NCBI GenBank assembly: GCA_036275915.1
Contig: DASUCV010000011.1
Coordinates: 186,001-250,000, forward strand
DNA length: 64,000 bases
Source: Candidatus Polarisedimenticolaceae bacterium
GTDB lineage: Bacteria; Acidobacteriota; Polarisedimenticolia; Polarisedimenticolales; DASRJG01
Direction of reading: 5' to 3'
Position numbers and translations under genes: made by a program. The number at the start of each line of letters is the position of its first letter. Within the stretch, counting starts at the first letter, position 1. Positions 1 through 64,000 of this stretch are shown in pieces. The notes beneath the pieces were generated by a model, which made no database searches, was not told the origin of the DNA, and worked only from the letters and a program-made list of their open reading frames with translations.

Positions 1-1051
1 TGACCAGCACGCGCATCGCGGTGTACGCAGCCCAGGCCGCGCCGAGCAGCCAGCCTGCCGGTGCGATCGCACGAGTGACCGAGAGCGAAGCCAACGCGAT
101 CAACAAGCACCCGGCGGACTCGAGCAGCTGAGTCGGAATCCGTCGTGCCGCGATCCGGCCATCGGAAGACCAGAGACCCCATCGGGAGTTCGTCGAACCG
201 CCAGCGCAGCATCCCGAAAGGAAGCATCCGACCCTGCCGAGCCCGAGGCCCACGAACAGGCCCGGGGTCGAAAGGCCCAGGAGTGCGCCGATCGGCAAGC
301 CCGCAACCCAAGCTCCCAGCAACATCGTGACGGTGGCCGCCAGGAGGTACCCCTGGACCGAGACCCCCGCCGTCCCGAACTGACGCCAAGATCTGCGCGT
401 CTCCACGACGAACCACGCCTTGGCCCCGACGTAACCGGCGGCCACCGCGCTGAGCAGCACTAGCGTCGCGGCGACACCGCCGATGGAACTGCGCCCGACA
501 GCGGCCAGTTGCATCGTCAGCCCCGCAACGACAGCCGTCCCCACGGCCACCAACCACGCAGGCTTGATCACGCCGGGACCTCGTCCGCGCCCGACTTGGG
601 CGAGCCAGGGCGTCGGTTCGCCGGCGTCGTTCATCGCGACCCTGGTCTCCTGGGTGACCTCACCGGACCAGAACGAACCGTCGGTCCCTTCCGACGACAG
701 CACGGAGATCGACCACCGCCCTTGCGAGACATGGGGGATTCGCGCCGTCACGCAGACCGGACCGGTCCCGGGGACGAGCCCTTCCACGATCTCCTCGCGA
801 TCGAAGCTGTCGCCGGGTCGGGGATCACGATCGAGATCGATCCGCCGCCCGGCGAAGCGCACCGTCAGCGGCGTTGCCGCCCGTAGCATGTGCGAGCCCA
901 ACCAGAACGAGAGGAAGAGAACGCCCGCCGTGGGATCGGTGGGGGACTGATTGCAATCGCCACAGTTGCCCTTCGAGCAACTGTCGACAGCGTTGCAAAG
1001 GTCTTGCATCGTGCAGCTGAATCCGGCTCCGTTGGGATCTATGCCGCTCAT
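1..1051 (-). CDS. Lgt-like membrane protein (partial, runs off left edge)
   Basis: An open frame from an ATG at 1051 reaches the window edge without a stop (350 codons seen). Residues 13-33 hold five cysteines (C13, C19, C25, C30, C33), followed by a short hydrophobic stretch, a soluble middle, and from about residue 160 several hydrophobic helices. Near the visible end are GLGRVGCFLSGCCAGG and, downstream, RIPTQLLES. These resemble the GRxGCFxxGCC and HPTQLYE motifs of prolipoprotein diacylglyceryl transferase-like membrane proteins. The essential Lgt histidine of the HPTQ motif is replaced by Ile-Pro here, so acyl transfer is uncertain. It lies 10 bp after the 714-codon gene, so the two are probably cotranscribed. 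The frame was translated by hand; the family call rests on motifs only. Confidence 0.7.
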   Translation of the reverse strand, partial: MSGIDPNGAGFSCTMQDLCNAVDSCSKGNCGDCNQSPTDPTAGVLFLSFWLGSHMLRAATPLTVRFAGRRIDLDRDPRPGDSFDREEIVEGLVPGTGPVCVTARIPHVSQGRWSISVLSSEGTDGSFWSGEVTQETRVAMNDAGEPTPWLAQVGRGRGPGVIKPAWLVAVGTAVVAGLTMQLAAVGRSSIGGVAATLVLLSAVAAGYVGAKAWFVVETRRSWRQFGTAGVSVQGYLLAATVTMLLGAWVAGLPIGALLGLSTPGLFVGLGLGRVGCFLSGCCAGGSTNSRWGLWSSDGRIAARRIPTQLLESAGCLLIALASLSVTRAIAPAGWLLGAAWAAYTAMRVLV

Positions 1052-1061
1052 CGTGTCCCCC

Positions 1062-3206
1062 TCATGGAAGAATCCGATTCCAGGACAATTCCCGCGAATC
1101 GATGGACTGACGCCGTCGCATTGCGGAGAGCTGCGGACCGAAGCGGTTGGCGAACAGCGCGCGGTAGAACGACGTGCCGTGCGCGAGCCGCGCGAAGACC
1201 AAGAACTGTTCCGCCGCAGGGCCGCCGACCGCTGCGACCGCAGTGATCAGCTTTGTCAGGACGTCCGGGGCTGGGTAGTTCACCGGGACCCACGGAGGAA
1301 CCCTGATCGGTCTCGGAGTGACTGCCGCTTTGATCTCGTCCATGAGCTTGCGGAGGCAGTACTGCAGCCGCTCCAGATACCCGCCGCCGATGTCGACCTC
1401 ATCGCCCTTGATCGGTGTCGACGCGAGGGCCTCAGCAGTTCGTCCGACCGGATCGGTCACGAGAAGATCGATACCAATCCAGAATGTGCCTTCGCCCGGG
1501 TGGTTTCTCAGTGTGAGCGTGTCGGGACCGAGCGAATAGTCGAGGTGGACCGGTTGAGTCACGGGAATCGTCGACAGGTCGTAGAGCGTATCGACATCGG
1601 GAATCTCGAGAGTGCCGCTGCCGGGGGCCAGCAGGACCGTGGTCGCGCCGGCGCTCACTCGCCATTCGAATTGGAGCGGCTGCCCCAACAGTGTTGGCAC
1701 CGCCTGGTAGGTCGCGACGATCTGCTGCGAGTACTCCGTGAACGGATAGTCCCCAGCCATGCAGCCGGCGGGAATGCTCAGCGTCCCTTGAATGTTCCCG
1801 TCGGGCTGCGGGACCGCCGTCTGGGAGACCGGCACTGCCGATCCGACGAGGGCAAGGCCTTCCCTCTTGCCCGCTGGCAATGCGACCGTGCCTGTCGCCC
1901 CGAACGTGAGATCCTCCGGAGTGACGACCACGTCGTTGACGGTCGCTTGCGGGAGCTTGAACAGACCACCCGTCGCTCCGAAGTCCGCAAACGACTTGAC
2001 GAAGTCGTCGAGGCGCGACCCGAAGCTATCCGCGATCGCCTGCAGAGCGCCCGCAACCGCCAAGCCCACAGGGCCGCCGAAGATGCCGGCCAGTGCCCAG
2101 CACCAGTCATCGACGCTGGCTTGGAATTGAAGCTGGCCGAAGTTCGCGCTCAACGCGACCGCGCCACCGGCAACTTGGAAGGTGAGCGTTGCGGGGAGTT
2201 GAGCGACACCCGTCAAGCAGGTGGGCTCATACCGGCCGGCGATGTCGAGGGCGATGGAGCCGTCCTGGAATTGAAAGTCCAGTCGAGTGAGCTTCCGGTC
2301 CGACCCCAGGTCGATCGTGTCGGTCCCGCATTGCGATTGAACGTGCTTCTTGTCGTCGAGCTTCGCGGTCGTGAGCGCGCACGAGATCGCAGGGCAGAAG
2401 AAGAACCGTTTGAAGATCTCGGGGGAGAGGCTGATGCAGAGGTCGTCGCCGGCGGAAAGAGACGTGGTCGTCTTCTGCGAAGGATCCCCGTTGCCCACGT
2501 TCTGCGCGATGACCTCGCCGAACACGACGAGGAAGTCTTGCGAGGTGACTGCATCGCGCTTGGCGAAGGCCCGGACGGAGACGAATTCGAGGTCCATCGT
2601 TGGGCTCGCGCAGAGCGCCTTGTAGGGATTCACCGGATCGGTGTAGTCGGTCGGATAGAGTTGGCCGTCGCCGGCCGCGACGAGAGTGAACGGAATCACC
2701 TTGTCCAATGCGATCGGCTTCATTCCCGACACGCCGAGGCGGACGAGAGACGCCGCTTTGGCCTCGACATTCGCCGGGGTCTCCCCGGCAGCCGTCAGGC
2801 GCGCATCCGAGCCGGGGGAAAAGTCCACGGAGATCGTCGCACTGGCGAAATCGAGGAAGGGGACGATCTCCGCCGAACCCGCCGGCGTGTTCTGAACGGG
2901 GATTCGGAACGAGATCGTTCCATCCAGCGAATCGACCGTTGCCGATGAGATGAGCGGGGCCCCGAACACCTGGGTATCGAACACCGTACTGTCGTCGAAT
3001 ACGAAACCGAGGACGAACGCGTTCCCCGGTTCGTCGGCGGTCAGCGTGAGCGTTTCGACGATCAGGTGCGCGGCGACGAGCGAGAGCTCGAACGGCGCAA
3101 CGAGAGGCGTGCCATCGAACGGATTGGTGACGGTCGATTCGATGAGCCGCAAGATCGCGTCGGCGGTGATCTCGATCGACAGGTCGAAGCCCGCGAGCCT
3201 ACTCAT
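1062..3206 (-). CDS. hypothetical protein, 714 aa, beta-rich
   Basis: I do not recognise this protein. It has no signal peptide and opens with FDLSIEITADAILRLIEST. The first 450 residues are rich in alternating hydrophobic beta-type segments. A Gly/Ala-rich helix lies near residue 400 (ALAGIFGGPVGLAVAG), followed by another beta domain and a helical, basic C-terminus with several Arg-rich segments. Cysteines cluster around residues 205-350. The repeated amphipathic layout loosely recalls bacterial TULIP/P47-type lipid-binding domains, but that is a guess. The start overlaps the upstream 102-residue gene by 8 bp, and the stop is 10 bp from the Lgt-like gene. The three genes therefore look like one transcription unit. 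Confidence 0.6.
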   Translation of the reverse strand: MSRLAGFDLSIEITADAILRLIESTVTNPFDGTPLVAPFELSLVAAHLIVETLTLTADEPGNAFVLGFVFDDSTVFDTQVFGAPLISSATVDSLDGTISFRIPVQNTPAGSAEIVPFLDFASATISVDFSPGSDARLTAAGETPANVEAKAASLVRLGVSGMKPIALDKVIPFTLVAAGDGQLYPTDYTDPVNPYKALCASPTMDLEFVSVRAFAKRDAVTSQDFLVVFGEVIAQNVGNGDPSQKTTTSLSAGDDLCISLSPEIFKRFFFCPAISCALTTAKLDDKKHVQSQCGTDTIDLGSDRKLTRLDFQFQDGSIALDIAGRYEPTCLTGVAQLPATLTFQVAGGAVALSANFGQLQFQASVDDWCWALAGIFGGPVGLAVAGALQAIADSFGSRLDDFVKSFADFGATGGLFKLPQATVNDVVVTPEDLTFGATGTVALPAGKREGLALVGSAVPVSQTAVPQPDGNIQGTLSIPAGCMAGDYPFTEYSQQIVATYQAVPTLLGQPLQFEWRVSAGATTVLLAPGSGTLEIPDVDTLYDLSTIPVTQPVHLDYSLGPDTLTLRNHPGEGTFWIGIDLLVTDPVGRTAEALASTPIKGDEVDIGGGYLERLQYCLRKLMDEIKAAVTPRPIRVPPWVPVNYPAPDVLTKLITAVAAVGGPAAEQFLVFARLAHGTSFYRALFANRFGPQLSAMRRRQSIDSRELSWNRILP

Positions 3207-3504
3207 GGCAGTTCCCGCGTCCGTCGGCGAACAGATGGTTCACTGCGACGACGGACCTCTGACCCTTGGGCGATCTCTTGATCGCTCGATAGGCCTGCAC
3301 GGAAACATGGAAAAGCGGCCGTGCCCGCACGAGCTCGGCTCGTAGGGCGCTCGACACGACGACCCCGATCTCGGAAAAGAGCATGAACGGGTGGGCGAGG
3401 AACAGATTCCCGCCGTTGGGCACCGCGGCGATGCGTCGCAGTATTTCGGGCTCGTGGCGCCTCAGCTCGTCCAGAGATCGAATTTCGAGGGCAGACTCGT
3501 TCAT
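3199..3504 (-). CDS. hypothetical protein, ~101 aa
   Basis: A small protein of unknown function begins MNESALEIRSLDELRRHEP. I place the start at 3504 because a GGGGG ribosome-binding stretch lies 5-9 bases upstream; a start 12 bases earlier (3516) would overlap that stretch. A helical N-terminal half is followed by a hydrophobic centre (NLFLAHPFMLFSEIGVVV) and a basic C-terminal half (IKRSPKGQR). The gene heads the operon containing the 714-residue protein and the Lgt-like protein and overlaps the former by 8 bp. A promoter-like sequence lies about 100 bases upstream. No family was recognised. Confidence 0.5.
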   Translation of the reverse strand: MNESALEIRSLDELRRHEPEILRRIAAVPNGGNLFLAHPFMLFSEIGVVVSSALRAELVRARPLFHVSVQAYRAIKRSPKGQRSVVAVNHLFADGRGNCHE

Positions 3505-3604
3505 CGCATCCCCCACGGTGACGCGTTCACCGCGCCACGGGTCGACGCCGACTCGATCGTTTGTTCGGGGTCGCGATCAGTGCGGTGCCGAACTTGATTC
3601 CCTA

Positions 3605-3633
3605 CTCATACGCATCACAGATGGTGCTGTCAA
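3605..3633 (-). promoter_or_regulatory. sigma-70-type promoter for the operon at 3504
   Basis: On the minus strand a perfect TTGACA (3633-3628) is followed by a 17-base spacer and TATGAG (3610-3605), which matches the -10 consensus at four of six positions. This would start transcription near 3598, leaving a leader of about 95 bases. An inverted pair, CGCATCA (3611-3617) and TGATGCG (3645-3651), brackets the -35 region and could be an operator. The rest of the 3505-3881 gap shows no gene. Confidence 0.45.
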
Positions 3634-3773
3634 GCAACATATACTGATGCGGTTTGGCAACGGTTCGGGTAATTGCCAATGTGCGAGGGCGACGAAGTGC
3701 GCCTGGGCAGGCCCGTCCGCCGGTGCAGCGCGATCAGCCGCTCGACGATCCGGCTAAAGGGTGATCAAGAATA

Positions 3774-3796
3774 TTCACGGGATGCTAGCCCGTGAA
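3774..3796 (-). terminator. hairpin downstream of the racemase gene (weak terminator)
   Basis: TTCACGGG (3774-3781) and CCCGTGAA (3789-3796) form a perfect 8-bp stem with a 7-base loop. The hairpin is 85 bp beyond the stop of the minus-strand racemase. On that strand it is followed only by ATATTCTTG, so an intrinsic terminator is plausible but weak. Confidence 0.35.
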
Positions 3797-3881
3797 AGGA
3801 ATCACGTGTTCGGTTCGAACGAGACGGAGGGTGCGGCGCTCCCCGAGGACTTTGGACCGCTAGGAACACGGCGGCCGTTGC

Positions 3882-4616
3882 CTATCGGACACCCGGAGCA
3901 CGCCGAACATCAGCCCCCATCCCCTTCGTCGCCTCTCTGAGCGCCGCCCGCGCCAGCGTGCGCGTCGAGTCAATCACCGGGATCGGCGAATCCTCCTGCG
4001 CGATCAGGAGCGGAATCTCCGTGCAGCCCAAGACGACCGCGTCGCACCCGCGTTCGGCGAGCCCGCGGATCGCCCGGCGCAGGTACTCGCGCGACGGCTC
4101 CGTGAAGTGCCCGCTCACCAGCTCGTCGAAGATGATCGTGTTGATCCCGAAGCGCTCCTCGGCGTCGGGAACCGCGCTCCCGATGCCGCGCACCGCGAGC
4201 TTCTGGCGATAGACCGGCCCTTCCATGAGATACCGCGTCCCCGTGATGCCGAGACGCTTGTACCCGGCCGCCGCAGCGACCGCGCCGACCTCCTCCGCGA
4301 TGTGCAGCCACGGCACCGGCGACTTCTCGCGCACCAGGTCCAGCCCCTGATGTGCCGTGTTGTCGGGGCAGATCAGGATCTCCGCCCCGATCGACGCCAG
4401 CTTCCGCGCGGAGACGAGCAACAGCTCGCCCGCCTCCTCCCACCGGTCGGCCTCGATGGGACGCATGTGCTCGCTGAGCGGGATCGTGTGCATCGACACT
4501 TCGGGATGCGCGTGTCGGCCGAGGATCGCAGCACCCTCGGTGACGATCGTGCGATAGCAGAGCGCCGCGCCTTCACCGGAGACGGCGACGATGCCGATGT
4601 GTTTTGTGGATTGCAT
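3882..4616 (-). CDS. aspartate/glutamate racemase family protein
   Basis: This is a cofactor-independent amino-acid racemase of the Asp/Glu/hydantoin superfamily (244 aa), a cytoplasmic enzyme that uses two cysteines as acid and base. Both are present: C83 in ICPDNTAHQ and C198 in LGCTEIPLL, each in its typical setting. The substrate cannot be read from the sequence; aspartate or glutamate is typical of YgeA/RacD-like members. The start is taken at MQSTKHIGIV, where the conserved beta strand begins; the open frame extends 12 codons further upstream without similarity. It stands alone between two minus-strand operons. Confidence 0.88.
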   Translation of the reverse strand: MQSTKHIGIVAVSGEGAALCYRTIVTEGAAILGRHAHPEVSMHTIPLSEHMRPIEADRWEEAGELLLVSARKLASIGAEILICPDNTAHQGLDLVREKSPVPWLHIAEEVGAVAAAAGYKRLGITGTRYLMEGPVYRQKLAVRGIGSAVPDAEERFGINTIIFDELVSGHFTEPSREYLRRAIRGLAERGCDAVVLGCTEIPLLIAQEDSPIPVIDSTRTLARAALREATKGMGADVRRAPGVR

Positions 4617-4744
4617 GGACGTAGGTATGACGGACGCGCGCCTTGCGCGCAAGCTTCAGAGCAAATCGATCGCGGAGAGCCGCGCGCGGGCGGCCGGGCC
4701 GTCGCCGTGTCCGTGAGTCGATCGACGGCTGGTATCGGCATCCT

Positions 4745-5341
4745 TCAGTATCCGACCCCCCAATGCGCATCGAACGCGATCTCACCGATCGGCTTCCGCC
4801 GGCGCGGGGCGTGCTCGCGCTCGCGAAGCGTGGCAGGGAGGTCGTCCGCCGTGCCGGGATGGCCGAGCGCGATCATCGCCATCGGGGTGAATCCGTCGGG
4901 GATGCCGAACAGCTCGCGCGCGCGATCGGCATCGAAGCCGGCCATGAGGTGAACCGCGAGGCCAAGAGCGGTCGCCTCGAGGGCAAGGTTCTCGGAGGCG
5001 AGGCCGACATCGTGCTGCGCGTGCCGGTTCGGGGTTCCGTCAGTCCATCGCTCGGCGGCAACAGACAAGAGGAGCACCGGCGCCCGCCGCGCCCACGCGT
5101 TGCCGTCGACGAGACAGCTTCGCGCGCGCTCGAGCGCCTCCTGGTCCTCGGCGTCAAAAACGAGAAAGCGCCACGGCTGCTCGTTGAAGCATGACGGCGC
5201 GATCCGCGCCGCTTCGAGAAGCGTGCGGATCGCAAGTCGCGAGACCGGCCGACGGGGATCGATCGCCCGTGGGCTCCTGCGTCTGGCGAGAAGCTCATGG
5301 ACGAGTGGAGGGCCGTCGAGGGCGCGGACCGGCGTGCTCAT
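4745..5341 (-). CDS. nitroreductase family protein
   Basis: A flavin-dependent nitroreductase-family oxidoreductase (198 aa). The N-terminal RRSPRAIDPRRPV and the stretch APSCFNEQPWRFLV are the classic FMN-binding signatures, and the C-terminal half has MIALGHPG followed by a basic tail. Enzymes of this fold reduce nitro groups, quinones or flavins with NAD(P)H. The ATG overlaps the stop of the upstream monooxygenase gene by 4 bp, so translation is coupled. It may supply reduced flavin or process the monooxygenase product; that role is inferred from position only. It is the last gene of the three-gene operon behind the Cys-codon leader. Confidence 0.88.
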   Translation of the reverse strand: MSTPVRALDGPPLVHELLARRRSPRAIDPRRPVSRLAIRTLLEAARIAPSCFNEQPWRFLVFDAEDQEALERARSCLVDGNAWARRAPVLLLSVAAERWTDGTPNRHAQHDVGLASENLALEATALGLAVHLMAGFDADRARELFGIPDGFTPMAMIALGHPGTADDLPATLREREHAPRRRKPIGEIAFDAHWGVGY

Positions 5342-6399
5342 GCGACGGACTCCTCTCCCTGCCGGCGCAGCCGGGGGATCACCTCTGAGGCGAAGCGATC
5401 CATCTCCTCCGCCTGCGGCGAGAACTGAAGAAGCGTCAGATCGGCGCCCGCTCGCTCGAACGCGCCGAGCCGCTCCGCGATCGCGTCGGGGGTTCCGACG
5501 AGCCCCGACCGCAGGCCACGGTTCGAGACCGAGTAGTCCTCGAGGCTGACCCTCGTCTCGAGCTTCGTGCCGGCGATCCATTGCTCGTAGTTGGAGTAAC
5601 CGCGCGCGCTCGCGCGCACGTCGGTGATGCGCGCGATCTCACGTCTCGCGGCCTCGTCGGTCCTGCGGCAGACGACGAAGCCGGAGACGCCGAAGAGGAG
5701 CGGTGGTGCGTTCGGGGCGAGGCGCGCGCGACGCTCCCGCATGTCGGCGATCTTGCGGGCGATCGTCTCGGGCGCGTCGCCGTGCATGACGTAAGCGTCC
5801 CCTTGGCGCGCGATCAGGTCCTTCGCGGCTTCCGACTCGCCGCCGGCGTAGAACGGGGGCCACGGCGCGCGGGCGGGCTTGGGCTCGAGGATCGCCTCGT
5901 CGATCCGGTAGAGCTGCCCGGCGTGCGTGAACCTGGATTCGGTCCACATTCCCTTGACGACCGAGAGCCACTCGTCCGTGCGCTCGTAGCGCCGGTCGTG
6001 CTCGTCGAACGGAAGTCCGTGCTGCCTCGACTCATCCTTCCACCACGAGGAGACGACGTTCAAGGCCAGCCGTCCGCCGCTGATCCGATCGATGTTGGCC
6101 GCCTGCTTGGCGAAGAGCGCCGGATGGTGGAACGTCGGCCGCACCGCGACCATCAGCTCGAGGCGGCGTGTGACCGCGGCCAACGCCGCCGCCGTCGACC
6201 ACGCGTCGAGCGCGGGGGCCTCCGGGCCTTTGATGTCGTTCAGATTCAGCTCCGCGACGAGCGTGAGGTCGAACCCGATCTTCTCGCTGCGCACCGCGAG
6301 GTCGCGCACGTACTCCCAGGTCGCGGGCATTCCCTCGTCGTCGACGTTGCGGAGCCATCCTCCGAAGACGGGGAGCCAATATCCGAATCTCAAGCTCAT
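5338..6399 (-). CDS. LLM-class FMNH2-dependent monooxygenase (SsuD/SfnG-like)
   Basis: A bacterial luciferase-like TIM-barrel flavin monooxygenase (353 aa). It begins LRFGYWLPVFGGWLRN, carries RPTFHHPALFAKQAANIDRI and the signature GGRLALNVVSSWWKDE, and ends with LVGTPDAIAERLGAFERAG. All are typical of alkanesulfonate and dimethylsulfone monooxygenases (SsuD, SfnG), which use reduced FMN and oxygen to release sulfite from C-S bonds. The exact substrate is unknown. It overlaps the ATP-grasp gene and the nitroreductase gene by 4 bp each, giving a tight three-gene unit. The leader peptide with three Cys codons upstream fits a sulfur-supply role. Confidence 0.88.
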   Translation of the reverse strand: MSLRFGYWLPVFGGWLRNVDDEGMPATWEYVRDLAVRSEKIGFDLTLVAELNLNDIKGPEAPALDAWSTAAALAAVTRRLELMVAVRPTFHHPALFAKQAANIDRISGGRLALNVVSSWWKDESRQHGLPFDEHDRRYERTDEWLSVVKGMWTESRFTHAGQLYRIDEAILEPKPARAPWPPFYAGGESEAAKDLIARQGDAYVMHGDAPETIARKIADMRERRARLAPNAPPLLFGVSGFVVCRRTDEAARREIARITDVRASARGYSNYEQWIAGTKLETRVSLEDYSVSNRGLRSGLVGTPDAIAERLGAFERAGADLTLLQFSPQAEEMDRFASEVIPRLRRQGEESVA

Positions 6400-7403
6400 A
6401 GCCCCCTCCCCCCGGCCGCGGCGGCCGGCGCCTCGGCGTCCTCGGACCTTGCACGTGCAAGAAGGGCGTCGACGAGGCGCGCGGTCGGGTCGAGTCCCAC
6501 GACACGCACCGGATCGGCGACGAAGTTGGAGAGCGCGTTGACGTCATAGAAGTACAGGCGCCCATCGCGATCGCTTTCCAGGTACTCGATCCCTCCGACG
6601 TCGAGGTCGGCCGCCTGCGCGATCCGCTCGACCTGCCGGACGATCTCGGCCGGTGGCGTGAACGCCTCGACGGTCAGGCCCGCCTTGGCCGCGCCGACCG
6701 GACACGCGGCGCTCACGAGGTCGTCGCCCCCCACGGTCTTGCACACATCCGCGGGGCAGAGGTCGAATCCCGCGCCTTCGCCGAGATGAATGCGGATCCC
6801 GTAGAGGTACCGTCCCTCGAGCGTCTCGACACGGACGATCGAATCGTGTCGGGGCGCGTGGTACTCCTGGAGCAGGGTCGTGCCGTCCAAGCCGGTCCCG
6901 ACGCGGCCTGCGACGACCGCGGCCAAGAGCTCCGAGGCATCGTCGAACCGGATAATCCCGGCTCCGCTTCCACCGACGTTCGGCTTGACGACGAGCGGGA
7001 AGCGAAGCTCTCGCGAAGCACCGAGCAGGAGCGACGGGTGGTTGACGACGCGCGTGCGCGGGACGGGAAGTTGCAGCCGCTCCAAGAGCGACACTTGCAA
7101 CGCTTTGCTGATCTCGAAGCCGAAGGCGCGAGCGCCGTTGAACACGGGAACGCCGCGGCCCTCGACGTGCGCGATGAAGTCACGCGTCGAAAAGATCGCC
7201 TCGCCATGGCCTCGCTTCCACGCCGAAGGGCTCATCCGGTTGAAGAGGAGCGCGAACGACTCCTCGTGGCCCGCGGGATCGAACGCATGCCGCGCGGCGT
7301 CGAGCTTGAGGAAGGGAATACCCCGGCGCGAGAGCTCCGCGAAGAGCGGCTCGAACCAATGCGGATGCTCGTAGAAGATCGCGATCGGTCGTGTGAGGGC
7401 CAT
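6396..7403 (-). CDS. ATP-grasp enzyme, RimK-like
   Basis: An ATP-grasp ligase-type protein (335 aa). FPLVVKPNVGGSGAGIIRF is the ATP-binding lysine and Gly-rich loop, LLQEYHAPR the adenine-contacting strand, and GGIEYLESDRDGRLYFYDVNALSNF the Mg-binding Asp/Glu/Asn region. Members join a carboxylate to an amine or thiol through an acyl phosphate; the substrate here is unknown. An AGGAGG ribosome-binding site lies 10 bases before the ATG. It is the first full-length gene after a terminator-like hairpin and a Cys-rich leader peptide, and it overlaps the monooxygenase gene by 4 bp. RimK-like ligases in sulfur-linked operons are not a well-known theme, so the partner reaction is open. Confidence 0.82.
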   Translation of the reverse strand: MALTRPIAIFYEHPHWFEPLFAELSRRGIPFLKLDAARHAFDPAGHEESFALLFNRMSPSAWKRGHGEAIFSTRDFIAHVEGRGVPVFNGARAFGFEISKALQVSLLERLQLPVPRTRVVNHPSLLLGASRELRFPLVVKPNVGGSGAGIIRFDDASELLAAVVAGRVGTGLDGTTLLQEYHAPRHDSIVRVETLEGRYLYGIRIHLGEGAGFDLCPADVCKTVGGDDLVSAACPVGAAKAGLTVEAFTPPAEIVRQVERIAQAADLDVGGIEYLESDRDGRLYFYDVNALSNFVADPVRVVGLDPTARLVDALLARARSEDAEAPAAAAGGRGL

Positions 7404-7448
7404 GGCGTCGTGTCCTCCTGTCCCGCGAGGCGACGCCGGTGCCGGACA

Positions 7449-7482
7449 ACAAAAAACCCGCTCCGGCGGCGCCGTTGCGGGT
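7449..7482 (-). terminator. intrinsic terminator / attenuator before the ATP-grasp operon
   Basis: On the minus strand ACCCGC (7482-7477) pairs with GCGGGT (7461-7456). An inner CGGC/GCCG stem lies between them, and a T-run (TTTTT, with TT after one G) follows. The hairpin is between the leader peptide stop (7515) and the ATP-grasp start (7403). It would therefore stop transcripts before the operon unless an alternative structure forms, as expected of a transcription attenuator. Confidence 0.7.
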
Positions 7483-7514
7483 CTGAAATGCTCGAACCTC
7501 AGATCAGTGGTGGC

Positions 7515-7586
7515 TCAGGCTCGCGGCACTCCTCTCCCGCCTTGGGTTCGACAACAACACATGAGCATGCGGGAACGCGAGGCCAT
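7515..7586 (-). CDS. Cys-Cys-Cys leader peptide (23 aa), putative attenuator
   Basis: A 23-codon ORF starts with ATG at 7586 behind a perfect AGGAGG site (7597-7592) at a 5-base spacing. It begins MASRSRMLM, followed by three consecutive TGT cysteine codons (7559-7551), then RTQGG, and ends in TGA at 7515. An intrinsic terminator follows within 35 bases, and beyond it are the ATP-grasp, sulfonate/sulfone-type monooxygenase and nitroreductase genes. Poly-Cys leader ORFs are known cysteine-responsive attenuators in mycobacteria. By analogy, ribosome stalling at these codons when Cys-tRNA is scarce would favour readthrough. The ORF and its signal sequences are visible; the regulatory role is inferred. 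Confidence 0.7.
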   Translation of the reverse strand: MASRSRMLMCCCRTQGGRGVPRA

Positions 7587-7608
7587 CACTTCCTCCTGAG
7601 GCCTCGAC

Positions 7609-7614
7609 AATATA
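7609..7614 (-). promoter_or_regulatory. -10 element for the leader-peptide transcript
   Basis: TATATT on the minus strand (five of six consensus bases) would start transcription near 7602. That leaves about 16 bases before the leader ATG, enough for its AGGAGG site. No good -35 box is seen at 16-18 bases, so an activator may be needed. Confidence 0.4.
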
Positions 7615-7769
7615 CGCACGCCCGGCGCCGGTGGGGGAACTTTCTGCCGCGCTTTGGCCGCCGTCCACGCCCCGGACGGCCCCGCTGTCAGGCGTCCGGG
7701 TAGCTTCGCGGGAAGCTCACGCGAAAGGTCGTGCCCTTCCCTGATGTTCCTATCTCCCGCGGACGATGA

Positions 7770-8138
7770 TCACCCGAAGAGCACGACGTGCAGGCCGACT
7801 TGGAGCTTCGGGAGGGGCACCGGCGGCGGACTCGGCAACGGCGGGAGTGCCAAGACGTGGCGCACCTCGACACGCACGTCGGGCTCGAACCCTTGCCGGA
7901 GTACCCAGCGCCCGTCGATCAGGAACCACGCGCGATCGTCATAGCGCGGGTCGACGGCGACGTAACACCGCTCCGGGACGCTGGGCCCGAACTTCTTCGC
8001 GAGCCCTGGCGGGAGACCGCCATGCTTCGCGTGGCCGGGAGGTTCGCCATGGTGGTGGTCGCCGCGGACGGGCTCGGCAGCGGAGACGATGCCGAAACAG
8101 AGCGCGGATGCGACGAGGATCGAGAGACTGGCTCGCAT
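7770..8138 (-). CDS. secreted protein, RcnB-like / Pro-rich
   Basis: A small exported protein (122 aa). The ATG at 8138 has a GGAGGT site six bases upstream, and residues 1-21 form a signal peptide (LSILVASALCFGIVSAAEP). A His/Gly-rich linker (GDHHHGEPPGHAKHG) leads into LPPGLAKKFG and a short domain with DDRAWFLIDGRWVL, similar in style to periplasmic RcnB/YXWGXW-type proteins. The C-terminus is Pro-rich. The His-rich linker could bind metal, but the function is unknown. It is divergent from yqeY, and the 262-base gap between them shows no clear element. Confidence 0.7.
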   Translation of the reverse strand: MRASLSILVASALCFGIVSAAEPVRGDHHHGEPPGHAKHGGLPPGLAKKFGPSVPERCYVAVDPRYDDRAWFLIDGRWVLRQGFEPDVRVEVRHVLALPPLPSPPPVPLPKLQVGLHVVLFG

Positions 8139-8400
8139 GAGGCACCTCCGAAGTCGTTGGCGCGATGGCCGATGCGATTGACCCCGCTCGACCAAGCAGG
8201 AGACAGTGCTATCCCCGTGCCAGGTGCGAACACACGGTCTTTTCATCGGCGCGTGCGTCATTTCTACCCGTCTCGTGACCAGGGCGCGATAGTCGAGATA
8301 CACGGATGGGGCGCCCTCCCGCGCGTCCGTGCGTCGAGGTGAGTTCGGTGCGCCGATGGTATCGTCGGTCGTTGGATTCCACTCAGCGACCGAGAGACAC

Positions 8401-8862
8401 ATGAAGATCAGAGAACGCATCGTCGCCGATCTGACCGCCGCGATGAAGGCCAAGGACACGCTGCGGCTCGGTGTCGTCCGCATGCTCAAGTCGAAGATCA
8501 TGGAGGCCGAGGTCGAGCAGCGGACGCGCAAGGGTCCGGACTACGTCCTCGAAGATGCGGAATCCCTTGCGGTGATCGCCGCGTACGCCAAGCAGCGCCG
8601 CGATTCCATCGAGGCCTTCCGGAACGGTGGGAAAGAAGACCTCGCGACCAAGGAAGAGGCCGAGCTCGCGATCGTTCAGCAGTACTTGCCTGCCCAGATG
8701 TCCGACGATGAGGTCCGCCGGATCGTCGCCGCCGCGATCGCCGAGACGGGAGCGACCTCGGCGAAGGAGATGGGGGCGATCATGAAGATCGTGATGCCGA
8801 AGCTGAAAGGTGCGGCCGACGGCGCTGTTGTGAACCGGATCGTCCGCGAGCTGTTGGCCTGA
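8401..8862 (+). CDS. yqeY: GatB/YqeY domain protein
   Basis: A complete YqeY-family protein (153 aa), homologous to the tRNA-binding tail domain of the GatB subunit of the Asp/Glu-tRNA amidotransferase but freestanding. Landmarks are MKIRERIVADLTAAMKAKD at the start, LRLGVVRMLKSKI, AAYAKQRRDSIEAFRNGG, AIVQQYLPAQMSDDEV and the C-terminal MGAIMKIVMPKLKGAADG. The start at 8401 follows a GAGAG site; the upstream in-frame extension is not conserved. Its in vivo role is not settled. It ends 57 bp from the convergent phosphatase gene. Confidence 0.92.
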   Translation: MKIRERIVADLTAAMKAKDTLRLGVVRMLKSKIMEAEVEQRTRKGPDYVLEDAESLAVIAAYAKQRRDSIEAFRNGGKEDLATKEEAELAIVQQYLPAQMSDDEVRRIVAAAIAETGATSAKEMGAIMKIVMPKLKGAADGAVVNRIVRELLA

Positions 8863-8919
8863 AGCAGGCGGGGCGCGTTCCTCGCAGCCTCCCGCGATCG
8901 CCCACGACCGTGACGGCCT

Positions 8920-9765
8920 TCAGGACCGCTTGACCACCACGTACGAAATGTCGTCGTCCGCCGGCCCGTAGGCGACGATCGCCTTCCGCAGTCGCGCGCA
9001 GATCTCGGTCGCCGAGAGATCCTTCGCATCGTCCAGGCACGGCTCGAGGCCTTCGGCCAGGAAGCGCCCGTCGGCGTGGTCGAAGAGTCCGTCGGTGGCC
9101 AGGAGGAGGATGTCCCCCGAGCCGAGGAGCTCGATCTCGTTGACGCGGGCGCCGGTGGACGCGGGGAAGATGCCGATGAGCGATTCGGAGATGGTGCGCT
9201 CCGCGCCGAGGGGCATGATCCTGCTGAACTCGCGCGAGAAGACCCGCGGCGGCGTGTGGCCGGCGGAGAGGTAGCGGAAGCGTCCCTTGTCGGTGATCTC
9301 GCCGTAGATCAGCGCGATGAGCTTCTTGATGTTCGTCGATTCGTAGAAGCGCGTCCGGATGTGCTCGAACAGGCGGGTCGTGATCTGGCCGAACATCTCG
9401 AGCTCGTAGTGGGCGCCGACCAGAAACGCCTGGTGGAGCATCGCGGCGACGAGCGCATCGGTCAGGCGGTGGCCGGCGACATCGGCGAGGAGGATTCCGG
9501 CGCGGTGCTTGTTCTCGCGAAGCTGCGCCGCGAGGTCCGACCTGCCCGCGGCGGCCGCCTTCGCCGCGAGATCGTCGAGGTCGTAGCGCCTGTTGAAGTC
9601 AACGTAGACGATGTGGTCGCCGCCGAGCACGCCGTTCAGCGGCAGCGAGTCGGAGTCGATGTCGATCCCCGCGAGGCGCGGCCTCTCGCCCGCCGATGGC
9701 TTCAGGAATTTCATGATGTAAGAGAAGTTCCGAAGCTCGTCCGAGATCACATCCGCGCCGTTCAT
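8920..9765 (-). CDS. SpoIIE-type PP2C serine phosphatase
   Basis: A stand-alone PP2C-like phosphatase of the SpoIIE/RsbU type (281 aa) with no sensor domain. The metal-binding aspartates lie in ILLADVAGH, LLLATDGLFDHAD and the C-terminal GPADDDISYVVV. Such enzymes dephosphorylate anti-anti-sigma factors in partner-switching pathways that control sigma factors or biofilm traits. The start at MNGADVISDELR has an AGGAGG site; an earlier in-frame ATG lacks one. No anti-sigma partner is encoded nearby, so its target is unknown. Confidence 0.85.
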   Translation of the reverse strand: MNGADVISDELRNFSYIMKFLKPSAGERPRLAGIDIDSDSLPLNGVLGGDHIVYVDFNRRYDLDDLAAKAAAAGRSDLAAQLRENKHRAGILLADVAGHRLTDALVAAMLHQAFLVGAHYELEMFGQITTRLFEHIRTRFYESTNIKKLIALIYGEITDKGRFRYLSAGHTPPRVFSREFSRIMPLGAERTISESLIGIFPASTGARVNEIELLGSGDILLLATDGLFDHADGRFLAEGLEPCLDDAKDLSATEICARLRKAIVAYGPADDDISYVVVKRS

Positions 9766-9902
9766 CGCCTGTCCTCCTTGGCCGGGCATGGTAGGGCAGG
9801 CGCCGCATCGACGCCCGCGCGCGGCATTGCCGGATCGGCGCTCGGGCCTACTTCCTCCAGTCGATTTCCCGACCAAACGCACTTCCGGACGTACTACTCG
9901 GC

Positions 9903-10454
9903 ATGAAAGCCATTCTCTCGACCCTCGCGCTCTGCCTTCTCCTCGCGTCCACCTCTCACGCAGGCATGTGCCCCGCCGACAAGGTCATCCCGGGGCCTTC
10001 CGAGCGGACCGTGGCCGGGTTCGACATCAAGCGCGACACGATGTCGGCTGTCGATACGCGCATGGGGAAGCCGCAGAAGTCGAAGTACCTCTTCTTCGAC
10101 CGCGACGCGGAAGGCCAGCAGTGGGTCAAGCACAAGTGGACCCGCGGCGAGACCGCGCTCGGCGTCTCGGGACACGGCGACAGAATCGAGATCCTTCAGA
10201 TCAGCAGCGACCGTGCCGACGCGACGTACGCCAGCGGGCGGGGACTGCGGCTGGGCGATGCCCGCAAGAGGGTCGAGGCGTTGTACGGGACGACGTTCGT
10301 CGACGGGCACGTCACCGGCCCCGAGATCGGCGAGCGCACGGTGACCTACTGCTATGACGACGGCATCGAGCTGAGCGTCGGTTACGACAGCGCCGACTCG
10401 GTGACCGCGATCCGCGTGACCAATCCCATTGCGCGAGTACTCTCGCGGATGTAG
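9903..10454 (+). CDS. secreted protein of unknown function
   Basis: An exported protein (183 aa) with a signal peptide at residues 1-20 (MKAILSTLALCLLLASTSHA) and a cysteine at residue 23. The mature part has GFDIKRDTMSAVDTRMGKP, a repeated beta pattern, and ASGRGLRLGDARKRVEALYG, which recalls lipoprotein domains of the BamE/SmpA style (short repeats around 'G-[LM]-x-L-G-D'). The family is uncertain. It is divergent from the SpoIIE phosphatase, and its start is about 137 bp from that gene's start. Confidence 0.72.
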   Translation: MKAILSTLALCLLLASTSHAGMCPADKVIPGPSERTVAGFDIKRDTMSAVDTRMGKPQKSKYLFFDRDAEGQQWVKHKWTRGETALGVSGHGDRIEILQISSDRADATYASGRGLRLGDARKRVEALYGTTFVDGHVTGPEIGERTVTYCYDDGIELSVGYDSADSVTAIRVTNPIARVLSRM

Positions 10455-10709
10455 CGGCGTCGGTTTCTCGTAGTCATCACCTCACGATCGTGGCGCGCGA
10501 AGCCCGCTTTGGGTGGCGATCGACACGCGAGTACGAAAACGCCTCAGAACGTAGCGCGATGCCACACCGGTCTCGGTCACGACTCAGGGAATTGCCCCGA
10601 TCCGTCACCGCGGCCGCTCATCGCGCGCTGGCACGTCGTTCGCGAGGAGGTTTTCACCGGAGACACGATCGTACGAAAAGGAAGGTGTTGTAATGAGAGC
10701 TCCTGAGCC

Positions 10710-11144
10710 ATGAACGTCGAATTCGCCCCCACGCTCCGCACGCCGCCGGCGCTCCGGGTGGCGCCGCGCCCTCATTCAGCCCGGGTTCTCGTCGTCGAAG
10801 ACGACGAAGCGATGCGCGAGTGGCTCGGAGAGCTGATCGACGAGGAAGGATTCGAGGCGGTCACCGCCCCCGACGCACTGACCGGCATGCTGCTCCTTCT
10901 GGCCGAAGGGGCGGACATCGTCGTGACCGACTGGCGGATGCCGATCTATGACGGGTTGCGGTTGCTCGAGTCGTGCCGGCGGCTGAAGCCGCGCCTTCCC
11001 GTGGTGATGCTCACCGGCTACGCCGACCCGTGGCTCGAGGATCGCGTCCGCCGCCTGGGCGGCATCCTGCTCACGAAGCCGTTCGACCCGGCTGACTTGA
11101 TCGCGCAGGTGCGGCGGGCCGCGGCTTCACCACGCGTGGCGTGA
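10710..11144 (+). CDS. response regulator receiver protein (single domain)
   Basis: A CheY-like receiver (144 aa) with a short unconserved N-terminal arm of about 25 residues. The phospho-acceptor Asp is in IVVTDWRMP, the acidic pair in VVEDDEAMREW, and the conserved Lys in LLTKPFDP. It has no output domain, so it should act by protein contact. No kinase gene is adjacent. The 255-base gap upstream holds no gene I can support, and the gene ends 18 bp from the convergent secreted-protein gene; GACCCG-T-CGGGTC lies in that gap. Confidence 0.88.
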   Translation: MNVEFAPTLRTPPALRVAPRPHSARVLVVEDDEAMREWLGELIDEEGFEAVTAPDALTGMLLLLAEGADIVVTDWRMPIYDGLRLLESCRRLKPRLPVVMLTGYADPWLEDRVRRLGGILLTKPFDPADLIAQVRRAAASPRVA

Positions 11145-11162
11145 TCGAGACCCGTCGGGTCG

Positions 11163-12107
11163 CTACTTGCAGCCGGTGGTGACGACCGAATCGGTCCCGT
11201 CCATCGTCTGCCCGGTGACCAACGTCCCGCGAAGCACCGCGGAGGTCGTGCCGCAGCGGATGCCCGTCGACTGGGTCTTGAACGTCAGGACAAGGTCGAG
11301 ATCGCCGTCCAGATCGACGTCTTGATACGAGTAGTGCACGGGACCGGTCTCGGTCCCGGTCTTGCCGAACCTGACCGTGGAGGGGACGACGCTCCTCGCG
11401 TCGAAGCCCGGCACCGAGAGGATCGCGACCGGGGTCACGCCCTTGCTTCGAGGGTTGATCGTGTTGGGAAAGCTCCCGGGCTGGATGTCGATGGGGAGCG
11501 ACGTGATCGCGAAGTACTCGAGCGAGCCGCCGAAGACGACCCCCGCGGGGTTGCAATCATAGGTGGTACAACCGAACGAGGCGTTCGCCCCATCGATGGT
11601 GATGATGTTCGCGCCGGGGACGAGGAACGGGGTGAGATCGAACGTCGTGAGGGAGGCGGAAGCCGCCGCGGAAGCGCCTGCGTCCGTCAGGCTTCCGATG
11701 GTTCCGGCAGGCGCTCCGTTCACGAGTACCTTCGCGAAATCGTCGGCGGCGATCCGAATGGTGCCGCTCACCGGTGGTCCCGCGAGAAAGAACGCGTTCG
11801 TGAACAGGACCTCCGGATCGGTGCTGATCGGAGTACTGCCCGCGAGCCCCGGAGCCCAGATCCAGGTTGCTCCCGGGATCTCGGACAATTGACTGTCCGC
11901 TCCCCAGACGCCTCCAGGTGCGGCCGTGCAGTTGGGTGGAAGCGGGGCGCCGGGAGCGCCGCACACGCTCTGCGCGAAGCCGAGAGGGTTCCCCTGCGGG
12001 TCGGTGACCGACCAGGACGTGTCGGAGACGAATGTGATGGTTTGTGTCTGCGCCGCGACGCGCAATGACAATAACGTAACTCCGGCGATCACGAAAAGCG
12101 TTCTCAT
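11163..12107 (-). CDS. secreted protein with C-terminal INPRSKG calcium-type domain
   Basis: An exported protein (314 aa) with a signal peptide (MRTLFVIAGVTLLSLRVAAQ) and a good AGGTGGGG site. The N-terminal half has Trp/Thr-rich beta segments (SDTSWSVTD, TWIWAPGLAG) with ADDFAKVLVNGAPAG, as in lectin-like beta sandwiches. The C-terminal part contains LPIDIQPGSFPNTINPRSKG, TPVAILSVPGFDA and DVDLDGDLDLVLTF. This is a widely seen extracellular module with a calcium-loop-like Asp cluster. The target of the protein is unknown. It lies downstream of mgtE on the same strand. Confidence 0.75.
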   Translation of the reverse strand: MRTLFVIAGVTLLSLRVAAQTQTITFVSDTSWSVTDPQGNPLGFAQSVCGAPGAPLPPNCTAAPGGVWGADSQLSEIPGATWIWAPGLAGSTPISTDPEVLFTNAFFLAGPPVSGTIRIAADDFAKVLVNGAPAGTIGSLTDAGASAAASASLTTFDLTPFLVPGANIITIDGANASFGCTTYDCNPAGVVFGGSLEYFAITSLPIDIQPGSFPNTINPRSKGVTPVAILSVPGFDARSVVPSTVRFGKTGTETGPVHYSYQDVDLDGDLDLVLTFKTQSTGIRCGTTSAVLRGTLVTGQTMDGTDSVVTTGCK

Positions 12108-12246
12108 ACCCCACCTCTTTCCGCCCCGTCCCGGCAAATGACACGCCCCCATAAGACCGGATACGCCGAACGGGACGCGGTGTCAACTTGGTCCGCGTTC
12201 TCACGAGCAAGATGCGTGCTCGACGGAGCGTGACCGGAGCCTGGGG

Positions 12247-13626
12247 CTACAGCAGCGTGCCACGCAAGATCACGATACCGACGCTGAAGTAGATGACGAG
12301 GCCCGTGACGTCGACGAGCGTGGCGACGAAGGGAGCGGAAGAGGTCGCTGGGTCGAAACCGAGTCGGCGAAGGACGAACGGCAGCATCGAGCCTGCGAGC
12401 GTTCCCCACAGAACGATCCCGATAAGCGCGAGACCGACCGTCAATGCCACGAGCAGCCAGTGGGGGCCGTAGAGATTCGAGAAAAACGACCAAACCGTGA
12501 TGCGGAGGAAGCCGATCGTACCGAGGATGCCGCCGAGGGCGAGGCCGGAGAAGACCTCGCGCCGCGCCACGCGCCACCAGTCGCGGAGCTTCACCTCTCC
12601 AAGCGCAAGCGCGCGAATGACCAAGGTCGATGCCTGCGATCCGGAGTTCCCGCCGCTCGAGATGATGAGGGGGACGAACAGCGCCAGGACGACCGCCTTC
12701 GCGATCTCCTTCTCGAAGAAGCCCATCGCGGTCGCCGTCAGCATCTCTCCGAGGAACAGGATCACGAGCCAGCCCGCCCGCTTCCTCACGAGCCGGGCAA
12801 GAGAGATCTCCATGTAGGGCTCTTCCAGCGCCTCGGAGCCGCCGACCCGCTGGATTTCCCTCGTCGCCGCTCTCTCGGCCACCTCGAGGACGTCGTCGAT
12901 CGTCACGATGCCGATCAAGACGCCCGCCGAGTCCGTGACCGGAAGCGCCTTGAGATCCTGCTGCTGGAACACCTGCACGGCATCCCGCTGGCGATCCGTC
13001 GCCTTGAGTGCCACGTAGCGGTAGTCCATGAGATCGGAGACCTTGGCGGTGAGCGGCGCCAGCAGGAAGCTGCGGATCCGGATGTCGTCGATCAGGATGC
13101 CCTTCTCGTCGACGACGTAGATCAGGCTCAGCGTCTCGCTGTCATGACCGCGCTCGCGCACGTGATCGAGAACCTGTTGCACCGTCCAGTCGGCCCGCAC
13201 GGCCACGTAGTGGGCGGTCATCAGGCGCCCGACGCTGTCCTCGGGGTAGCCGAGCATCCTGACGGCGTCGGCACGCTCCTTCGGCGTCAAGAGCTCGAGG
13301 AGCTGCTTCGTCGCGCTGGCGGGCATCTCCTCGAGAAGCAGCGTGCGATCGTCGTCCGGCATCCGATCGAGGATCGCCGTGACGTCATCTCTCGCCATTG
13401 CCTTGAGCAACCGTTCTTGCTGGTACGGCGCCAGGTAGCTGAACGTCTCGGCCGCGACCTCGCGAGGCAGGATGCGGAACAGAACGACTTCGTCCTCTCT
13501 TGACGCGTCGTCCAGCAGCTCCGCGATGTCGCGCGGCGGCCAGTTCTTGACCGCCTCTCTGCATGCGGCGTAATCGCCCTTGCGCAGGACCGCTTCGAGC
13601 TCTCTTTTCGTCTGCTGAACCGCCAT
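12247..13626 (-). CDS. mgtE: magnesium transporter MgtE
   Basis: A full-length MgtE channel (459 aa). In order it has the superhelical N domain (residues ~1-130, with FSYLAPYQQERLL), a CBS pair (PEDSVGRLMTAHYVAV and ALPVTDSAGVLIGIVTIDDV) and five membrane helices with the signature PLIISSGGNSGSQASTLVIR. It imports Mg2+, and its cytosolic domains close the pore when Mg2+ is plentiful. It lies 14 bp after the small membrane protein gene and probably belongs to the fpg operon. The start follows a GGGAG site. Confidence 0.95.
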   Translation of the reverse strand: MAVQQTKRELEAVLRKGDYAACREAVKNWPPRDIAELLDDASREDEVVLFRILPREVAAETFSYLAPYQQERLLKAMARDDVTAILDRMPDDDRTLLLEEMPASATKQLLELLTPKERADAVRMLGYPEDSVGRLMTAHYVAVRADWTVQQVLDHVRERGHDSETLSLIYVVDEKGILIDDIRIRSFLLAPLTAKVSDLMDYRYVALKATDRQRDAVQVFQQQDLKALPVTDSAGVLIGIVTIDDVLEVAERAATREIQRVGGSEALEEPYMEISLARLVRKRAGWLVILFLGEMLTATAMGFFEKEIAKAVVLALFVPLIISSGGNSGSQASTLVIRALALGEVKLRDWWRVARREVFSGLALGGILGTIGFLRITVWSFFSNLYGPHWLLVALTVGLALIGIVLWGTLAGSMLPFVLRRLGFDPATSSAPFVATLVDVTGLVIYFSVGIVILRGTLL

Positions 13627-13640
13627 GATCGATTCTCCCG

Positions 13641-14024
13641 TCAGTCCAGAGTGCCTCCCCGTCGCATTCTCCACAGTCCGCGTACGGAGAGGATCATCGT
13701 GACACCGCCGAGCGCGCCGAGCGCCCAGAGCGTCCAGACGAAGAAGAAGCCGCCGGGGGACGCGGCGTGCTCGGGATAGTGCGTGCCCCTCATGTGAATC
13801 ACCGGCATGCCTGCCGCGAGCAATCCCACGACGAACATGATGACGTGCCCGGTTCGAGTCCTGGCGAGCACGAGAGTGCTGTAGAGGAGGACCGCCAGGA
13901 CGACGAGCGCGGTGTTCGAGGACTCGGCCTTCGAGATCCCGCGGACGATGTCGTCGGTCACATGAAGCGTGAGCAGGAGGAGTGAAAGGAGGGACGTGAT
14001 CCTCAGCAGATTGTTGTTGGTCAT
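13641..14024 (-). CDS. small four-helix membrane protein
   Basis: An integral membrane protein (127 aa) with about four hydrophobic helices: residues ~8-22, ~38-54, ~60-77 and ~92-112. The last segment (FFFVWTLWALGALGGVTMIL) precedes a basic C-terminus. HVTDDIVRGI is polar between helices 1 and 2. The ATG overlaps the Fpg stop by 4 bp, and mgtE follows 14 bp downstream. No family was recognised. Confidence 0.72.
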   Translation of the reverse strand: MTNNNLLRITSLLSLLLLTLHVTDDIVRGISKAESSNTALVVLAVLLYSTLVLARTRTGHVIMFVVGLLAAGMPVIHMRGTHYPEHAASPGGFFFVWTLWALGALGGVTMILSVRGLWRMRRGGTLD

Positions 14025-14911
14025 CCGCGCTCCAGTTCGTCGAGCGTCTTCGGCCAGTCCTTTCCGAGGAGACGCGACATCGCCCGATCGGCGAGAAGGC
14101 GTCCACCGGTTTGACACCGCGCACAATAGTTCGCCTCGTTCTCGGCGTAGACGATACGCTGGACGGGTGAGCCGCATGCGGGGCACGGCTGCCGGAAGCG
14201 GCCGTGGACGGCCATGCCGGGCCGAAACGCGGTGACTTTCTCGGGGAACTTTCCGGCGGCTTCGGCGGTCAGGCGATCGCGCCAACCGATGAGTGTGTCG
14301 CGCACCGCGATCTGGAGGCGTGCGATCTCGGCGTCGTCGAGGTTGCGCGTGAGCTGGGCGGGGGAGAGGCGCGCGGCGTGGAGGATCTCGTCGGAGTAAG
14401 CGTTGCCGATGCCGCTGAAGATCGAGGGGTCGGTGAGCGCGCGCTTCAATGTCCGGTTCTCGCGCGTCAACGCGGCGCGGAACTGCGCGGGTGTGGCGTC
14501 GAGCGGCTCGATGCCGCCGCGCGCGAGGTCTTGGAGCGCTTGCTCGCCCCGCACCAGGTGGAGCGAGGCGCGCTTCTTCGAGCCCGCTTCGGTGAGCGTG
14601 AGCGTGCCCGCCGAGAAGTCGAAGGCGGCGAGCGCGACCTTGCCGGCCAGGGCGGCGCCCTTGTCCTTCCAGTGAAGACGGCCGGCGATCATCAGGTGGA
14701 TGGCGAGGAAGAGGTTGTCGTCCAAGACGATGACGACGCGCTTGCCGAGGCGCCGGACGCCGTGGACGCGCTGACCTTCCGCTTCTCGTATCGGCGGCGT
14801 GACCGAGCGGAGCAGGAACGGGCTCTTGAGCCTGATGCGCTCGAGCGTGGCGCCGTCGACGCGCGCGGCCAGAGCGGCGACGTAGACGTCGACGTCCGGC
14901 AGCTCGGGCAT
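14021..14911 (-). CDS. mutM: formamidopyrimidine-DNA glycosylase (Fpg/Nei family)
   Basis: A base-excision repair glycosylase/AP lyase (296 aa). After removal of Met1 the catalytic Pro2-Glu3 of MPELPD are exposed, which fixes the start at 14911. Other signatures are RRLGKRVVIVL, HLMIAGRLHW, the helix-two-turn-helix FSGIGNAYSDEIL and the C-terminal zinc finger CPACG...CARCQ. It removes oxidised purines or pyrimidines from DNA. HLMIAGR in place of HLGMTG suggests an Fpg/Nei subgroup, so the substrate range may differ from E. coli Fpg. It is first in a probable operon with a small membrane protein and mgtE. Confidence 0.92.
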   Translation of the reverse strand: MPELPDVDVYVAALAARVDGATLERIRLKSPFLLRSVTPPIREAEGQRVHGVRRLGKRVVIVLDDNLFLAIHLMIAGRLHWKDKGAALAGKVALAAFDFSAGTLTLTEAGSKKRASLHLVRGEQALQDLARGGIEPLDATPAQFRAALTRENRTLKRALTDPSIFSGIGNAYSDEILHAARLSPAQLTRNLDDAEIARLQIAVRDTLIGWRDRLTAEAAGKFPEKVTAFRPGMAVHGRFRQPCPACGSPVQRIVYAENEANYCARCQTGGRLLADRAMSRLLGKDWPKTLDELERG

Positions 14912-15065
14912 CAGCGCGATTTCCAGGAATTCATGGCGCAACAGACTCAAGCACTGTCAGGGCCGCGTCAAGTAACAGGAACTTAACCGTTAGAACGAGG
15001 AGGCTTTCGAACGCCGCAATGCCCCGCGCCGTACCCTCGATCCAGGCAGCACAAAGGGGGATCCG

Positions 15066-15399
15066 ATGGAACAGCGCAACGCGATCTTCGTCGGCATTCG
15101 AGGTTCTGGCGCTCGACCCAGCGACGGGTTCTGTAGCGTGGCGAACGTTTCTCAAGGGCGGCTCGTTCGTCAACGTCACGTTCGACGGGCAGAGAGTCGT
15201 GGCCGCGACGAAGGGCGAGGTCTTCGCCCTCGATCCCGCGACGGGTCACATCCTCTGGAACAACCGGCTCGAGGGAATGGGATTAGGGTTCGTCACGATT
15301 GCCGGGGCGGGGCAAGTGCCAGCGATGGCGCAGATTCAGAAGAACAGAGACGACGCCGGGGGCGCGGCGGCAGGAATGGCTGCGGCGGCCGGGAGCTAG
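15066..15399 (+). pseudogene. PQQ-repeat beta-propeller protein, frameshifted
   Basis: The gene opens with ATG at 15066 behind a GGGGGA site and reads MEQRNAIFVGIRG. Reading then shifts near 15100 into another frame that continues VLALDPATGSVAWRTFLKGG, then FVNVTFDGQRVVAATKGEVF and LDPATGHILWNNRLEG, ending at 15399. The two pieces join naturally as one short PQQ-type beta-propeller repeat protein (~110 aa) of a kind common in acidobacterial-like genomes. A one-base insertion or two-base loss (or a sequencing error) separates the frames. The repeats LDPATGxxxWxxxL are intact in the second frame. Confidence 0.6.
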
Positions 15400-15493
15400 G
15401 CCACCGACTCGAGCACGGTCGTCTGGGAGAGCCAGCTCGTGCCTTGGCACGCGAGCTCCTCGGCGCGAGGGAGTTGCTCGTCGTCGCTTGGCC

Positions 15494-15829
15494 CTAGCCG
15501 CGGTCTCGGTGGTTCACAGCGACATCGTAGGCGGGGTGAAGTCCGAGGGATTCACCCAAACACTCGTCCATCACGGAACAGTGCTGCTGATCGATAGCGT
15601 GTTGTGAGTCACGGAAGGCTTCCTTGGCGCGATCGATGCTCTCCGCCTCAACGGCGTACACAAGAAGTGGCCCTTCCCTGGTGGGAATGATGTAGGCCTG
15701 CTCCGCCCGAACCGTCTCCGCCTCAAAAGTCACCCGAACCTCTTCGGCTCTCGCGTTGAGCTCCGCAAGCCATGCGCGAAGGCGCGCTTCCTTTCCAGGC
15801 TTGATGCGACGAATGCTGACTCGCAGCAT
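15494..15829 (-). CDS. DUF6176-like small protein
   Basis: A cytoplasmic protein (111 aa) starting MLRVSIRRIKPGKEARLRAW, with a central AYIIPTREGPLLVYAVEAE and HAIDQQHCSVMDECLG near the end. The ferredoxin-like dimeric alpha/beta pattern fits the DUF6176 family of small stress or antibiotic-biosynthesis-monooxygenase-like proteins; its function is unknown. Its ATG overlaps the stop of the upstream TsaC/Sua5 gene by one base (TGATG), so translation is coupled. Confidence 0.72.
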   Translation of the reverse strand: MLRVSIRRIKPGKEARLRAWLAELNARAEEVRVTFEAETVRAEQAYIIPTREGPLLVYAVEAESIDRAKEAFRDSQHAIDQQHCSVMDECLGESLGLHPAYDVAVNHRDRG

Positions 15830-16893
15830 CAGTGCGACGCTCTCCTCAGCCGATCCGAGATCGCGAGGGCGAGTCCCTCCTGGCCCTGCGGCGGGTAGGC
15901 AAGGATCGCGGAGACGTCGCCCGCGTCGAGCTCGCGCAGCATCGTGAAGAGGTTGCGGGCGGCTTCTTCGAGGTCGCCGGACTGGGTCAATGCGCGCGTG
16001 ACGACCGGCAACGCGTAGCGCTTCTCGGCCTCGGCGGCCGCCTTCGCGACGGCTTTGCCATCGGCGAAGACGCCGATCAGACCGAGGTTCGTGGCGCCGC
16101 GGGGCAGGGCGTCGGGACCCGGGGCGATGAAGAGCGGCGTGCGAGGCGCGTAGTGCACCTCGCTCATGCCGGGCGAGGGCGCGGGCTTGCCGGCAGCGGG
16201 GGCGGTCGCTTGCGCAAGGCGGACGTGCGCGGCCGCTTCGATCGCCTCGGCGGCGATGCCACCGGGACGGAGGAGCGTGAGCGCGCCGCTCGGGCTGATC
16301 GCGACGACGGTCGATTCGACGCCGACGGTGCAGGCGCCTCCGTCGAGCACGATGCCGACGCGCTCGCCGAGCTCCTCGACGACATGCGCGGCGGTCGTGG
16401 GGCTGATGCGGCCGAAGCGGTTCGCGGACGGTGCGGCGAGCGGGATCTCGGCAGCCTTGAGGAGCGCCTGCGCGACGGGATGGCTGGGCATGCGGATGGC
16501 GACGGTGTCGAGGCCGCTCGTCACGAGGTCGGGGATCTTCTTGCCGCGCGGGAGGACGAGGGTGAGCGGGCCGGGCCAGAACTTCCTCAAGAGGACGTCG
16601 GCGCGCTCTCTCGCCAGCTGGGGGAGCCCCTTCACGCTGACGACGCCGATGTCCTCGAGGCCACCGAGGACCTCTCGCTCGAGCGGGCCTTCGGGGCGGA
16701 CGACGTGGACGATGAGCGGGTCGAAGCTGGGGCGCTCCTTTGCGGCGAAGATGCGGGCAACGGCGGCGGCGTCGAAGGCATTGGCGGCGAGGCCGTAAAC
16801 CGTCTCGGTCGGAAGGCCGATCAGCTCGCCGCGGCGCAGGGCGTCGGCCGCGCGGCGCACGTTGTCGGCGGTCGGTGTGAGGATGGTGGCCAC
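15829..16893 (-). CDS. tsaC: threonylcarbamoyl-AMP synthase (Sua5/TsaC type)
   Basis: A Sua5-type enzyme (354 aa) that makes threonylcarbamoyl-AMP from Thr, bicarbonate and ATP for the t6A37 tRNA modification. The YrdC domain (residues ~1-210) has LPTETVYGLAANAFD, IFAAKERPSFDPL, FWPGPLTLVL and LAAPSANRFGRISPT. The Pro-rich linker with SPGMSEVHYAPRTPL leads to the Sua5 C-terminal domain. I use GTG at 16893, seven bases after GGGGG and in line with the conserved N-terminus. An in-frame ATG further upstream would overlap the divergent phosphoesterase gene. It is translationally coupled to the DUF6176-like gene. Confidence 0.92.
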   Translation of the reverse strand: MATILTPTADNVRRAADALRRGELIGLPTETVYGLAANAFDAAAVARIFAAKERPSFDPLIVHVVRPEGPLEREVLGGLEDIGVVSVKGLPQLARERADVLLRKFWPGPLTLVLPRGKKIPDLVTSGLDTVAIRMPSHPVAQALLKAAEIPLAAPSANRFGRISPTTAAHVVEELGERVGIVLDGGACTVGVESTVVAISPSGALTLLRPGGIAAEAIEAAAHVRLAQATAPAAGKPAPSPGMSEVHYAPRTPLFIAPGPDALPRGATNLGLIGVFADGKAVAKAAAEAEKRYALPVVTRALTQSGDLEEAARNLFTMLRELDAGDVSAILAYPPQGQEGLALAISDRLRRASH

Positions 16894-16928
16894 GATGCGT
16901 CCCCCGGAGGCTCGCCATAATAGCGGCC

Positions 16929-17870
16929 ATGCGCCGCCGGGTCCTGGCACCGCCCGTCCACGCCGCCCTCGATCCGCCGCATCCGGCTGCGCCGACGCCG
17001 CGCGCTCACTTCGATCCGAAGCAGGGATGGTTCCGGAAGATCGAGCGCGCGACCAGCCTCTTCCTGAGCCGGCACATCTGGCAGCTCATCCCGGGGATGA
17101 GGATTCCGTACGGGGTGATCCTCTCCCGGTACTTCACCGTGTCGGAGGCGGAGGTGCCGGTCCCGGGGCTGCCGGCGGCGTTCGATCGCCTGCGCGTGCT
17201 GTTCGTCTCGGACATCCATGCAGGACCGTTCCTGTCCCGCGACCTGCTGTGGCAGGTGGTCGACGAGCTCGCGGGGCTCCACGCGGATGTCGTCATCCAC
17301 GGCGGGGACATCGCGACCTCGAACGTACGCGAGGTCGCGGCGCACGTAGCGACGCTGATGCGGTTACGCGCGCCCCTCGGCGTCTACGGCGTGCTCGGGA
17401 ACCACGACCACTACACGCACGATCTCGATGGCTTGACGGGGCTGCTCGAGTCGTGCGGCGTGCGGATGCTCGACAACACGGCGGTCGCGCTCGAGCGCGA
17501 CGGGGCGCGCATCGCCTTGGCGGGAATCGACGACTGGAACGTTGGAGCGCCCGATCTTCCGGGGGCCTTGGCCGAAGCGGCGCGCGTCGCGCCCGGAGCG
17601 CCGGTGATCTTGGCGTCGCACAACCCCGACGCCTTCTTCGACGCCGCTGCGCGCGGCGTGTCGCTCGTGCTCTCTGGTCATACCCACGGCGGGCAGGTGC
17701 GGATCCCCGGGCGGCCGGTCTTCGTGAGGATGAGCCGCTACCGTCTCGACGAGGGGCGTTATTACAAGGATGCGGCGCAGCTCATCGTCAGCCGCGGCGT
17801 CGGCGTCTCGGGCATCCCGCTGCGCCTGTGGTGCTCGCCCGAGGTGCTGCTCGTGACTTTGAGGAAATGA
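16929..17870 (+). CDS. calcineurin-like metallophosphoesterase (YaeI-like)
   Basis: A two-metal phosphoesterase (313 aa). All metal-binding motifs are present in order: VSDIHAG, HGGDIATS, GVLGNHDHY, LASHNPD and LSGHTHGGQ. The last two and the overall length match the YkuE/YaeI group that acts on membrane phospholipid or UDP-diacylglucosamine-type substrates. The N-terminal ~70 residues include a hydrophobic patch (SLFLSRHIWQLIPGMRIPYG) that may attach it to the membrane. A -10-like CATAAT (16916-16921) lies only seven bases before the ATG, so the mRNA may be leaderless. The stop is directly followed by a palindromic repeat. Confidence 0.88.
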   Translation: MRRRVLAPPVHAALDPPHPAAPTPRAHFDPKQGWFRKIERATSLFLSRHIWQLIPGMRIPYGVILSRYFTVSEAEVPVPGLPAAFDRLRVLFVSDIHAGPFLSRDLLWQVVDELAGLHADVVIHGGDIATSNVREVAAHVATLMRLRAPLGVYGVLGNHDHYTHDLDGLTGLLESCGVRMLDNTAVALERDGARIALAGIDDWNVGAPDLPGALAEAARVAPGAPVILASHNPDAFFDAAARGVSLVLSGHTHGGQVRIPGRPVFVRMSRYRLDEGRYYKDAAQLIVSRGVGVSGIPLRLWCSPEVLLVTLRK

Positions 17871-17964
17871 GGGGACAGCTACCGAATTTCGCACTGGTGT
17901 TCCCGGCTAGACGAGTTTCATGGGCCGCATCGGAACAGTGTAAGGAAAATACGGTGACTGTCCC
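17871..17964 (+). repeat. diverged palindromic repeat between convergent genes
   Basis: GGGGACAGCTACCG starts right after the phosphoesterase TGA. The matching arm CGGTGACTGTCCC (17952-17964) ends at the TAG of the convergent regulator gene. The arms match at 11 of 13 positions around an AT-richer centre of about 67 bases. It resembles the perfect palindromes at 21644, 26950 and 63846 and may act as a two-way terminator. Confidence 0.6.
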
Positions 17965-18608
17965 TAACTGAGGATTCCCGCCCGCAACGCGGCGAGCACC
18001 GCTTCCGACTTCGAGTGGACGTGGAGCTTCTCGTAGATGTTGCGGATGTGGAAGCGGATCGTGTCGACCGAGAGGTCGAGCTTCGCCGCGGCGGTCTTGT
18101 AGACGTGGCCCTCGGCGAGAAGCTTCAAGACCTCGACCTCGCGCGGCGAGAGGTTGTGGCCGGCGGTTGACGGGGGCGGGGCGACGCGCTGGAACATTTC
18201 GACGACCTTGCGCGCGATCTCCGGGGACATCGGGGCGCCGCCGCCCTGGACCTCGCGTAGGGCGTCGAGGAGCTTCCCGGGCGGCGTGTCCTTCAAGAGG
18301 TAGCCGCAGGCGCCGGCGCAGATCGCTTCGAAGACGTGCTCGTTGTCGGCGTACACCGTGATCATGAGGATCTGCATCGACGGGTGCTGTGCCTTCAATC
18401 GGCGCACGCCTTCGATGCCGGACATCCCGGGAAGGCCGATGTCGGCGAGGACGAGGTCGACCGGCTTCGATTCGATTGCCGGCAGAGCTTCTTCCATCGA
18501 TCCGTACGCGCCCGCGATCTCGAAATCGCCGGTGCCGCCGACGAGCGCCCTCAGCCCTTCGCGCAGCGCGCGCTGGTCCTCGACGATCGCGACCCTTGCC
18601 CGGCTCAT
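17964..18608 (-). CDS. LuxR/NarL-family response regulator
   Basis: A two-domain regulator (214 aa). The receiver has the acidic VEDQRALREGL, the phospho-Asp in LVLADIGLPGMSG, and Lys in GYLLKDTPPG. A GerE/LuxR helix-turn-helix follows (LSPREVEVLKLLAEGHVYKTAAAKL, then SVDTIRFHIRNIYEKLHVHSK). It lies 67 bp downstream of the propeller histidine kinase, its obvious partner. Phosphorylation should drive DNA binding at promoters not identifiable here. Confidence 0.93.
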   Translation of the reverse strand: MSRARVAIVEDQRALREGLRALVGGTGDFEIAGAYGSMEEALPAIESKPVDLVLADIGLPGMSGIEGVRRLKAQHPSMQILMITVYADNEHVFEAICAGACGYLLKDTPPGKLLDALREVQGGGAPMSPEIARKVVEMFQRVAPPPSTAGHNLSPREVEVLKLLAEGHVYKTAAAKLDLSVDTIRFHIRNIYEKLHVHSKSEAVLAALRAGILS

Positions 18609-18675
18609 GCCGACCTCGTTGAGGTCACGCTACGGCGGGCGGGTGGTCGCAGCAACCGCATCGTCATGTAGGTCT

Positions 18676-21600
18676 TCAAACCACATCGCCGCGGAGCGGA
18701 ACGTCGAGGCGGACCGTCGTGCCCTTTCCCGGAGCACTCTCCACGGTGAAAGCGCCGCCCAACGCCTCCGCGCGATGCTTCAGGTTGCCCAGCCCGCGAC
18801 CGCCCGTTGCGGTGCCCACCTCGAACCCCCGCCCGTCGTCGGCGACGCTCAAGAGGAGCCGGCGGTGCGCGAGGGTCATCGTGACGGTCACGCTCGAAGC
18901 GCCGGCGTGCCTCGCGGCGTTCGCCAGCGCCTCCTTGACGGCGAGGAAGAGATGGCGGCGACGGTCGGGCGGGAGCTCGATCCTCTCGATCGTCTCCGTG
19001 GGCGGCGCCTCGAACGCCACGCGCACGCCTTCGGCTTCGAGGAGATTGAACGCGACCTGCCGCAAGCGCTGCACGAGGTCGGCGAGGCGGTCCCGGCGCG
19101 GGTCGATCGCCCACACGATATCGCTCATCGAATCGCGGAGGCCGCGGGCGAGCTCGGCCGCCTGGCCGAGGAGCGGCGCGCTCTCGGCGTCGGCGCGGCG
19201 CTTCGCGACCTCGGCGAGGACCGCAATCTCCACGAGCCCCGATCCCATGTCATCGTGGAGGTCGGTCGCGATCTGACGGCGGATGCGCTCCATCGCCATC
19301 AGTCTGCGGACGCGCAGCTCGTGGCCGCCGAACACCGCCGCCGCGATCGCGAGCGCCACCAGCGCCAGGAACCAGCCACGCCGCCAGAACGGCGGCAAGA
19401 TGCGGAAGCTCACCGACGCCGCGTCCTCCGCGGCGACACCCTCGGGCGAGACCGACCGCACCCGGAAGCTGTAGCGCCCCGGCCCGAGATTCGCGTAGTT
19501 CACCTGGCGCGCGTCGGACGGCTTCGACCACGCGCTGTCCGCGCCCTCGAGGCGCGTCTCGTAGCGGAGGCCGCGCTCCGCCTCGAACCCCACCGCGACC
19601 CACGAGAAGGCGATCGTGTTCCGCGGCCACGGGAGCGACAGCTCGCCGAGGCGCCGCGTCCCCGACTCGGGCAGTTCGAGCTCGACCCCCGAGATCGCGA
19701 CACGGCTGACGTACGCCGCGGGCGGGCGCGACGCCGTGCGCTCGGTGCGCGGGTCGAGCACGCTGATGCCGCCGTTCGTCGAGATCCAGAGCCGGCCGCG
19801 ATCGTCCGAGAGGATGTCGTTGACGATCGCCCCCGCGAGCCCGTCCGCCGGGCCGAAGTGGCGGATGCGTCCCGTCTCGGGATCGAGGCGGTCGAGCCCG
19901 CGTGCGGTGCCGACGTAGATGCGTCCTGCATCGTCCTCGCCGAGAGCCCACACCGTGTCGCTCGAAAGACCGTCCTGCACCGTCCAGTTCGCGAAGCGCG
20001 GCGTCCGTGCTTCGGGCTGGTCGGTCATCGAGAGGCCGAGGTTCCGGTGTCCGAGCCAGACGCGGCCGCGCTTGTCCTGAAGGAGCGTGCGGACCTGCGT
20101 GTCGGGCAAACCGGGAGAATTCGAGAGGCTCGCGATGGCGCCGTCCTTGAGCCGGCCCAGATAGTTGTACGACGAGACCCACAGCGTTCCCGCGCGGTCG
20201 CGGAGGACCCTGCGTGCCAGCCACTCGGCAGGCGGCGAGGGAAGCGGCACAGTCACGACGGCGGGGCGCTCTCCCTCACGCGGCGTGATCTCGGTGAGCA
20301 TCCGCGGCCCCTGACCGAGCACCACGCTGCCGTCCCGGTCGCGAAAGACTCCCATCACCAGCGTGTCCGGGTCCGGGATGCCGTCGGCGGTGGTCAGGTG
20401 CCGCAGGCGGTCAAATCGCAGCTCCGGGCCCTCGGTGAAGTAGAGTCCGGTCCCGATGCCGATCCACCAGTCGCCGTGCTTGTCTTGGGCCAGACAGATG
20501 TTGCGCATCGACGCCGCGTCCGAGCCGGGGAGCCGATGCGCGCGGCCGTTCTCGATCTCGACGACCCCTGCGCGATCGGTCGCCGCGTAGATGTGGCGGT
20601 CCATCGACTCGACGACGAAGAGGACGTTGCGGTCGGTCAGCCCGTCCGCGGTCGTGAAATTGACGAGTCCGCCGCGCGGCAGCTTCGCGAGCCCACCGTT
20701 GTGCGTCCCGATCCAGAGGTTGCCGTCGCGATCGATCGTCAGCGTGCGGATCTTATCGTCGGGGAGTCCCTGCTCGGTCGTGAACGGCATCGCGCTGCCG
20801 TTGCGCCATCGGATCAGCCCGCGGTAGGTCGCGACCCAGAGCGTGCCTTCGCCGTCCTCGGCGACCATGCGGACGTAGTTGTCCGGACCGAGGTTGAGCG
20901 GCGCGCGGCGCCAGACGTCCTCGGGGATGCCGGGGCCCTTCGGCGTGAACCGCCAGAGCTGATCGCCGGTCGAGACCCAGAGCCCACCCTCGTTCGCGAG
21001 CACGACGTTCCACATGTCGCCCGACGATTCCCTCGGCAGGCTATGGCGCACCGGCGCTCCATCACCGATCTCCCAGACAGTGGTTAGCCCGTCGCCCGCG
21101 AAGACGCGGCCGCGCGGCTCGACGGCGAAGAGCTGCGGCCAGGAGACGTCAACCCCGGGAAGCACGGCGACGAAGACCGGCTCGCCCGCGTCGAGATCGG
21201 CGCGGTAGATGCCGGCGCGCGTCGCGCACCAGAGCCGGTTCTTCGCGTCGACCGCGACCGCGCCGATCGAGTCGGCGCCGTCGGCGGCCGCGACGTGATA
21301 GGTCGCGAACTTCTTCCCGGGCGCCGCGCGCTTGGCGGGATCGTCGATGAGGCGCGCGAGGCCGGAGTTGAAGGTCCCGAACCACAGTCCGCCGCCGCGA
21401 TCTTCTGCGATCGCGGAGACGAGCGAGCCCGGCAGCCCGTCGTGCGTGTTGAAGTTCGTGAACTCGTACCCGTCGAAGCGGCTGATCCCGTCCCACGTCG
21501 CGACCCACAGATCGCCGCGGCGCGCCTGCAGGATCGCGGTGATACGACTGTTCGAGAGCCCTTCCGGTACGTCGTACACGCGCAGCGGAAGCGTTTCGGC

Positions 21601-21714
21601 GTGCGCAGCGCCGGCGATCGAGAACGCGAGCGCGAGGGGGATCAGAGGGGACAGCTTCCGAAACTCCGAAGCCCGAGTTTCGGAAGCTGTCCCCTCTTCA
21701 TCCCGCGTACGCAT
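18676..21714 (-). CDS. two-component sensor kinase with Reg_prop propeller
   Basis: A sensor kinase (1012 aa). After a signal segment (PLIPLALAFSIAGAAHAE) come Reg_prop beta-propeller repeats (residues ~45-650; repeated patterns such as TAILQARRGDLWVATWDGISRF), a Y_Y_Y domain (SFRVRSVSPEG), one TM helix (WFLALVALAIAAAVFGG), a HisKA_3 dimerisation helix with RRQIATDLHDDMGSGLVEIA, and an ATPase domain (KEALANAARHAGAS, DDGRGFE). It would sense extracytoplasmic ligands and phosphorylate the regulator 67 bp downstream. The only usable start is ATG 21714, inside the tail of the upstream gene. Residues 6-24 are encoded by a palindromic repeat. Confidence 0.88.
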   Translation of the reverse strand: MRTRDEEGTASETRASEFRKLSPLIPLALAFSIAGAAHAETLPLRVYDVPEGLSNSRITAILQARRGDLWVATWDGISRFDGYEFTNFNTHDGLPGSLVSAIAEDRGGGLWFGTFNSGLARLIDDPAKRAAPGKKFATYHVAAADGADSIGAVAVDAKNRLWCATRAGIYRADLDAGEPVFVAVLPGVDVSWPQLFAVEPRGRVFAGDGLTTVWEIGDGAPVRHSLPRESSGDMWNVVLANEGGLWVSTGDQLWRFTPKGPGIPEDVWRRAPLNLGPDNYVRMVAEDGEGTLWVATYRGLIRWRNGSAMPFTTEQGLPDDKIRTLTIDRDGNLWIGTHNGGLAKLPRGGLVNFTTADGLTDRNVLFVVESMDRHIYAATDRAGVVEIENGRAHRLPGSDAASMRNICLAQDKHGDWWIGIGTGLYFTEGPELRFDRLRHLTTADGIPDPDTLVMGVFRDRDGSVVLGQGPRMLTEITPREGERPAVVTVPLPSPPAEWLARRVLRDRAGTLWVSSYNYLGRLKDGAIASLSNSPGLPDTQVRTLLQDKRGRVWLGHRNLGLSMTDQPEARTPRFANWTVQDGLSSDTVWALGEDDAGRIYVGTARGLDRLDPETGRIRHFGPADGLAGAIVNDILSDDRGRLWISTNGGISVLDPRTERTASRPPAAYVSRVAISGVELELPESGTRRLGELSLPWPRNTIAFSWVAVGFEAERGLRYETRLEGADSAWSKPSDARQVNYANLGPGRYSFRVRSVSPEGVAAEDAASVSFRILPPFWRRGWFLALVALAIAAAVFGGHELRVRRLMAMERIRRQIATDLHDDMGSGLVEIAVLAEVAKRRADAESAPLLGQAAELARGLRDSMSDIVWAIDPRRDRLADLVQRLRQVAFNLLEAEGVRVAFEAPPTETIERIELPPDRRRHLFLAVKEALANAARHAGASSVTVTMTLAHRRLLLSVADDGRGFEVGTATGGRGLGNLKHRAEALGGAFTVESAPGKGTTVRLDVPLRGDVV
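21644..21697 (-). repeat. perfect 23-bp palindromic repeat at kinase N-terminus
   Basis: Two 23-base arms (21644-21666 and 21675-21697), each containing ggggacagcttccga, are exactly complementary around an 8-base loop. It begins right after the stop of the Tim44-like gene and is translated as residues 6-24 of the histidine kinase. Near-identical arms recur at 26950 and 63846. Confidence 0.9.
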
Positions 21715-23164
21715 CGTCCTGTTCGATACGCGACGCGACCCAGTCAAGCGAGTCGCCTTCGAGCTTCGAGCCGCACGAGGGGCACACCGTCGCACCGCCG
21801 GAGGCGGGCAGCGCGGCGCCGCAGGTCGGGCAGCTCGTCAGCGGGGCGATGCTTCCGGGGACCGCCCGCAGGAAGGTCCAGTACTCGGAGAACATCGTGG
21901 AACGCGAGCGGTCGCCGCCCACGATCTTCCCGTGCGCGTCCTCGGTCCAGTCGCGCGCCGAGGCATAGATCCTCACGGTGACCGCGTCGTAGAAGGCGTC
22001 GGCGTCGATCTTCGCGACGACGACGCTCGAGACCGCCGCATCGTCGACGTGGTTGACGAGCCCGAACGCGCGGTAGCGCTCCATCCAGAAGCGGTGGGAC
22101 TGGAAGAGAGCGTCGGTCTCGTACGGGCGCGCGTCCTCCCATGTCCGGCTCGACCACGCCTTCTGGAGCGCGAGGAACGCGGCGCGCACGCGCGCCTCGA
22201 ACGCGCTCCAATCGTGGCCGGGGTACTTTCCTTCGAGCGTCCGCTTCGCGGCGGGCAGGCGTGGGTCGAAGACGATCGGGCGGTCGGTGCCGCTCTCCAC
22301 GCCGTCGCCGTCGGCGAGCGACAATTCCGGCGCCGTCAGCGGGCGGCGGTCGCCGTACGGGATCGCACCGACCTCCCACTGCGTGGCGCCGCCGACACGG
22401 ACGCCGCCGCAGCTCGGGCAGGTCCCGTCGGACTTCGGCTCGAGCGTCGAGCCGCATCCCGCGCACCCCAGGGCGCGCATCCGCGCCGGCACGGGCGAGC
22501 GCACACCGGCCTTGCGGCGGAACGTCCAGATCTCGGCGGTCAGGATCTGCGCTCGCGCTCCTCCGCGCGTCTCGGTCATGTTCGCCTCGAAGCGCACGTC
22601 GAGCCGCACGAAGCCGGTCTCGGTCGAGGCCTGGGTGACCTTGACCGCTCCGATGACGACGTCGTCGACCGCGTCGAGGCCCTGGCGGTCGGCGAAGAGC
22701 GTGTCGATCGCCGCCGCGCTCATCCACGGTGCCAGCGGCTCGCGGCTTCCCTTGCCGCGCAGCTCGTGCGCCCGCACGTAGACGAGCTGCGCGAAATCGA
22801 GGAAGACCGGCTCCGAGAACATCGGATCGGTGGCGCGCACCGGCGTGAGGTTCACCGGCCCTTCGCGCCGCGGTGCTGCGAGCGGATAGACGGTCGGCCG
22901 CTCGGCGACTCCCGACCGGAACGTCCCCGCGCGCGACGCGCGCGAGAGGACGACGAGGATCAGGATGACGAGCGGGATCCCGAGCAGCGGGTGACTGAAG
23001 ACGAGCCACAGAAGGATGCGGACGAGGCCGAAGACGAGACCGAAGTCGCCGCCTCCGCCGTGATCGCCTCCTCCGCCGGAATAGCCGCCGCCTCCGCCGA
23101 CGCGCGCGGCGGCGGCCGTGACGCTCAGGACGAGGACGGCGATTCCGGGAAGGCGCCGGATCAA
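21698..23164 (-). CDS. Tim44-like domain protein with two zinc ribbons
   Basis: A probable membrane-anchored protein (488 aa). The N-terminal hydrophobic segment (IAVLVLSVTAAAARV) is followed by a Gly-rich stretch (GGGGGYSGGGG), a TM helix (LVRILLWLVFSHPLLGIPL), a Tim44/MlaC-like alpha-beta domain (PMFSEPVFLDFAQLVY), and two CxxC ribbons at about residues 265 and 460 (CAGCGS...CPSCGG; CPTCGA...CPSCGS). The start is TTG at 23164, overlapping the stop of the TPM gene by 4 bp (TTGA), because the open frame has no good ATG there. Function is unknown; Tim44-like domains bind lipids or partners at membranes. Confidence 0.72.
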   Translation of the reverse strand: MIRRLPGIAVLVLSVTAAAARVGGGGGYSGGGGDHGGGGDFGLVFGLVRILLWLVFSHPLLGIPLVILILVVLSRASRAGTFRSGVAERPTVYPLAAPRREGPVNLTPVRATDPMFSEPVFLDFAQLVYVRAHELRGKGSREPLAPWMSAAAIDTLFADRQGLDAVDDVVIGAVKVTQASTETGFVRLDVRFEANMTETRGGARAQILTAEIWTFRRKAGVRSPVPARMRALGCAGCGSTLEPKSDGTCPSCGGVRVGGATQWEVGAIPYGDRRPLTAPELSLADGDGVESGTDRPIVFDPRLPAAKRTLEGKYPGHDWSAFEARVRAAFLALQKAWSSRTWEDARPYETDALFQSHRFWMERYRAFGLVNHVDDAAVSSVVVAKIDADAFYDAVTVRIYASARDWTEDAHGKIVGGDRSRSTMFSEYWTFLRAVPGSIAPLTSCPTCGAALPASGGATVCPSCGSKLEGDSLDWVASRIEQDDAYAG

Positions 23165-23781
23165 TTGAAGATCCGCGGCGCGTCGGGCGACTCGTTCTTG
23201 TCGTGACCTTCCGCGGGGAGCCGCTCGCGGAGGATCGCTCCCAGCGCGGCGATGCCGCGCAGGAGGTCGTCGGTCGTGCGCAAGCGGTCCAGGTCGGTCG
23301 CTCCCCATTTCACGTCGCGGAGCAGGGCGATCGGCACCCGCCCCTGGAGACCGAGGTCGGGAACGATCGCGGCCCGCTCTTCGAGGAGCGAGACGTAGAT
23401 GAGAAGACCGGTGCGCCCGCTCGTGCCGTGCACCGCTTCGGCGAGGAAGTGCTCGGCGGCGGCGCGCTCGACGTGGCGCTTCGCCCGCGCGGCCGGGATC
23501 AGCGCGCGCACGAGCGGGGGGAGGCGGTGGGCGATCCAGGCGGCGACCACGAACGCGAGCGGCACCTCGATCGCGACCGCCGCGGGCCGGAGCGAAATGG
23601 GCGCGAAGAGGGCGACGAGGAGGGTGGCCGTCGCGGCGGCGGCCCCGACCGTGAGCGCGGTGTCGAGGTACGAGCCGGACCGCGAGGCGACGACGACGAT
23701 CAGCTCGGCGGAGGTTCCCCGCTCCGCCGCGCGGACGGCGCGCTCCACCGCCTCCGAGAATTCACGATCGGTCTTGATCAT
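23161..23781 (-). CDS. TPM-domain membrane protein
   Basis: A TPM/Psb32-type protein (206 aa) starting MIKTDREFSEAVERAVRAAERGTSAELIVVVASRSGSY is consistent in order: a short N-terminal helix, the beta strand AELIVVV, two TM helices (residues ~41-60 and ~68-88), then the second half with GRTGLLIYVSLLEERAAIVPD. Such proteins are thought to be membrane-associated with phosphatase-like or assembly roles. It overlaps the Tim44-like gene by 4 bp and is divergent from sixA. The pairing TPM plus Tim44-like protein is common, which supports a shared function. Confidence 0.78.
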   Translation of the reverse strand: MIKTDREFSEAVERAVRAAERGTSAELIVVVASRSGSYLDTALTVGAAAATATLLVALFAPISLRPAAVAIEVPLAFVVAAWIAHRLPPLVRALIPAARAKRHVERAAAEHFLAEAVHGTSGRTGLLIYVSLLEERAAIVPDLGLQGRVPIALLRDVKWGATDLDRLRTTDDLLRGIAALGAILRERLPAEGHDKNESPDAPRIFN

Positions 23782-23794
23782 CGCCCCGACCCTT

Positions 23795-23823
23795 TTTCCA
23801 CCGGGCGCCGGGGAGTGTACATT
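23795..23823 (+). promoter_or_regulatory. promoter of sixA, probably leaderless
   Basis: TTTCCA (23795-23800), a 17-base spacer and TACATT (23818-23823) place the transcription start at about 23830, which is the GTG start codon itself. Confidence 0.35.
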
Positions 23824-23829
23824 CGAGCC

Positions 23830-24333
23830 GTGAAATCGATTCTCCTGATGCGCCACGCCAAGTCCGAGACCGGAGCGCCCGATCAATCCGACTTCGACCG
23901 CGCGCTGGCCCCCCGCGGGCGGCACGATGCCGAGCGCATGGGGAAGGCGATCGCCAAGCTCGATGCGGTCCCCGACGCGGTCGTCTCGTCGACGGCGGTC
24001 CGTGCCAAGGAGACCGCGGAGATCGCGTCACAGGCGATGAGGTGGAAAGGGGCGCTCAAGACCGTCTCGCGGCTGTACAACGCCGACGGCGACGCGTGGC
24101 TCCAGACCCTGCGCGAGCTGCCGGCGTCCGCCAGCTCGGCCATCGTCGTCGCCCACAGTCCCGGCATCGAGGAAGCGGCCGGCCTTCTGTGCGGCGCCCC
24201 GTCGCGCGCCTTCGACGTGCCGACCGGTGCGGTGCTTCTCTTCGCCGCCGAGATCGATCGGTGGAACGAGCTGCGGCCCGGCGATGCGGTGCTCGAGGGA
24301 TTCCTCCGCCCCAAGGCGGTCGCCGCGCTCTAG
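23830..24333 (+). CDS. sixA: phosphohistidine phosphatase SixA-like
   Basis: A histidine-phosphatase superfamily protein (167 aa) with the N-terminal LLMRHAKSETG (catalytic RHG-like RHA), DFDRALAPRGRHDAERMG, VVSSTAVRAKETAEIA and VVAHSPGIEE (second His). These match SixA, which removes phosphate from histidine of phosphotransfer proteins. The start is GTG 23830, immediately before the conserved strand; the only upstream ATGs give a long unconserved extension. It precedes the kynurenine operon by 37 bp, but that operon has its own site and the link is probably positional. Confidence 0.88.
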   Translation: MKSILLMRHAKSETGAPDQSDFDRALAPRGRHDAERMGKAIAKLDAVPDAVVSSTAVRAKETAEIASQAMRWKGALKTVSRLYNADGDAWLQTLRELPASASSAIVVAHSPGIEEAAGLLCGAPSRAFDVPTGAVLLFAAEIDRWNELRPGDAVLEGFLRPKAVAAL

Positions 24334-24370
24334 CGGGCCGGCGCGCTAGAATCGCCCCGGAGGACCGGAC

Positions 24371-24895
24371 ATGGCGCTCTCCGCGTTCAATCTCAAGCAC
24401 TGGATCGACGAGCACCGGCACCTGCTGAAGCCGCCGGTCGGCAACCAGCTCGTCTTCAAGGACGCCGAGTTCCAGGTGATGATCGTCGGCGGCCCGAACG
24501 CCCGGAAGGACTACCACATCGAGGACGGCGAGGAGCTGTTCTACCAGCTCGAGGGGACGATCGTCGTCAAGATCATCGAGGACGGGAAGCCGCGCGACAT
24601 CGTGCTCCGCGAAGGAGACATCTTCCTGCTCCCGCCCGGCATCCCGCACTCCCCGCAGCGGCCGGCGGGAACGGTCGGCATGGTCGTCGAGCGGATGCGC
24701 GCCGAGAAGGAGATCGACCACCTCACGTGGTTCTGCGAGAGCTGCGGCAACCTGCTCTACGACGCCCAATTCCACTGCAAGGATCTCGCGACCGAGCTGA
24801 AGCCGATCATCGAGCGGTTCTTCGCCGACGAGCACATGAGAACTTGCAAGGCATGCGGCACCGTCATGCAGCCGCCGGCGCCGGCGAAGGCCTGA
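24371..24895 (+). CDS. haaO: 3-hydroxyanthranilate 3,4-dioxygenase
   Basis: An Fe(II) ring-cleavage dioxygenase (174 aa) that converts 3-hydroxyanthranilate to 2-amino-3-carboxymuconate semialdehyde. The cupin ligands H49, E55 and H93 (in DYHIEDGEELFY and IPHSPQRP) and substrate-binding R45, R97 and E107 are in place. The extra rubredoxin-like iron site of bacterial enzymes is there too (C122xxC125...C159xxC162). A GGAGGA site precedes the ATG. A TAGAAT -10-like box lies just upstream, so this is probably the first gene of the kynurenine operon, which runs to about 30713. Confidence 0.95.
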   Translation: MALSAFNLKHWIDEHRHLLKPPVGNQLVFKDAEFQVMIVGGPNARKDYHIEDGEELFYQLEGTIVVKIIEDGKPRDIVLREGDIFLLPPGIPHSPQRPAGTVGMVVERMRAEKEIDHLTWFCESCGNLLYDAQFHCKDLATELKPIIERFFADEHMRTCKACGTVMQPPAPAKA

Positions 24896-24898
24896 CGT

Positions 24899-25927
24899 TT
24901 GCCCGATCGCCGCCTGAAGGTCGACCTTCACACGCACATCCTCCCCGAGCACCTGCCGGACCTCACCGAGCGGTACGGGACGCCGGGGTTCATCCAGCTC
25001 GACCATCACGCGCCGGGTTGCGCGCGGATGATCCTGGACGGTGCGCTCTTCCGCGAGATCCAGGACAACTGCTGGGACCCCAGGCGGAGGCTCGAGGAGT
25101 GCACGTCGACCGGCGTCGACGTCCAGGTGCTCTCCACGGTGCCGGTGATGTTCAACTACTGGGCGAAGCCCGAGCACACGCTCGACCTCGCGGCGCTCCT
25201 GAACGATCACGTCGCGTCGGTCGTGGCGCAATCGCCGCACCGCTTCGCCGGCCTCGGGACGCTGCCGATGCAGAGCACGGAGCTCGCGATCTACGAGCTC
25301 GAGCGCTGCACGAAGGACCTGAAGCTCGCCGGCGTGCAGATCGGCACGCACGTCAACGGGTGGAGCCTCGATCAGCCCGAGCTGTTCCCGATCTTCGAGG
25401 CGGCGGCCGATCTCGGCGCGTGCGTCTTCGTCCACCCGTGGGACATCCTCGGCAAGGAGCGGATGACGAAGTACTGGCTCCCGTGGCTCGTCGGGATGCC
25501 CACGGAGACGTCGCTCGCGATCTGCTCCGTGATCTTCGGCGGCGTGCTCGAGCGGCTGCCCAAGCTGCGGATCGCCTTCGCGCACGGCGGCGGCTCGTTC
25601 CCCGGCACCGTCGGCCGGATCCAGCACGGCTTCGCGTCGCGTCCCGATCTCTGCGCGGTCGACAACGCCGTTGCGCCGCGCGACTACCTCGGCCGGTTCT
25701 ACGTCGACTCCCTCGTCCACGATCCCGAGGCGCTGCGCTACCTCGTCCGCCTGATCGGTGCCGAGCGCGTCGCGATGGGCTCGGACTATCCGTTCCCGCT
25801 CGGCGAGGCGATGCCCGGCGCGCTCATCGAGTCGATCGCCGAGTTCGACGACGCCACGAAGGACCGGCTCCTCGCCGGCACGGCGCTCGAGTTCCTCGCC
25901 GCCCCGCGCGAGCGGTTCCAGGTCTGA
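24899..25927 (+). CDS. nbaD: 2-amino-3-carboxymuconate-6-semialdehyde decarboxylase
   Basis: An amidohydrolase-fold decarboxylase (342 aa, ACMSD). It starts from TTG 24899 and the N-terminus gives VDLHTHILPEHLPDL with the zinc-binding H11 and H13. Further signatures are DVQVLSTVPVMFNYWAKPE, GACVFVHPWDILG and the terminal GSDYPFPLGE with the catalytic-site Asp. It competes with non-enzymatic closure to quinolinate and steers 3-hydroxyanthranilate carbon to 2-aminomuconate semialdehyde. It begins 3 bp after haaO and ends 2 bp before kynU. Confidence 0.95.
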   Translation: MPDRRLKVDLHTHILPEHLPDLTERYGTPGFIQLDHHAPGCARMILDGALFREIQDNCWDPRRRLEECTSTGVDVQVLSTVPVMFNYWAKPEHTLDLAALLNDHVASVVAQSPHRFAGLGTLPMQSTELAIYELERCTKDLKLAGVQIGTHVNGWSLDQPELFPIFEAAADLGACVFVHPWDILGKERMTKYWLPWLVGMPTETSLAICSVIFGGVLERLPKLRIAFAHGGGSFPGTVGRIQHGFASRPDLCAVDNAVAPRDYLGRFYVDSLVHDPEALRYLVRLIGAERVAMGSDYPFPLGEAMPGALIESIAEFDDATKDRLLAGTALEFLAAPRERFQV

Positions 25928-25929
25928 CG

Positions 25930-27216
25930 ATGCCGCCGGTCTATGAATCGTCGGAGGAGTTCGCTAAACGCCTGGACGAGCGCGATCCGCTCGCCAGGTT
26001 CCGCGAGCGCTTCGAGATCCCGCCGGTCCTCTACGTGAACGGCAACTCGCTCGGCCTCATGCCCAAGGCCGCACGGACGCGCGTGATCCAGGAGCTCGAC
26101 GATTGGTCTCGCCTCGGCGTCGAGGGTCACTTCCAGGCGAAGACGCCTTGGTTTTCGTACCACGAGATCTTCCGCGAGAGCGGGGCCGCGCTCGTCGGCG
26201 CGCGTCCCGGCGAAGTGGTCATGATGAACGGGCTCACCGTCAACCTTCATCTCATGATGGCGAGCTTCTACCGGCCGGATGCGAAGCGGCACAAGATCCT
26301 GATCGAGGACGGCGCCTTCCCGTCCGACACCTACGCCATGGAGTCGCAGCTCGCGGTCCACGGCTTCGATCCCGTGGAGGGGTTGATCCGGCAGCGGCCG
26401 CGTGACGGCGAGACCACCCTCCGCACCGAGGACGTCGTCGCCACGATCGAGGCGCGCGGGGACGAGATCGCGCTCGTCCTCCTCCCCGGCGTCCAGTACT
26501 ACACCGGCCAGCTCCTCGACATGCCGGCGATCACCGCCGCCGCGCAGGCGCGCGGCTGCATCGCCGGCTGGGACCTCGCGCACGCCGCCGGGAACGTTCC
26601 GCTCGCGCTCCACGACTGGAACGTCGACTTCGCCGTCTGGTGCTCCTACAAGTACCTGAACGCCGGGCCGGGGGCGGTCGGCGGCTGCTTCGTGCACGAG
26701 CGTCACGGCGCCGACGCGAAGCTCCCGCGTCTCGCGGGCTGGTGGGGGAACGATCCGGCGACACGCTTCCGCATGGATGCCGAGCGCACCTTCGTGCCGC
26801 GCGCGGGCGCCGACGGCTGGCAGCTTTCGAATCCGCCGATCCTCGCCATGGCGCCTCTCGCCGCCTCGCTCGAGATCTTCTCCGAGGCCGGTATGCAGTC
26901 GCTGCGGACGAAGTCGCTCGCGCTGACCGGCTACCTCGAGTGGCTGATCAGAGGGGACAGCTTCCGAAACTCCAGAGGAGTTTCGGAAGCTGTCCCCTCT
27001 TTCGAGTTGATCACGCCGAGCGATCCGGCGGCGCGCGGGTGCCAGCTCTCGCTCCGTGTCCTCGACGAGCCGAAGATCGTGCTCCGCGCCCTCGAGGCGG
27101 CGGGTGTCGTCGCCGACCACCGGCCCCCCGACGTCATCCGCGTCGCCCCGGTGCCGCTGTACAACACCTTCCACGAAGTCTGGCGGCTCGCTCGGGTCCT
27201 GGCCGGGGCCGCATGA
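25930..27216 (+). CDS. kynU: kynureninase carrying an in-frame repeat insertion
   Basis: A PLP-dependent hydrolase (428 aa) that splits kynurenine or 3-hydroxykynurenine to anthranilate or 3-hydroxyanthranilate plus alanine. Typical sites are the N-terminal YVNGNSLGLMPK, GWDLAHAAGN, and the PLP lysine K241 in CSYKYLNAGPG. Residues 341-357 (RGDSFRNSRGVSEAVPS) are exactly encoded by a 51-bp palindromic repeat (26950-27000). They sit between LTGYLEWLI and FELITPSDPAARG, a loop where homologues have no such sequence. The frame stays open and the rest of the fold is intact. The stop overlaps the kmo start (ATGA). Confidence 0.93.
   Translation: MPPVYESSEEFAKRLDERDPLARFRERFEIPPVLYVNGNSLGLMPKAARTRVIQELDDWSRLGVEGHFQAKTPWFSYHEIFRESGAALVGARPGEVVMMNGLTVNLHLMMASFYRPDAKRHKILIEDGAFPSDTYAMESQLAVHGFDPVEGLIRQRPRDGETTLRTEDVVATIEARGDEIALVLLPGVQYYTGQLLDMPAITAAAQARGCIAGWDLAHAAGNVPLALHDWNVDFAVWCSYKYLNAGPGAVGGCFVHERHGADAKLPRLAGWWGNDPATRFRMDAERTFVPRAGADGWQLSNPPILAMAPLAASLEIFSEAGMQSLRTKSLALTGYLEWLIRGDSFRNSRGVSEAVPSFELITPSDPAARGCQLSLRVLDEPKIVLRALEAAGVVADHRPPDVIRVAPVPLYNTFHEVWRLARVLAGAA
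26950..27000 (+). repeat. palindromic repeat inserted in frame in kynU
   Basis: Two identical-family 23-base arms (26950-26972; 26978-27000) with a 5-base loop, 51 bp in all, exactly 17 codons. The arms are the same sequence as the perfect palindrome at 21644. Confidence 0.93.
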
Positions 27217-28517
27217 GATCGGTGACCGTCGTCGGCGCCGGCCTCGGCGGATCGCTCATGGCGGTTCTCCTGGGCCGCGCGGGCCACCGCGTGCGCGTCT
27301 TCGAGCGGCGTCCCGACCCGCGGAAGACGAGCGCGGGGCGCGGGCGCTCGATCAACCTCGCGATCTCGACGCGCGGCCTCGCGGGCCTCGAGCGCGCCGG
27401 CCTGATGCGCGAGCTGCTCGAGGTCGCGATCCCGATGCGCGGCCGGATGGTCCACGGTCCGGACGGCACGCTCGCCTTCCAGCCGTACGGCCACGAGGCG
27501 CACCACGTCATTCATTCGGTCTCGCGCGCCGGACTGAACAAGCTCCTCGTCGAGGCGGCCGAGGCGATGCCGAACGTCGAGGTCGTCTTCGCGAAGCGCT
27601 GCGTCGACGTCGATCTCGCCGCCGGGCGCTGCACCTTCGACGATGCCTCGGTAGCCGAAGCCGACCTCGTCGTGGGAGCGGACGGCGCCTACTCCGAGGT
27701 TCGTCTCGCGCTCCAGAAGAGCGACCGGTTCGACTACCGGCAGGACTACCTCGAGTTCGGCTACAAGGAGCTGACGATCCCGGCGAAGAACGGCGAGTTC
27801 GCGATGGAGCCGAACGCGCTCCACATCTGGCCGCGCGGCGGCTTCATGATGATCGCGCTCCCCAACGTCGACCGCTCCTTCACCTGCACCTGCTTCTGGC
27901 GTTTCTCCGGACCGAACTCGTTCTCGGCGCTGACCACCGCACCCGAGGTGCGGGCGTACTTCGAGCGCGTCTTCCCCGACGCCGTGCCGTTGATGCCTGC
28001 GCTCGAGGAAGACTTCGTCTTGAACCCCGTGGGCTCGCTCGTCACCGTACGCTGCGCGCCGTGGCGGTTCGAGGGCCGCGCCGTGCTCCTGGGCGATGCG
28101 GCGCATGCGATCGTGCCGTTCTACGGGCAGGGGGCCAACGCCGCGTTCGAGGATTGCATCGTCCTCGACGAGTGCCTCGCGGCCCGGCCCGGCGACGTCG
28201 CGGCCGCGCTCGCCGACTACGAGAGCCGCCGCAAGGTCCACGCCGACGCCGTCGCCGACCTCGCGCTCGCGAACTTCGTCGAGATGCGCGACAAGACTGC
28301 GTCGAAGGCGTTCCTCCTCGGCAAGAAGCTCGAGAAGCTTCTGGCGCGCGTGTTCCCCGGCCGGTTCGTGCCGCTCTACTACATGGTGTCGTTCAGCCGC
28401 GTGCCCTACGCCGACGCGGTCCGCCGCGCGGCGCTCCAGTGGCGCATCCTGCGCTGGGCCGCGGCGGCCGCCGCCGTCGTGCTCGTCGCGCTCGTCCTGT
28501 CGCTCCTCCTGAGGTGA
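27213..28517 (+). CDS. kmo: kynurenine 3-monooxygenase
   Basis: A FAD-dependent aromatic hydroxylase (434 aa) that turns kynurenine into 3-hydroxykynurenine with NADPH and oxygen. It has the N-terminal GAGLGGS dinucleotide motif (residues 8-14), RSINLAISTRG, the DG motif VVGADGAYSEVR, and GDAAHAIVPFYGQGANAAFED. A hydrophobic C-terminal helix (WAAAAAAVVLVALVLSLLL) parallels the membrane anchor of eukaryotic KMO. The ATG overlaps the kynU stop by 4 bp, and the tryptophan dioxygenase gene follows after 5 bp. Confidence 0.95.
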   Translation: MRSVTVVGAGLGGSLMAVLLGRAGHRVRVFERRPDPRKTSAGRGRSINLAISTRGLAGLERAGLMRELLEVAIPMRGRMVHGPDGTLAFQPYGHEAHHVIHSVSRAGLNKLLVEAAEAMPNVEVVFAKRCVDVDLAAGRCTFDDASVAEADLVVGADGAYSEVRLALQKSDRFDYRQDYLEFGYKELTIPAKNGEFAMEPNALHIWPRGGFMMIALPNVDRSFTCTCFWRFSGPNSFSALTTAPEVRAYFERVFPDAVPLMPALEEDFVLNPVGSLVTVRCAPWRFEGRAVLLGDAAHAIVPFYGQGANAAFEDCIVLDECLAARPGDVAAALADYESRRKVHADAVADLALANFVEMRDKTASKAFLLGKKLEKLLARVFPGRFVPLYYMVSFSRVPYADAVRRAALQWRILRWAAAAAAVVLVALVLSLLLR

Positions 28518-28522
28518 GGCCC

Positions 28523-29296
28523 ATGCCCGAGCTCACGTACGCCAGCTACCTCCACATCGAGCGCCTGCTCGACCTCCAGGAACCTCGCTCGACCCCGGCC
28601 GAGCACGACGAGATGCTCTTCATCGTCATCCACCAGGTCTTCGAGCTGTGGTTCAAGGAGATGCTCCACGAGATCGAGAAGGCGAAGGCGGACTTCAGCG
28701 CGGGCGACACGTTCGGCGCGATCCACACCTTCAAGCGCCTCCGCACGATCATGAAGACGCTCGTCGGCCAGCTCGACATCCTCGAGACGATGACGCCGAT
28801 GTCGTTCTCGGCGTTCCGCGACCGCCTCGACACCGCTTCCGGGTTCCAGTCGTTCCAGTTCCGCGAGCTGGAGTTCGTCCTCGGCCTGAAGCGCCCCGAG
28901 ATGCTCCGCTTCGCGGCGTCGCCCCACGCGAGGGCGTTGCTCGAGGCGCGCCTCCAGGCGCCCTCCCTCATCGATCACTTCTACGAGTTCCTCGAGCGCC
29001 ACGGCGTCGCGATTCCGTCGTCGCAGCGGGGCAATGACGCCCATCCTCCGAGCCTGGAGATCCAGAGCGGTCTCCTCCATCTCTACAAGACTCGTCCGGA
29101 ATTGGCGATCCTCTTCGAGTCGATGACCGATCTCGACGAGGGGTTCCAAGAATGGAAGTACCGCCACGTGAAGCTCGTGGAACGCACGATCGGCAACAAG
29201 AAAGGCACCGGCGGATCTTTGGGTGTGGAGTTCTTGAAGCAAAGTCTCTTTCGCCCGGTGTTCCCGGACTTATGGGCGATCCGGCACGAGTTGTAG
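28523..29296 (+). CDS. kynA: tryptophan 2,3-dioxygenase
   Basis: A heme dioxygenase (257 aa) that opens the indole ring of tryptophan to N-formylkynurenine. Typical motifs are LTYASYLHIERLLDLQ, FIVIHQVFELWFKEML (distal His), SFQFRELEFVLG and WKYRHVKLVERTIGNKKGTGG (proximal heme His). Its length fits the bacterial TDO family. It starts 5 bp after kmo in the operon and supplies the first step. A short intergenic stretch (about 70 bp) separates it from the desaturase. Confidence 0.95.
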   Translation: MPELTYASYLHIERLLDLQEPRSTPAEHDEMLFIVIHQVFELWFKEMLHEIEKAKADFSAGDTFGAIHTFKRLRTIMKTLVGQLDILETMTPMSFSAFRDRLDTASGFQSFQFRELEFVLGLKRPEMLRFAASPHARALLEARLQAPSLIDHFYEFLERHGVAIPSSQRGNDAHPPSLEIQSGLLHLYKTRPELAILFESMTDLDEGFQEWKYRHVKLVERTIGNKKGTGGSLGVEFLKQSLFRPVFPDLWAIRHEL

Positions 29297-29367
29297 AGGA
29301 CTCGACGTGGGCCGCTCGAACCTCTATCCTTATTCCCGACGGTAGCCCGTTCTTTTTCCGCGAGGTG

Positions 29368-30096
29368 ATGGTGCTGATCTCGTTTTTAATCGCGTTGGGT
29401 GTGTCGCTCATCGTCCTCCAGGTCATGGTGTTCAGCACCACGATCTATCTCCACCGCGGCATCACGCACCGCGCCGTCATTTTCAACCCGGTGATCGCCT
29501 GGCTGTTCCGCCTCGCCGTGTGGCTCACGACGGGGATCATCCCGCGCGAGTGGGTGGCGGTACACCGCAAGCACCACGCGCACACCGAAGAAGACGGCGA
29601 TCCGCACAGCCCGAAGCTCCTGGGTTTCTGGAAGGTCCAGCTCGGGAACGTCTATTACTACATCAAGGAAGCGCGGAACCCCGAGACGGTCTCCACGTTC
29701 GCCAAGGACCTCCAGAAGTCCGACTTCTGGGACAAGATCGCGTTCAACAACGGTCTCCTCGGGATGGCGGTCGGCACCGGCCTCCTCTGCCTGACGCTCG
29801 GCTTCTGGTGGGGGATCTTCGCGGCGACGTTCGCCGGCTTCAGTTACGTCTTCGTCCTCTCGTCGTCGATCAACGGCCTCTGCCACGCGTTCGGCTACAA
29901 GAACTTCGACAACACCGCGGGGAACTTCCGCTCGGTGGCGCTCCTCACCGGGGGCGAGGGGCTGCACAACAACCACCACGGCCACCCTCGCATGGCGAAG
30001 TTCAGCGTCAAGGCGTCGGAGATCGACCCCGCGTGGCCCGTGATCCGCTCGCTCGAGCTCATGGGGCTCGCGAAGGTCGCCAAGGCGACTGCCTAA
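29368..30096 (+). CDS. fatty acid desaturase (acyl-CoA/lipid delta-9 type)
   Basis: A membrane di-iron desaturase (242 aa) with two hydrophobic pairs and three His boxes: HRGITH (H29-H34), HRKHHAH and HNNHHGH. Its order and spacing match type I acyl desaturases that insert a cis double bond into fatty acyl chains. The start is ATG 29368 after GAGG; earlier in-frame ATGs fall inside kynA. It interrupts the kynurenine operon between kynA and kynB on the same strand. No metabolic link to tryptophan is obvious, so it may be a cotranscribed passenger. Confidence 0.88.
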   Translation: MVLISFLIALGVSLIVLQVMVFSTTIYLHRGITHRAVIFNPVIAWLFRLAVWLTTGIIPREWVAVHRKHHAHTEEDGDPHSPKLLGFWKVQLGNVYYYIKEARNPETVSTFAKDLQKSDFWDKIAFNNGLLGMAVGTGLLCLTLGFWWGIFAATFAGFSYVFVLSSSINGLCHAFGYKNFDNTAGNFRSVALLTGGEGLHNNHHGHPRMAKFSVKASEIDPAWPVIRSLELMGLAKVAKATA

Positions 30097-30713
30097 TCGT
30101 CTACGACATCACGCCGCCGGTCTCGACGGCCCTCGGCGTCTGGCCGGGCGACACGCCGCCTTCGCGCGAGGTCCTCCTCGACATGCGGCGCGGCGACAAC
30201 ATCACCCTCTCGACCCTGCACGCCACCGTGCACCTCGGCGCCCACGCCGACGCGCCGTCGCACTACGGCAAGGACGCCGCCGCGATCGACGAGCGTCCGC
30301 TCGACTTCTACCTGGGCCCGTGCCGCGTCGTGCACATCCCGGTCGCGCGAGGCACGAAGATCACGCCCGAGATGGTCCCCGGTGACCTCCGCGCCGAGCG
30401 GATCCTCGTCGCGACCGGCACCTTCCCCGATTCCGAGCGCTGGAACGCCGACTTCGCCGCCTTCGCCCCGGAGACGGTCGACCTGCTCCACGAGCGCGGC
30501 GCGCGCCTCGTCGGGATCGACACGCCGAGCGTCGACCTCCAGGACGCCAAGGAGCTGGTCGCGCACGCGCGCTTCCTCGCCCACGACATGGCGATCCTCG
30601 AAGGGCTCGTCCTCGACCGGGTCCCCGAGGGGGAATACGAGCTCATCGCGCTGCCCCTGCGCCTGGTGGGGTTCGACGCCAGCCCGGTAAGGGCGATTCT
30701 CAGGAGTCTTTAG
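30033..30713 (+). CDS. kynB: kynurenine formamidase (KynB, cyclase family)
   Basis: A metal-dependent hydrolase that removes formate from N-formylkynurenine. Homology starts at IVYDITPPVSTALGVWPGDTP and includes HLGAHADAPSHY (the HxGxHxDxPxH metal motif) and GIDTPSVDLQDA. The ATG/GTG/TTG codon closest to that point in frame is GTG 30033, inside the desaturase gene, which would add 21 unconserved residues. ATC at 30096, directly over the desaturase stop (TAATC) and 10 bases after AAGG, matches the conserved start better but is a rare initiator. I list the longer frame. It completes tryptophan to kynurenine with kynA. Confidence 0.85.
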   Translation: MARDPLARAHGAREGRQGDCLIVYDITPPVSTALGVWPGDTPPSREVLLDMRRGDNITLSTLHATVHLGAHADAPSHYGKDAAAIDERPLDFYLGPCRVVHIPVARGTKITPEMVPGDLRAERILVATGTFPDSERWNADFAAFAPETVDLLHERGARLVGIDTPSVDLQDAKELVAHARFLAHDMAILEGLVLDRVPEGEYELIALPLRLVGFDASPVRAILRSL

Positions 30714-30729
30714 CGACCCTGGCGGCTCT

Positions 30730-30760
30730 TCCCTGCCGATTGCGATTACTCCGGCAGGGA
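30730..30760 (+). promoter_or_regulatory. hairpin covering the ribosome site of the FG-GAP gene
   Basis: TCCCTGCCG (30730-30738) pairs perfectly with CGGCAGGGA (30752-30760), a 9-bp stem with a 13-base loop. The 3' arm contains most of the GGGAGGA ribosome-binding site eight bases before the ATG at 30768. There is no T-run, so it is more likely a translation-blocking hairpin (thermosensor or RNA switch) than a terminator. Confidence 0.5.
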
Positions 30761-30767
30761 GGAAGCC

Positions 30768-33700
30768 ATGCGCTCCATCACGTTCGCCGCCGTCGCCCTG
30801 TCATCGATCCTGCCCGCACTCTCGGCGGCGCCGCCGCCCTCGAGCTGGATCGATGAAGCGGAAATGCGCCTGCAGCAGCGCGAGTACGAGATCACCTCGG
30901 TGCAGGGGACTTGGCAAGCCCCCAACCACGCGCAGGGGTTCCGGACGTCATTCGACGAAACAGGTATCCACCTCGTCCCTCGCGACGAATCGGCGAGCCG
31001 ATGGGAGATGGGACTGACGCTGGCAGCCACCGGGCGGCCCTCGTCGCTCGCGGCTCCCGCCACCGCGACGTCACAGGTGGACGGCGCACGAATGATCTAC
31101 GTGCGCGGAGAAATCCACGAGTGGTACGTCAACGATCCCGACGGGCTGGAGCAGGGATTCACGATCGCCGCCCCTCCCGAAGGAACCCGCGGCACCTTTG
31201 TGATCGACCTCGCGTTGTCGGGCACACTGGAGCCCCTGAAATCCAGAGGCGACGGCGCGATCGCGCTGGGTGTGCCCGGCGGCGAAGCCTTGTTGCATTA
31301 CACGGATCTCAAGGTGACCGACGCGCGTGGGAACGAGCTGCCGGCCCATCTCGGTCCTTACTCGCACACCGGGCACTTGGGAATCCGGCTTTCCTTCGAT
31401 GACACGGGTGCGACCTATCCGGTCACGGTCGACCCTCGTATCAAGTTCGTCAGCAACGCGACGTGGCAACAGGGAAGCGGGCAGTCGGCTTCGTGGTTCG
31501 GCTACTCCGTGTCGACGGCGGGCGACGTCAACGGCGACGGCTATTCCGACGTGATCATCGGCGCTCCTCTTTACGACAACGGGCAGGACGGCGAAGGGCG
31601 CGCGTACCTTTACCTGGGGGGTCCGAACGGTCTCGCGACAACACCCGCCTGGACCGCCGAGAGCGATCAGATACAAGCCAACTTCGGCTGGGTGGTCGCC
31701 GCCGCTGGCGACGTGAACGGCGACGGTTACGCCGACGTGATCGTCAGTTCGCCGGGATGGAACAACGGGTCCGGGAAGGTGTGGGTCTACTACGGACAGC
31801 CCGGAGGGCTTCCCGCTGTCGCTTCATGGACCAAAGAGGGGGCGCAGCTCTTCGGCGCGTTCGGCAATTCCGCCGCGACCGCAGGGGACGTCAACGGCGA
31901 CGGCTACGCCGACGTGATCATCGGCGCGCCGTCCGAGGCGAACGGCCAATCGCTCGAGGGTCGCGCCTACGTCTTCCTGGGCAGCGCTTCCGGCCTGGCG
32001 GCGAACGCGGCCTGGACCGCCGAAAGCAATCAAGCCAACGCGGACTTCGGCGTCTCGGTGGCGACCGCCGGTGACGTGAACGGCGACGGGTACGACGACG
32101 TGATCATTGGCGCCGACCAGTACGACAACCCCGAGTTGAACGAGGGACGCGCGTTCGTGTACTTGGGCGGCCCCGGAGGCCTCGCGGCGTCCGCCGTCTG
32201 GACGGGCGAGTCGAACCAAGCGGGCGCGCAGTACGGCGCATCCGTGGCGACCGCGGGAGACGTCAACGGCGACGGTTACGCCGACATCATCGTGGGAGCG
32301 CCTTGGTACGACGATCCATCCGACGCCGAAGGACGGGTCTACGTCTATTACGGCGGTCCGGGTGGACCCGCAACGACCGCCGCATGGACGAAAGAGCTGG
32401 ACGTCGCGGGAGCCCACTTCGGCGCGTCCGTTGCGACCGCCGGGGACGTGAACGGCGACGGCTACGCCGACGTCATCATCGGGGCGCCGCAGCACGCCAC
32501 GAACGCAGGACGCGTCGTCTGCTTCGTCGGAGGACCTTCCGGACTCGCGACCGACCCGTGGTACGACCGCCAGGGGGGAATTGCCGGCGTCCTCATGGGT
32601 ATTTCGGTCGGCACCGCCGGCGACGTGGACGGCGACGGATTTTCGGACCTTATCTACGGCGAGGAGGATCCGTCGAGTAACGGAAGCGCTGTCGTGGATC
32701 GCGTCTCGGCGGACCCGCCGAACAACGCCCCACAGTGGACCGGCGAGGGGAGTCAGGCGAGCGCCGGCTATGGCGTGACGGTGGCTTCCGCCGGTGACGT
32801 CAATGGCGACGGCTATTCGGATGTCCTCGTCGGCTCGTACCTCTACAGCAATGGCCAGGGACAGGAAGGGAAGGCATATCTCTACATGGGCGGCCCCAGC
32901 GGCGTCTCGACAATCGCGGCATGGAGCGTGGAGAGCAACGTCACGGCCGCTCAGCTCGGCATCGCGTTGGCCGGCGCAGGCGACGTCAATGGAGACGGCT
33001 ATGCCGACGTCATCATCGCGGCGCCTGGCTCGCCGACGAATACCGTCGCGGTGTACTACGGCTCGGCAAGCGGATTACCCTTGACGCCGAGCTGGTCGCT
33101 GAACGGTCCCACGAGCTCCGGGATTTCGGTCGCCTCCGCGGGTGACGTCAACGGCGATGGATACTCGGACATCCTCGTCGGTTGGCCCTACAACTCACAG
33201 GCGGGGACATTCAACGGCCGCGTCGATCTCTACCTTGGATCCGCGTCAGGCCTCAGCGCGACGCCTGCCTGGACTCGATTCGGGAACACCGCGGGGATGG
33301 AATTCGGCTACAGCGTGGCCAGCGCAGGCGACGTCAACGGAGATGGGTTCTCCGACGTCATCATCGGTGCGCCGACATTTTCGAACGGTCAGTCGAACGA
33401 GGGAGAGGCATTCGTCTTCACCGGCTCAGCGGTCGTCGGCACCCCCCTCAATCTCCTCTGGAGCCAGGAGTCGAACATCGCGGGAGCGCAATACGGTTCC
33501 AGCGTCGCCAGCGGAGGCGACATCAATGGCGATGGATACTCCGACGTCCTCGTCGGGCAGCCATGCAATAACCCGTCGCCTGGTCCGGGACCGATCTGGT
33601 TCGGCGGGCCCGCCGGGATGACGCTCGACACCGCCTACACGAACGTCCTCTGCCAAGTGGCATCCGCAGCGGACATCGACCAGGACGGTTACGGGGACGT

Positions 33701-34745
33701 CCTGACGATGACGGGGATGCTGTTCGGCGCGGCTGACGGGGTCCTGCGATCGTCCGGTTGGGCACCGACGATCGGCTTTCACGTCGCGAACGTTGGTCAG
33801 CCCATCGCCTCGGCCGGGGACGTCAATGGCGACGGATTCCCGGACATCGTCGTCGGTTACAACACTCAGACCGTCGACCAGAGCAACCAGGGAACCGCGT
33901 CGGTCTACCTCGGCGGAGGGCCGGCCTCGAACGGAACCACCAAGCGGCGGTTACCCCGGCAGCTTGAATCGAATCTGACGACGCCGATCTCCCTCTTCGG
34001 GAAGTCGGATTCGCAGACCGGGTTCCATCTCGCGGCGCTCGGAGGGACGGCGGCAGGCCGATCTCGGGTCCGCCTCGTGTGGGACGTCAAACCCAGCGGA
34101 ACGCCGTACAACGGGAGCGGACTCGGTTCGACTCCGGTCACCGACACCGGCGCGCCGGGTTCGGCCGGCAGCTTGGCATCGTTCAACGTCCTGGCTTCCG
34201 GTCTCGGTCACGGCTCGACCTATCACTGGCGCGTGCGCACGACGAGCGCGAACCCGTTCTTCCCGCGTACGCCGTGGATCACGGCAGTCGGGAATACGTC
34301 CACCGAAGCGAAGCTCCGCATGTCCGGCTGCATCGACAGCGACGGCGACGGTTACGGTGCCGCCAGCGATCCGTCGTGCACCTTCGCTCAAGCTGATTGC
34401 GACGACCAGAATGGGAATGTCTGGGCGGCACCCGGTGAAACCTCGAACCTGATGTTCAGCGGAAAGACGACGCTGGTCTGGAGCGCTCCGGCATCGCCTG
34501 GGGGATCCCCCACGGGGCTGAGCTACGACCTGCTTCGCTCGGGCCTCGCGGCCGACTTCTCGACAGGCTGCATCGTTTCCGGTGTGCAGAGTCCTTCGGC
34601 GACCGACACGTTCGTGCCGCCGCTCTCGTCACCGGTTTCTTACTACCTGAGCCGGGCCAGAAATGCGTGCCCGAACGGCATTGGCAGCGGCACGCTTGGA
34701 ACCATGAGCGACGGCACCCCTCGCATGGGGAGTACTTGCCCATGA
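30768..34745 (+). CDS. secreted FG-GAP/VCBS propeller protein, 1325 aa
   Basis: An exported protein with a signal peptide (MRSITFAAVALSSILPALSA). The N-terminal ~220 residues form a beta domain found on such exoproteins. Fourteen FG-GAP repeats follow, each carrying a calcium loop like GDVNGDGYADVIIGAP; fourteen would build two seven-blade propellers. Near the end come DSDGDGYG and the MopE-type motif ADCDDQNGNVWAAPGE (residues ~1190-1230). A C-terminal FN3-like module then runs to the final TCP. The molecule is likely a cell-surface adhesin or matrix protein. The ECF sigma and kinase genes lie just downstream on the same strand. Confidence 0.88.
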   Translation: MRSITFAAVALSSILPALSAAPPPSSWIDEAEMRLQQREYEITSVQGTWQAPNHAQGFRTSFDETGIHLVPRDESASRWEMGLTLAATGRPSSLAAPATATSQVDGARMIYVRGEIHEWYVNDPDGLEQGFTIAAPPEGTRGTFVIDLALSGTLEPLKSRGDGAIALGVPGGEALLHYTDLKVTDARGNELPAHLGPYSHTGHLGIRLSFDDTGATYPVTVDPRIKFVSNATWQQGSGQSASWFGYSVSTAGDVNGDGYSDVIIGAPLYDNGQDGEGRAYLYLGGPNGLATTPAWTAESDQIQANFGWVVAAAGDVNGDGYADVIVSSPGWNNGSGKVWVYYGQPGGLPAVASWTKEGAQLFGAFGNSAATAGDVNGDGYADVIIGAPSEANGQSLEGRAYVFLGSASGLAANAAWTAESNQANADFGVSVATAGDVNGDGYDDVIIGADQYDNPELNEGRAFVYLGGPGGLAASAVWTGESNQAGAQYGASVATAGDVNGDGYADIIVGAPWYDDPSDAEGRVYVYYGGPGGPATTAAWTKELDVAGAHFGASVATAGDVNGDGYADVIIGAPQHATNAGRVVCFVGGPSGLATDPWYDRQGGIAGVLMGISVGTAGDVDGDGFSDLIYGEEDPSSNGSAVVDRVSADPPNNAPQWTGEGSQASAGYGVTVASAGDVNGDGYSDVLVGSYLYSNGQGQEGKAYLYMGGPSGVSTIAAWSVESNVTAAQLGIALAGAGDVNGDGYADVIIAAPGSPTNTVAVYYGSASGLPLTPSWSLNGPTSSGISVASAGDVNGDGYSDILVGWPYNSQAGTFNGRVDLYLGSASGLSATPAWTRFGNTAGMEFGYSVASAGDVNGDGFSDVIIGAPTFSNGQSNEGEAFVFTGSAVVGTPLNLLWSQESNIAGAQYGSSVASGGDINGDGYSDVLVGQPCNNPSPGPGPIWFGGPAGMTLDTAYTNVLCQVASAADIDQDGYGDVLTMTGMLFGAADGVLRSSGWAPTIGFHVANVGQPIASAGDVNGDGFPDIVVGYNTQTVDQSNQGTASVYLGGGPASNGTTKRRLPRQLESNLTTPISLFGKSDSQTGFHLAALGGTAAGRSRVRLVWDVKPSGTPYNGSGLGSTPVTDTGAPGSAGSLASFNVLASGLGHGSTYHWRVRTTSANPFFPRTPWITAVGNTSTEAKLRMSGCIDSDGDGYGAASDPSCTFAQADCDDQNGNVWAAPGETSNLMFSGKTTLVWSAPASPGGSPTGLSYDLLRSGLAADFSTGCIVSGVQSPSATDTFVPPLSSPVSYYLSRARNACPNGIGSGTLGTMSDGTPRMGSTCP

Positions 34746-34808
34746 GTCCCTACCAAAATCGCGCAAATCGCTTGCCGGGACGCACGCAGCGGGGTAGTTT
34801 CGAGACGA

Positions 34809-35363
34809 GTGGGGGAGTCACTGGCGTCTCTGTTCGCCGTGGCCGAATCAGGAAATCGCTCGGCCGCCGACGCGTTGTTCAAGGCGCTCTACGCCGAGCT
34901 GCACCGGCTTGCCCGCGGGCAGCTGGCGAAAAACGCAGGCCAGCTCACGATCGGCACGACCAGCTTGCTGCACGAGGCCTACCTCGACATGTCGAAGCGC
35001 GACGGAGTGATGTTTCCCGACCGCGCACGCTTCATGGCCTATGCGTCGCGCGCCATGCGTGGCCTGATCATCGACTACGCGCGCGAGCGCAAGGCGCAGA
35101 AGCGCGGCGGCGAGTACACGCTCGTTGCGATGGAGACCGAAGGGGTCGCTCCAGGGACTGACAATCAGGAATTGACCCGGATCGGCGATGCGCTCGAGCA
35201 ACTGCGAAACGTGGAGCCCGCGCTCGTTCAAGTCGTCGATCTGAAGTTCTTCTGCGGATTCTCCTTCGAGGAGATTGCGGCGATGACCGGCACCTCCGAG
35301 CGGACCGTCCAGCGTCAGTGGGAGAAGGCGCGGATCTATCTGCACGGAGCGATCAAGGGCTGA
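34809..35363 (+). CDS. ECF sigma-70 factor (acidobacterial type)
   Basis: A small sigma factor (184 aa) of the group often paired with TPR kinases in acidobacteria. Region 2 has ALFKALYAELHRLARGQLAK, the -10-contact stretch TTSLLHEAYLDM and ARFMAYASRAMRGLIIDYAR. Region 4 has GFSFEEIAAMTGTSERTVQRQWEKARIYL. It starts with GTG at 34809 and ends one base before the kinase ATG (TGACATG). Being next to a Ser/Thr kinase suggests control by phosphorylation rather than by a classic anti-sigma factor; none is encoded here. Confidence 0.9.
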   Translation: MGESLASLFAVAESGNRSAADALFKALYAELHRLARGQLAKNAGQLTIGTTSLLHEAYLDMSKRDGVMFPDRARFMAYASRAMRGLIIDYARERKAQKRGGEYTLVAMETEGVAPGTDNQELTRIGDALEQLRNVEPALVQVVDLKFFCGFSFEEIAAMTGTSERTVQRQWEKARIYLHGAIKG

Positions 35364-35364
35364 C

Positions 35365-37995
35365 ATGCCGCCGCTCAGCAACGAACGCTGGCAGATCGTC
35401 AGCCCCTATCTCGACCGCGCGCTCGACCTCCCGCGCGCCGAGCGCGCGTCGTTCCTCTCGTCCCTTCGTGCCGAGGACGAGGCGATCGCCGGGGATCTCG
35501 AGGCGCTCCTCGTCGCGCACGACGAGCTGAGCCGCGACAACTTCCTCGGCGAAGACGCGGCTCCAGCGCAGCCGGAGGCGTCACTTGCCGGCCTCGTCGT
35601 CGGCGCGTACACGCTCCGCGAGCCGGTCGGCCAGGGCGGGATGGGCACCGTCTGGCTCGCCGATCGCAGCGACGGCCGCTTCGCGGGGACGGCGGCGGTC
35701 AAGCTCCTGAACGCGAGCTTGATCGGTCACGAAGGCGAAGCTCGGTTCAAGCGCGAGGGGAATCTGCTCGCGCGGCTCAAGCACCCGCACATCGCGCAGC
35801 TCATCGACGCGGGAGTGTCGTCGCTCGGCCAGCCCTATCTGATTCTCGAATACGTCGACGGCGAGCGCATCGATGCGTACGGCGACCGGCACGGGCTTTC
35901 GATCGAAGCGCGCGTCCGCATGTTCCTCGACGTGCTCGATGCGGTGGCCTTCGCACATGCGAACCTCGTCGTTCATCGCGATCTCAAACCGGCCAACGTG
36001 CTCGTCGCCAAGAACGGACAGGTCAAGCTGCTCGACTTCGGGATCGCGAAGCTGATCGCGACGGGGGATGGCGGAGCGACCCTCACCGGCGAGGGACAGG
36101 CCGCGATGACGCCGGCCTATGCGGCGCCCGAGCAGCTGACCGGCGGCGCGATCACGACCGCAACCGACGTGTACGCGCTCGGCGTCCTCCTCTTCGTGCT
36201 GCTCACCGGACGGCATCCCACCGGGGGCGGCGGAGGCACGCCGGCCGACGTCGTCAAGTCCGTCGTCGAGAACGAGCCGCCGCGAGGGCTCATTCGCGGC
36301 GACCTCGACACGATCGTCGCCAAGGCGCTCCGGAAGAAACCCGATGAGCGGTACGCCTCGGCAGAGGCGTTCGCCGACGACATCCGGCGATTCCTGGCGC
36401 ACCAGCCGATTCAGGCGCGCCCGACCTCCCTCGGCTATCGCGTCGCGAAGTTCGTCCGCCGCAATCGTCCGCAAGTCGCGGCGGCGATGATGGTCGCCTT
36501 CGCTCTCATCGCCGGAGCCGTGGGGATCGCCTGGCAAGCGCAGGAAGCGCGCCTCCAGCGCGATGCCGCGCTGGCGCAGCTCGCGCGGGCAACGGCGACC
36601 AACGAGTTCGTCGGATCCCTTCTCAGCGGGGCGGCGCCCGGAGACGGAAAGTTCACGCTGACGGAGCTGCTCGAGCGTGCCGAGGGGACGATCGACAAGC
36701 AATTCGCGCACGACGACGCGACGCGGTCGGACCTCCTGGCGACGATCGGCGGGCTCTACGCCGAGACGAGCCATTGGGACAAGGCGAAACCGCTCCTCGA
36801 GAAAGCCGACCAGGTCGCGGAGCGCATGAACGACCCTCTCGTCCGCGCTCGAGCCCTCTGCCCGCTGGCGTTCATGACGATGATCGAGGGCGGAGACGCG
36901 AAGGAAGCCGAGCGGATGATGGAGCGCGCGCTCGGCGGACTGCCGGACGGCGGACTGTACGACCCGCAGCGTGCGGAGTGTCTTCTCGTCCGGGCGCAGT
37001 TCGGGTTCATCACCGACGAAGCTCAACCGATGGTCGAAAACGCGGAGAAGGCGATCGCGATCCTGGACAGGACCCACGGCGCGTCCGCATCGGTCAAGGT
37101 CGATGCGCTGAACGCCCTCGCCCAGGGTTACTACCTGAGCCATCAGATCGGAAAGGCCGACGCGACCTACGACCTCGCGGTGAAGACGCTCGAGGCGAGC
37201 GGTCAGGAGCAGACGATCACGGCCTCCGACACCCTGAACAACTGGGGCATCCTCCACATGCGCGGCGACGTCGGCAAGTCCGTGACGCTGCTGCGCCGCG
37301 TGTACGACTTGGATCGGGCCATCGAAGGACAAGACGCGAAGCCCAGCGCATCGAACAATCTTGCCAACGCCCTTCTGCGTGCCGGCCATCCGGAAGAAGC
37401 GGGCACGCTCAGCCAGGACGGGATTCGCGTGGCGCGAGCGCGCCAGTCGGAAACCGACCAGATCGAGGGGCTGCTCCTGCTGACGGAGAGCGATCTCGAT
37501 CGCGGGGAGACCGGGCGCGCGGAAGAAGACCTGCGCCAGCTGCAACCGTTCCTCGGCGGATCGCACATCAGCACGAATCGAAAAGGCGCGTTGTCGTACC
37601 TACGCGGGCGCATCGCTGCCGCTCGAGGAGACGACGCGTCGGCGATCGCCGCCTATGGTGAGGCGCTGGATTTTTTCTCGCACGCCAAGCGCCCGAACTT
37701 GCTGAAAGTGGTCACGCTGGACCGGCTCGCCCAGATCAAGCTTGCGCTTCACGACACGGCCGCGGCGCGGGATGCTGCAGGCAAGGCTCTCGATCTCGCG
37801 CGCTCGCTCGTCGACAAGGACGGGCCGTCGTTCTTCGTCGGGCTCTCTCTCCTGACGCAGGGCGACGTCGAGGCGGCGGGCGGCGATCGCGACGCCGCGA
37901 AGCGCGCCTACGAGGAAGCCGTGCGACACCTGCAAACCACGGTCGGTGCGGACCATCCTTCGACGAAGGAAGCCGTCCGCAAGTCGTCGGCTTAG
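35365..37995 (+). CDS. Ser/Thr protein kinase with TPR sensor domain
   Basis: A PknB-like transmembrane kinase (876 aa). The kinase domain runs ~85-355: GQGGMGTVWLAD, K113 in AAVKLL, H204-R-D in VHRDLKPANVL, LDFGIAKL and APEQLTGG. A TM helix lies around residues 372-392 (AAAMMVAFALIAGAVGIAW). The remainder is an extracytoplasmic TPR array (repeats such as NGYYL... ANALLRAGHPEEAG). It follows the ECF sigma gene by one base and likely regulates it. The stop overlaps the stop of the convergent sulfatase gene (shared TTAG bases at 37992-37995). Confidence 0.93.
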   Translation: MPPLSNERWQIVSPYLDRALDLPRAERASFLSSLRAEDEAIAGDLEALLVAHDELSRDNFLGEDAAPAQPEASLAGLVVGAYTLREPVGQGGMGTVWLADRSDGRFAGTAAVKLLNASLIGHEGEARFKREGNLLARLKHPHIAQLIDAGVSSLGQPYLILEYVDGERIDAYGDRHGLSIEARVRMFLDVLDAVAFAHANLVVHRDLKPANVLVAKNGQVKLLDFGIAKLIATGDGGATLTGEGQAAMTPAYAAPEQLTGGAITTATDVYALGVLLFVLLTGRHPTGGGGGTPADVVKSVVENEPPRGLIRGDLDTIVAKALRKKPDERYASAEAFADDIRRFLAHQPIQARPTSLGYRVAKFVRRNRPQVAAAMMVAFALIAGAVGIAWQAQEARLQRDAALAQLARATATNEFVGSLLSGAAPGDGKFTLTELLERAEGTIDKQFAHDDATRSDLLATIGGLYAETSHWDKAKPLLEKADQVAERMNDPLVRARALCPLAFMTMIEGGDAKEAERMMERALGGLPDGGLYDPQRAECLLVRAQFGFITDEAQPMVENAEKAIAILDRTHGASASVKVDALNALAQGYYLSHQIGKADATYDLAVKTLEASGQEQTITASDTLNNWGILHMRGDVGKSVTLLRRVYDLDRAIEGQDAKPSASNNLANALLRAGHPEEAGTLSQDGIRVARARQSETDQIEGLLLLTESDLDRGETGRAEEDLRQLQPFLGGSHISTNRKGALSYLRGRIAAARGDDASAIAAYGEALDFFSHAKRPNLLKVVTLDRLAQIKLALHDTAAARDAAGKALDLARSLVDKDGPSFFVGLSLLTQGDVEAAGGDRDAAKRAYEEAVRHLQTTVGADHPSTKEAVRKSSA

Positions 37996-39680
37996 CGCGG
38001 CGCGCTCGAGAGCATCTCCCTGATCTTCGGCGCCTCGGGGTCGTTCGGCTGCATCGCCAGGAATCGTTCCCAGTACGGCCGCGCCTTCGCAGGTTGCTTC
38101 AGCGTCTGGAAATAGAGGAGGCCGAGGTCGAAGTTCGCTTCGATGTCGTCGGGGTCGAGCGCGACGACGGCGAGCAGGCGCTTCTCGGCGAGCGGAAAGT
38201 CGTTGCGCGCGAGAGCGACGTTGGCCAGACCGAGCCGCGCGTGGACGTTCGTCTCGTCGAGGTTCACCGCGCGCTGGAGATGCGGCTCCGCATCCTGCGG
38301 CCGGCCGCTGGCGACGAGGACCATCCCGTATTCCTGCTCGAGCATCGACGAGCGGGGGAACGACGCGATGAGGGTCGCGTAGCGCGACGCGGCTTCGGGG
38401 AAGCGGCGCGCGAGCGCCAGCGCATGCGCATCGTCGAGCGTGCGGTAGAGCGGCGCGAAGTCCTTCGGGTCCATGCCGCCGGCCCCGAGCGGGTAGGCGC
38501 CGCCGGCGCCGACGTAGCCGAGCGAGCGGAGCGCTTCGCTCGATTCCTTCGATTCGGCGAGGTTGGGAGGATCGGGCGTTGCGGGACGGGCGGCGAGCAG
38601 GTCGAAGAGAGGCCTTTGCGCCGGCAGGCTGCGTGTCTCGCCCGGGTCGGCCACCAGGTCGTACAGCTCGCGCTTCGGGACGTCGATCGCCTTCATCTTT
38701 CCGTCAGAGAGCGCGCGGACCGGCGCAGCGCCGAACTCGAGCGCAGCGTACATCGTCTCGACGTAGGCGTTCGTCGTTCCGCCGGCCTGCTCGAGCAGCG
38801 ACCGTCCGTCGAGGCCCGCGGGGACGTTGACGCCGGCGAGCGCGAGGATCGTCGGCATGACGTCGACGAGCCGCGCGGCGTCGAGCCGGCGCGGCGCGAT
38901 CGTTCCGGGGGCCGAGACGATGAGCGGCACGCGCGCGGTCGCGTCGTAGACGAAGAGGCCGTGCGTCAGCTCGCCGTGATCGCCGAGCGCCTAGCCGTGA
39001 TCGCCGCACACGATCCAGATCGAGCTCTTGGCGTCGGCGCGGAGGCGCCCGACGAGCTCGTCGGTGTAGGCGACCTCACCGTAGTAATTCTGAGGATACG
39101 GTGCAGGCGGTTGGTACGGGTCGTGAGGCTCGTAGAGGTGAACCCACACGAACGAGCGCCCATGGACCTCGTGCAGCCAGGCACGCGCCGCTTCCACCGT
39201 CTCGGCGCCGGGCCGCCAGCGCGGCGTCACCGAGAGCGGATCGCCCGGCGCCATCCGGTCGTCGTAGACGTCGAACCCGGCGTCGAGGCCGGTGCCGTGC
39301 CGGAGAGGATGCGCCGACACGAAAGCTGCCGTTTGAAACCCGGCAGCCTTCAACGCCGAGGCCAGCGTGGCGATACCGGTTGCGAGCCGGTAGCCCTGGT
39401 TGTCGCGAATCCCGTGACGGTACGGCTGCACGCCGGTCAAGATCGAAGCGTGGCTGGGCGCGGTGAGCGTCGCCGAGGCCCACGCCCTCGGTGCGTAGAG
39501 GCCGCTCGCCGCCAGCGCGTCGAGGTTCGGCGTCGCGACCTTGCCGCTGCCGCTCGCCCCGATCGCATCGGCGCGCCAGGTGTCGATCGTGACGAGGACG
39601 ATGCTGGGCGGAGCGGCGGGCGCGGCAGGCTTCGCGCACGCGCTGAGGACCAGGGCGAGCGCGACGAGAGCGCGCTTCAT
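37992..39680 (-). pseudogene. sulfatase with C-terminal TPR, broken by an amber codon
   Basis: One reading frame encodes a lipoprotein-type exported protein (MKRALVALALVLSAC lipobox), a sulfatase domain (IDTWRADAIG, TLTAPSHASILTG, EPHDPYQPP, CGDHG...ALGDHGELTH) and C-terminal TPRs (YWERFLAMQPNDPEAP). Codon 230 is TAG (38993-38991), exactly where homologues read Glu in GDHGExLGDHGE; everything after it stays in frame to 37992. The domain lacks the CxPxR modification motif (it reads SHA), as in some sulfatase-like proteins. The upstream gene's stop overlaps its ATG (ATGA). It is a single-base nonsense mutation, a suppressed stop, or a sequencing error. Confidence 0.82.
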
Positions 39681-41878
39681 CGTCCGAAATGCGCCGCCGC
39701 ACGTGCGGCATCGGGATTGTTCGGGTCGAGACGCAACGCTTCTTGGGCCTCGTGGCGCGCCTCGTCGAGCCGTCCCGCTTTCTCGAGCACGAGCGCGAGG
39801 TTGAGACGAGCGGCGGTGAGATGAGGCTCCACCGCGATCGCCTTCCGGTACCAGTCGGCCGCCCGATCGTTCTCGCCGCGGCTTGCGGCGATCCCGCCGA
39901 GGTTGATGAGCGACGACGTCCGCTTCGGGTCGATGCGGTAAGCGGCTTCGAAGCTGCGCTCGGCTCCGGCGAGATCGCCGCCTCGGGCGAGGGTCACGCC
40001 GAGGTCGTCGTAGGCTGCCGCGGACGCGGGATCGAGCCGGATCGTCTCGCGAAGCTCCGCGATCGCTTCGTCCGCGCGCCCCGCGTCGATGAGGGCGACC
40101 GCGTGTCCGTAGTGATAACCGGCGATCGCCGGGGCGAGCGCGATCGCCTGCGCGTACCACTCCGCGGCTTCGGCAGCGCGGCCCTGCTTGAGCGCGACGC
40201 TCCCCAGGTTTGCGAGCGTCGTCGGCCGCTGCGGGTCGATCGCGTGCGCTTCCTTGAACTGCGCTTCGGCGGCGGCCGGGTCGCCGCGCCGCACGAGCAG
40301 GGCCCCGAGCTCGTCGTGCGCGTCCGCCGAGCGCGGGTCGAGATCGACGGCAGCCTGGAGCTCCTTCTGCGCGTCGTCGATCCGGCCGAGAGCGACGAGC
40401 GATCGTCCCAGCTCGTAATGGGCCTGCGCCACGCGCGGGGCGAGGGCGATCGCGCGGCGGAACGACGCCACGGCATTCTCGTATTCGTGGATCTCGGCGA
40501 ACGCGATGCCGAGGTTCATCTCGGCGAGGCGCATCGACGACTGGGGCGGCACCATCGGAGGCATCAGGCCGAGGATCGCTCCGACGGCGACCGCCGCCGC
40601 AACCGGCGCCTCGACGCGCCGCTTCCGGTCGCGGATCCAATCGAGCCCGGAAACGAGGGCGGCCGACGCGAAGAGGATGAGGAGCGGCACCATCGGGAAG
40701 CGGTAGCGCGCGAAGACGTAGAAGACGGCGACCGCGATCGAGAACGGGAAGAGCATCGCGTAGAGGAGGAGGGGCCGCGGCTTCGCCCTCCACGCGACGA
40801 CCATGCCGGGGACCGCGAAGGCGACGAGCGTTCCGAACCCGAGGATGGCGGTGAGCGCGCCCAGCACCGGTGACGCGGACGCATGGACCTCGAGGCTCTC
40901 GGTGTCCGCGATCTCGGCGCGGTTCCACGTGTACGCGATCTTGCGCACGAAGAGCGCGGCCCAGTCGCCAGGATGCGCGCGGATCCACGCGAACGCCCGC
41001 GACCACCAGTACGACGACACCGCCGCCGGAGAGAGTGGATGGCCGACCGCCTGCTCGGCGACCTCCCGTGCGTCGGTGCGCTCGAACTCCGGAATCTCGC
41101 GGCCGGGCCGGATGGGAACGTATCGCCCGTTCGCCCCCTCATGGTTCCCGATGTAGAAATTCGGGCCCGCCTGCGACGTCGTCAGGAGGAAGTCGCCGCC
41201 GACGGCGAGGTTCCGGAGCCCGACGGGGAGAAGCACGATCGCGACCCCTGCGACGAGGAGGAGGACGCCACGCATTCGATCGCGAAGCGGTCGCGCGGCG
41301 AGCTGCCACGGGATCCACGCCGCGAGCACCACGATGAAGACGAGCGCGTTCTCCCGCGTCAGCGCGAACAGGCCGAGGAGAACGCCGAGGAGCGGCACGA
41401 GCGCCATCCGCTCCGAGAGCGCGAAGGTTCCGGCCGCGGCGAGCACCGCGCACATGAGGAGGTTGTCCAGCGCCGCCTTCTGGATCAGGCCGTCGAAAAA
41501 GATCGCGGCCGGGTAGACGGCCAGGACCGCTCCCGCGACGATCCCGTGCCGCTCGGAGAACCACTGCCGCCCGGCCCAGGCGAGGAGCACGCAAGCGAAC
41601 GCACCGAGGATCGCCTGGAGCCACCGCGCCGCCGACGGATCGTGACCGGCGATCGTGTAGAGCGCGCCGAGGACGTAGGGATAGAGGGGCGCTTGGTAGA
41701 ACGTCTCCTTCCCGAGCCAGTCGCCGCCCGCGATCTCCGCCGCCCATCGGTCGTAGCCGCGGGCGTCGCCCATGAGGACGTGCGCGAACGGAGTGTGCGA
41801 GATCGCGGCGACGTGGGCCCCGCGGAGGGCGAACGCGACGACGAAGATCACGGCGGCGCGGCGCGCGAAAGCGGTCAC
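39677..41878 (-). CDS. membrane glycosyltransferase-like protein with TPR tail
   Basis: A polytopic membrane protein (733 aa). The N-terminal half has about ten hydrophobic helices and the typical PMT/ArnT-like loop GDARGYDRWAAEIAGGDWLG with FYQAPLYPYVLG. The second half is about eight TPRs in a row, many with LGAVALxxGRxxEAxxxxxxAI patterns. The layout suits a lipid-linked sugar transferase or O-glycosylation factor; the acceptor is unknown. The start is GTG 41878 overlapping the upstream stop (GTGA), and its stop overlaps the sulfatase start (ATGA). The three genes thus form one operon. Confidence 0.8.
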   Translation of the reverse strand: MTAFARRAAVIFVVAFALRGAHVAAISHTPFAHVLMGDARGYDRWAAEIAGGDWLGKETFYQAPLYPYVLGALYTIAGHDPSAARWLQAILGAFACVLLAWAGRQWFSERHGIVAGAVLAVYPAAIFFDGLIQKAALDNLLMCAVLAAAGTFALSERMALVPLLGVLLGLFALTRENALVFIVVLAAWIPWQLAARPLRDRMRGVLLLVAGVAIVLLPVGLRNLAVGGDFLLTTSQAGPNFYIGNHEGANGRYVPIRPGREIPEFERTDAREVAEQAVGHPLSPAAVSSYWWSRAFAWIRAHPGDWAALFVRKIAYTWNRAEIADTESLEVHASASPVLGALTAILGFGTLVAFAVPGMVVAWRAKPRPLLLYAMLFPFSIAVAVFYVFARYRFPMVPLLILFASAALVSGLDWIRDRKRRVEAPVAAAVAVGAILGLMPPMVPPQSSMRLAEMNLGIAFAEIHEYENAVASFRRAIALAPRVAQAHYELGRSLVALGRIDDAQKELQAAVDLDPRSADAHDELGALLVRRGDPAAAEAQFKEAHAIDPQRPTTLANLGSVALKQGRAAEAAEWYAQAIALAPAIAGYHYGHAVALIDAGRADEAIAELRETIRLDPASAAAYDDLGVTLARGGDLAGAERSFEAAYRIDPKRTSSLINLGGIAASRGENDRAADWYRKAIAVEPHLTAARLNLALVLEKAGRLDEARHEAQEALRLDPNNPDAARAAAHFGR

Positions 41879-43419
41879 GGCGCCGTCCTCTGCCACAGGC
41901 CGAACTCTCCGTTGTCCCACGCCAGCTCGTAGTGCTCGAGGAGCCAACGATCGAAGAGGCTCTCGGACGGCACGAACGCGGGGGTCGCGATCCACCGGAG
42001 GTGGATGCGGTCGAGGGTGGCGATCGCCTCGCGGACCTGGGGCTCGGGCGTGTAATCGGGAGGAACGAAGAGATCGAAGCGCGTCGGGTTCGGATGCCGG
42101 GTCATGAAGTTGACGAGCGGGACCGACTTGCAGAGGAGCGGCTCGTCCGGGGAGAGGCGCTTGCCGATCTCGTCGACGAGGCCCTGGAGCTGCGATGCCT
42201 GGCGCTTGTTGAACGATTTCCAGGTGCCGGCCGGCGTCCGGAGGGCGACCCATCCGTCGGGCGACAGGGTCATGCCGATCCGGTAGGCGCCGACGAAGGC
42301 GAAGGCGGCGATCCAGGCCCACGCGATGCCGGCGGCGAGTCGCTTCCTGCTCCACCGTGACAGCGCCCACGCGATCATCAGCGCCGGTCCGATCGCGGTC
42401 CACTGAAGGTTGATCGGCGCCCACCGCCAGGCGACGGTGAGGACGAACGTGAGCGCCAGCGCCACGATAATGCCGCGCCTGGGGGCCGTGTCCCAACGCT
42501 TCGCGTAGGACACCGCGACGAGGACCGCCGCGACGATCGGGCCGAGCCACAGCGCGACCGAGGTGGCGGTGACGACGATGGTGTAGAGCGGCGCCGCGCG
42601 CCACGCACCGCTTGCCCATTGCTGCGCCAGCTCGCGGACCGGGAAGGTGAATCCGTAGCGGTTCCCTTCGATCGACTTGTACGCCGTCGTCGCGAAGGTG
42701 ACGAGGTCGTAGCGGAGGGTGGCGCCGTCGACCCGAAGGAGGAGGAACAGGAACGGAACGCTCACGGCCGCGATGCCTGCGCTCCATCCGGTGAGGATCG
42801 ACCGGCGACTCGGCGACGGCACGGCGAAGAGGACGAGCGCCGCGGTGAGGATCGCCATGAGCGCCCCCTGGCCGGTGAGACTCCAGAAGGCCACCGCCGC
42901 CGCGGCACCGGCGAGCGACGACCAGAGGAACGGCCGCTCATCGAGCGCGCGGAGCAGGAGCCAGGCTGCGGCGACACAACCGAGATCGGCGATCCAGTGG
43001 TGGCTCGCCATCGGCCACCCGCCGAGGCCCGCCTGGCAGAGGACCGCGACCGGCACCGTGGCGAAGAGCGGCGCGCGAATCGCGCGGAGCGCGAGCCCCG
43101 CCGTCGCCGCGACGAGCGCCGCGCCGAGGGCGACCGCGACGACCCGGCTCGCGGCGAGCGAGACGCCGAAGAGCTTGAACGCGAGCGCGACGAGATAGAA
43201 CGAGCCCGGAGTGTAGAACGCGAAGAAGTCGCGGTAGGGGATCTGGCCCTGCGTGATCCGCCAGGCGCCCATGGTGAGCACGCCCTCGTCGATCAGCTCG
43301 ATCTGGAAGAAGGCGTGGAATGCCGCGACGAGAACGGCGAAGAGGCCGACCCACAGAGGAAGACGAGCCGCGAACGTCGGAGGAGCCTCATGATCCCGCT
43401 CGGCCTTCTTCCTCGCCAT
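41875..43419 (-). CDS. membrane glycosyltransferase-like protein (PMT/GT39 style)
   Basis: An integral membrane protein (514 aa) with about ten hydrophobic helices. The first periplasmic-type loop contains FFQIELIDEGVLTMGAWRITQGQIPYRDFF and HHWIAD, similar to the acidic catalytic loop of PMT/ArnT-family glycosyltransferases. The C-terminal soluble part ends WLLEHYELAWDNGEFGLWQR. The start MARKKAERDHE at 43419 is the first ATG before the hydrophobic part; no strong ribosome site is visible. It is the first gene of the three-gene minus operon and is divergent from the histidine kinase 76 bp away. Confidence 0.75.
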   Translation of the reverse strand: MARKKAERDHEAPPTFAARLPLWVGLFAVLVAAFHAFFQIELIDEGVLTMGAWRITQGQIPYRDFFAFYTPGSFYLVALAFKLFGVSLAASRVVAVALGAALVAATAGLALRAIRAPLFATVPVAVLCQAGLGGWPMASHHWIADLGCVAAAWLLLRALDERPFLWSSLAGAAAAVAFWSLTGQGALMAILTAALVLFAVPSPSRRSILTGWSAGIAAVSVPFLFLLLRVDGATLRYDLVTFATTAYKSIEGNRYGFTFPVRELAQQWASGAWRAAPLYTIVVTATSVALWLGPIVAAVLVAVSYAKRWDTAPRRGIIVALALTFVLTVAWRWAPINLQWTAIGPALMIAWALSRWSRKRLAAGIAWAWIAAFAFVGAYRIGMTLSPDGWVALRTPAGTWKSFNKRQASQLQGLVDEIGKRLSPDEPLLCKSVPLVNFMTRHPNPTRFDLFVPPDYTPEPQVREAIATLDRIHLRWIATPAFVPSESLFDRWLLEHYELAWDNGEFGLWQRTAP

Positions 43420-43495
43420 GACCGGCAAGTCTAGCTTGACCGGTTCGGAGCCGGACGGTATACGGACGCCCGGAGTCCGATCCGAGGGGAGCCCC

Positions 43496-45172
43496 ATGAA
43501 TTTGCCGGCGCACCGTGAGCCCCCCGCCGCGATTCCCTCCGACGCACGCGTCATCGCGACGACGCGCGTGATCATCACGTTCGCCGGGCTCGTCATCTTC
43601 AGCGTCGCGCCGCTCCCGATGGCGACACCTGCGTGGATCGTGCAGATCGTGCTGGCGCTCTACACCCTCTACGCGCTGGCCCTCTACGTCGCCGTGGCGG
43701 GGCGCACCGGCGTCGTGCAGAAGCTGGCGCAGTGGGAGCACTGGGGCGACGTCGCCTGGTCGACGGTCATCATCGGGCTCACCGCGGGCACGCAGAGCAA
43801 TTTCGGCTACTTCTTTCCGATGCTCATCGCCTCCTTCCGCTGGGGGTTCGCATCCGGGATGCGCGTCGCCCTCGTGTCGGCGGCGCTCCTCGTCACGGTC
43901 GGTCTCGTCGCCGCGCCGCCCCCGCCGGACTTCGAGCTGCAGCGGTTCCTCATCCGGCCGGTCTTCCTGGTCGCGTTCGGCTACGTCATCGCGTCCCGCG
44001 GCGGCTTCGAGCTGCGCCTCCGCGAGCGGCTCCGCTTCCTCAAGGATGTCGGCACGGTGTCGAACCCCCGCTTCGGGGTCGACCGGACGATCGGCGTCCT
44101 CCTCCACCGCCTCCGCGCGCTCTACGGCGCTAACGTGGCGGCGATGATCACCCGCGATCCGCTCTCCGGCCGCGATGAGATGCGGCGTGTGGTGTCGGGA
44201 GAGCCCGAAAGCTCGGTTCCCCCGGAGACGATTCCCGCGGGGCTGGCGTCGTCGCTCCTGCGCCTTCCGCCGCAATCGGCGCTGGCGTACGCCGCCCCCG
44301 GCCGGGTGCGCGTCTGGCCGGTCGGCGCCGCGGGCCGCGACGGGTTCGCCGGGGCCGACGTCGGCCGGGACGACTGCGAGGCGATGGCAGGCCTGTGGGA
44401 GGCCAAGGCGTTCGCCGCGGTGTCGATCGTCGTGCCGCGCGAGACCGTCGTGACGATCGTCCTCGCCTTCGCCGACCGCGTCCGCATCGAGGAAGACGAC
44501 GTCGCGTTCATCGCGCAGGTGATCGAGCATTCGCTCCCGATGATCGACAACATCCGCCTCGTCGATTACCTCGCGACCTCCTCGGCGATCGAGGAGCGGA
44601 AGCGGATCGCCCGCGACCTCCACGACAGCGTCATCCAGCCCTACGTGGGGATCCGTCTCGGTCTCGCCGGCCTGCAGCACAAGGTCGCCGGGGAGAGCCC
44701 GGCCGTCCGTTCCGAGGTCGACCGGCTCCTCGGGATGACGACGGCCGGCATCGACGACCTCCGCGGGCAGATCGCGAGCCTCAGGGCCGACGAGGCGCCG
44801 GGCGGCGGCCTCCTCCCGGCGATCGCACGGTTCGCCACCCGTTACCGGGAGTTCACCGGGATCGACGTCGATGTCGTCGCGGGCGACGTGACGGCGCTGA
44901 GCGACCGGGTGGCGGGAGAGGTGTTCCAGCTCGTGACGGAGGGGCTGAGCAATGTCCGCCGGCACAGCGGCGCCGGGCGGGCCGCCATCCGTCTCGACTG
45001 CCCGAACGGCCACGTCGCGCTGCGCATCGAGAACGACGGTGCCGGCGCCGGAACCTTCATTCCTTTCATCCCGCGCTCCATCCACGAGCGCGCCGTCGCG
45101 CTCGGGGGCCGCGTCGCGGTCACGGGCCGGGCCGACGGCGGCGCCGTCGTCGAGATCGAGATCCCCTTATGA
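43496..45172 (+). CDS. sensor histidine kinase (HisKA_3 family)
   Basis: A sensor kinase (558 aa). An N-terminal block of about five or six membrane helices (residues ~25-165) senses an unknown signal. A GAF-like middle follows (NVAAMITRDPLSG), then the phospho-acceptor helix with ERKRIARDLHDSVIQPYVG and an ATPase domain (TEGLSNVRRHSGAG, LRIENDGAG). The GAGGGGA site precedes the ATG. The stop overlaps the response regulator start by 4 bp (ATGA), so the two are a classic NarX/NarL-like pair. Confidence 0.92.
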   Translation: MNLPAHREPPAAIPSDARVIATTRVIITFAGLVIFSVAPLPMATPAWIVQIVLALYTLYALALYVAVAGRTGVVQKLAQWEHWGDVAWSTVIIGLTAGTQSNFGYFFPMLIASFRWGFASGMRVALVSAALLVTVGLVAAPPPPDFELQRFLIRPVFLVAFGYVIASRGGFELRLRERLRFLKDVGTVSNPRFGVDRTIGVLLHRLRALYGANVAAMITRDPLSGRDEMRRVVSGEPESSVPPETIPAGLASSLLRLPPQSALAYAAPGRVRVWPVGAAGRDGFAGADVGRDDCEAMAGLWEAKAFAAVSIVVPRETVVTIVLAFADRVRIEEDDVAFIAQVIEHSLPMIDNIRLVDYLATSSAIEERKRIARDLHDSVIQPYVGIRLGLAGLQHKVAGESPAVRSEVDRLLGMTTAGIDDLRGQIASLRADEAPGGGLLPAIARFATRYREFTGIDVDVVAGDVTALSDRVAGEVFQLVTEGLSNVRRHSGAGRAAIRLDCPNGHVALRIENDGAGAGTFIPFIPRSIHERAVALGGRVAVTGRADGGAVVEIEIPL

Positions 45173-45837
45173 CCTCTACACGTATCCGTATCGCACTCGT
45201 CGACGACCACGCGATGGTCCGCCAGGGACTGCGCATGCTTCTCGAGGCCGACCCCGAGCTCGAGGTCGTCGGCGAGGCCTCGGACCGGGCCGGGGCCGTC
45301 ACTCTCGTGGCCGGCAGCGCGCCGGACATCGTGCTCGTCGATCTCATGCTCGGGGGAGACGACGGCCTCGACGTCATCGCCGACCTGCGCGCACGCTATC
45401 CCGGCACGCGGGTGCTCGTCCTGACCGGCAACCGCGAGCCGCGGGTCCACCGGAGCGCCCTTCAGCTCGGGGCCTCGGGCATCGTCGAGAAGGAAGCGGC
45501 GCCCGAGGTTCTCCTGAAGGCGATCCGGCGCGTCAGCGAGGGAGAGGCGTGGGTCGACCGCCGGATGACCGCCGTGCTCCTCGAAGGAATCTCATCGCCC
45601 TCGGCCCCGGTGAGCCCCGAGCGGTCGCGCATCCAATCCCTGAGCGCGCGGGAGACCGAGCTGGTCGCGCTCATCGGGGAGGGGTTGAGCAACAAGGGGA
45701 TCGCCGACCGATTGAGCATCAGCGAGATCACCGTCCGTCATCACCTCTCTTCGATCTATCGCAAGCTCCAGCTCCGCGATCGTCTGGAGCTGCTGCTCTT
45801 CGCCTACCGGCACAAGATGATTCCGCCGCCCTCGTGA
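45169..45837 (+). CDS. LuxR/NarL-family response regulator
   Basis: A DNA-binding regulator (222 aa). The receiver has LVDDHAMVRQGL, the phospho-Asp in IVLVDLMLGGDDG, and Lys in IVEKEAAPEVLL. The helix-turn-helix is LSARETELVALIGEGLSNKGIA followed by SEITVRHHLSSIYRKLQL. It overlaps its kinase gene by 4 bp. The next gene downstream on the same strand is the giant protease-like exoprotein, about 230 bp away, a possible but unproven target. Confidence 0.93.
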   Translation: MTSTRIRIALVDDHAMVRQGLRMLLEADPELEVVGEASDRAGAVTLVAGSAPDIVLVDLMLGGDDGLDVIADLRARYPGTRVLVLTGNREPRVHRSALQLGASGIVEKEAAPEVLLKAIRRVSEGEAWVDRRMTAVLLEGISSPSAPVSPERSRIQSLSARETELVALIGEGLSNKGIADRLSISEITVRHHLSSIYRKLQLRDRLELLLFAYRHKMIPPPS

Positions 45838-46070
45838 TCGATTCGGAAGGGGTTCAGGGTTCCGGGCCACCACATTCGTTCTGGCACATTTGTGCTAGGG
45901 CAAATTAGTCAATATCTCCCATAGCCGGATCCTCGAAACAGAGTAGATCCTCTCGCGTTCGGTTTGCGGGGGTGGGCTCTCGTTCTCTGTCCGTGCGCGC
46001 GCACTCGCGCTGCGCGGATCCATCTCGGCCATCGGACGGGGGTTCGATTCGACCTTTTTCGGGGGGTTTC

Positions 46071-49000
46071 ATGCACACGTCTCGCCGACTCGCCACGACT
46101 CTCGCGGCGCTCGCCGCCATTCTCGTCGTCCCTGCGATCGCGTTCGCGGCCGACGAGCCTCATCCCAAGGCGGTCCGTCCGCCGATCAACGACAAGATCT
46201 CGGGCGTTTACGACGCCGACGGGAACCCGATCGACCTCGACGCGAACAAGGCGGGCCCGAAGGCGACGCCGGCTGCCGCCGCGGTCCAGCAGATGCCGAC
46301 GGTGCAGCGCGGGCGCGATTGGTGGCCGTACGGCCAGCAGCTGCCCCCCTATAACGACGTCAACGCTGCGGTCGAGTCGCTCCGCGAGAACCAGATCCAG
46401 GTGAACGGCATCGTCACCTTGGACCTCTCGGACGCGGCCGCCTCGACCCGCGCGATCCCCAGGGACCTGCTGATCGCCAGCGGAGCGCAGGCCAAGGAGC
46501 GTGAGGGCTACTACCTGGTGAAGATCGCCGGGTTCAGCCGCACCCAGAAGGAAGTCGACGCGCTGACCGCCGCCGGCGCCGTCCTCGGCGAGTACCTGAA
46601 CGTCAACACGTACATCGCGAAGATCCCCGGCGGCTCCGTGGAAGCGGTCCGGAGCCTGCCGTTCGTCACCTTCGTCGGCGACTACCAGCCGGCCTACAAG
46701 ATCAGCCCGCGGATCGGCATGGAAGACATCCCGGTCGACCAGACGGTCGATCAGGCCACGGGTGCCGCCAAGCCTTGGATCCTCGAAGTCGTGCTCCACA
46801 AGGGCGCGTCGCTCGCCGACGTCGTCACCGGGCTCGAGAGCGTCGGGATCTCCGGGAGCGCGCAGCAGGTCATCCTGAACGACGATTTCACCCTGATCAA
46901 CGTCCGCACGATCCCCGAGGCGATCACGTTCCTGGCCAAGATCCCGGGCGTCAAGTGGATCGCCGAGAAGCCGTACGCGCATCTCCTCGCGTCGGCCACC
47001 TCGCCCGCGACCATGCCGACCCTCCTCCAGAACAACGGCGTCTTCACGACCACGACGAGCCTCGGGTGGAAGCTCTGGAACGCGGGGATCGACGGCACGG
47101 CGACGAGCCAGATCATCACGATGATGGACTCGGGCCTCAACACGAACATGGAGCACTTCGCGAACGACACGTCGGCCCCCGGCACGCTGGGCGCCGCGCA
47201 CCGTAAGGTGATCGGCTACGACAACTTCGGCGGCGACATCTGCGTCCTGAACTACACGACGTCCGACGGCGGCCACGGCACGTGGACGAGCCAGCACGCC
47301 GCGGGTTCGATCTCGAACATGACGACGAACCCCGACACGCTCCACACGCCGACCGTCAACTACGACGACGGCATCGCGCGCGGTGCGAAGATCTACTTCC
47401 AGGACATCGGGACCTCGACCGGTTCGCTGGCGACTCCGGCAGATCTCACGAACTCGATCACCACCGCCGAGGGCAAGGGCTCGTTCATCCAGAACTACTC
47501 CTGGGGCACGACGTCGCCGACGTACGACGCGCAGACGACGACCCTGGACTCGGCGCTCTTCGCCAACCCGAACTTCCTCGTCACGGTGGCCGCCGGAAAC
47601 GGCGGGGCGACGGGGCAGTCGACGATCGGCTCGCCCAGCACCTCGAAGAACTGCGTCACGGTCGGCGGCGTCAACGCGGCCTCCCCGAACGGCCTCTTCA
47701 TCGACTGTAACTGGGACGGCACATCGACCTGCGCCTCGACCGACCTCGGGTCGGCCCGCGGCCCGGTCAGCACGTCGCTGCGCGTCAAGCCGGACATCTG
47801 CACCTACGTCGCCTTCTCGGCGGCGGTCGGCGGTGAGACGGAAGCCGGCGACCGGCCCCACGCGATGTGCCAGACCGACGCGACGAAGACCGTCTACTGG
47901 GACTGGACCAACACGAACAACTTCGGCGGAACGTCGTTCGCGGCGCCCGAGGCGGCCGGCCTCGCCGCGCTGATCCGCGACTACTTCATGCAGGGCTTCT
48001 ACCCGACCGGCACCGCGACCCCGGCGAACGCGCTCACGCCCTCCGGGTCGCTCATGAAGGCGGTTCTCCTCGCGTCGGGCGAAGACCTCAACACGACCGC
48101 CTCGCCGCAGTCGTCGATCACGATCCAGAAGCGCTACAGCAACGACGTCGGCTACGGCCGCGCGAACGTCCCCGGCGTGCTCCACATCGGGAGCGGCGCA
48201 CCGTTCCTCTGGGTACAGAACAACGACGCCCTCGGTGACGGCGCGACGAAGACGTTCTTCTACAACATCAACACGAACTCGATGCCGCTGCGCATCATGA
48301 TGACTTACTACGACGCGGCGGGGAACGCGCTCCAGAAGGACGCCGACCTCAGGGTCACGATCGGCGCGAACGTCTACTGGGGCAACAACATGTCGGCCGG
48401 CTGGAGCACCTCGTCCACGTCGACGCGCGACCACACGAACCCCACCGAGGGCTTCTTCCTCGACGCCGCCCACGGCCTGCCGGCCTCGGGGACGGTCCAG
48501 GTCGACGTCGTCGGCTTCAACGATCCGGGCGGCATGAACTACTCGCTCGCGGTCTCGGGCGACGTGGCCAGCACGACCTCGACGCAGGTCTCGCTCGACA
48601 AGGGCAAGTACACCTGCTCCGACACGATCAAGGTCACCGTCAACGACGCCTCGGCGACGTCGCCGGTGTCCGTCACGCTCACGAGCAAGAACTCCTCGTC
48701 GAGCGTGATCGACACGCAGCTCGTGAGCTGCACCGGGTCGAACGGCGTGTTCATCGGGACGATCTTGGCCGGAAGCGGCATCATCGTTTCCAACGGCGGC
48801 AGCGTCACCGCCACCTACGGCGCGGTGGCCCCCGCCACGGCCACCGTGAGCTGCCAGCTCGCGCTCTCGGACGGCGGCGCGACGATCGCCGGCGGCTGCG
48901 ACGACAATCTTGCCGGAACCGATCAGATCTCCGGCCCGCTGACGAACGGGGGCGTCAACGAGTTCTACACGCACTACATGGACGCGGGTGAGAACAGCTC

Positions 49001-52000
49001 CTACAGCTTCGGCTTCAACAACCTCACCGGAGGCGCCCTCCACGACGTCACCGTCAACGTCAGCTTCTCCGGAGCGGGCGCGTCGAAGATGTCGGTCTTC
49101 AACAATCCGATCCACATCGGGAACGTCCCGACGGGGGCCCTGGCCGGTGCGGTGTTCCAGCTCTCGACCGACCTCTCGACCGCGGGCCTGACGAGCGTCA
49201 ACCTCGACTTCGACATCACCTCGCCGGCCGACGGCTACACGACGCCGAAACGGATCACCCAGGTCCAGCTCCTCCAGGCCAACGACGTCATCAGCCGCCA
49301 GAAGCAGTGCTCGACGTTCAACGCCGGGATCACGGGATGGTTCGACACCGCGGTCGGGGGCCGCGCGCTCTCGGGCTGGAAGTGGAGCGGCTCGGCGACG
49401 ACGCCGGCGACGATCAGCAGCGAGAACCGCACCGACGGTATCTGCAGCAACAGCACGGCGAACGCCGCGGCGATGATCGGGAACTCCCTGACCACGTCCG
49501 GCAACAACTTCACAGGGAACTCCGACTCGTTCCTGATGCAGCGGTTCCAGCCGATCCTTCAGGGCAACGGCCCGAGCGGGCAGCCGTATCACTACGCGTG
49601 GAAGTGGCACTCGTTCTACCACGCGTCGGAAACGCTCGGCGCCACGACCGGCGTCTGGGGTGCCTTCTACAACGACCAGTGGAACCAGGCGGTCAACCCG
49701 ACCGGCGACCAGGGAACGACCTTCCCGATCTCGTTGGCCTACTTCTACCAGACAGTCTTCGACTACGTCGGGACGTGGAACTGGGAAGTGGCGAACACCG
49801 GTACGCCGGACGATCCGCGCCTGAACACCACGTCGACCCCGATCGCGGCGCCGAACCAGCTCTTCGTCACCTTCACGAACGTCACCGGGCTCGCGACCTC
49901 GAGCACCTGGTTCGCGTACGGCCACGAGCACGCCGACATCACGGTCTTCGGCGGCACCTCGTCGGCAACGACTCGCCGCGACATCGCGCTCGACAACGAC
50001 AACCTGGTCTACGACGAGTTCTACGCCACCGCGCAAGCGGGCGTCTGTAACGGCGGAAGCCAGGTGGGGACGGTCGCCTTCGACCTGTACTCCTACAACA
50101 GCTGCCCGTCGGGGACGGCGACCTTGAGCGTGATCGACGCCAACGCCTCCGGTCCGATCACCGTGACGGTGACGAGCCCGGGGACGGGGGACAGCGAGGT
50201 CGTCACCCTCACCGGGGCGGGCCCGTACTACTCGGGCACGATCCCGATCTCGACGCAGTCGGGCCGCGGGAACAACAACGGCACCCTCTTCGTCCTCCCG
50301 AGCGAGACGATCACCGCCACCTACACCGATACGGCCCCCGCGGGCACGAGCACGGCCTCCGCGCTCATCGGCTGTACCGGCGGCGCCGTGACCTACGTCT
50401 CGTCGGCGCAGGTCTCGGACAACGGCGACAACGACGGGGTCGCGGACAACAACGAAACCGTCACGATGGACATCACGATCCAGAACAACCTCGCGACCAC
50501 GCTGACGAACGCGAAGGTCACGATCTTCTCCGACAGCCCGAACATCGACTGCATCCCCGATAACCAGGCGCTCTACGGATCGATCGTGAGCGGTGCCTCG
50601 GCGACGAACCCGCCGAGCGACCGGTTCACCTTCCACGTCTCGCCGAACGTCGCGTGCGCCGACTGGCAGAACCCGCCGACCGGCAAGTTCACCGTCGTCA
50701 TTACCGGTGACGGGATCGACGGCTCGTCCACGCTGCAGTCGTTCACGATCAACCTCGACCTCGACGCCAACCTCGGTGGCGGCAGCTACACCTACACCCA
50801 GAACTTCAACAGCGATCCGGGTTGGGCGTTCAGCGTCACCGCCCCCGACAACGCGGGCTGCACGTCGAACACCTACACGAACAACTTCCACTGGTGCGCC
50901 GCATGCGGCAACGCGGGCGCGGGCTTGGGCGCGTGGATCGGCAACAGCGCCTTCGGCACCAGCGGCCAGAACTACACGGCGGCCTACAACTCCTCGACCG
51001 TCACCTCGCCGGCGTTCGTCGCGAACGGGGCGACGACCTTGGCGTTCCAGGTCGCCTACAGGACCGAGACCACCTTCGACGGCGCGATCGTCCAGTACCG
51101 CTTGAACGCGGGGACGTGGACGAACCTCGGGTTCACGACGCCTGCGCAGGCGGCCACGACGGCGAGCAACTTCTGTAGCCCGATCCTCGCGTCGACCGCC
51201 GCGTGGACCGGCAACGGCGTGAGCTGGACGTCGACCAACGCCGCCAGCGTGCCCTCGACCTCCGGCCAGACCGTGCAGTTCAGGTGGAGACTCGGCGGCG
51301 ACGTCAGCGGTAACGGCACGACGTACGGCGGCTACGGCGTCGACAACGTGTCGATCACGAACCTCAAGCAAACCCTCATCTGCGAGCCGACGCGGAACAG
51401 CGTCGTCGCGGGGAATAGCGGCACGGTCTGCGAGGGCGGCACGGTCAACCTCTCCGCCACCTTCCTGCCCGGCGCCTCCTACAGCTGGACCGGTCCGAAC
51501 GGCTTCACCTCGAGCCAGCAGAATCCGCAGATCACGAACGCACCTGCCTCAGCCACGGGCACTTACACGGTCACCGTGACCGTGAACGGTTGCTCGGTCT
51601 TCGCGGGATCGGCGACGACGAACGTCAACGTGATCGGCAACGGCCAGAGCTGCTCCGACGGAAGCGCCTGCACCACCGGCGACGTCTGCAACGGCGGAAC
51701 GTGCACCGGCACGCCGCTCAACTGCGACGACAACAACTTCTGCACGAGCGACAGCTGCAACCCGGCGACGGGCTGCGTCTACGTCAACAACACGAACCCG
51801 TGCAACGACAACAACGCCTGCACCACCGGCGACGTCTGCGGCGGCGGCACGTGCAACGGCACGCCGATCACCTGCAACGACAGCAACCCGTGCACGGACG
51901 ACTCCTGCAACCCGGCGACGGGCTGCGTCTACACGAACAACACCGCTCCCTGCAGTGACGGGAACGCCTGTACCACCGGCGACGTCTGCAGCGGCGGGAG

Positions 52001-54467
52001 CTGCCAGCCGGGCGGCCCCACGAACTGCGACGACAACAACCCGTGCACCGACGACAGCTGCAACCCGCTGACGGGCTGTGTCCACACGAACAACACGGCG
52101 TCGTGCGACGACGGCAACGCCTGCACCTCGGGCGACGTCTGCGGCGGCGGCACGTGCCACGGCACGCCGATCGTCTGCAACGACAGCAACCCGTGCACGG
52201 ACGACAGCTGCAACCCGGCTTCCGGCTGCGTCTACACGAACAACACGGCGTCGTGCAACGACGGGAACGCCTGCACTTCGAACGACACCTGTAGCGGCGG
52301 CACCTGTGGCGGCACGCCGGTCGTCTGCAACGACAGCAACCCGTGCACCGACGACAGCTGCAACCCGGCGACGGGCTGCGTCTACACGAACAACACCGCG
52401 TCGTGCAACGACGGCAACGCCTGTACCACGGGCGATACCTGCGGCGGCGGCACGTGCAACGGCACGCCGGTCGTCTGCAACGACAGCAACCCGTGCACCG
52501 ACGACAGCTGCAACCCGGCGACGGGCTGCGTCTACACGCCGAACACCGCTCCGTGCGACGACGGGAATGCCTGTACCGCGGGCGACGTCTGCGGCGGCGG
52601 CACGTGTCACGCGGGCGCGGCGGTGATCTGCAACGACAACAACCCGTGCACCGACGACAGCTGCAACCCGGCCACGGGCTGCGTCTACACGAACAACACC
52701 GCGCCGTGCGACGACGGCAACGCCTGCACCACGGGCGATACCTGCGGCGGCGGAAGCTGCCAGCCGGGCGGGCCGACCAGCTGCGACGACGGGAACCCCT
52801 GCACCGACGATAGCTGCGACCCGGTGCTGGGTTGTGTCCACACGAACAACACCGCCTCCTGCGACGACGGGAACGCCTGCACCTCCGGCGACACCTGTAG
52901 CGACGGCGTCTGCCAGCCCGGCGCCGCCGTCACCTGCAACGACAACAACCCGTGCACCGACGACAGCTGCGATCCGCAGACGGGTTGCGTCTACACGAAC
53001 AACACCGCCTCCTGCGACGACGGCAACGCCTGCACCACGGGCGACGTTTGCAGCGACGGCACGTGCTCGGGCGCCGCGGTCAACTGCGACGACAACAACC
53101 CGTGTACCGACGACTCGTGCAACCCCGCCACGGGGTGCGTCCACACCGACAACACGGCGCCGTGCAGCGACGGCAATGCCTGTACCACGGGCGATACCTG
53201 CGGCGGCGGCACTTGCCATGCGGGCGCGGCGGTGATCTGCAACGACAACAACCCGTGCACCGACGATAGCTGCAACCCGGCGACGGGCTGCGTCTACACG
53301 CCGAACACGGCTCCCTGCAACGACGGGAACGCCTGCACCTCGGGCGACGTCTGCGGCGGCGGGACCTGCCACGCCGGCGCCCCGGTCGTATGCAACGACA
53401 ACAACCCGTGCACCGACGACAGCTGCAACCCGGCGACGGGCTGCGTCTACACGCCGAACACGGCTCCCTGCAACGACGGGAACGCCTGCACCACGGGCGA
53501 CACCTGTGGCGGCGGCACCTGCCACGCCGGCGCGCCGGTCGTTTGCAACGACAGCAACCCGTGTACCGACGATAGCTGCAACCCGGCGACGGGCTGCGTC
53601 TACACGAACAACACCGCCTCATGCGACGACGGGAACGCCTGCACCACGGGCGACACCTGCGGCGGCGGCACTTGCCACGCCGGCGGAGCCGTGACCTGCG
53701 ACGACAACAACCCGTGCACCGACGACAGCTGCAACCCGGCGACGGGCTGCGTCTACACCAACAACACTGCGTCGTGCGACGACGGGAACGCCTGCACCTC
53801 GGGCGACACCTGCGGCGGCGGCACATGCCATGGCGGCGCACCGGTCGTCTGCAACGACAACAACGCCTGCACCACCGACAGCTGCAACCCGGCGACGGGG
53901 TGCGTCTACACCAACAACAACAACGCGTGCGACGACGGCAACGCCTGTACCTCGGGCGACGTCTGCGGCGGCGGTAGCTGCCACGGCACCCCGATCGTCT
54001 GCAACGACAACAACGTCTGCACCGACGACAGCTGCAACCCGGCAACCGGCTGCGTCTACACCGCGAACACGGCCTCCTGCGACGACGGCAACGACTGCAC
54101 GACCGGCGACACCTGCAGCGGCGGAACGTGCAGCGGAACGCCTGTGGCGGCCCCTGGCGAGGTCACTGGAGTCCTCGTCGACAAGAGCGGTAGTGACGCC
54201 GTCATCAGCTGGACGGTGGCGCTCGGCGCCACGCAGTCCGACATGGTCCGCGGCAGCCTCGGAGCGCTCCCGGTCGGTCCGGGTGGTGGCGACGAGACCT
54301 GCTTCAACGACCTGAGCGGGGCCACGGCAACCGACGCCTCGGTCCCGGCTGCGGACAGCGGGTACTTCTACCTCGTGCGCGGCCAGTCCGCGTGCGGCAC
54401 CGGTACCTGGGGCGACCAGGTCATCGACGGTGTCTCGACGGCAAGAACGAGCACGACCTGCCCGTAA
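46071..54467 (+). CDS. giant secreted S8 protease with 16.5 Cys-rich repeats
   Basis: A 2798-residue exoprotein. A signal peptide (LATTLAALAAILVVPAIAFA) is followed by an N-terminal region (~30-330), then a subtilisin-like domain with D353 (MMDSGLN), H402 (GGHGTW) and S622 (GGTSFAAPEAAG). After that come beta-sandwich domains (~750-1740), Ig-like repeats (ending ~1860), then 16 full and one half Cys-rich repeats of about 50 residues (~1861-2690), each with 8 cysteines and DDGNACTTGD-type loops. A final FN3-like module ends in TCP. It could be a surface protease or adhesin. The ATG has a GGGGGG site; a strong terminator follows. Confidence 0.9.
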   Translation: MHTSRRLATTLAALAAILVVPAIAFAADEPHPKAVRPPINDKISGVYDADGNPIDLDANKAGPKATPAAAAVQQMPTVQRGRDWWPYGQQLPPYNDVNAAVESLRENQIQVNGIVTLDLSDAAASTRAIPRDLLIASGAQAKEREGYYLVKIAGFSRTQKEVDALTAAGAVLGEYLNVNTYIAKIPGGSVEAVRSLPFVTFVGDYQPAYKISPRIGMEDIPVDQTVDQATGAAKPWILEVVLHKGASLADVVTGLESVGISGSAQQVILNDDFTLINVRTIPEAITFLAKIPGVKWIAEKPYAHLLASATSPATMPTLLQNNGVFTTTTSLGWKLWNAGIDGTATSQIITMMDSGLNTNMEHFANDTSAPGTLGAAHRKVIGYDNFGGDICVLNYTTSDGGHGTWTSQHAAGSISNMTTNPDTLHTPTVNYDDGIARGAKIYFQDIGTSTGSLATPADLTNSITTAEGKGSFIQNYSWGTTSPTYDAQTTTLDSALFANPNFLVTVAAGNGGATGQSTIGSPSTSKNCVTVGGVNAASPNGLFIDCNWDGTSTCASTDLGSARGPVSTSLRVKPDICTYVAFSAAVGGETEAGDRPHAMCQTDATKTVYWDWTNTNNFGGTSFAAPEAAGLAALIRDYFMQGFYPTGTATPANALTPSGSLMKAVLLASGEDLNTTASPQSSITIQKRYSNDVGYGRANVPGVLHIGSGAPFLWVQNNDALGDGATKTFFYNINTNSMPLRIMMTYYDAAGNALQKDADLRVTIGANVYWGNNMSAGWSTSSTSTRDHTNPTEGFFLDAAHGLPASGTVQVDVVGFNDPGGMNYSLAVSGDVASTTSTQVSLDKGKYTCSDTIKVTVNDASATSPVSVTLTSKNSSSSVIDTQLVSCTGSNGVFIGTILAGSGIIVSNGGSVTATYGAVAPATATVSCQLALSDGGATIAGGCDDNLAGTDQISGPLTNGGVNEFYTHYMDAGENSSYSFGFNNLTGGALHDVTVNVSFSGAGASKMSVFNNPIHIGNVPTGALAGAVFQLSTDLSTAGLTSVNLDFDITSPADGYTTPKRITQVQLLQANDVISRQKQCSTFNAGITGWFDTAVGGRALSGWKWSGSATTPATISSENRTDGICSNSTANAAAMIGNSLTTSGNNFTGNSDSFLMQRFQPILQGNGPSGQPYHYAWKWHSFYHASETLGATTGVWGAFYNDQWNQAVNPTGDQGTTFPISLAYFYQTVFDYVGTWNWEVANTGTPDDPRLNTTSTPIAAPNQLFVTFTNVTGLATSSTWFAYGHEHADITVFGGTSSATTRRDIALDNDNLVYDEFYATAQAGVCNGGSQVGTVAFDLYSYNSCPSGTATLSVIDANASGPITVTVTSPGTGDSEVVTLTGAGPYYSGTIPISTQSGRGNNNGTLFVLPSETITATYTDTAPAGTSTASALIGCTGGAVTYVSSAQVSDNGDNDGVADNNETVTMDITIQNNLATTLTNAKVTIFSDSPNIDCIPDNQALYGSIVSGASATNPPSDRFTFHVSPNVACADWQNPPTGKFTVVITGDGIDGSSTLQSFTINLDLDANLGGGSYTYTQNFNSDPGWAFSVTAPDNAGCTSNTYTNNFHWCAACGNAGAGLGAWIGNSAFGTSGQNYTAAYNSSTVTSPAFVANGATTLAFQVAYRTETTFDGAIVQYRLNAGTWTNLGFTTPAQAATTASNFCSPILASTAAWTGNGVSWTSTNAASVPSTSGQTVQFRWRLGGDVSGNGTTYGGYGVDNVSITNLKQTLICEPTRNSVVAGNSGTVCEGGTVNLSATFLPGASYSWTGPNGFTSSQQNPQITNAPASATGTYTVTVTVNGCSVFAGSATTNVNVIGNGQSCSDGSACTTGDVCNGGTCTGTPLNCDDNNFCTSDSCNPATGCVYVNNTNPCNDNNACTTGDVCGGGTCNGTPITCNDSNPCTDDSCNPATGCVYTNNTAPCSDGNACTTGDVCSGGSCQPGGPTNCDDNNPCTDDSCNPLTGCVHTNNTASCDDGNACTSGDVCGGGTCHGTPIVCNDSNPCTDDSCNPASGCVYTNNTASCNDGNACTSNDTCSGGTCGGTPVVCNDSNPCTDDSCNPATGCVYTNNTASCNDGNACTTGDTCGGGTCNGTPVVCNDSNPCTDDSCNPATGCVYTPNTAPCDDGNACTAGDVCGGGTCHAGAAVICNDNNPCTDDSCNPATGCVYTNNTAPCDDGNACTTGDTCGGGSCQPGGPTSCDDGNPCTDDSCDPVLGCVHTNNTASCDDGNACTSGDTCSDGVCQPGAAVTCNDNNPCTDDSCDPQTGCVYTNNTASCDDGNACTTGDVCSDGTCSGAAVNCDDNNPCTDDSCNPATGCVHTDNTAPCSDGNACTTGDTCGGGTCHAGAAVICNDNNPCTDDSCNPATGCVYTPNTAPCNDGNACTSGDVCGGGTCHAGAPVVCNDNNPCTDDSCNPATGCVYTPNTAPCNDGNACTTGDTCGGGTCHAGAPVVCNDSNPCTDDSCNPATGCVYTNNTASCDDGNACTTGDTCGGGTCHAGGAVTCDDNNPCTDDSCNPATGCVYTNNTASCDDGNACTSGDTCGGGTCHGGAPVVCNDNNACTTDSCNPATGCVYTNNNNACDDGNACTSGDVCGGGSCHGTPIVCNDNNVCTDDSCNPATGCVYTANTASCDDGNDCTTGDTCSGGTCSGTPVAAPGEVTGVLVDKSGSDAVISWTVALGATQSDMVRGSLGALPVGPGGGDETCFNDLSGATATDASVPAADSGYFYLVRGQSACGTGTWGDQVIDGVSTARTSTTCP
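51651..54143 (+). repeat. tandem ~150-bp coding repeats (16.5 copies)
   Basis: Near-identical copies encode CNDNNPCTDDSCNPATG then CVYTNNTA and DDGNACTTGDTCGGGTC. Copies differ mainly by a few synonymous or single-residue changes, and two fall into a CQPGGPT subtype. Such arrays expand and shrink by slippage or unequal recombination. Confidence 0.95.
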
Positions 54468-54494
54468 GGGCAGTCGCTAGCTAGCGCACCCTCT

Positions 54495-54528
54495 GGGCGT
54501 GCCGGGAAACCGGCACGCCCTTTTTTTT
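54495..54528 (+). terminator. strong intrinsic terminator after the giant exoprotein gene
   Basis: GGGCGTGCCGG (54495-54505) and CCGGCACGCCC (54510-54520) form a perfect 11-bp stem closed by a GAAA tetraloop and followed by eight T. It lies 27 bp after the stop of the exoprotein gene. Confidence 0.92.
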
Positions 54529-54623
54529 GCGAGGGTTGCCCAGGCGTAACAGGGTTCGAGGGCGTGGTCCTTCCCGAGTGATCGCCGCGACCGTAAGCTG
54601 AGGTTCGAGTTCCGGAGCCTCCC

Positions 54624-55178
54624 ATGCCGCACGTTCTCGAACGCAAGCTTACGTACGCGGATCTGCCCGAAGAGCCGACCGACGGCAAGCGCTACGAGAT
54701 CATTCGCGGCCGGCTCTATGTGACCCCGGCCCCCGATCGCGCACATCAAATCATTTCATTTCGCCTCGAGCGCGATCTGGCCGACTATTTTGAACCGCTC
54801 GGCTTGATGATTCTCCACGCGCCGATCGACATGATTCTCGCCACGCACGACATCTTCGTGCCCGACATCGTCGTCATCGATCCAGTGGCCGACGACTCGA
54901 AGCGCGGGGTCGAGCGCCCGCCGCTCCTCGCGGTCGAGATCCTGTCGCCTTCGACGCGGGGCAGAGATCTCAACCTGAAGCACCGGCGATATGGCGAGCT
55001 CGCCATCAAGCACTACTGGGTCGTCGATCCAGTCGAACGATCGGTCACGTGCTTCAAGCGCCACGGCGACAAGTACCGGATACGAGTCCCCGCCGTCTTC
55101 AAGGGCTTCCTGCGCCACCCCGACTTCGACGGCATGACGATCAATGTTGGGCGCATTTGGCCGAAGCCAGCGTCGTAG
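54624..55178 (+). CDS. Uma2 family endonuclease-like protein (copy 1)
   Basis: A PD-(D/E)xK-fold Uma2 (DUF820) protein (184 aa). Conserved sites are YEIIRGRLYVTPAP, FVPDIVVIDP, LLAVEILSPSTRGRDLNLKHRRYGE and HYWVVDP, giving the Asp/Glu/Lys constellation of the nuclease fold. The biological substrate is unknown. A second, similar Uma2 gene lies immediately downstream, so this is a tandem duplication. A GGAG site lies before the ATG. Confidence 0.88.
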   Translation: MPHVLERKLTYADLPEEPTDGKRYEIIRGRLYVTPAPDRAHQIISFRLERDLADYFEPLGLMILHAPIDMILATHDIFVPDIVVIDPVADDSKRGVERPPLLAVEILSPSTRGRDLNLKHRRYGELAIKHYWVVDPVERSVTCFKRHGDKYRIRVPAVFKGFLRHPDFDGMTINVGRIWPKPAS

Positions 55179-55206
55179 GCTCGATTTGGGTCTCGGAGTT
55201 CTCCTC

Positions 55207-55779
55207 GTGCCGCACGGTCTCGCGCGCAAGCTGACGTACTCGGATCTCCCGCCGGAGCCGACCGACGGCAGGCGCTACGAGCTTATTCGCGGCCGGTTGT
55301 TCGTGAACCCGTCGCCCAATACGATCCATCAACTGATCTCGATGCGCCTGAGCGTCACGCTCTACGGGTACTTCGAGACGCGTGGGCACCGAGTCTTCCA
55401 GGCGCCGACCGACGTCATCCTGACGCCCGGCGATGTCTTCATTCCGGACATCGTCGTCGCAGCTCTCGACGACATCACTATCCGCGGCATCGAGCGTCCA
55501 CCGCTGATCGCGGTCGAGATTCTCTCACCGTCAACGCGACGCAACGATCTCCGGCTGAAGAAGACACGCTACGCCGAGCTCGGAATTCCGCACTATTGGA
55601 TCGTCGATCCTGGTGAGCGGTGGGTCGAATGTCATCGACTCGAGCGACGGAGGTACGCGTCTCTCCTCGGGGTCGCGTCGGACGGTGTGTTGACGCATCC
55701 GGAGTTCGACGGTCTCACGATCGACGTCGGGGCACTGTGGACCCAGCTTCCGGGAGAGGATCAGTCCTCGGCTTCGTAG
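55207..55779 (+). CDS. Uma2 family endonuclease-like protein (copy 2)
   Basis: A paralogue of the preceding gene (190 aa). PHGLARKLTYSDLPPEPTDG aligns with PHVLERKLTYADLPEEPTDG of copy 1, which fixes the start at GTG 55207. YELIRGRLFVNPSP, FIPDIVVAALDD, LIAVEILSPSTRRNDLRLKK and HYWIVDPGE carry the active-site Asp, Glu and Lys. Ends overlap the convergent VOC gene by 19 bp. The two copies are about half identical, so the duplication is old. Confidence 0.87.
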   Translation: MPHGLARKLTYSDLPPEPTDGRRYELIRGRLFVNPSPNTIHQLISMRLSVTLYGYFETRGHRVFQAPTDVILTPGDVFIPDIVVAALDDITIRGIERPPLIAVEILSPSTRRNDLRLKKTRYAELGIPHYWIVDPGERWVECHRLERRRYASLLGVASDGVLTHPEFDGLTIDVGALWTQLPGEDQSSAS

Positions 55780-56150
55780 AGCGCGCACACGGCGCCCGCC
55801 GGATCCTTCACGACCGCGAAGCGCCCGCCGCCACCCGACACCGGCTCACGCACGACCGTGCCGCCGTGCAACAGGAGTTGGGCGAGGCTATTGTCGAGCG
55901 ACTTCACGACGAAGTAGATGAGCCATACCGGTGGCAGATCGCGGTTCTTGCCGCGTGCCCAGCAGATCCCCGCCGTCGGCGCGCCGGTCTTCGGCTGCTG
56001 CATCACATAATCGGAGTAGCCGTTCATGTCGACTTCGGTCGCCTTCCAGCCGAGGACGTCGCGGTAGAAGTCGCGGACACCCGCGGCGTCGGCGACGGTG
56101 AGATCGCACCAGCCGATCGAGCCGACAGGGGGCTTTTCGTGTTGACTCAT
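55761..56150 (-). CDS. VOC-family protein (glyoxalase-like)
   Basis: A small vicinal-oxygen-chelate protein (129 aa) with two beta-alpha-beta-beta-beta units: WCDLTVADAAGVRDFYRDVLGWK in the first and VWLIYFVVKSLDNSLAQLLLHGG in the second, ending GRFAVVKDPAGAVCALYE. The first metal His of true glyoxalases is not clear, so it may be a binding or resistance type. It is convergent with Uma2 copy 2, with a 19-bp overlap of stops. Confidence 0.85.
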   Translation of the reverse strand: MSQHEKPPVGSIGWCDLTVADAAGVRDFYRDVLGWKATEVDMNGYSDYVMQQPKTGAPTAGICWARGKNRDLPPVWLIYFVVKSLDNSLAQLLLHGGTVVREPVSGGGGRFAVVKDPAGAVCALYEAED

Positions 56151-56488
56151 CCCGGCAGCGTAGCGTTCGGGAGCGAGAGGGTCAACACGTACGGTCGATC
56201 GATTTGCCTCGATCGGAAGAGTATCGGCGCGCTCCCATGACCACGCCGCACGACCCCGGCCCCTGTTGCAGCTCTTGCTGCATCCGTTCGTTTGGTTCGT
56301 CGCGACGTTGGCGGGCGCGGCCGTCCCGGCGATCGTCATGAGATCCGCCGTCTCGCACGCCGGGCCGTGGCCGAAGGTCCTCTTCGTGGCCGTCGTCTTC
56401 GAGCGGCACCCCGAAGGAGTGCAGCGGTGAAGAAGTTCTAGACGGCCGTTCGCCGACCCACGTATCAACGGTCAGCGGAGGGCACTCC
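56151..56488. other. 338-bp gap; possible 54-codon hydrophobic ORF
   Basis: No convincing gene is present. On the plus strand a frame from TTG 56266 to TGA 56430 reads MQLLLHPFVWFVATLAG, a hydrophobic stretch that continues and ends VVFERHPEGVQR, like the tail of a small membrane protein. It has no ribosome-binding site and no clear start upstream, so it may be a gene remnant. Confidence 0.2.
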
Positions 56489-57145
56489 TTGCTGGAACCC
56501 ATCGAGACAAGGCGCCGAGGCCTTCTCAGTTACCCGTTCGTCTGGCTCACGCTGAGCGTTGTGGGTCTGATCGTTGCCATCTTCGCTGAAGGCACCATCC
56601 AATCCGCAATCGCTCGACACACGCACCCGGCGCTGGCGCTCTGGCCCATCGTCGTGGCCTTCACGCTTGCGTCGTGGTGGCTGTACTCCGGAGTGCTCCA
56701 CCGAGCCGGCGTCGAGGGGAAATCCGATCTTTATCTCGTCATGGGACTCTGGCTCGCGTTCCTGGTGGCAAGCACCGTCGCGATATCGAGCTTGCTATGC
56801 AATATCGATCGCGGCAAGCAGAAGCGCACGATGGCGGACATGCGAGCGCTGTCGTCGCAGATCGAGGCCTATCTCGCGCTTCATCCCGAGGGGGCCGATG
56901 CCGCCACCATGCGCGACGTGAACGCGCTCATCAACTCAACGCTATCGGGACGAGACGGGTGGAACGAGCCGTTCACAGTCCGGTGGCACGGGCGACACTA
57001 CTTGATTCGATCGCTCGGTAAGGATGCAGCCCCGGACTCAGGTGATGCGGTGAACTACGTGCCCGGCGAGACGATCAGCTTGGACGACGACATCGTTCTC
57101 GAGGACGGTCATTTCACCCGCTATCCGGCGGGAATGCAGCCGTAA
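56489..57145 (+). CDS. membrane protein with pseudopilin-like soluble tail
   Basis: A protein of 218 aa with three hydrophobic helices (residues ~15-35, ~48-66, ~80-103) and a soluble C-terminus. The latter (KRTMADMRALSSQIEAYLALHP, then GRDGWNEPFTVRWHGRHYLIRS and the acidic DDDI) resembles the globular part of GspG-type pseudopilins, which carry RDxWGxPF-x-Y and a calcium loop. The start is TTG 56489 with a GGAGGG site seven bases ahead; no ATG exists there. Genuine pseudopilins have only one N-terminal helix, so this may be a fusion. The function is unknown. Confidence 0.7.
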   Translation: MLEPIETRRRGLLSYPFVWLTLSVVGLIVAIFAEGTIQSAIARHTHPALALWPIVVAFTLASWWLYSGVLHRAGVEGKSDLYLVMGLWLAFLVASTVAISSLLCNIDRGKQKRTMADMRALSSQIEAYLALHPEGADAATMRDVNALINSTLSGRDGWNEPFTVRWHGRHYLIRSLGKDAAPDSGDAVNYVPGETISLDDDIVLEDGHFTRYPAGMQP

Positions 57146-57148
57146 CGG

Positions 57149-57592
57149 TCAGTCCTTACCGTTTCCCTTCACCTGCGCAATGACCTTCAGCTCCACCGCG
57201 ATCGGCGTCGGCAGGGCGCCGACCTCGATCGTCGTGCGCGTGGGGCGGTTCGTCGTGAAGTGCTCCGCGTAGAGGCGGTTGAAGGTGGGGAAGTCGGCCC
57301 TCATGTCCGTGAGGAAAACCGTGACGTCGACGATGTCGTCCCATGAGGCGCCCGCGTCCTCGAGGACGAGGCGGACATTCTCGAAGACGGCGCGCGTCTG
57401 CTTCTCGATGTCGTAGCGGAGGATGTCGCCGTCGGGGCCGAGGGTGACGCCGGGGATCTCCTTGCTGCCGCGCTTCCGTGGGCCGATGCCGGAGAGGAAG
57501 AGGAGATCGCCGACGCGCTTGGCGTGCGGGAAGGCGCCGACGGGCTCGGGCGCGCGCGTGCTGACGACGTCCTTGTTGCGGGGTGTGCTCAT
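57149..57592 (-). CDS. amnD: RidA-family 2-aminomuconate deaminase
   Basis: A RidA/YjgF-fold protein (147 aa). It has the typical LLFLSGIGPRKRG, FENVRLVLEDAGASWDDIVDVTVFL, and NRPTRTTIEVGALPTPIAVELKVIA with the catalytic Arg. The context, overlapping the 2-aminomuconate semialdehyde dehydrogenase gene by 4 bp, makes 2-aminomuconate deaminase (AmnD/NbaF type) the likely function, converting 2-aminomuconate to 4-oxalocrotonate. It is the last gene of a three-gene minus operon. Confidence 0.85.
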   Translation of the reverse strand: MSTPRNKDVVSTRAPEPVGAFPHAKRVGDLLFLSGIGPRKRGSKEIPGVTLGPDGDILRYDIEKQTRAVFENVRLVLEDAGASWDDIVDVTVFLTDMRADFPTFNRLYAEHFTTNRPTRTTIEVGALPTPIAVELKVIAQVKGNGKD

Positions 57593-59055
57593 GTCTTCAC
57601 GCAGACGTTCTTCGGCTCGGTGAAGAAGTGGAGCGCGTCGTCGCCGCCCTCGCGGCCGACGCCGCTCGCCTTCATCCCGCCGAAGGGGACGCGGAGGTCG
57701 CGGAACATCCAGCAGTTCACCCACACGGTACCGGCATCGATACGGTCGGCAACGCGGTGCGCACGATTGAGGCTTTGAGTCCACAGCGTCGCGGAGAGGC
57801 CGTAGGGCGTGTCGTTCGCGAGCTGCACGGCCTCGTCCTCGTCCTTGAACGGCGCGATCGTGACGACGGGGCCGAAGATCTCTTCCTGGTTCGTGCGGCA
57901 GCTCATCGGCAGGTCGACGATCACGGTCGGCTGGATGAACCAGCCGTCCTTGCAGCGCTCGTTGATCTTCGGCGCCGCGCCGCCGCCGCAAAGAATCGTC
58001 CCGCCTTCTTCCTTCGCGAGACTCAGGTACGACATGATCTTGTCGAAGTGCTGCTTCGAGACGATCGCGCCTTGCTCCGTCGCCGTGTCGAGCGGATCGC
58101 CTTGTCGCAGCGTCACGGCGCCCGCGACGAAGCGCTCGACGAACTCGTCGTAGGCGCTCTGCTCGACCAAGATGCGCGAGCCGCAGAGGCAGATCTGACC
58201 TTGGTTCCTGAATGCGGCGCGGAGGCCGGTCTTGACCGCGTCGTCCAGGTCGGCGTCGGCGAAGACGACGTTGGGGTTCTTGCCGCCCAGCTCGAGCGAG
58301 AGCTTCTTGAGCTTGGGCGCCGCGATCGCGGCGATGCTCGTTCCCGTCGCCGTGCCGCCGGTGAAGGAGATCGCCTTGACGTCGGGATGGCCGGTCAGCG
58401 AGGGGCCGATCTGCGGCCCGCGGCCGTGGATGATGTTGAGAACGCCGGCGGGGAGGCCGACGGCCTTCGCGATGCGCGCCAGCTCGAACGCCGACATCGG
58501 CGTGATCTCGGACGGCTTCGCGACGACGGTATTCCCGGCGGCGAGGGCGGGCGCGATCTTCCACGTCAAGAGGTAGAGCGGCAGGTTCCACGGCGAGATG
58601 CCGGCGACGACGCCGAGCGGGCGGCGGAGGGTGTAGTTCAACGCCTCGGTGTCGGTGGCGTGCAGCTCGCTCTTCGTGTGGAGGATGGCGGTCGCGAAGA
58701 AGCGGAAGTTGGCGATCGCCCTCGGGATGTCCATCGCGCGCGCGAGTGCGATCGGCTTGCCGCTGTCGATGCTCTCGATCCGCGCCAGCGCGTCGATCTC
58801 CTGCTCCATCGCGTCGGCGATCGCCATCAAGAGGCGCGAGCGCTCGGCAGCGGGAGTCGCCGACCAAGCTGGGAACGCCTTCTTCGCGGCGGCGACGGCA
58901 CGGTCGACGTCGTTCGCGTCGCCGTCGGGGACCTGCGCGTAGGCGTGGCCGGTCGCGGGGTCGACGTCGTCGATGTAGGCGTTCGACGACGGCGGCACGA
59001 AGTCGTCGCCGATGTACTGGAGGATCCGGGTCGCGGTCTCGGTGCGGGTCGTCAT
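57589..59055 (-). CDS. amnC: 2-aminomuconate-6-semialdehyde dehydrogenase
   Basis: An NAD-dependent aldehyde dehydrogenase (488 aa) with WNLPLYLLTWKIAPALAAGN, LELGGKNP (general-base Glu), NQGQICLCGSRI (catalytic Cys) and EEIFGPVVTIAPF. Among ALDHs this fits the group oxidising 2-aminomuconate semialdehyde, the product formed after ACMSD (encoded at 24899). ATGA overlaps bind it to both neighbours (SDR upstream and RidA downstream), so the lower tryptophan pathway is a separate operon from haaO-kynB. Confidence 0.9.
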   Translation of the reverse strand: MTTRTETATRILQYIGDDFVPPSSNAYIDDVDPATGHAYAQVPDGDANDVDRAVAAAKKAFPAWSATPAAERSRLLMAIADAMEQEIDALARIESIDSGKPIALARAMDIPRAIANFRFFATAILHTKSELHATDTEALNYTLRRPLGVVAGISPWNLPLYLLTWKIAPALAAGNTVVAKPSEITPMSAFELARIAKAVGLPAGVLNIIHGRGPQIGPSLTGHPDVKAISFTGGTATGTSIAAIAAPKLKKLSLELGGKNPNVVFADADLDDAVKTGLRAAFRNQGQICLCGSRILVEQSAYDEFVERFVAGAVTLRQGDPLDTATEQGAIVSKQHFDKIMSYLSLAKEEGGTILCGGGAAPKINERCKDGWFIQPTVIVDLPMSCRTNQEEIFGPVVTIAPFKDEDEAVQLANDTPYGLSATLWTQSLNRAHRVADRIDAGTVWVNCWMFRDLRVPFGGMKASGVGREGGDDALHFFTEPKNVCVKT

Positions 59056-59834
59056 AGGGCGGAGATCCTTCCCCCGTCGACGGGGAGGCTGACGCCGGTA
59101 ATGTACCCCCCGGAGGGGCTCGCGAGGAACCCGATGGCGGCGGCGATCTCCCACGCCTCCGCGAAGCGCCCCATCGGGACCTGCGCCGTCATCTGCCGCG
59201 CGATCTCGTCGCGGTCGCGCCCCGTCGCCTTGGCGCGTGCGTCGATGATCGAATCGAGGCGCTGCGTCTTCGTGTAGCCGGGGAGGACGTTGTTCACGGT
59301 GACGCCGAACGGCGCGAGCTCGCCGGCGAGCGTCTTCGCCCAGCCGGCGACCGCCGCGCGGATCGTGTTCGACACGCCGAGACCTGGGATCGGCTCCTTC
59401 ACCGACGTCGAGACGATGTTGACGATGCGGCCGTAGCCCGACTCCTTCATCCCGGGGATCACGACCTGGGCGAGCAGCTGGTTGTTGATGAGGTGCGCCT
59501 TGAACGTCGCGAGGAAGGCGTCGGCCTTCGCGTCGACGATCGGGCCGCCGGCGGGGCCGCCGGTGTTGTTGATCAGGACGTGGACCGGCCCGCGCTCCTG
59601 GACGTTCGCCGCGGCGGTGTTCTTCACCGCGTCGTTGTCCTGGAAGTCGGCGGTGAGCACCGAGTGGCCCGTACCCGGAAGCAGCGATTTCACCTTCTCG
59701 AGGGTCGCGAGATCCCGGGCGAAGACGGTGATGGCGGCGCCGCGCGACGCCAGCTCGATCGCGGCGGCGCGTCCGATTCCCTGCGTCGCGCCGCAGACCA
59801 GAGCACGTTTTCCGGCGAGTGAGTGATGGTCCAT
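59052..59834 (-). CDS. SDR-family protein lacking the catalytic Tyr/Lys
   Basis: A Rossmann-fold short-chain dehydrogenase-like protein (260 aa) with the NAD(P) motif GATQGIG (residues 15-21) and NNTGGPAGG. At the site of the usual YxxxK, the sequence reads GLGVSNTIRAAVAG: Ser replaces Tyr and Arg replaces Lys. The rest (GRIVNIVSTSVKEP, TVNNVLPGYTKTQ, GGYITGVSLPVDGG) is normal. It may be a non-reductive member or use another mechanism. It is the first gene of the aminomuconate operon, so a role in tryptophan or nitroaromatic breakdown is likely. Confidence 0.85.
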   Translation of the reverse strand: MDHHSLAGKRALVCGATQGIGRAAAIELASRGAAITVFARDLATLEKVKSLLPGTGHSVLTADFQDNDAVKNTAAANVQERGPVHVLINNTGGPAGGPIVDAKADAFLATFKAHLINNQLLAQVVIPGMKESGYGRIVNIVSTSVKEPIPGLGVSNTIRAAVAGWAKTLAGELAPFGVTVNNVLPGYTKTQRLDSIIDARAKATGRDRDEIARQMTAQVPMGRFAEAWEIAAAIGFLASPSGGYITGVSLPVDGGRISAL

Positions 59835-59867
59835 CCGGCGGAGGATAGGAAGCCCTCCTGGATGCTG

Positions 59868-60614
59868 TCAAATGGCGAGGCTGCGGGCGGTCAGCTCGCG
59901 GTGGTCCAGGCCGGCGGCCTTGTCGAGGAGCTTCATGCGCGCGGGAAGGAGCGCCGGGAACCGCCAGGTGTCCGCCCGGCCCCCCGCTTCCACGAACGCC
60001 TTCTCCCACACGGGCCACCACGGGAACGGCCGCTTCGCGATCGGCTCGACGATGATGACGCGGCTCCCCGCCTTCGCAGCGGCGAGCAGGCGCTCGCGCA
60101 TCGTCTCGCGCACGGCATCGGGAAGCTCGTTGATCGCGTAGGCGGCGATCACCCCCTCGCCCACGGCGCCGACCTTGACCGCGGTCAGGTCGCCGCGCTT
60201 GAACGAGGCGTGGACGCCGAGCGCGCGAGCGTTCCACGTCGCCTCCGTGACCGCCCAGCCGCTCGTGTCGGCTCCCGAGACGGCGGGAGCACCCTTCGCC
60301 GCGAGCGCCCACGCCGCGCCGGCGACCCCGGTCCCGCAGCCGAGGTCCACGATGCGCTTCGGCTCGCCGGATCCGACCGCCTCGACGACCGCACGCACGG
60401 TGAGGAAGTGGAGTGGCCCGTAGAACAGGGCGAAGGCCGCGCGCTTCCCGGCGCCGTCGAGCGCGGCGCCGCCGGCGATCCTGTCGCGCTTGCCGACGTA
60501 GAGCGTCGAGAGCGACTGGAGCGCGCGCCGAACCTCGGGAAAGGTCAGCGAGGCGAGGTGGCGCTCCTCGAGCGCCGCATACCAGCCTTCGATGTCCACC
60601 CGGCCATCGTACAA
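59868..60614 (-). CDS. class I SAM-dependent methyltransferase
   Basis: A Rossmann-fold methyltransferase (248 aa) with motif I VDLGCGTGVAGAAW, GADTSGWAVTEA (motif II acidic region) and AAYAINELPDAVRE. The substrate is unknown; the N-terminal domain (RRALQSLSTLYVGKRD) may define it. The start is TTG 60614 (an alternative GTG lies 15 bases downstream), with GAGG before it. Only 11 bp separate it from the start of the divergent metallopeptidase. It is 33 bp upstream of the SDR gene but separate from the aminomuconate operon by start arrangement. Confidence 0.82.
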   Translation of the reverse strand: MYDGRVDIEGWYAALEERHLASLTFPEVRRALQSLSTLYVGKRDRIAGGAALDGAGKRAAFALFYGPLHFLTVRAVVEAVGSGEPKRIVDLGCGTGVAGAAWALAAKGAPAVSGADTSGWAVTEATWNARALGVHASFKRGDLTAVKVGAVGEGVIAAYAINELPDAVRETMRERLLAAAKAGSRVIIVEPIAKRPFPWWPVWEKAFVEAGGRADTWRFPALLPARMKLLDKAAGLDHRELTARSLAI

Positions 60615-60625
60615 TCCCGCCTCGC

Positions 60626-61849
60626 ATGCGCCGACGCTCGATGCTCGCCACGGGACTGGTGCTCGGCGCCGCGCTCGCCGCCCGCGCGATCACCCCCGAA
60701 GAGGCCAAGCGCGCCGTCGCCGACGTGCTCCCCGAGATCGAGTCGATCCGCGGCATCAAGTTCGTCCGGCCGGTTCCCGTGACGGTGATCGACGATGCGA
60801 AGGCGCGGGCGTACGCGCTCGCTCGGTTCCATCGCATGACCCCCGACGCGAAGATCCGCGCCGACGAGACGGCGTACCGCCTCCTCGGGCTCGTGCCCCC
60901 CGGTGTCGACGTCGTGAAGACGCTCCTCGACGTCCTCGAAGAGCAGGCCGGCGGCTTCTACGACCCGGAGACGAAGCAGTTCTACCTCCTGGACGACATG
61001 CCCGAGGCGATGGCGCCGATGCTGACCGCGCACGAGATGACTCACGCGCTCGAGGACCAGCGCTACGACATCGACGGACGCCTCGACAAGGTCGGCGACG
61101 ACGACGACGCCGCCTTCGCGTTGTCGTCGGTCGCGGAGGGGAGCGCGACCCTCTCGTCGGCGGTCTACATTGCGCACGCCGCCGAGTCCGGGAAGATCAA
61201 CGATGCCTCCGCGGCCGCGGATGCGGAGAAGGTCCCGACCAAGCGTTTGAACGCGATGCCGCCCGTGCTTCGCCGGCAGCTCCTCGGCCCCTACGTACTC
61301 GGGATGTCGTTCCTCCTCCGCGGAAACGTCGCGTCCCTCGCGAACGGCTTCCCCAAGGACGACGTGAACGCGGCGTGGGACAAGCCGCCGCGATCGTCCG
61401 AGCAGATCCTCCACCCGGAGAAGTACTGGGATCCCGCGAAGCGCGACGAGCCGGTGCGCGTCACGATCCCCGATGCCGCCGCCGTCCTCGCGAAGAAGTG
61501 GACGCGGTCGGGCTCGGGAATCCTCGGTGAGCTGACCATCGGGGGGCTCGTCGGCGTCGTCGCCCCCGAGGCCGGCGATCTCGGCGCGCCCGCTTCCGCA
61601 TGGACGAACGCCGCCGCGACGGGGTGGGGCGGCGACCGCTACGAGCTCTGGACGAAGGGCAAGTCGGCGATCGCTCTCCTCGCGACCGTGTGGGACACGG
61701 AGAACGACGCCGTCGAGTTCGAGCGAGCGTTGCCGCACGACCGCGCCTCGTTCTGGGCGAAGAGGAGCGGCGCCAAGGTCGGGATCGTCTCCGGCGCGCC
61801 GGCGGCCGAGATGCACGAGGCGCTTCTCGACCTCCTGGTGAAGCCGTGA
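60626..61849 (+). CDS. secreted zinc metallopeptidase (HEMTH)
   Basis: An exported zinc protease-like protein (407 aa). A signal segment (LATGLVLGAALAARAI) precedes a domain with AHEMTHALEDQ (H136, E137, H140) and a downstream SSVAEGSATL whose E171 is a likely third zinc ligand, the gluzincin pattern. GFYDPETKQFYLLDD just before it is typical of such extracellular peptidases. Substrates are unknown. A TACAAT -10-like box lies 10 bases before the ATG, suggesting a nearly leaderless mRNA. The stop overlaps the symporter GTG start (GTGA). Confidence 0.85.
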   Translation: MRRRSMLATGLVLGAALAARAITPEEAKRAVADVLPEIESIRGIKFVRPVPVTVIDDAKARAYALARFHRMTPDAKIRADETAYRLLGLVPPGVDVVKTLLDVLEEQAGGFYDPETKQFYLLDDMPEAMAPMLTAHEMTHALEDQRYDIDGRLDKVGDDDDAAFALSSVAEGSATLSSAVYIAHAAESGKINDASAAADAEKVPTKRLNAMPPVLRRQLLGPYVLGMSFLLRGNVASLANGFPKDDVNAAWDKPPRSSEQILHPEKYWDPAKRDEPVRVTIPDAAAVLAKKWTRSGSGILGELTIGGLVGVVAPEAGDLGAPASAWTNAAATGWGGDRYELWTKGKSAIALLATVWDTENDAVEFERALPHDRASFWAKRSGAKVGIVSGAPAAEMHEALLDLLVKP

Positions 61850-63108
61850 AGCGGCCGCTCCCGCTCCATTGGAAGATGCTCATCGGCGGTGTCGGCGGCG
61901 CCACGCTCGGATTGGTCGCGCACGTCGCCTCCGCCGGCGACCCGCGCCTCGACACCTTCATCCGGTACGTCACGACGCCGGTCGGCCAGGTCTTCCTGCG
62001 CCTGCTCTTCATGCTCGTCATCCCGCTCCTCGTTTCGGCGCTGGCCATGGGCGTGGCGGGTCTGGGTGACGTCCGCGAGCTCGGCCGCATCGGCCTCAAG
62101 ACGCTCGTCTACACGGTCTCCGTCTCGGTGATCGCGGCGGTGCTCGGCGTCGCGCTCGTCAATCTGCTCCAACCCGGAACCGGCATCGCGGAGGACAAGC
62201 GGCAGATCCTGCTCGCGCGCGCACAGCAGGCGTCCGGAACGATCGCGGCCACGTCGGCCGCGCCCAAGGCCGGCTTCGACCTTCTCATCCAGATGGTTCC
62301 CAGCAATCCCGTCAAGGCCGCCGCGGACGGCGACATGCTCGGGGTCATGGTCTTCGCGCTCTTTCTCGGGATCGGCCTCTCGCTGACGCCGACGGAGGCG
62401 TCGCGCAAGCTCCAAGGGGCGCTCGAAGGGCTCTACGAAGTCTCGATGACGCTCATCGGCATCGTGATCCGCTTCGCGCCCTACGCCGTCGCCGCGCTCC
62501 TGTTCAACCTGACGGCGCAGATCGGCTTCGATGCGCTGACGCTCCTCGCGCGCTACGTCGGCGTCGTCGTGCTCGCGCTCGCGATCCACCAGTTCATCGT
62601 CTACGGCGCGCTCGTCAAGGTGTTCGGCGGCATGAGCCCGCGCGTGTTCTTCTCCGGGATCGAGGAGGCGATGCTCACGGCGTTCTCGACGTCCTCGTCG
62701 AACGCCACGTTGCCGACGGCGCTCCGGGTCGCCGAGGAGAAGCTCAAGCTGCCGCCGCACGTCAGCCGCTTCGTCCTCACGATCGGCTCGACGGCGAACC
62801 AGAACGGCACCGCCCTCTTCGAGGGGGTGACCGTTCTCTTCCTGGCGCAGTTCTACGGCGTCGAGCTGGGGCTCGCGCGTCAGATGATGGTCGTCGGAAT
62901 CTGCGTGCTCGGCGGCATCGGCACCGCCGGCGTGCCCGCGGGCTCGCTCCCCGTCGTCGCGCTCATCCTCGGCATGGTCGGCGTTCCACCCGAAGGCATC
63001 GGCATGATCTTGGGCGTCGACCGGTTTCTCGACATGTGCCGGACCACGCTCAACGTGAGCGGCGACTTGGCCGCGGCCGTCGTGATCTCGCGCGGCGAGC
63101 GCGCCTGA
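61846..63108 (+). CDS. dicarboxylate/amino acid:cation symporter (DAACS)
   Basis: A GltP/GltT-family transporter (420 aa). About eight TM helices are present, with the re-entrant hairpin STSSSNATLPTAL and the substrate-binding GSTANQNGTALFEG (helix 7). Close to the end lies LGVDRFLDMCRTTLNVSGD, which bears the Asp and Asn for sodium or substrate binding. It takes up glutamate, aspartate or dicarboxylates with Na+ or H+. It starts at GTG overlapping the peptidase stop, which may tie uptake of peptide products to proteolysis. Its last 229 bp overlap the opposite-strand sigma factor gene. Confidence 0.93.
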   Translation: MKRPLPLHWKMLIGGVGGATLGLVAHVASAGDPRLDTFIRYVTTPVGQVFLRLLFMLVIPLLVSALAMGVAGLGDVRELGRIGLKTLVYTVSVSVIAAVLGVALVNLLQPGTGIAEDKRQILLARAQQASGTIAATSAAPKAGFDLLIQMVPSNPVKAAADGDMLGVMVFALFLGIGLSLTPTEASRKLQGALEGLYEVSMTLIGIVIRFAPYAVAALLFNLTAQIGFDALTLLARYVGVVVLALAIHQFIVYGALVKVFGGMSPRVFFSGIEEAMLTAFSTSSSNATLPTALRVAEEKLKLPPHVSRFVLTIGSTANQNGTALFEGVTVLFLAQFYGVELGLARQMMVVGICVLGGIGTAGVPAGSLPVVALILGMVGVPPEGIGMILGVDRFLDMCRTTLNVSGDLAAAVVISRGERA

Positions 63109-63740
63109 CGTCCCGCCCGCGCCTCGAGCCGCCTACGGAGCCGTCTCAGGCATTTCGCCTCGATCTGCCGCACGCGCTCGCGCGACAACCCCTGAAGGAC
63201 GCCGATCGCCGCGAGGGTCATCGGCGGCTCGCCGTCGAGCCCGAAGCGGCGGACGAGCACGGAGCGCCAGAGCGGGGGAAGCTCGCGCGCCAACTCGGTC
63301 ACGACGCTCGCCGCCTCGTCGAGGAGCAGGCTCTGGAGCGGCGGCACGGCGGCTTCGTCGGAGAGCACGTCGCTCCAACGGTGCGCGGCGCCCGGAGAGA
63401 CGATGTCGTCGAGCGACACGTCCCCGCGCGAGCGCCGGTTGAACGGCCGCGACCCCGGGCGGCGCACGACGCAGGCGTGACGCGCGATGAACGTCTGCAT
63501 GCGTCGGCGCGCCCACCACGCCGCGTAGGTCAGGAACTGGACGCCGCGCGTCGGGTCGAAGCGCAGCGCCGCGTCGAAGAGACCGATGCGCCCTTCCGCC
63601 TCGAGGTCCTCGCGCGCGACGCCGGAGCTGTGGAACTCCCTTGCGATCCAGGAAACGAAGTTGACGCCGGACAGCGCGGCGACCCATGCCTCTCGGGTCG
63701 CTGCGGGAGCCGTCCGACGTTCGTCGATCGACTCGCTCAT
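62880..63740 (-). CDS. sigma-70 family RNA polymerase sigma factor
   Basis: A sigma factor of the RpoH/RpoS-like group (286 aa). Region 2 has REDLEAEGRIGLFDAALRFDPTRG and FLTYAAWWARRRMQ; region 3 is REL-type (FNRRSRGDVSLDD); region 4 has PPLWRSVLVRRFGLDGE and GLSRERVRQIEAKCLRRL. The last ~80 residues, after region 4, are Thr/Pro/Met-rich and have no similarity. They are read from DNA antisense to the 3' end of the symporter gene (62880-63108). The ATG has a GGGGGG site. Its target promoters are not visible. Confidence 0.85.
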   Translation of the reverse strand: MSESIDERRTAPAATREAWVAALSGVNFVSWIAREFHSSGVAREDLEAEGRIGLFDAALRFDPTRGVQFLTYAAWWARRRMQTFIARHACVVRRPGSRPFNRRSRGDVSLDDIVSPGAAHRWSDVLSDEAAVPPLQSLLLDEAASVVTELARELPPLWRSVLVRRFGLDGEPPMTLAAIGVLQGLSRERVRQIEAKCLRRLRRRLEARAGRQARSPREITTAAAKSPLTLSVVRHMSRNRSTPKIMPMPSGGTPTMPRMSATTGSEPAGTPAVPMPPSTQIPTTII

Positions 63741-63845
63741 GACATCCCCCCTTGCCTCGACTATCTAACCCGTCACGCTGCCGGCGCGAAAGCAAGAAGA
63801 CGTGGGCGAGGAGGAATGTGCGGATATCAGATCCGCACGTGAGAA

Positions 63846-63899
63846 GAGGAGGACAGCTTCCAAGACCTGGAATGCGGAGTATTGGAAGCTGTCCCCTCT
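63846..63899 (+). repeat. palindromic repeat near right edge
   Basis: Arms AGGACAGCTTCCAA (left, 63850-63863) and TTGGAAGCTGTCCCCTCT (right, 63882-63899) pair with one mismatch/indel in the AGGGG end. It is the same family as 21644 and 26950, here with TTGG inner ends and an 18-base loop, and it directly abuts the stop of the minus-strand gene fragment at 63901. Confidence 0.85.
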
Positions 63900-63900
63900 C

Positions 63901-64000
63901 CTACCGATGTTTTCCAGCGGGGTCGAAGCGCTTCATTCCGGAGGCAAGGCGTACCGCGAGGACGCCCTTCGGTTCGAGCGCCCACGACGAAGGCTCGTCG
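63901..64000 (-). CDS. C-terminal fragment of an unknown protein (off right edge)
   Basis: A minus-strand frame open to the window edge ends LASGMKRFDPAGKHR and a TAG at 63903-63901 (about 32 codons seen). Its stop is one base from the palindromic repeat, matching the placing of the other copies next to stop codons. The fragment is too short to identify. Confidence 0.4.
   Translation of the reverse strand, partial: DEPSSWALEPKGVLAVRLASGMKRFDPAGKHR

Follow-up and report, generated by a model that had tools for sequence, protein, structure and literature searches.

A probable cysteine-responsive attenuator ahead of an ATP-grasp/monooxygenase operon in Acidobacteriota

In the stretch of acidobacterial DNA analysed here (the window, 64,000 nt), a short open reading frame (ORF) with consecutive Cys codons lies upstream of genes for an ATP-grasp protein and a flavin-dependent monooxygenase. 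This arrangement raises the question of whether the ORF encodes a leader peptide through which the level of charged tRNA-Cys sets the expression of the genes behind it.

The leader, the terminator and the downstream genes

A sequence-only reading of this DNA had described an AGGAGG site and a 23-codon ORF with three Cys codons in a row, and direct reading of the minus strand confirmed both (Table 1). The leader ATG occupies 7584-7586, separated by 5 nt from the AGGAGG; 11 codons lie between the Cys run and the stop, which is about 110 nt from the ATP-grasp start (ATG at 7403). Upstream of the -10-like hexamer the window has only a poor -35 element (TTCCCC, spacer 19). The intrinsic terminator proposed to follow the leader was borne out by sequence and by RNAfold, at 7454-7484 rather than at 7449-7482. 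It reads AGACCCGC-15 nt-GCGGGTTT followed by TTT, with a T tract extending to 7451, begins 30 nt after the leader stop, and has an 8-bp stem that is present in both the MFE and the centroid structures. The 15-nt loop, which contains a CGGC/GCCG stem of its own, was too long for a simple terminator scan with a loop limit of 8, and the hairpin was missed by that scan. A search of the window against Rfam gave no family above the gathering threshold. When the 4.5-Mb genome was searched for TGTTGYTGY-N65-95-TTTTT, the window leader was the single place found, with none in the reversed control, so the arrangement is not a chance one; the pattern TGCTGYTGY-N60-90-TTTTT had zero occurrences in the same genome. 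A search of the assembly for a 16S rRNA gene found none.

Table 1. Coordinates of the genes and of the observed and predicted regulatory features in the window.
Feature	Coordinates	Strand	Basis or remarks
ATP-grasp protein (distant RimK type), first in the putatively controlled operon	6396-7403	-	Profile and homolog searches
FMNH2-dependent luciferase-family monooxygenase, SfnG/SsuD-like	5338-6399	-	Overlaps ATP-grasp stop codon
Nitroreductase-family protein	4745-5581	-	Start codon uncertain; overlaps monooxygenase gene
-10-like hexamer TATATT	7609-7614	-	22 nt upstream of leader ATG
Shine-Dalgarno sequence AGGAGG of leader ORF	7592-7597	-	Read directly
Leader ORF MASRSRMLMCCCRTQGGRGVPRA, stop included	7515-7586	-	23 codons; read from sequence
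Proposed control codons TGT TGT TGT (three Cys)	7551-7559	-	Read from sequence
Region 2, GCGGG	7536-7540	-	Predicted to pair with 7477-7481 (CCCGC) as antiterminator; duplex and fold prediction
Inner helices of antiterminator arm	7485-7532	-	Predicted fold
Intrinsic terminator hairpin	7454-7484	-	Direct reading and RNAfold
Region 3, terminator ascending arm	7477-7484	-	Sequence and fold
Region 4, terminator descending arm	7454-7461	-	Sequence and fold

All three of the genes expected downstream, for the ATP-grasp protein, the monooxygenase and the nitroreductase, are present, but the conserved unit consists of the first two, which are adjacent at most homologous loci and are also paired in records that bear the labels Gemmatimonadetes and Proteobacteria. 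The nitroreductase gene falls outside this unit, standing at the operon in the window only among the homologous loci compared; as a guess, its product could serve as flavin reductase. In two Gemmatimonadetes records the sequence just 5′ of the ATP-grasp gene has what we take, by eye, to be a resemblance to an SsuE-type flavin reductase. The nitroreductase gene in the window is followed by an aspartate/glutamate racemase-family gene (3882-4652, minus strand; 100.9 bits against the cysteate racemase CuyB, cut-off 190), which may or may not be a member of the operon.

The SsuD/SfnG-like label proposed for the monooxygenase holds to the extent that the protein belongs to the luciferase family and has SfnG (TIGR04021) as its best curated match (240.6 bits). 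It reaches neither the SfnG cut-off (382.95) nor that of SsuD (518.2), so the family match does not fix its substrate. The luciferase-family fold is common to SfnG, SsuD, MsuD and the window protein, which differs from them in scoring below the cut-offs and in being encoded, at most loci here, beside an ATP-grasp gene; its relatives in the PDB are 3rao, 8vw6 (the closest), 8t0u and 7jv3. On a Spirosoma plasmid (L175, 3992-8918), two genes for amino acid permeases and one for a flavin oxidoreductase of the same class come after the ATP-grasp gene; on a Pediococcus plasmid (L176, 2754-4939), a distant ATP-grasp homolog lies behind a gene for a dicarboxylate/amino acid symporter. These permease and symporter neighbours hint that the ATP-grasp substrate may be an imported amino acid or a derivative of one. 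In the genome of the window, the PAPS/APS reductase family gave one weak partial match (26.7 bits over 62 residues; L088, contig C18, 341373-341564). This genome may lack ordinary assimilatory sulfate reduction, and the weak match is compatible with, though no proof of, a dependence on organic sulfur.

Leaders at orthologous loci and at cysteine synthase genes

Among 60 relatives, the ATP-grasp gene was found in three other genomes of the same class (67-68% identity), and the class yielded no further ones. All three carry a short Cys-run ORF and a terminator upstream of the gene, with the leaders MNSGLRLLLLDGVMCCPRPERGGSVPSLNH (L003), MPGKLSNLIFCTCCPRSRRGGSGTGPGN (L004) and MQRASHLRPAISSTCCCPCVSGDGGIRD (L005). 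In a phylum sample of 396 genomes the gene occurs in 29, and six more leaders (L013, L014, L016, L020, L021 and L029) bring the loci with a Cys-run short ORF and a terminator to 10 of the 29, in eight families. The initial proposal had been staked on the leader codons being kept in homologous operons; they are kept at these ten loci, all three same-class genomes included. The leader peptides have two to four closely spaced Cys codons in common and little else, and TGT makes up 31 of their 39 Cys codons; its share of Cys codons in the coding ORFs of the window is 14% (36/259). A hairpin with a T-rich tract is present in all ten, and the terminator starts 23-33 nt past the leader stop in nine. 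When the loci were scanned automatically for a short ORF that contains a doublet of one amino acid and has a terminator behind it, Cys was returned at 11 of the 29 loci, namely the ten counted here and L028, which was judged a chance occurrence, and any other amino acid at six loci at most; about 0.1 Cys loci would be expected from 700 kb of control DNA of these genomes. Another apparent leader, at L033, was set aside as chance or weak.

A Cys leader is missing at the remaining 19 orthologous loci, most of which belong to one family and have another upstream element in common, and no Cys leader with a terminator was found at the homologous loci outside the phylum (L006-L011). In one genus (g60, family f18; L022-L028 and L030), the operons without the Cys leader carry, some 60-130 nt upstream of the ATP-grasp start, CATCTAAACTTGAGATATTAGATTCGAG ... 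GTTGTAACTG ... TTTTGAGTCGAAC, including an inverted repeat ATCTAA/TTAGAT. A different regulator probably binds at this element.

σ70-like sites can be read in the sequence immediately ahead of nearly all leaders. A promoter at this place appears to be the rule, since the relatives have TTGAC(A/G/T) -35 boxes at the position matching that of the window. The leaders at L003, L004 and L005 lack a Shine-Dalgarno sequence, and 6 nt separate their ATG from the end of the -10 hexamer, suggesting that these leader peptides may be translated from leaderless transcripts, outside mycobacteria.

Leaders of the same kind precede two cysteine synthase family genes. At L093 a Cys-run leader ending MQPTFCCRRLTRPFERM is followed by a terminator, an AGGAGG and cysK, and at L111 a gene that scores below the curated cut-off of the family has its own Cys-run leader, MNYAYHCCCCTYCACCPGRDRESFRGSEEQVSS, and a terminator; both genomes also carry the operon leader. 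No Cys leader with a terminator was found at the 30 top-scoring cysK loci in a sample of 149 genomes, so this control of cysK is evidently confined to few lineages. Two apparent cysK leaders were rejected, that at L101 as lying on the wrong strand and that at L106 as lying far upstream. A looser pattern (TTYTT), and the strict one when applied to the nine other genomes, gave counts that did not improve on the reversed control where genomes were larger, so a pattern search cannot list the regulon there.

Pairing of the terminator arm and the proposed switch

The terminator stems differ in sequence between families, and region 2, just after the Cys codons, varies in step. GCGGG in region 2 faces CCCGC in the ascending arm in the window and at L003, L004, L005 and L013, GAGCG faces CGCTC at L014, GAGCGG faces CCGCTC at L016 and AGCGG faces CCGCT at L020, and the corresponding helix is longer at L021 and L029. 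In the window, the predicted antiterminator also has an inner helix (GGAGTGC, 7526-7532, with GCATTTC, 7485-7491) and a nested stem. Folding was modelled for RNA made as far as the terminator loop, with the ribosome positioned on the first Cys codon of the run, and in this stalled state the ascending arm was paired upstream in all ten leaders. The cysK leaders behaved likewise in the same model, strongly at L111 and partly at L093 (4 of 12). With the ribosome placed at the stop codon the ascending arm was largely released and the terminator formed, the modelled release in the window being incomplete (0.44, partly arm bases within an upstream hairpin). The antiterminator pairing exceeded that of dinucleotide shuffles of the intervening segment jointly over the ten leaders (p=0.00015), and own arms paired better than swapped arms (p=0.003). 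Significance belongs to the set: single-leader shuffle tests were mostly weak (window, p=0.24) and single-leader duplex tests mostly not significant (window duplex alone, p=0.49). Without a ribosome, region 1 of the window leader hardly sequesters region 2 (0.61 versus 0.62). In equilibrium folds of the full transcript the terminator was preferred in nine of the ten leaders even with a stalled ribosome, so the switch would have to act co-transcriptionally, as is usual for attenuators and is assumed for these leaders.

The transcript would start just before the leader ORF, with the ribosome trailing RNA polymerase. Were Cys-tRNA scarce, the ribosome translating the leader would wait at the three TGT codons and leave GCGGG free to pair with CCCGC before the descending arm exists, and the polymerase would read through into the ATP-grasp and monooxygenase genes. 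Were cysteine plentiful, the ribosome would move on to the stop codon (30 nt upstream of the hairpin), region 2 would be unavailable and the terminator would form. At times of shortage, the operon would then draw on an organic sulfur compound to supply sulfur for cysteine. We consider it highly likely that the locus is a classical ribosome-mediated transcription attenuator sensing charged tRNA-Cys; judged from sequence, leader and terminator very probably act as a switch by which low cysteine turns on a little-known sulfur-scavenging operon.

The same parts can be read in other ways. A gene at 7770-8141 lies on the same strand as the operon, and the hairpin might be its terminator, with the operon promoter after the hairpin and the short ORF, unremarkable in length by itself, there by chance. 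The recurrence of leader and terminator at 10 of 29 orthologous loci, where 0.1 would be expected, and the kept spacing from leader stop to hairpin make this reading very improbable; that no σ70-like site was found between hairpin and gene argues weakly in the same direction, as the scan found none across the whole region. A structured region with a terminator ahead of sulfur-type genes would also suit a metabolite-binding riboswitch, for a sulfur compound for example, with an aptamer overlapping the short ORF. Rfam families gave chance-level scores only, however, and what is conserved across families is Cys codons and complementarity rather than any aptamer sequence, so a riboswitch deserves scarcely any credence.

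With the terminator switch unchanged, the sensor could instead be a Cys-rich arrest peptide, the thiols of which would halt the ribosome by binding metal or by sensing oxidation while in or close to the exit tunnel. Cys residues are the sole conserved ones and CCC or CCxC could bind metal, but their spacing and context vary (CC, CTCC, CCCxC, CMCCC and CCCC) in a way that fits codon counting and not a binding site. Peptide chemistry moreover leaves the enrichment of the rare TGT codon unexplained, and the presence of similar leaders before two cysteine synthase genes also speaks against an arrest peptide, which we regard as unlikely. Mycobacterial polycysteine ORFs have been proposed to work by translational coupling or Rho-dependent termination, and leader translation might act mainly in that way here too, with the hairpin secondary. 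The mycobacterial Cys leaders have no conserved terminator hairpin (PMC1262725), whereas all leaders here are followed, at a nearly constant distance, by an intrinsic terminator, and in the window the gene start is too far from the leader stop for simple coupling; such a mechanism is most improbable here. Attenuation through charged tRNA-Cys is thus the reading that we prefer.

Known cysteine leaders and the role of the operon

In its order of leader peptide, control codons, antiterminator and terminator, the arrangement matches attenuators of the trp, his and ilv type, from which the window leader differs in having cysteine as the control amino acid; a run of control codons, a terminator between leader and first gene, and a predicted competing antiterminator are all found. 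That poly-Cys leaders are known in mycobacteria, as the sequence-only reading stated, agrees with the literature: Seliverstov et al. 2005 (PMC1262725) predicted Cys-codon leaders that lack terminators in actinobacteria, mycobacterial ones were seen by ribosome profiling (Shell et al. 2015, PMC4633059), and by the title of Canestrari et al. 2020 (cited in PMC13236596) the polycysteine leaders of mycobacteria are cysteine-responsive attenuators. Mycobacterial polycysteine ORFs likewise place a Cys run ahead of sulfur or cysteine genes, but they have been reported without a conserved terminator hairpin and have their Cys codons near the leader stop, whereas in most leaders here the codons lie further from it. 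The mycobacterial ORFs are also leaderless, as predicted for L003, L004 and L005, whereas the window leader has a Shine-Dalgarno sequence and begins 22 nt after the -10 hexamer.

The nearest terminator-bearing analogue is uORFC-8-2, a predicted element of Rhodobacterales that lies ahead of cysS and combines a Cys-codon uORF with an intrinsic terminator (RNA Biol 2021, PMC8632094). Both have a short ORF, tandem Cys codons, an intrinsic terminator and a proposed ribosome-mediated attenuation by the level of Cys-tRNA. In contrast to uORFC-8-2, which targets cysS in Alphaproteobacteria and has mostly UGC codons and a conserved sequence, the leaders here belong to another lineage, are UGU-rich, have no common primary sequence, and precede the ATP-grasp/monooxygenase operon, as in the window, and two cysK genes. 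In a 2010 survey, predicted attenuators in Acidobacteria were almost all without an associated function (PMC2965389). Within a partial coverage of the literature, no published description was found of Cys leaders in acidobacteria or before the ATP-grasp/monooxygenase pair, in line with the novelty claimed at the outset. The mechanism is already known; the target and the lineage are new.

For the phylum as a whole, the arguments seem to us evenly balanced as to whether these leaders form a scattered cysteine-attenuation regulon, with terminator sequences differing by family, that marks an unrecognised route of sulfur acquisition in which the ATP-grasp protein and the FMNH2-dependent monooxygenase, encoded in some bacteria beside amino acid permeases, would free sulfur for cysteine synthesis. 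Taken together, these findings would add a further lineage and a new target to cysteine attenuation of the kind that uses an intrinsic terminator. Since the end product can be read from the control codons, the leader would tie an uncharacterised ATP-grasp and flavin monooxygenase pair, present in several phyla, to cysteine supply, in which the operon presumably takes part, and it would offer a clue to the function of that pair beyond sequence similarity alone.
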